Of a DNA stretch of 12,876 nucleotides, positions 1 to 12,876 are shown one piece after another. Source of the DNA: Spirochaetaceae bacterium (GTDB taxonomy: Bacteria > Spirochaetota > Spirochaetia > Treponematales > Treponemataceae); NCBI GenBank assembly GCA_031285525.1, contig JAITWB010000139.1:1-12876 (forward strand). The letters run 5' to 3'. Below the pieces are notes generated by a model. The model saw nothing but the letters and a program-made list of their open reading frames with translations. It was not told the origin of the DNA and did not search any database. Made by a program: the position numbers and the translations under genes. Within the stretch, counting starts at the first letter, position 1, and every line of letters begins with the position of its first letter.

Positions 1-287
1 TAATTCTTTTTGTCTTTGACCATCTGGGATTTTACATAGTCGTATAATGCCTGTTCATTCTGTAAATGCACATTTTGTTTGAGTTCCAGGTCTACAAGTA
101 TTATTTGCTCTTCATCTACGCCATTTTCCAGTAACCAGTTCCTATACAGGCTAAAAAGCAAGGTTGATTTCCCTGAACGGCGCACTCCCGTTATGATTTT
201 TATAAGCCGCTTATCCTTATATGAGATTACCGTATCAAGGTATACATCCCGTTCTATCAGAAGTTCTTGTGGTATTTGCTCTGCCAT
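1..287 (-). CDS. P-loop ATPase, N-terminal part (AAA_14/DUF4143-like)
   Basis: This is the first 95 codons of a minus-strand gene that runs off the left edge. The translated start reads MAEQIPQELLIERDVYLDTV, followed near residues 31-44 by a hydrophobic strand leading into a Walker A loop, ITGVRRSGKSTLL. Further on, a hydrophobic strand (IILVDLEL) precedes the edge. This arrangement (short N-terminus, 'RR.GKST' P-loop, then a strand-rich segment) matches the AAA_14/DUF4143 ATPases, which are common accessory genes in anaerobes and whose cellular role is poorly known. The start ATG at 287 is preceded by GGAG about seven bases upstream. The coding sequence is clearly more AT-rich than the neighbouring EF-G-like gene, which suggests acquisition by transfer. 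The DUF4143 C-terminal domain lies outside the window, so the family call rests on the P-loop half only. Confidence 0.75.
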   Translation of the reverse strand, partial: MAEQIPQELLIERDVYLDTVISYKDKRLIKIITGVRRSGKSTLLFSLYRNWLLENGVDEEQIILVDLELKQNVHLQNEQALYDYVKSQMVKDKKN

Positions 288-304
288 ATTATCGCTCCAC
301 ATAC

Positions 305-333
305 ATCATGCATCATTACATCCAATAAGTCAA
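305..333 (-). promoter_or_regulatory. Candidate promoter of the ATPase gene
   Basis: On the minus strand TTGACT (328-333) is followed after 17 bases by CATGAT (305-310), about 17 bases upstream of the ATG at 287. The -35 box matches the sigma-70 consensus at five of six positions and the -10 at four of six. Confidence 0.45.
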
Positions 334-342
334 GCAAAACCT

Positions 343-356
343 CAAAGTGTACTTTG
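343..356. promoter_or_regulatory. Inverted repeat upstream of the ATPase promoter (possible operator)
   Basis: CAAAGT-GT-ACTTTG is a 6-bp inverted repeat with a 2-bp centre, lying ten bases upstream of the -35 box of the ATPase promoter. The half-site CAAAGTG recurs in direct orientation at 383 and 399. Together they could be a small regulator-binding cluster; no regulator is visible nearby. Confidence 0.3.
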
Positions 357-407
357 CACATTTGTAAATATTCGTATGTCTGCAAAGTGGGATTTGAACA
401 AAGTGTC

Positions 408-447
408 AAAAAAGCCCAGCGGAAACATACATCCGCCGGGCTTTTTT
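408..447 (-). terminator. Rho-independent terminator after the EF-G-like gene
   Basis: GCCCAGCGGA (414-423) pairs with TCCGCCGGGC (432-441) with one A/C mismatch. It is flanked by A6 on the left and T6 on the right, so it can end transcripts from either side. It lies about 50 bases after the stop of the minus-strand EF-G-like gene and separates it from the ATPase promoter. Confidence 0.85.
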
Positions 448-476
448 ATGCAGCAGAGCTTCTTCTTTGCTCCCTG

Positions 477-501
477 CTCATTTCTACCTTCTCCCTTGTT
501 A
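477..501 (-). repeat. Purine-rich gene-end repeat, copy 1
   Basis: On the minus strand this reads TAACAAGGGAGAAGGTAG followed by AAATGAG. Its first three bases are the stop codon of the EF-G-like gene. Related copies lie at the ends of four other genes in the window (near 3999, 4083, 10414 and 12283). This copy stands alone, without an inverted partner, and is followed by the terminator at 408-447. Confidence 0.65.
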
Positions 502-2586
502 GTCTTCCGCCTGGAGCGACATAAACTCCTTCGCCGCCTTGATAACATCGTCGGCTATCTTGCCGGAGATAGGATCGTAGTGGTCAAAGGAGACTTCGAA
601 ACTGCCGGTTCCGCTGGTCATGGAACGGAGGTCGATGGAGTATTTCAGCAGCTCAGCCTGGGGCGCCTGAGCGCGGATCTCTTCGATACCGCCGCCGAGA
701 GGGCTTTGTCCCAGGATACGTCCCCGCTTTGAAGACATATCGGACATGATGTCGCCTAAGTACTGGGATTCGACCCAGATGGTTATGTTCATGATCGGTT
801 CCAGCAGGATGGGGCCGGCCTGACGGCAGGCTTCCCTAAAGGCATTGCGGGCGGCGATCTTGAAGGCCATTTCTGAGGAGTCTACCGGGTGCTCCTTACC
901 GTCGAGAACCGTAGCTGCCGTATCCACCACCGGATAGCCTGCAAGTACGCCGTGTTCCATAGCTTCTTTTACACCCTTTTCGATACCCGGAATATAGCCC
1001 TTGGATATGGCTCCCCCAAAGACCGCATTGGTAAAGCTGTACATTTCTCCCCGGGGCAGGGCTTCTACCGCAAGAACCACCCGTCCGTACTGGCCGTGAC
1101 CGCCGGATTGCTTCTTGTGGGTATATTCCGCTTGAGCCTTCCGCTGTATCGTCTCCCGATAGGCGATTCTCGGCACCGAAGTGATAACCTCTATTTTGTT
1201 TTGAGTCTTTATCCGGTTGAGGATGATGTTTATATGGAGTTCACCCATTCCTGAGATGACATTCTGCTTTGTTTCGCCATTGTACTTAAAGGTGAGAGTT
1301 CTATCGTCTTCCGAAGCCCTGAGGAGGAGTTCTCCCATCTTGTCCTCGTCCTTCTTCTCCTTCGCTGTAACCGCCATCGAATAGACCGGTTCGGGATGGC
1401 GCAGCCGTACACAGGGAAGTATGTCCTGAGCGCCGCCGAGGGTGTCGCTGGTTTTTGTCGCCGCCAGCTTTGCCGCTATACCGATATCTCCTGCGGTGAG
1501 CTGCCGAACCTCTTCCAGTTTCTTGCCCATGCAGCGGTAGAGCTTGCTTATCTTCTCTTTGCGGCCTTCGCTCACATTGAAGACTTCGGAGTCCGCATTG
1601 AGGGTTCCGGTGATGATCTTGAGGTAGGAAAGCCTTCCTGAGAACTGGTCGCTGGAGGTCTTTACCGTCAGAGCGGAGAATGTTCCCTCGGAATCTATCT
1701 TGACGGACATATCATTGCCTTCGGCATTGACAGTGACTTCGAAGGTTTCGCAGGGGTCTGGGGCGATGTCGGACATGAAATCGAGGAGGGTTTTCATTCC
1801 CGACCCCTGTATCGTGCTGCCGCAGAATATAGGAACGATCCGGTTGTTTTTGAAGGCGATCTGCAATCCCCGGATGATTTCTTCGGTGGTGAGCTCCCCT
1901 TCGTCTATGAATTTGACCAGCAGATCGTCGTCGCCCTCTGCAGCCGCTCCGGCGAGAACTGCCAGGGCGTTTTCGTATTCGCCCCGGTATTTTTCGGGGA
2001 TAGCCATTTCCGTCTCTTTCTGGCCGCTAGAAGGAACCGCATAGGCCTTGCCCTTGAGTACGTCGATGACCCCTTCAAAATCAGCGCCCTTTCCCATGGG
2101 AATAGACGCCTGGCAGACATCGACGCTGAATTTTTCACGGATATCCTTGGTGACCGCAGCGAAATCGGTGCGCTCCTCTTCAAGCCTGTTTATGTACACC
2201 ATTCGGGGCTTGTTGCGCCGGGTCAGATCCCGCCAGAGCTTGATAGTCTCTATCTGCGCTCCCGCCCTGCCGTCAACCAGCATCAGGGCGAACTCGGAGG
2301 AGCGGAAGGCGGAAATAACCTCGCCGATAAAGTCTGAGGAACCGGGAGTGTCCCATATATTGATATTGACATCCTTCCACGTCAGGTGGGAGAGGGCGGC
2401 GTAAATCGAAATCTTATGCTCTATTTCTTCGGGAGTAAAATCGCTGACCGTTTTACCGGATTCCACCGGCTCGGGACGGGGAATACTTCCGGCGGCAAAC
2501 AACAGCTGCTCCATCAGCGTCGTTTTTCCGGTCTGACCATGGCCTGCAATTGACACATTCCGTATCTGCTTCGTTGTAAAATCCAT
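499..2586 (-). CDS. Elongation factor G-like GTPase (EF-G2/FusA paralogue)
   Basis: This 695-residue protein has the full EF-G domain order: G domain, domain II from about residue 290, and domains III-V, with the domain IV signature KQSGGHGQYGRV and the C-terminal LRSMTSGTGSF. The P-loop is GHGQTGKT (15-22). G3 is DTPGSSDF (79-86), with Ser83 where canonical EF-G has the His needed for GTP hydrolysis; the Thermus EF-G-2 class has Tyr there. G4 is NRLE (133-136) instead of NKxD, and the switch I 'RGIT' is HKIS. These changes place it with the EF-G-like paralogues rather than the housekeeping FusA. It probably binds ribosomes and GTP, but its step in translation is unknown. The ATG at 2586 has AAGGAG six bases upstream. 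It is monocistronic, with promoter at 2626-2655 and terminator at 408-447. Confidence 0.93.
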   Translation of the reverse strand: MDFTTKQIRNVSIAGHGQTGKTTLMEQLLFAAGSIPRPEPVESGKTVSDFTPEEIEHKISIYAALSHLTWKDVNINIWDTPGSSDFIGEVISAFRSSEFALMLVDGRAGAQIETIKLWRDLTRRNKPRMVYINRLEEERTDFAAVTKDIREKFSVDVCQASIPMGKGADFEGVIDVLKGKAYAVPSSGQKETEMAIPEKYRGEYENALAVLAGAAAEGDDDLLVKFIDEGELTTEEIIRGLQIAFKNNRIVPIFCGSTIQGSGMKTLLDFMSDIAPDPCETFEVTVNAEGNDMSVKIDSEGTFSALTVKTSSDQFSGRLSYLKIITGTLNADSEVFNVSEGRKEKISKLYRCMGKKLEEVRQLTAGDIGIAAKLAATKTSDTLGGAQDILPCVRLRHPEPVYSMAVTAKEKKDEDKMGELLLRASEDDRTLTFKYNGETKQNVISGMGELHINIILNRIKTQNKIEVITSVPRIAYRETIQRKAQAEYTHKKQSGGHGQYGRVVLAVEALPRGEMYSFTNAVFGGAISKGYIPGIEKGVKEAMEHGVLAGYPVVDTAATVLDGKEHPVDSSEMAFKIAARNAFREACRQAGPILLEPIMNITIWVESQYLGDIMSDMSSKRGRILGQSPLGGGIEEIRAQAPQAELLKYSIDLRSMTSGTGSFEVSFDHYDPISGKIADDVIKAAKEFMSLQAED

Positions 2587-2625
2587 GAATACTCCTTAAT
2601 ATTTATCCGCAAATATATATCTACC

Positions 2626-2655
2626 ATGATAAGAGGGGTTTGGCGATATTGTCAA
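2626..2655 (-). promoter_or_regulatory. Promoter of the EF-G-like gene
   Basis: TTGACA (2650-2655) and TATCAT (2626-2631) are 18 bases apart on the minus strand, giving a leader of about 30 bases before the ATG at 2586. A second TTGACA lies upstream at 2692-2697, with GATAAT (2667-2672) at a long 19-base spacing. Both -35 boxes sit in the same context, TTGACAATAT, so a tandem promoter is possible. Confidence 0.65.
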
Positions 2656-2711
2656 GAAAATTATTTATTATCTCAATGTAACGAAAAATATTGTCAATAA
2701 AAAAAACATTG

Positions 2712-2732
2712 GTTACTATATATAGTAGTAAC
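2712..2732. promoter_or_regulatory. Inverted-repeat operator candidate
   Basis: GTTACTA (2712-2718) and TAGTAAC (2726-2732) form a perfect 7-bp inverted repeat with a 7-base centre. A perfect 12-bp palindrome, ACTATATATAGT (2715-2726), overlaps it. It occupies the -35/spacer zone of the plus-strand promoter that follows, as expected of a repressor site. It has the same 7-7-7 layout as the site before hicA. Confidence 0.4.
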
Positions 2733-2733
2733 G

Positions 2734-2742
2734 TGGTATAAT
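2734..2742 (+). promoter_or_regulatory. Extended -10 promoter of the coiled-coil gene
   Basis: TGGTATAAT is a consensus extended -10 element (TGn-TATAAT). No good -35 is present at 17-18 bases (TTACTA at best), which is usual for extended -10 promoters. The transcript would start near 2749, about 27 bases before the ATG at 2776. Confidence 0.65.
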
Positions 2743-2775
2743 AGCAGTCGATATGGATTGTACAGGAGGCACACG

Positions 2776-3999
2776 ATGGATATACGCCGCAGAACCATTC
2801 AGGAGCTGGAGATCAAACGGAATGATACACTCTCCGCCCTTACCCGTTTATATACTGCCGCAGGGAGAAAACTGCTCTCTGCCGAAACACGTTCTGCGGG
2901 AAGTTATTCCGTAGGAGAAGACCGGCTCGCCTCTTATCATGAAATAAACAGAAGAAGGGATGACTACTCCCGGATCATCACGGATATTCAGCAGTCCGCC
3001 GCCCGGCGTAAGGAACTGCAGGAGCAGTCTCAGGCGGTAAAGAAGCATATCGAAGAACTGAACGCTAAATGGCCCGAAGTGCTGGAAACCCTGGGAAGTG
3101 CACTGTACCTCCACTACCAGAGCTCGTTTACAGACTTTTTCGGCGTCTTTTTTACTGAAATTTCCGGGGAAAAAACCCTCCTCACCGAACAGCAGTCCCG
3201 GGCAGCGGCAATACAGAAGGAACTGGAATCTCAAGGTTTTTTCTCAAAGCTGGTCACCCAGATGAAGCTGGTTCCGGTAAACGCATCCATTACCCAGCTG
3301 ACCAAAAAGATCGGGGCTATCTACATAAAAGGCGCCAGAGCTGTACGGGATGCGGACTCCCTGCGTCCCTTTTACCAGGACGGAACTCTTGACAGCGGGA
3401 TTATTCAGGCGGATGAGCAATGCAACGCCCTGAGAAACGAAATCGAGGCGCAGCATGAATACCTTCAGTCCCTTATCGGGGAGGATGCAGGTTATGCGGC
3501 GCAGCTCTCCGCTGTCGGCGCGGATAATCCGACCAAGCGCATAGAGGAACTGCGTAAATACCTGAAACAGTACGACAGCGACATGGAAAACCTCTGCACC
3601 GAAACAGGCCGGATATACATAAACCGTTTTATCGACGAAAACGGCAACCCTCTTGGTTCTGAAAAGCCGGAAGCGGACATGCAGAAACACCTTTCTGAGG
3701 AACTCGTGCCTCAGGAGTTTTTTCCCGATGTTATGCAGAAGCGGAAAGCTATCATTTCCTATTCCCGCCGGATAGAGATCCTTGAACTCACCGGATATAT
3801 CGAAAAAACGGAAAAACAGATATCCTCACTGGAAGGCTCCGTTGCCGATGACGAACGAAAGATCCGCCAACTGAACGACCATATCCGGGATCTCAAGCGG
3901 AATATTGAGGTTTCGGGAGCGGAGAAGGAAGGTCTCATCGCAAAACGGGCGCAGCTGGAGCTTCTTGAAGGGGATACGGTTAAATTGTTGGGAAGGTAA
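2776..3999 (+). CDS. Coiled-coil protein of unknown function
   Basis: This 407-residue protein is not recognised as a known family. The ATG at 2776 was chosen because AGGAGG (2764-2769) lies six bases upstream; an in-frame TTG at 2758 would sit before the ribosome-binding site. The protein is charged and rich in Glu, Gln, Arg and Lys, with long helical stretches at about residues 48-95, 215-275 and 325-405 that look like coiled coils. These flank a less charged middle part (about 100-210) with several Phe and Tyr residues. No signal peptide or membrane segment is visible, so it is probably cytoplasmic, either a structural or scaffold protein or a partner of a larger complex. It has its own promoter with a palindromic site. 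The reading frame ends in GGAAGGTAAAAGGGAG, entering the purine-rich repeat shared with the opposing gene. Confidence 0.8.
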   Translation: MDIRRRTIQELEIKRNDTLSALTRLYTAAGRKLLSAETRSAGSYSVGEDRLASYHEINRRRDDYSRIITDIQQSAARRKELQEQSQAVKKHIEELNAKWPEVLETLGSALYLHYQSSFTDFFGVFFTEISGEKTLLTEQQSRAAAIQKELESQGFFSKLVTQMKLVPVNASITQLTKKIGAIYIKGARAVRDADSLRPFYQDGTLDSGIIQADEQCNALRNEIEAQHEYLQSLIGEDAGYAAQLSAVGADNPTKRIEELRKYLKQYDSDMENLCTETGRIYINRFIDENGNPLGSEKPEADMQKHLSEELVPQEFFPDVMQKRKAIISYSRRIEILELTGYIEKTEKQISSLEGSVADDERKIRQLNDHIRDLKRNIEVSGAEKEGLIAKRAQLELLEGDTVKLLGR

Positions 4000-4095
4000 A
4001 AGGGAGGAAAGAGAAAAGAGAAGGTAGAAAAGAGAAAAGAGTGTCTTCTTCTTTTCTACTTTATCCCTTCTATTTTCTCTTTTTACCTTCTCCCT
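3990..4095. repeat. Purine-rich gene-end repeat as an inverted pair (copies 2 and 3)
   Basis: A polypurine arm on the plus strand (3990-4041, with AGAAGGTAGAAAAGAG) is followed by a polypyrimidine arm (4045-4095). The reverse complement of the second arm, AGGGAGAAGGTAAAAAGAG, has the same character. The arms form an imperfect inverted repeat of roughly 100 bases spanning the 3' ends of two convergent genes. Each gene's TAA stop lies inside an arm in the same context, GGAAGGTAAAA on the plus strand and AGAAGGTAAAA on the minus strand. It may fold into a long hairpin acting on both transcripts. Confidence 0.6.
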
Positions 4096-4820
4096 AGCTC
4101 TTGCTCACTTCTGCCTATCCATTCCTTCCCCATGGTTTTCTTGAAATTGGAGTACATTTTAAGCGTTTTCTTCATATCACCGATGACTGCGGCGGCTTTT
4201 TCCTGTTCCCCTCTTTGAATGAGGGAGCGGACATAATAGTATCCTGCTTCAAAGTTGTTTGAACGGCTGTAGAGCTGCTCAAACTGTTCGAAAAGTTCTT
4301 CTCCTTCGGCTTCACGAACCAACAGTTTGAGGAGTTGTTCTTCAAAGGCGGTGAAGGGTTTTTCCTTCTCCAGATCGTCGAGAATTGTCCGGGCTTCGGT
4401 GATGCTGCCGTTATGGAAATACGACTCCGCCAGGGGGAAGAGGATGCTTCTGTCTTTTGCATAGGGGCCGGTGAGGCAGCTTTTGTAGAGGTCTATCGCT
4501 TCTGTGTACATCCCTGCGTTACCATAGGCCTCTGCGAGGAGGAGGCGGTTGCTTACCGTGTCCTGCATTGCCGTTTGTTCCTTGAGCCTGTTGATCTCGC
4601 CCATGGGGTTGATCGAGGAGACAAGCCTGTTACCCATGGTACGTACATTGGCGTTCCGGGACAGTCCGGGGAGTATTTCAACCAAAAAGTAAGCGATACC
4701 GCCGATATACGGAATCCAGATGATTACCAAGATCCAGTAATACGGGCGGCTATTTTTCATAATATGGATGATGAGGAGTAGTTGAATCACATAGGTTATG
4801 AGCATCAGGATAAAAGCCAT
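4083..4820 (-). CDS. Membrane-anchored TPR protein with PLDc_N-like N-terminus
   Basis: This 245-residue protein has two hydrophobic segments (about residues 3-20 and 28-48). The second, ILVIIWIPYIGGIAYFLVE, resembles the PLDc_N two-helix module found before phospholipase D/cardiolipin synthase domains and other cargo. No HKD catalytic motif follows. Instead there are tetratricopeptide-like helices: one near 91-124 (LLLAEAYGNAGMYTEAIDLY), one near 126-158, and a third near 188-215. The protein is likely held in the inner membrane with a cytoplasmic TPR domain that binds a partner. No Shine-Dalgarno precedes the ATG, but an extended -10 ends six bases upstream, suggesting a leaderless mRNA. 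The last residues (QELGRR) are encoded by the purine-rich gene-end repeat. The exact role is unknown. Confidence 0.8.
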   Translation of the reverse strand: MAFILMLITYVIQLLLIIHIMKNSRPYYWILVIIWIPYIGGIAYFLVEILPGLSRNANVRTMGNRLVSSINPMGEINRLKEQTAMQDTVSNRLLLAEAYGNAGMYTEAIDLYKSCLTGPYAKDRSILFPLAESYFHNGSITEARTILDDLEKEKPFTAFEEQLLKLLVREAEGEELFEQFEQLYSRSNNFEAGYYYVRSLIQRGEQEKAAAVIGDMKKTLKMYSNFKKTMGKEWIGRSEQELGRR

Positions 4821-4826
4821 GGGAGA

Positions 4827-4855
4827 AATATAGCATATAATTCACGTTATTTCCA
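4827..4855 (-). promoter_or_regulatory. Promoter placing the start of transcription at the ATG (TPR gene)
   Basis: TGGAAA (4850-4855), a 17-base spacer and an extended -10, TGCTATATT (core 4827-4832), lie directly before the gene. Only six bases separate the -10 from the ATG at 4820, so RNA should start at or next to the A of ATG. Together with the absence of a Shine-Dalgarno, this points to a leaderless transcript. Confidence 0.5.
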
Positions 4856-4891
4856 TCCTGTACTTGTTGCTGTGACAGTAGCGGTCTTTTC

Positions 4892-4921
4892 TTGACAAGT
4901 AGTACTTAATTGCAGTACTAT
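4892..4921 (+). promoter_or_regulatory. hicAB promoter
   Basis: TTGACA (4892-4897) is followed after 18 bases by TACTAT (4916-4921), which ends six bases before the hicA ATG at 4928. The predicted transcript starts at the ATG, and no Shine-Dalgarno is present, so hicA is likely translated from a leaderless mRNA. Confidence 0.6.
4900..4920. promoter_or_regulatory. Inverted-repeat operator of hicAB
   Basis: TAGTACT (4900-4906) and AGTACTA (4914-4920) form a perfect inverted repeat with a 7-base centre. The site lies between the -35 and -10 boxes and over the -10. It is the expected position for autorepression by HicB, whose C-terminal half looks like a ribbon-helix-helix DNA-binding domain. 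Confidence 0.6.
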
Positions 4922-4927
4922 TTATAC

Positions 4928-5182
4928 ATGAACAGCAAGAACCAAAAGACTTTAAATGGGATATTCAAAAATCCGGTACAGTCGCAGATTCTGTGGTCTG
5001 ATATAGAAACCCTTTTTGTTGAACTGGGGTGTGACATATCTGAAGGCGCTGGTTCAAGAATACGGGTAAAATTGAACGATGTCCGTGCAGTTTTTCACCG
5101 TCCGCATCCGCAGAAAACAACAGATAAAGGAGCAGTTGTTTCAGTAAGGAGATTCCTTCAAAATGCAGGAGTAAAGATATGA
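4928..5182 (+). CDS. hicA: HicA-family mRNA interferase toxin
   Basis: This 84-residue protein belongs to the small HicA/YcfA toxins, which adopt a double-stranded-RNA-binding-like fold and cleave mRNA until neutralised by HicB. It begins MNSKNQKTLNGIF, has a helix ending in LFVELGCDI, then GAGSRIRVKL, the motif FHRPHP (about 58-63), and ends in VRRFLQNAGVKI. Classical HicA has a catalytic His in GSH; here it is GSR, as I recall for the subfamily with FHRPHP, where the later His residues may serve. The ATG at 4928 was preferred over an in-frame TTG at 4910 that lies inside the promoter. The stop overlaps the hicB start (ATGA), coupling their translation. The cassette is AT-richer than its neighbours, which suits horizontal acquisition. 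Confidence 0.88.
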   Translation: MNSKNQKTLNGIFKNPVQSQILWSDIETLFVELGCDISEGAGSRIRVKLNDVRAVFHRPHPQKTTDKGAVVSVRRFLQNAGVKI

Positions 5183-5514
5183 TGGAATATAAGGGCTATC
5201 TGGGGAGTGTCACTTATGACGCAGACGCTCGATTGTTTCACGGTGATGTCATAAACACCCGTGATGTCATAACATTTCAGGGAACAACGGTAGATGAGAT
5301 AGAACAGGCTTTGAGGGATTCTATCGATGATTATATCGCATGGTGTAAAGAGGAGGGCGTTGAGCCTGAAAAGCCGTATTCCGGTAAATTCAATCTGAGA
5401 GTATCTCCTGAACTGCATAAAAAAATAGCAATAATAGCAAAGTCTCTGGATATGTCAATAAATAGTTTTGTTGAAAAAGCTCTGATAGACGAATTAGCCG
5501 CTTGTGCTCTCTGA
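5179..5514 (+). CDS. hicB: HicB-family antitoxin
   Basis: This 111-residue antitoxin starts MMEYKGYLGSVTYDADARLF. The N-terminal part (about 1-60) resembles the partial RNase H-like fold of HicB, with GDVINTRDVITFQG and the acidic helix TVDEIEQALRDSIDDYI. The C-terminal part (about 70-108, FNLRVSPELHKKI then MSINSFVEKALIDEL) is a ribbon-helix-helix domain likely to bind the operator at 4900-4920. The start overlaps the hicA stop by four bases and is preceded by AGGAG at 5166-5170; the second ATG at 5182 is an equally possible start. Expected role: bind and silence HicA and repress the operon. A strong terminator follows. Confidence 0.9.
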   Translation: MMEYKGYLGSVTYDADARLFHGDVINTRDVITFQGTTVDEIEQALRDSIDDYIAWCKEEGVEPEKPYSGKFNLRVSPELHKKIAIIAKSLDMSINSFVEKALIDELAACAL

Positions 5515-5523
5515 ACTTATTTA

Positions 5524-5571
5524 AATAAAAACAGGGCAGAAACCTATAAAAGATTCTGCCCTGTTTTTATT
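5524..5571. terminator. Bidirectional terminator between hicB and citrate synthase
   Basis: AATAAAAACAGGGCAGAA (5524-5541) and TTCTGCCCTGTTTTTATT (5554-5571) are perfect 18-bp complements around a 12-base loop. There is a T-run on one side and an A-run on the other. It serves both the plus-strand hicAB operon and the minus-strand citrate synthase gene (stop at 5617). Confidence 0.93.
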
Positions 5572-5616
5572 GTGAAGACTCGTCTTTGTGACGTGTTGCC
5601 TGTTAATAGCCCTGTG

Positions 5617-6975
5617 TTACCGTTTATCCATAGGGATGTATTCCCTGTTTTCTCCGACCTGTCTAAAGGCGGGGCGGTAGATTCTTCCTCCTGAGACGAT
5701 TTCTTCTATACGATGGGCTGCCCATCCGGCTACGCGGGAGATGGCGAAGATGGGGGTGAACAGTTCCCGGGGGATGTTGAGCATGGTGTAGACAAAGCCC
5801 GAGAAGAAGTCCACGTTGGTGCAGATTCGTTTGCCGTTGCCCTTGGCTTCCATGATGATCTGGGGCGCCAGTTGTTCGATGAGGCAATAGAGGTTGAATT
5901 CTTCGAGGCTGCCCTTGGCGGCGGCAAGTTCCCGCGCTTTGTCCCTGAGTAGGGTTGCACGGGGGTCGGAGACGGTGTAGACTGCGTGGCCCTGGCCGTA
6001 GATGAGTCCGGTGCGGTCGAAGGCGTCTTTTTGCAGTATCTTGCGGAGATAGTCTGAAATCTCCTTTTCGCTACTCCAGTCACGGACGTTTTCCTTGATG
6101 TCATCCATCATTTCCATGACCTTCATGTTTGCCCCTCCGTGGCGCCGTCCCTTGAGGGAGCCCACTGCGGCGGCAACTGCGGAGTAGGTGTCGGTGTCGG
6201 TGGAGGAGACCACGTGGATACAGAAAGAGGAGTTGTTACCCCCTCCGTGTTCGGCGTGGAGGATGAGGGAGAGGTCGAGGATTTCAGCCTCTAAGCGGTC
6301 ATAGCTCTTGTCCGCCCTGATGAGCCGGAGGAAGTTCTCTGCTGTGGAGAGTTCCGGGTCGGGGTTGTGGACGTACATGCTCTTGCCGTCGTAGTACCGC
6401 CGCTTTGCCTGGTATGCGTAGGCTACCAGCGAGGGGAACCGGGCGATGAGTTCTATGCACTGCCTGAGGACGTTGACGATGCTCACATCTTCAGGGTTTG
6501 AGTCGTAGGAATAGCTTGCCAGTACTCCCCGGGCAAGTTTGTTCATGATATCCGGGGAGGGGGCTTTCATGATCATGTCTTCGGTGAAGTCGCCGGGGAG
6601 GGAGCGCTTTTCTCCCAGGAAGGAGCGGAATTCCGCCAACTGGGAGGCTGAGGGAAGCTCTCCGAATATCAAGAGGTAGGCGGTCTGCTCGAAGGCGAAC
6701 TGGTCGTTTTGTTCGGCATCCTTGATGATGTCTTCAATGTCATATCCCCGGTAGATGAGTTTTCCCGGAACCGCTTTGGGTTTTCCGTCTATCATCTCAT
6801 AGCCGTGTACGTTACCGACCTTGGTGAGTCCTACCAGAACCCCCTTGCCGTCGGAGTCCCGGAGACCCCGCTTTACATCGTACTGCTGGTAGAGCTGGGG
6901 ATCTATGGGATCATTTATTTCTGCAATCTGCGCCAATTTAAGGATAACGTCTGTATCGTCCATATGTTCGGGCAT
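5617..6975 (-). CDS. gltA: Citrate synthase
   Basis: This protein condenses oxaloacetate and acetyl-CoA to citrate, probably feeding 2-oxoglutarate and glutamate synthesis in an anaerobe. With the start at 6975 it has 452 residues. The family's catalytic blocks are visible: LILHAEHGGGNNSS (237-250) with the first catalytic His, GRRHGGAN (277-283 region) with the second (His279), and NVDFFSG (387-392 region) with the catalytic Asp389. The substrate-binding Arg-rich C-terminal part includes GWAAHRIEE. The N-terminal extension before GKLIYRGYDI is longer than in the short citrate synthases. An upstream ATG at 7002 lacks a ribosome-binding site, whereas the ATG at 6975 has GAGG five bases before it, so 6975 is preferred. 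The promoter (7025-7051) contains a G7 tract. Confidence 0.93.
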   Translation of the reverse strand: MPEHMDDTDVILKLAQIAEINDPIDPQLYQQYDVKRGLRDSDGKGVLVGLTKVGNVHGYEMIDGKPKAVPGKLIYRGYDIEDIIKDAEQNDQFAFEQTAYLLIFGELPSASQLAEFRSFLGEKRSLPGDFTEDMIMKAPSPDIMNKLARGVLASYSYDSNPEDVSIVNVLRQCIELIARFPSLVAYAYQAKRRYYDGKSMYVHNPDPELSTAENFLRLIRADKSYDRLEAEILDLSLILHAEHGGGNNSSFCIHVVSSTDTDTYSAVAAAVGSLKGRRHGGANMKVMEMMDDIKENVRDWSSEKEISDYLRKILQKDAFDRTGLIYGQGHAVYTVSDPRATLLRDKARELAAAKGSLEEFNLYCLIEQLAPQIIMEAKGNGKRICTNVDFFSGFVYTMLNIPRELFTPIFAISRVAGWAAHRIEEIVSGGRIYRPAFRQVGENREYIPMDKR

Positions 6976-7024
6976 GGTAACCTCGTCTGTATATTTATGC
7001 ATTCACATACAATGCAGTGTAATA

Positions 7025-7051
7025 CTTATACAATATGGGGGGGAATGTCAA
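7025..7051 (-). promoter_or_regulatory. Citrate synthase promoter with a G7/C7 tract in the spacer
   Basis: On the minus strand TTGACA (7046-7051) is followed after only 15 bases by TATAAG (7025-7030). The spacer holds seven consecutive C residues (G7 on the plus strand, 7037-7043). The short spacing would weaken the promoter, and gain of one or two bases in the tract would bring it to the optimum. Confidence 0.5.
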
Positions 7052-7055
7052 GGTG

Positions 7056-7874
7056 TCATTGATACTGCTTGAGTCCTTCCCGGGAGAGTCCTGCCAGTAA
7101 TTCGATGTATCCGCGGATGGGGCTCGCCTGTATTTTGGGGATGAGTACTTCTTCGACCTGGAAGAAGCCGACGTCGCTGGTCATGAGGATTTCTATGCGG
7201 ATGGGTTTTTCGAGTCCCTTTATGAGGGATACCGATTCGATGGAGTGGGAGGAGTATTTGTGGATGTCTCCGACCTTGGGTTCTCTGCTGAGGGTCATGG
7301 GGATTCGGGCGCGGCCTTTTTCCATGTCGCAGCCGTCGGCGATGAGGATGACTCCCGCTTCTATCGAGTGTATTTTGTGGATTCCCATGTGACCCGCTAT
7401 GCCTTCGACGGCGAGGGAGCGGATGACGCTTTGTTGAGGGATATTTCCCGGGTAGAGGATTGCCAAAAGCCTGTCCAGTATGGGGATGGCGAGATTTATG
7501 CCGAATATCTCATGATCCTGCCTTCCGACGGTCATGCCGATGTCGTGGAGGAAGGCGGCGCAGATGACTGCTGTGAGGCTGTCGTCGAAGGTGCCGATCT
7601 TTTCCTTTTGGAGGGATGTCTGAATATCCGCATCCCGGAGTAGGGACATCATGTGGATGGCGTTATGGGTGACCGTTTTCATGTGCACCGGTCCGTGGTC
7701 GTTATATCCGAGCCTGACAATACTGACGTTGTTGGCGTAATCCTGCAGCGCCTTTACCTGTTCATCCTGTATCAGCAGTTCCGCAGCCTTGAGGGCATTT
7801 CCTTCTGCTGAAAGCAGGGAGAGGAGTTTTTTCTCCAGCGACAGTTCTTTAGGCGATTTATCTGAGTGTTTCAT
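7056..7874 (-). CDS. HD-domain phosphohydrolase
   Basis: This 272-residue protein (from the ATG at 7874) belongs to the HD superfamily of metal-dependent phosphohydrolases. Candidate metal ligands are His60/His64 (NDHGPVH), the pair His110-Asp111 (AAFLHDIGM) and Asp180 in ADGCDMEKGRARIP. The last motif is similar to archaeal-type HD proteins with 'AD..D..KGRARI'. Helices before residue 60 may form a small N-terminal domain, and the C-terminal 60 residues include a predicted beta-strand region (IEILMTSDVGFFQVEEVLIP). The substrate is not evident. An upstream in-frame ATG at 7910 would add a hydrophobic tail but overlaps the -35 box, so 7874 is preferred. It lacks a Shine-Dalgarno and a -10 ends seven bases upstream, suggesting a leaderless mRNA. 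Citrate synthase follows but has its own promoter. Confidence 0.8.
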   Translation of the reverse strand: MKHSDKSPKELSLEKKLLSLLSAEGNALKAAELLIQDEQVKALQDYANNVSIVRLGYNDHGPVHMKTVTHNAIHMMSLLRDADIQTSLQKEKIGTFDDSLTAVICAAFLHDIGMTVGRQDHEIFGINLAIPILDRLLAILYPGNIPQQSVIRSLAVEGIAGHMGIHKIHSIEAGVILIADGCDMEKGRARIPMTLSREPKVGDIHKYSSHSIESVSLIKGLEKPIRIEILMTSDVGFFQVEEVLIPKIQASPIRGYIELLAGLSREGLKQYQ

Positions 7875-7881
7875 ACATACA

Positions 7882-7910
7882 AATATAGAACAAAAAAGGG
7901 GCAAAGTCAT
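7882..7910 (-). promoter_or_regulatory. Promoter placing transcription start at the ATG (HD gene)
   Basis: ATGACT (7905-7910), a 17-base spacer and TATATT (7882-7887) are followed after seven bases by the ATG at 7874. RNA should begin within a base of the start codon. Confidence 0.45.
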
Positions 7911-7960
7911 TACAGTAGTGGAAAAAGAGAGCGAGACCGCTTGTTCGAGTAGGAATGAAG

Positions 7961-8029
7961 ATGGGTATCTACGTGTGACGTAGACGGGTATCTATGTGTG
8001 GCGTAGACGGGTATCTATGTGTGGCGTAT
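7961..8029. repeat. Three-copy 23-bp tandem repeat (minisatellite)
   Basis: The unit ACGGGTATCTATGTGTGGCG followed by TAG/TAT is present at 7961-7983, 7984-8006 and 8007-8029. Copies 2 and 3 differ only in the last base; copy 1 has three changes. It fills most of the gap between the end of the ATP-grasp gene and the HD gene promoter. Confidence 0.85.
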
Positions 8030-8040
8030 TGCATTTGGGG

Positions 8041-8973
8041 TTAGAATGAAGAGACAAAGTAGAGCAGCGGTTCCGCTATAGCTATTCCGGTTTGTTTTTC
8101 CAGTTCCTCAAAGCCCGGGGAGGCGTTGAGTTCGCAGACGGCGAGCTCGGTTTGGCTCTTCCAGATGAAGTCTACGGTGCCGTAGGGTAATTGCGCCTTG
8201 GCGGCTATATCCAGAGCCATGTCTCGGTATTTTTGCGGAAAACAAGTTCCTTGCGGAAAGTCTGTTTCTGAAGAGAACTGAACTGGGCGAACGGTGCCGC
8301 CGGAGGAGCTGTTGGAGAGGATGCACTGTACAGCGCCGCTCTTTTCAGAGCCGCTTTGTCCCTGCCGTTCAACCGCAGCGAGGATTTCGCCGCCGCATAT
8401 GAAGACTCTGAGGTCTTTGCCGGGGGCGTAGGAGAGGTATTCCTGAAGAAGATAGTCCTCTGTCCCTTCCCGGTGCAGTTTTTCTGTAAAGGTATGCAGC
8501 TCTTCCGATGAGCGGAGGAGGGTGACGCCCCGGCCTCTGCTGCCGAAGACGGGTTTCGCTATGATGGGGTAGGGGAAGTCCGCTTCGACGGTTGGTAGGG
8601 AATTACTCAGTATTCCCAGGGTTTGAGGCGCTGGATAGTTGTTTTCTGCGAGAAAGCGCGCCGTTACTGTTTTGTCGTCGCAGATTTTCCGGCAGAACCG
8701 GGTGTTGGTGTGGGGGATGCCCGCTGTTTCGAGGGCGGTAAAGACCTCATCCGGTACGCTGCCCCGAACGAGAATCCGGTGATTCCGGTATGATCCGCTT
8801 TTGTATAGTCTGAGAAAGTCCATGGGCAGGAGTACTTCTACCGGGATGCGGAGCGCGGCTCCTGCTTCGAGAAAGCGTTTGACGGGGTAAAAAGAGCGTA
8901 TCCACTGGTAGTCAGTCGTGGCGAGTCCGTAGATAAGGAGTACGGGCGCTTTTAGCGCAGGCGCTTGCAACAC
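8041..8973 (-). CDS. RimK-like ATP-grasp ligase
   Basis: This 310-residue protein has the ATP-grasp architecture of the RimK/glutamate-ligase group, which joins a carboxylate to an amine through an acyl phosphate. A Rossmann-like N-terminal part covers residues 1-95. The ATP-grasp part follows: DDKTVTARFLAENNYPAPQT (99-118), the glycine-rich loop IIAKPVFGSRGRGV (137-150), the adenine-contacting LLQEYL (175-180), LRVFICGGE, and the metal-binding VDFIW (Asp268) and ELNASPGFEELE (Glu281, Asn283). The substrate is unknown. The start is GTG at 8973, four bases after the stop of the upstream 184-residue gene, with no clear Shine-Dalgarno, so translational coupling is likely. A Ser/Gly-rich stretch (205-226) replaces the usual 'R.N...GG' lid region. 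It could instead modify a small molecule or peptide. Confidence 0.85.
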   Translation of the reverse strand: MLQAPALKAPVLLIYGLATTDYQWIRSFYPVKRFLEAGAALRIPVEVLLPMDFLRLYKSGSYRNHRILVRGSVPDEVFTALETAGIPHTNTRFCRKICDDKTVTARFLAENNYPAPQTLGILSNSLPTVEADFPYPIIAKPVFGSRGRGVTLLRSSEELHTFTEKLHREGTEDYLLQEYLSYAPGKDLRVFICGGEILAAVERQGQSGSEKSGAVQCILSNSSSGGTVRPVQFSSETDFPQGTCFPQKYRDMALDIAAKAQLPYGTVDFIWKSQTELAVCELNASPGFEELEKQTGIAIAEPLLYFVSSF

Positions 8974-8976
8974 TTT

Positions 8977-9531
8977 TTAGTTCTGTTTTATTTCCATTGT
9001 CTCATGTATGGTCGAAGAGATCAGCTTGGCGAGTTTTTTCGCATCTATTAGGGGAACATTAGCTTCCCTGTTGAGGGTTTTTTCGAAAAAGAGCGCCATT
9101 ACGTCGTAGACTTCCGGGATCATGTAGAATATGAAGGCAAAGTTCATGCCTTCGGGCTTGAGGACGGTAAAGGAGGTCATCACATCCTGGGGGATTTTGT
9201 TGTACATGACCCGGTATTGGTTTTTTGTGGTATAGATGTTGAGGTCGTTGAAGCGGAGGGGGATCTTGTCTTTGCTGGAACGGACATAGGGCTCTACTGC
9301 TTTCTGGTTGTAAGATGAGGGTTCTACGAGGACGTACATTTTCTTACCGTTGGTTTGAAAGGTGATGCCTTCTCCTGTCAGGTAAAAACTCTTAACTGCA
9401 GCATAGGAGACTATCTCATAAATGGAATAAGCTGAGGCCGGTGAAAAAAACGATGAGACAATGTAGCCGTGATCCTTGGGGAGTCGATTTTGGTTGTATG
9501 CGTCATACAGATCCATTGCACGTATTGCCAT
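8977..9531 (-). CDS. Conserved-looking hypothetical protein, first gene of the ATP-grasp operon
   Basis: This 184-residue protein was not recognised. The ATG at 9531 was chosen because GGAGG (9540-9544) lies eight bases upstream; the longer open frame to 9588 would begin inside the promoter. It starts MAIRAMDLYDAYNQNRLPKD and is soluble, aromatic-rich and mixed alpha/beta. A central run of short strands (YVLVEPSSYN, LNIYTTKNQYRVMYNKIP) is followed by FAFIFYMIPEVYDVMALFF, hydrophobic but broken by charges, and then a C-terminal helix. The ATP-grasp gene starts four bases downstream, so the two are one operon and may act in the same modification reaction, for example as scaffold or substrate-binding partner. 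That link is inference from position only. Confidence 0.75.
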   Translation of the reverse strand: MAIRAMDLYDAYNQNRLPKDHGYIVSSFFSPASAYSIYEIVSYAAVKSFYLTGEGITFQTNGKKMYVLVEPSSYNQKAVEPYVRSSKDKIPLRFNDLNIYTTKNQYRVMYNKIPQDVMTSFTVLKPEGMNFAFIFYMIPEVYDVMALFFEKTLNREANVPLIDAKKLAKLISSTIHETMEIKQN

Positions 9532-9559
9532 GTACAGTTCCTCCAGTAAACTTGTGAAA

Positions 9560-9588
9560 AGTATATCCCACATTTCGGTAAAATGCAA
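9560..9588 (-). promoter_or_regulatory. Promoter of the 184-aa gene/ATP-grasp operon
   Basis: TTGCAT (9583-9588) and TATACT (9560-9565) are 17 bases apart. Transcription would start near 9553, giving a leader of about 22 bases that carries the GGAGG site. Confidence 0.6.
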
Positions 9589-9590
9589 AT

Positions 9591-9627
9591 AAAAAAGGCT
9601 GTCGATTATATAATCGGCAACCTTTTT
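9591..9627 (-). terminator. Terminator of the efp transcript
   Basis: AAAAAGGCTGTCGATT (9592-9607) pairs with AATCGGCAACCTTTTT (9612-9627) with one wobble and one mismatch. The core is the perfect palindrome CGATTATATAATCG. A and T runs flank it on both sides. It separates efp (stop at 9651) from the promoter of the next minus-strand operon. Confidence 0.8.
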
Positions 9628-9650
9628 CGTGAACTTGAGCGACAGATATA

Positions 9651-10214
9651 CTAGTTATTCACCCGTTCAACATATTCGTTGGTTTCGGTGTTTACCATGA
9701 CCTTTTCATCCTGTTTGATGAACAGGGGAACCCGGACGGTGAGTCCTGTTTCTGTTACGATAGGCTTGGTTGCGCCGGAAACCGTGTCTCCCCGGACATA
9801 GTTTTCGCTTTCTGCAACAACAAATACCATTTTCTGGGGGATCTTTACGTCGATGGGGTTTCCTTCCCAGATGAGGATGGGGTATTCCTGCCCTTCTTTT
9901 AGGTAGTACTTGAGGGTGTCGTTCAGCCCTTCCGGTACGTTGATGGTTTCAAATGACGCAATGTCCATGAAAACGTGGTTTTCGCCGTCACTGTACTGGT
10001 ACTGTCCGTCGTGTGTGTCCACGGTGGCATCTTCAACGTTATCCTGGGTCTTTATCGTCTGTGTGAGTACCGAACCATCTTTGAGGTTCTTCATCTTCAC
10101 ACGGGCAAAGGCTGAGCCTTTACCGGGGTTTACAAATTCACGTTCAACAACGAGGTAGGGTGAGTTCTTTATAAGCAGAACACTTCCCTTTGCGATATCG
10201 CCGCCTCTTATCAT
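9651..10214 (-). CDS. efp: Elongation factor P
   Basis: This 187-residue protein has the full EF-P length and three beta-barrel domains: KOW-like residues 1-64, OB domain from about 68 (DATVDTHDGQYQYSDGENHVFMD), and C-terminal OB with VRGDTVSGATKPIVTETGLT and VPLFIKQDEKVMVNTET. EF-P binds the ribosome between P and E sites and relieves stalling at consecutive prolines. The domain I tip reads NPGKGSAFARV, with Lys32 in the position of the E. coli Lys34 that EpmA lysylates, so a modified-lysine type is likely. No modification gene is visible in the window; the nearby ATP-grasp ligase is a different family. The ATG at 10214 has AGAGG about eight bases upstream, and promoter and terminator flank it as a single-gene unit. 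Confidence 0.96.
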   Translation of the reverse strand: MIRGGDIAKGSVLLIKNSPYLVVEREFVNPGKGSAFARVKMKNLKDGSVLTQTIKTQDNVEDATVDTHDGQYQYSDGENHVFMDIASFETINVPEGLNDTLKYYLKEGQEYPILIWEGNPIDVKIPQKMVFVVAESENYVRGDTVSGATKPIVTETGLTVRVPLFIKQDEKVMVNTETNEYVERVNN

Positions 10215-10247
10215 TTTTGTTACCTCTTCTCATACAAATTCAGCCAC

Positions 10248-10276
10248 AGTATAGCGTTTTTCCCGGCTCTTGACTA
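10248..10276 (-). promoter_or_regulatory. efp: Promoter of efp
   Basis: TAGTCA (10271-10276) and TATACT (10248-10253) are 17 bases apart, about 34 bases upstream of the ATG. The -35 box touches the left end of the purine-rich inverted repeat that follows deoC. Confidence 0.55.
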
Positions 10277-10415
10277 GGGAGGGGAGGGAAATAGAAAATA
10301 GAAAAGAGAAGGGAGAAAAGGAAGTCCCTCAGTTTTCGATATCTCGAACTCCTATTCCAACATCCCGGAAGTCCTTCCTCCCTTTTCTCATTTCTACCTT
10401 CTCATTTCTACCTTG
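10275..10415. repeat. Purine-rich gene-end repeat as an inverted pair (copy 4) overlapping the deoC end
   Basis: A plus-strand polypurine arm (10275-10323, GGGAAATAGAAAATAGAAAA then GAGAAGGGAG) faces a polypyrimidine arm (10370-10415). The right arm carries two exact tandem copies of CTCATTTCTACCTT (10387-10400 and 10401-10414), the same words found in the copies at 477 and 12257. The arms are imperfect inverted repeats around a 45-base centre that includes a small palindrome, TTCGATATCTCGAA. The right arm and centre lie inside the deoC reading frame. Confidence 0.6.
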
Positions 10416-11114
10416 TACTATGCTGATTCCGGCGGAGAATCCCAGTCTGTCTGCTCCGGCGTTGAGCATTGCCAGGGCGGTGTCGAGATCCCTGATGCCG
10501 CCGGAGGCTTTGACCCGCATGGAGGCGCCGACGGTTTTCTTCATGAGGGATACATCCGATACAGTAGCGCCTGCGGGTAGGGGGTTGCCGGATGCATCGT
10601 TGCCGGGGGCGCCGAAACCGGTGGAGGTTTTGACGAAATCCGCTCCTGCTTGTTTCGCTGCGAGGCAGGCGGCTTCTTTTTCTGCATCCGTGAGGTAGCA
10701 GGTTTCTATGATGACCTTGACTATGGCGGTTATGCCTGTTCTCTCTTGAGCTTCCCGCACCGCTTCGACCACAGCCCGTATGTCCGCCTCTACTGCGCTC
10801 AGATCGCCGTTTTTAAGGGCGCCGATGTTGATGACCATATCGACTTCCCTGGCGCCCTGGAGGACGGCATGGGAGGCTTCTGCCGCTTTGATACCGGTGG
10901 CGTTTGCGCCTAAGGGAAAGCCTATAACCGTACAGACTGCAACGCCGCTGCCTTCAAGTTCCCGAACTGCTAGGGGAACCCAGCAGGGGTTGATGCATAC
11001 GGAGTAAAAGCCGTATTCCCGGGCTTCGGCGCAGAGTTTTACGATGTCCTCTTTGACTGCCGTTGCCTTGAGCTGTGTGTGATCGATTGTTTTTGCCAGT
11101 GTTTCTGTGTTCAT
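10329..11114 (-). CDS. deoC: Deoxyribose-phosphate aldolase
   Basis: DeoC cleaves 2-deoxyribose-5-phosphate to glyceraldehyde-3-phosphate and acetaldehyde in deoxynucleoside catabolism. The 261-residue protein shows the class I aldolase TIM-barrel motifs: IDHTQLK (10-16), the proton-relay Asp92 in EVDMVINIG, the Schiff-base Lys162 in VKTSTGFG and Lys202 in VKASGGIR. Compared with usual DeoC, about ten residues ([12 protein letters not shown] region) are inserted after STGFG. The normal fold ends near ISIVQG (235). The last 26 residues, starting [15 protein letters not shown], are strongly basic and encoded by the purine-rich repeat, so they look like an acquired tail. The ATG has AAGGA seven bases upstream. 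The gene lies 27 bases after the Rpn gene with no clear promoter, so readthrough from it is likely. Confidence 0.95.
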
Positions 11115-11141
11115 GTTTTGTTCCTTTATAAAGCAATAATA

Positions 11142-11999
11142 CTATTTTTTATCCTTATCCGATGAAAGCCTTGCTTCAATTTCGTCTGTAGAAAGTCCCT
11201 GATGCAATAATTCGAGAAAATAGTTCCTTTCTTCTTCACGACCTTCTTCTCTCGCTTCTTCCTGCCAGACTTCTTTTGCGACATCCCAATTCCACTCGGT
11301 TATTAACATATTCGTTACCTCCGATGCGTTCTTTTCAAGAAACTCTTTCAATATATCATGTTCAAGACAGTATAGAATGGCTTTTTTAACAGCTTCTTCA
11401 TGACTCATCCCTAAACGTTCATACTCCCGTACCTTCGCTATAAAGGCACCGTATTCATAGAGTGTTCTACACTTTTTCGCTATTTCTTCGTTTTGCCCTT
11501 CATTGATATTGATAACCCGGACTTCAAGCTCCAGGGAGGGGGAAACGATGCTTTGGTTTGCTTTTTCTGGGGTTCCGAGGGAGCTTATATCTTCAAAGGC
11601 ATCTGACAGTTTTAACCGCTTCTCGTTAGGGTAAGGCTCTTTGCCATTGTACAGTACAAAAAACTCAGGACGGGGGATTTTTACCTGTTGTGATGAGTAA
11701 ATTTTCCTGTCACTTACTGTTTTTTCGTAGATTCGGGCAATGTACATGAGCAGTCGGAGCGCCATGTTTGGGTTTATCGTTGATTGATGCTCGATAACTA
11801 CGACTATTTTTCCATCTATTTCAAAAGAAAGGTCGTTAATTTTGTCCATATACAAAACATCTTGCAGAGTGTTTATTGTTATGGGCGTGTCTTTTGGTAG
11901 TTCTATTCCTTCAAGGGCATAATAAAGTTCCCGTAAGATATCGGGGTTATTGAAGATAAAAGAAAAAACGCTGCTTTTATATTTTAGGTTTGTACTCAC
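11142..11999 (-). CDS. Rpn family recombination-promoting nuclease / putative transposase (PD-(D/E)XK)
   Basis: This 285-residue protein matches the family annotated as 'T_den_put_tspse' or Rpn, related to E. coli RpnA DNA endonucleases and abundant in Treponema. It starts MSTNLKYKSSVFSFIFNNPD. The nuclease core carries Asp56 (NDLSFEIDGK) and Glu70/Gln72 (VVVIEHQS), then MALRLLMYIARIYEK. The C-terminus has the typical charged repeat EEAREEGREEERNYFLELL and a final helix, GLSTDEIEARL. The start is GTG at 11999 with AGGAGG seven bases upstream. It is AT-richer than deoC. No terminal repeats or second transposition gene flank it, so it looks like a resident accessory nuclease rather than a complete mobile element. 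Confidence 0.88.
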   Translation of the reverse strand: MSTNLKYKSSVFSFIFNNPDILRELYYALEGIELPKDTPITINTLQDVLYMDKINDLSFEIDGKIVVVIEHQSTINPNMALRLLMYIARIYEKTVSDRKIYSSQQVKIPRPEFFVLYNGKEPYPNEKRLKLSDAFEDISSLGTPEKANQSIVSPSLELEVRVININEGQNEEIAKKCRTLYEYGAFIAKVREYERLGMSHEEAVKKAILYCLEHDILKEFLEKNASEVTNMLITEWNWDVAKEVWQEEAREEGREEERNYFLELLHQGLSTDEIEARLSSDKDKK

Positions 12000-12032
12000 G
12001 TCACATCCTCCTGCCTATTGCACTATGAGGAA

Positions 12033-12061
12033 AGTATACCACGAAAACCTCCTCAAAGCAA
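12033..12061 (-). promoter_or_regulatory. Promoter of the Rpn gene
   Basis: TTGCTT (12056-12061), a 17-base spacer and the extended -10 TGGTATACT (core 12033-12038) lie upstream of the GTG start. The predicted leader of about 27 bases contains the AGGAGG site. Confidence 0.6.
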
Positions 12062-12110
12062 CAAATGAGCGCCTACGCCCACGTTCGTTTCATAAACAGA
12101 GAATCCTTCA

Positions 12111-12256
12111 CATTCCACATGGAATCCCGTCCATTCTACATGGAATCTTGTTCATTCCACATGGAATCCCGTCCATTCCACATGGAATCTTGTCCATTCC
12201 ACATGGAATCCTCTCCATTCTACATGGAATCCGTCACATTCCATGTAGAATCTCCC
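12111..12256. repeat. Seven-unit 21-bp tandem array with palindromic cores
   Basis: Seven contiguous units begin at 12111, 12132, 12153, 12174, 12195, 12216 and 12237. Each has the core ATTC(C/T)ACATGGAAT, an inverted repeat with ATTCC/GGAAT arms, then a variable C/T-rich heptamer. In the seventh unit the core is ATTCCATGTAGAAT, the exact reverse complement of the core in units 2 and 6. The unit length is a multiple of three, so the array stays open in several frames. There is no spacer diversity or cas gene. The array ends directly against the purine-rich element at 12257-12283. Confidence 0.9.
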
Positions 12257-12283
12257 TTTTACCTTCTCATTTCTCCCTTGTTA
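12257..12283 (-). repeat. Purine-rich gene-end repeat, copy 5
   Basis: On the minus strand this reads TAACAAGGGAGAAATGAG and then AAGGTAAAA. As in copy 1, the first three bases are the stop codon of the gene it follows, here the beta-helix protein. It is a solo copy and runs straight into the 21-bp array. Confidence 0.6.
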
Positions 12284-12876
12284 CGGCTGTATGACCCCGC
12301 TTATAATAGCAGTATTAACACGATTGTCTGTGCCTGTATTTAAGTTTAGATTGTTTATATTACCGGAGGCGCTAAATAGTTGAGAACCCAAAAAAGCGCC
12401 AGTATTATCAGTACCAGTAGCTTGATTTCCGCTAACAGTTCCAGTATGAAAGTATGACTTTTTAGGTGACAGTGTGGCTCTACTATACACACCGCCGCCC
12501 TGGGACGCTCTATTTGCTGTGATGACAGGGTCAAAATCCGGAGTCGTTATCACATTAGGGATTCCCATAGTAAAGATTCCCTCGTTATACAATCCGCCGC
12601 CCAAGCCAGAGGAAATATTACCTGCAATGCTGGGGGTAGAACCTGTGACAGAACCCATGGAGAAGGTTCCTTTATTGTAAACGCCGCCGCCGTTGCCGCT
12701 AGTTGTTGTTGTCTCGTTTTCTTTAATTTCGGCAGTGCCGTTCATGATAAAGTTTCCGGTGTTTGTGCTATTGGTATCGATATCTACATATACTCCACCG
12801 CCATTAACAGCTTTGTTTTTTTCAATGATTCCGCCGGTCATTGTGAGGGTTCCGTAGAGAACATAGACGCCGCCGC
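12281..12876 (-). CDS. Beta-helix repeat protein (polymorphic outer-membrane-protein-like), C-terminal part
   Basis: This is the last 197 or so codons of a gene that enters from the right edge; the frame stays open to 12876 (GGVYVLYGTLTMTGG). It consists of irregular repeats of about 20-35 residues carrying a GGGVY or GGGLY turn followed by a short strand such as NKGTFSM, NEGIFTM or VLYGTLTM. It is rich in Asn, Thr, Gly and Ser and nearly free of Cys. This is the pattern of right-handed parallel beta-helix surface proteins, like chlamydial Pmp repeats and Treponema counterparts, which are secreted and act in adhesion or as variable antigens. No autotransporter beta-barrel follows; the protein ends ISGVIQP. 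The signal peptide would lie outside the window. The stop codon is the first codon of the purine-rich repeat. Confidence 0.82.
   Translation of the reverse strand, partial: GGVYVLYGTLTMTGGIIEKNKAVNGGGVYVDIDTNSTNTGNFIMNGTAEIKENETTTTSGNGGGVYNKGTFSMGSVTGSTPSIAGNISSGLGGGLYNEGIFTMGIPNVITTPDFDPVITANRASQGGGVYSRATLSPKKSYFHTGTVSGNQATGTDNTGAFLGSQLFSASGNINNLNLNTGTDNRVNTAIISGVIQP

What the first reader, a model, noticed from the sequence alone, without database searches (positions are those of the whole stretch)
477..12283. A dispersed purine-rich element sits at the 3' ends of five genes and supplies stop codons and C-terminal residues
Variants of AGGGAGAAGGTAGAAATGAG (gene-sense strand) occur at 477-501, 3990-4041, 4045-4095, 10370-10415 and 12257-12283. 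Two copies start exactly at the gene's stop codon (TAACAAGGGAG at 501 and 12283). Two contain the TAA in a shared GAAGGTAAAA context (3999, 4083), and one is read through in deoC. Orientation always follows the gene, including the one plus-strand gene. Chance low-complexity sequence would not track gene ends and strand this way. It could be a gene-end-targeting mobile repeat, an mRNA 3'-end stability or processing signal, or a protein or RNA binding site. I know of no described family with these properties.
Basis: partly seen in the sequence, partly recalled or inferred. Interest (0 to 1): 0.75.

Follow-up and report, generated by a model that had tools for sequence, protein, structure and literature searches.

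The report
Seven-base repeat arrays at stop codons
Short runs of a seven-base repeat sit right at the stop codons of several genes in this spirochaete fragment; they belong to a little-studied but already described kind of bacterial repeat, and two related genomes show that such runs really do settle at gene ends in one orientation.

Summary
The element is not a 20-mer but a short tandem array of a degenerate heptanucleotide, AA[AG][AGT][GT]A[AG]. There are six arrays, not five; the missed one (E, + strand) is antisense and forms an inverted pair with D, as C does with B. Four of six begin within -15..+5 nt of a same-strand stop (0 of 200,000 random, 1 of 200,000 random-intergenic placements reach four). 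D begins where deoC's Pfam domain ends. Five array-free homologues end 0 to 2 residues from the array-bearing genes, so arrays sit at native stops. The same sense-at-stop rule is in print for heptamers of Xanthomonas and Nostoc, so 'no described family' is wrong. New here: a spirochaete lineage, units unable to form G-quadruplexes, and filled/empty sites. Most likely: selfish or neutral arrays spread by slippage/template switching, tolerated because their own stops end the gene.

The parts
463..497 (-). Array A: 5 heptads, begins 1 nt after the EF-G stop TAA (499-501); followed by an intrinsic-terminator-like hairpin at 448-407
   Evidence: absent at the same gene end in the sister L001
3993..4041 (+). 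Array B: 7 heptads; the gene's stop TAA (3997-3999) lies in the first heptad; first arm of an inverted pair with C
   Evidence: the sister gene in L070 ends at the same codon without an array
4049..4095 (-). Array C: 5 heptads by scan (4049-4083), about 6.5 with its 5' end extended by hand to 4095; supplies GRR and the stop TAA (4083-4085) of the TPR gene; second arm of B/C
   Evidence: homologues P0003 and P0004 end one residue earlier
10380..10414 (-). Array D: 5 heptads, read through by deoC; starts right after the end of the DeoC domain match (residue 234 of 261)
10274..10322 (+).
12252..12279 (-). Array F: 4 heptads, begins 1 nt after the stop TAA (12281-12283); followed by a 21-bp palindromic tandem repeat

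Best explanation
The features are six copies of a lineage-specific family of short tandem heptanucleotide arrays (unit AA[AG][AGT][GT]A[AG]), of the same kind as the heptameric intergenic repeats of Xanthomonas, Nostoc and Beggiatoaceae. Shown in this window and in relatives: they are tandem, share unit variants between loci, lie at the native stop codon of a gene on the sense strand, can differ by whole heptads between related species, and often form inverted pairs. Inferred: copies spread by slippage and by microhomology-guided template switching from existing arrays, landing at stop codons because the unit itself resembles a gene end (a codon ending in AG, or a purine run, followed by TAG, TGA or TAA). 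An array overrunning a stop in sense orientation is tolerated because its own TAG/TGA/TAA usually ends the protein within a few residues, so the copies are mostly neutral or selfish 3'-UTR sequence. In the mRNA they form a purine-rich spacer between stop codon and terminator, or, when paired, a hairpin.
For: Heptad register and excess over shuffles. Window placement: 4 of 6 arrays within -15..+5 of a same-strand called stop, reached by 0 of 200,000 random and 1 of 200,000 random-intergenic placements. In 1.56 Mb of two related genomes 50 arrays at threshold 24, against 2 with the reversed profile (the profile was trained on hits in the same sequence; the untrained profile gave 40 against 10 in G188 alone). 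After removing 5 orthologous duplicates, 22 of 45 have the 5' edge at -16..+4 of a same-strand stop against 4.0% of random intergenic placements; the antisense equivalent is 1 of 45 (null 3.9%). Between convergent genes 9 of 11 are closer to the sense gene. Five of the 45 begin 1-4 nt after the stop, where the array cannot have created the stop. Five array-free homologues of array-bearing genes end 0, 0, 0, -1 and -2 residues from them. One clean filled/empty pair at a native stop (site 32) and two in which the surrounding intergenic DNA also differs (sites 37, 14/29). A 21-nt (three-heptad) length difference between orthologous arrays (site 3/44). Inverted pairs: 16 of the 50 arrays, paired by eye from the coordinates.
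Against: The template-switching step is inferred. Heptad-likeness of eight homologous stops without these arrays is ordinary (7 of 8 score 5 of 7; 66% of 785 genes without array score at least 5); only a codon ending in AG before the stop is suggestive (4 of 8 against 12% of genes). Site 32 inserts about 190 nt, more than the array, so some arrays may travel as part of a larger element. In a diverse IMG/VR sample polarity is weak (27 of 41 closer to the 5' gene, P 0.03). Tolerance alone does not explain why antisense arrays just behind a stop are so rare. The genome-scale tests come from other species, not the window's host, and dense arrays are uncommon in the relatives searched.
Confidence: 0.6

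Rival explanations
1. The arrays are selected 3'-UTR elements: a purine spacer and/or hairpin that helps transcription end or protects mRNA 3' ends, hence sense orientation and the place between stop and terminator.
For: Array A lies between the stop and a strong terminator-like hairpin. The B/C RNA folds at -44.7 kcal/mol, z -3.67, 0 of 200 shuffles as good. Strong sense bias in G188/G113.
Against: D/E is not more stable than shuffles (z -1.23; 18 of 200 as good). By eye 34 of 50 arrays have no inverted partner. By reading, T/G variation at unit position 5 gives G-A rather than G-U mismatches between arms (not counted with a tool). Two gene ends of the sister bin lack arrays. Rehm et al. could not identify a role in gene regulation.
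Confidence: 0.2
2. A gene-end-targeting mobile element (REP/RAYT-like or MITE-like) whose end is the heptad array.
For: Site 32 is an insertion of about 190 nt exactly at the stop; several G188/G113 arrays are followed by a GGGGGAAGTCTCCCCC-like hairpin segment. Inverted pairs recall BIMEs.
Against: G113 and G124 carry arrays but have no Y1_Tnp hit, the RAYT domain (completeness of these assemblies is not told). No target-site duplication was evident by eye at site 32. In the window the arrays share no downstream segment that I could see. Array length varies by whole heptads.
Confidence: 0.13
3. Fail-safe stop cassettes: 7-nt spacing puts a stop codon into every frame behind the gene.
For: Each of the six window arrays carries at least two sense stop triplets; 23 of 50 arrays in G188/G113 have stops in all three sense frames against 21% of shuffled arrays.
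Against: 0 of 6 window arrays have stops in all three sense frames. The Xanthomonas unit GGGAATC has no sense stop codon (from its sequence), yet shows the same placement.
Confidence: 0.05
4. Purine-rich low-complexity intergenic DNA, placed by chance.
For: The window arrays are 89-96% purine, and the reversed control profile also scores three places in the window.
Against: Heptad phase, shuffles, placement tests, and similar behaviour of arrays that are on average only 71% purine in G188/G113.
Confidence: 0.02

Closest known systems
GGGAATC (Xanthomonas) and GGGGA(T/C)T (Nostoc) heptameric repeats, Rehm et al. 2015, PMC4692102 (abstract, passages and Discussion seen)
   Same: 7-nt tandem unit, mostly intergenic, within 50 bp of the stop on the sense strand including overlap of the stop, some inverted pairs, length variation between related species, unrelated gene functions
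   Different: Their units form G-quadruplexes in vitro; none of the 6 window arrays or 50 G188/G113 arrays matches a quadruplex pattern. Their second preferred place (antisense, just upstream of a start) was not enriched here (5 of 45 against 10.5% expected)
TAACTGA direct repeats of Beggiatoaceae, Cyanobacteria and Bacteroidetes, MacGregor 2015, PMC4679880 (abstract and passages seen)
   Same: Heptamer, stop codons in all frames of the forward reading, some sets overlap gene ends; the G188/G113 unit CAGTTAG has the reverse complement CTAACTG, that is (TAACTGC)n, one base from TAACTGA
   Different: Most sets in that genome lie just upstream of start codons; other units
STRR heptanucleotide repeats of heterocystous cyanobacteria (recalled; only the term was seen, as counts in the search listing)
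   Same: Degenerate 7-nt tandem repeats between genes
   Different: Other units, other phylum; the stop-codon rule is not recalled for them
REP/BIME elements with RAYT transposases (recalled)
   Same: Gene-end, intergenic, inverted pairs
   Different: REP units are single palindromes; here the unit is a heptad without a palindrome, and two array-bearing genomes gave no Y1_Tnp hit

Membership tests
Heptameric intergenic tandem repeats (Rehm et al. 2015 kind) | Tandem 7-nt unit | tested here: met
Heptameric intergenic tandem repeats (Rehm et al. [quoted passage not shown]
   window 4 of 6 within -15..+5; 22 of 45 in G188/G113 against 4%
Heptameric intergenic tandem repeats (Rehm et al. 2015 kind) | Also just upstream of starts on the antisense strand | tested here: not met
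   5 of 45, null 10.5%; window E starts 59 nt (hand-set edge) or 73 nt (scan) upstream of the efp start on its antisense strand, a single case
Heptameric intergenic tandem repeats (Rehm et al. 2015 kind) | G-quadruplex-forming unit GGGAATC or GGGGA(T/C)T (feature of that subfamily) | tested here: not met
   0 of 6 and 0 of 50 arrays match G3 or G2 quadruplex patterns
[quoted passage not shown]
   units seen differ; placement; no separate search for TAACTGA was run
REP/BIME with RAYT | RAYT (Y1_Tnp) gene in the genome | tested here: not met
   of five genomes searched, array-bearing G113 and G124 have no hit, G188 and G162 one each, array-free G001 three; the host genome cannot be tested
MITE / transposon | Fixed ends and target-site duplication | tested here: inconclusive
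   one clean filled/empty site (32, insert about 190 nt, no duplication evident by eye) and two where the intergenic DNA is replaced as a whole (37, 14/29)
Known structured RNA (Rfam 15) | Match above gathering score | tested here: not met
   0 matches in the window

The most novel reading that the evidence does not exclude
A general, enzyme-dependent or replication-linked process builds heptanucleotide arrays outward from native stop codons on the sense strand in unrelated bacteria. Period (7) and strand polarity, not the unit's sequence, G-quadruplexes or stop content, are the conserved property, and inverted pairs arise when two such arrays meet in one intergenic gap. A hint: 3 of the 10 reversed-profile hits in G188 are a different heptad (GAAAATG type) that also lies 0-6 nt behind a same-strand stop.
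Probability: 0.15. Interest if true: 0.75.

Novelty: new member of a known kind. Interest (0 to 1): 0.42.

Why it matters
Heptameric intergenic repeats have been discussed in terms of G-quadruplexes (Xanthomonas, Nostoc) or regulator binding (Beggiatoa). The spirochaete arrays studied here follow the same stop-codon and strand rule without matching any quadruplex pattern, so quadruplex formation is unlikely to be the general reason for that placement. Related species with filled and empty sites make the origin question testable: insertion at native stops versus selection after random spread. For annotation, such arrays alter C-termini (DeoC here runs 28 residues beyond its SIV motif, where 34 relatives inspected end at most 15 beyond).

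Tried and rejected
The 17-mer with one mismatch was found in 1 of 145 family genomes, and exactly at 1 place in viral contigs, which looks like an ordinary coding stretch of a phage contig with no repeat. The degenerate AARDKAR x4 pattern (1 mismatch) hit 66 of 274 family genomes, but its backward-read control hits too (for example G188 12 against 8) and many matches are A-rich sequence; I therefore used a trained profile with a reversed-profile control. That control is not a pure null: some of its hits are a second heptad family, also at stops. AARDKAG x4 hit 6 of 392 phylum genomes. The sister genome G001 (1.5 Mb) has no match.

Stop cassettes, quadruplexes and Rfam families were tested and not supported; heptad-like target stops were tested and are not exceptional. 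The IMG/VR sample (62 stretches, 70 arrays; dropped: 15 inside ORFs of at least 80 aa, 11 at contig edges, 3 duplicates; 41 left) gives only weak polarity. ORFs come from simple callers of my own, so single distances may be off; a gene whose stop lies beyond the middle of the array is not counted as its left neighbour, which lowers the sense-at-stop count. In one search, 11 of 50 arrays lie inside a called ORF and 1 at a contig edge; they stay in the denominator, where ORFs containing an array were ignored for the observed arrays. The 40 stretches, and the family-genome arrays listed, were read but not put through the placement test. Homologue L351 of array gene 12 (9 residues longer) was dropped from the array-free set because its tail is itself heptad-coded. 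The protein search for deoC scored only the 7,998 candidates sharing most words.
Full report
What is there. The window is a complete 12,876-bp contig: for its TPR protein and its DeoC protein the database lists this contig as the only one. The nearest relative found is a Spirochaetaceae metagenome bin, Mx356_bin16, whose EF-G is 91% identical and whose coiled-coil protein is 77% identical; the next EF-G hits, about 75%, are named Treponema or Spirochaetaceae. Genes include EF-G, a TPR protein, a HicA/HicB pair, citrate synthase and deoC (Pfam), a coiled-coil protein without Pfam match, and efp (named by me from its sequence, not searched). The purine-rich stretches are not copies of a 20-mer but tandem heptads in register: A AAGGGAG-AAGGTAG-AAATGAG-CAGGGAG-CAAAGAA; B AAGGTAA-AAGGGAG-GAAAGAG-AAAAGAG-AAGGTAG-AAAAGAG-AAAAGAG; D AAGGTAG-AAATGAG-AAGGTAG-AAATGAG; F AAGGGAG-AAATGAG-AAGGTAA-AAGGGAG; C and E likewise, each with one 6-nt unit in my hand parse. 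Tandem Repeats Finder independently reports periods 7, 14 and 21 (and one 20) in four of these stretches, B, C, D and E.

Chance. Three heptads with up to one mismatch occur 18 times in six clusters, 0.01 expected; four heptads with up to two mismatches 14 times, 0 expected.

Placement in the window. A and F start one base after the stop codon; B and C hold the stop in their first or second heptad; D starts where the DeoC domain match ends (residue 234 of 261, 228 of 229 profile positions). About 11 of DeoC's last 27 residues are array-coded, the rest lie beyond the array. The 34 deoC relatives printed end at most 15 residues beyond the matching point. The sister's EF-G end has no array, and its coiled-coil gene ends at the same codon (GDTVKLLEE in place of GDTVKLLGR) without an array. 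Four of six arrays lie within -15..+5 nt of a same-strand called stop; none of 200,000 random sets and one of 200,000 random intergenic sets did as well. The edges of C and E used there were set by hand; the scan edge of C (4083) also lies inside that range.

Test in other genomes. A first degenerate pattern pointed to family genomes with related heptads, though with a noisy control. I sampled 800 kb of G188 and 762 kb of G113. Two of the four G113 stretches first compared align to G188 at about 94%, and orthologous flanks of arrays at 87-98%, others lower or unmatched. A profile trained on the arrays ([CA]A[GA]T[TG]AG) finds 50 arrays at threshold 24 against 2 with the same profile reversed. 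With my gene calls, 20 arrays lie between co-directional genes in sense, 7 in antisense, 11 between convergent genes, none between divergent genes, 11 inside called ORFs and 1 at an edge. Five of the seven antisense arrays belong to an inverted pair. Orthologous duplicates removed, 22 of 45 have the 5' edge at -16..+4 of a same-strand stop; random intergenic placement gives 4.0%; the mirror-image antisense position has 1 of 45; the antisense position upstream of starts is not enriched (5 of 45, null 10.5%). By eye there are eight inverted pairs (16 arrays; one pair is orthologous to another), with gaps from -2 to 39 nt.

Native stops. A sense array inside a gene would always look like a gene end, because the unit often carries a stop codon. 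Two results speak against this as the explanation. Five of the 45 arrays begin 1-4 nt after the stop. For five array-bearing genes, array-free homologues end 0, 0, 0, -1 and -2 residues from them (25 sense-end arrays were queried, 17 had any homologue in the loaded sequence, and several of those carry an array themselves). Direct comparisons show the same: site 32, GAG TAA empty and GAG TAG TGAGAAG filled, a clean insertion of about 190 nt; site 37, CAG TAA and CAG TGA GAAGTGAG, with the rest of the intergenic region also different; site 14/29, GAA GCC TAA and GAA GTT AGC AAT TAG, likewise. Orthologous arrays at site 3/44 differ by 21 nt, that is three heptads. By its sequence a deoC gene of G113 also ends in an array close to the matching place, with a different unit.

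What it does not do. No array matches a G-quadruplex pattern (0 of 6, 0 of 50). No window array has stops in all three sense frames. RNA folding favours the B/C hairpin (z -3.67) but not D/E (z -1.23). No Rfam family matches. Two array-bearing genomes gave no hit for the RAYT domain.

Known kind. Rehm et al. 2015 (PMC4692102; abstract and passages; Discussion) describe heptameric repeats in Xanthomonas and Nostoc that lie within 50 bp of stop codons on the sense strand, overlap stops, sometimes pair invertedly and differ in length between related species; they could not assign a function. MacGregor 2015 (PMC4679880; abstract; passages) describes TAACTGA heptamers, points out their stops in all three frames, and reports sets overlapping gene ends. 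The paper searches listed no report of such arrays in spirochaetes that I recognised from titles and abstracts; only open-licence PubMed Central text was searched.

Mechanism. Shown: tandem heptads, shared unit variants across loci, location at native stops on the sense strand, a whole-heptad length change, inverted pairing. Inferred: spread by slippage and microhomology-guided template switching, and tolerance because the array's own stop codons replace the native one at little cost. The microhomology step rests on 4 of 8 homologous stops preceded by a codon ending in AG against 12% of genes and is weak. Why antisense arrays directly behind a stop are so rare is not explained by tolerance alone and is the most interesting open point. 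A second heptad type at stops in G188 (3 of 10 reversed-profile hits) hints that the place and period matter more than the unit.

Noticed in passing
12101-12254: A 21-bp palindromic tandem repeat (CATTCCACATGGAATCCCGTC type, about 7 copies) directly follows array F; it folds into strong hairpins.
   Followed up: partly
7959-8028: Three copies of a 23-bp tandem repeat (AGACGGGTATCTATGTGTGGCGT) upstream of an HD-like gene (Pfam HD just below cut-off).
   Followed up: no
4910-5514: HicA/HicB-type toxin-antitoxin pair (Pfam).
   Followed up: no
11142-11999: A YhgA-like (PF04754) putative transposase gene.
   Followed up: no
L190:3875-4118: An IMG/VR contig with (AAGGTAG)n followed by an inverted (CTACTTT)n array between two genes, the same architecture as B/C.
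   Followed up: partly
L186, L191, L174: Other viral-collection contigs with two or more heptad arrays at stop codons within 5-10 kb; hosts not identified.
   Followed up: partly
G188:C20 12907-12940 (+), C44 158186-158227 (+), C44 158714-158755 (+): A second heptad type (GAAAATG/GAAAATT), found by the reversed control profile, also begins 0-6 nt behind same-strand stops; the homologue L351 ends in a tail coded by the same type.
   Followed up: partly
G188/G113 (for example G188:C44:151725-151960): Several heptad arrays in these genomes are followed by a GC-rich hairpin segment (GGGGGAAGTCTCCCCC type), perhaps a separate small repeat family.
   Followed up: partly
L070:1063-1213: The sister bin has a 55-bp tandem repeat upstream of its EF-G gene, not seen in the window.
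   Followed up: no
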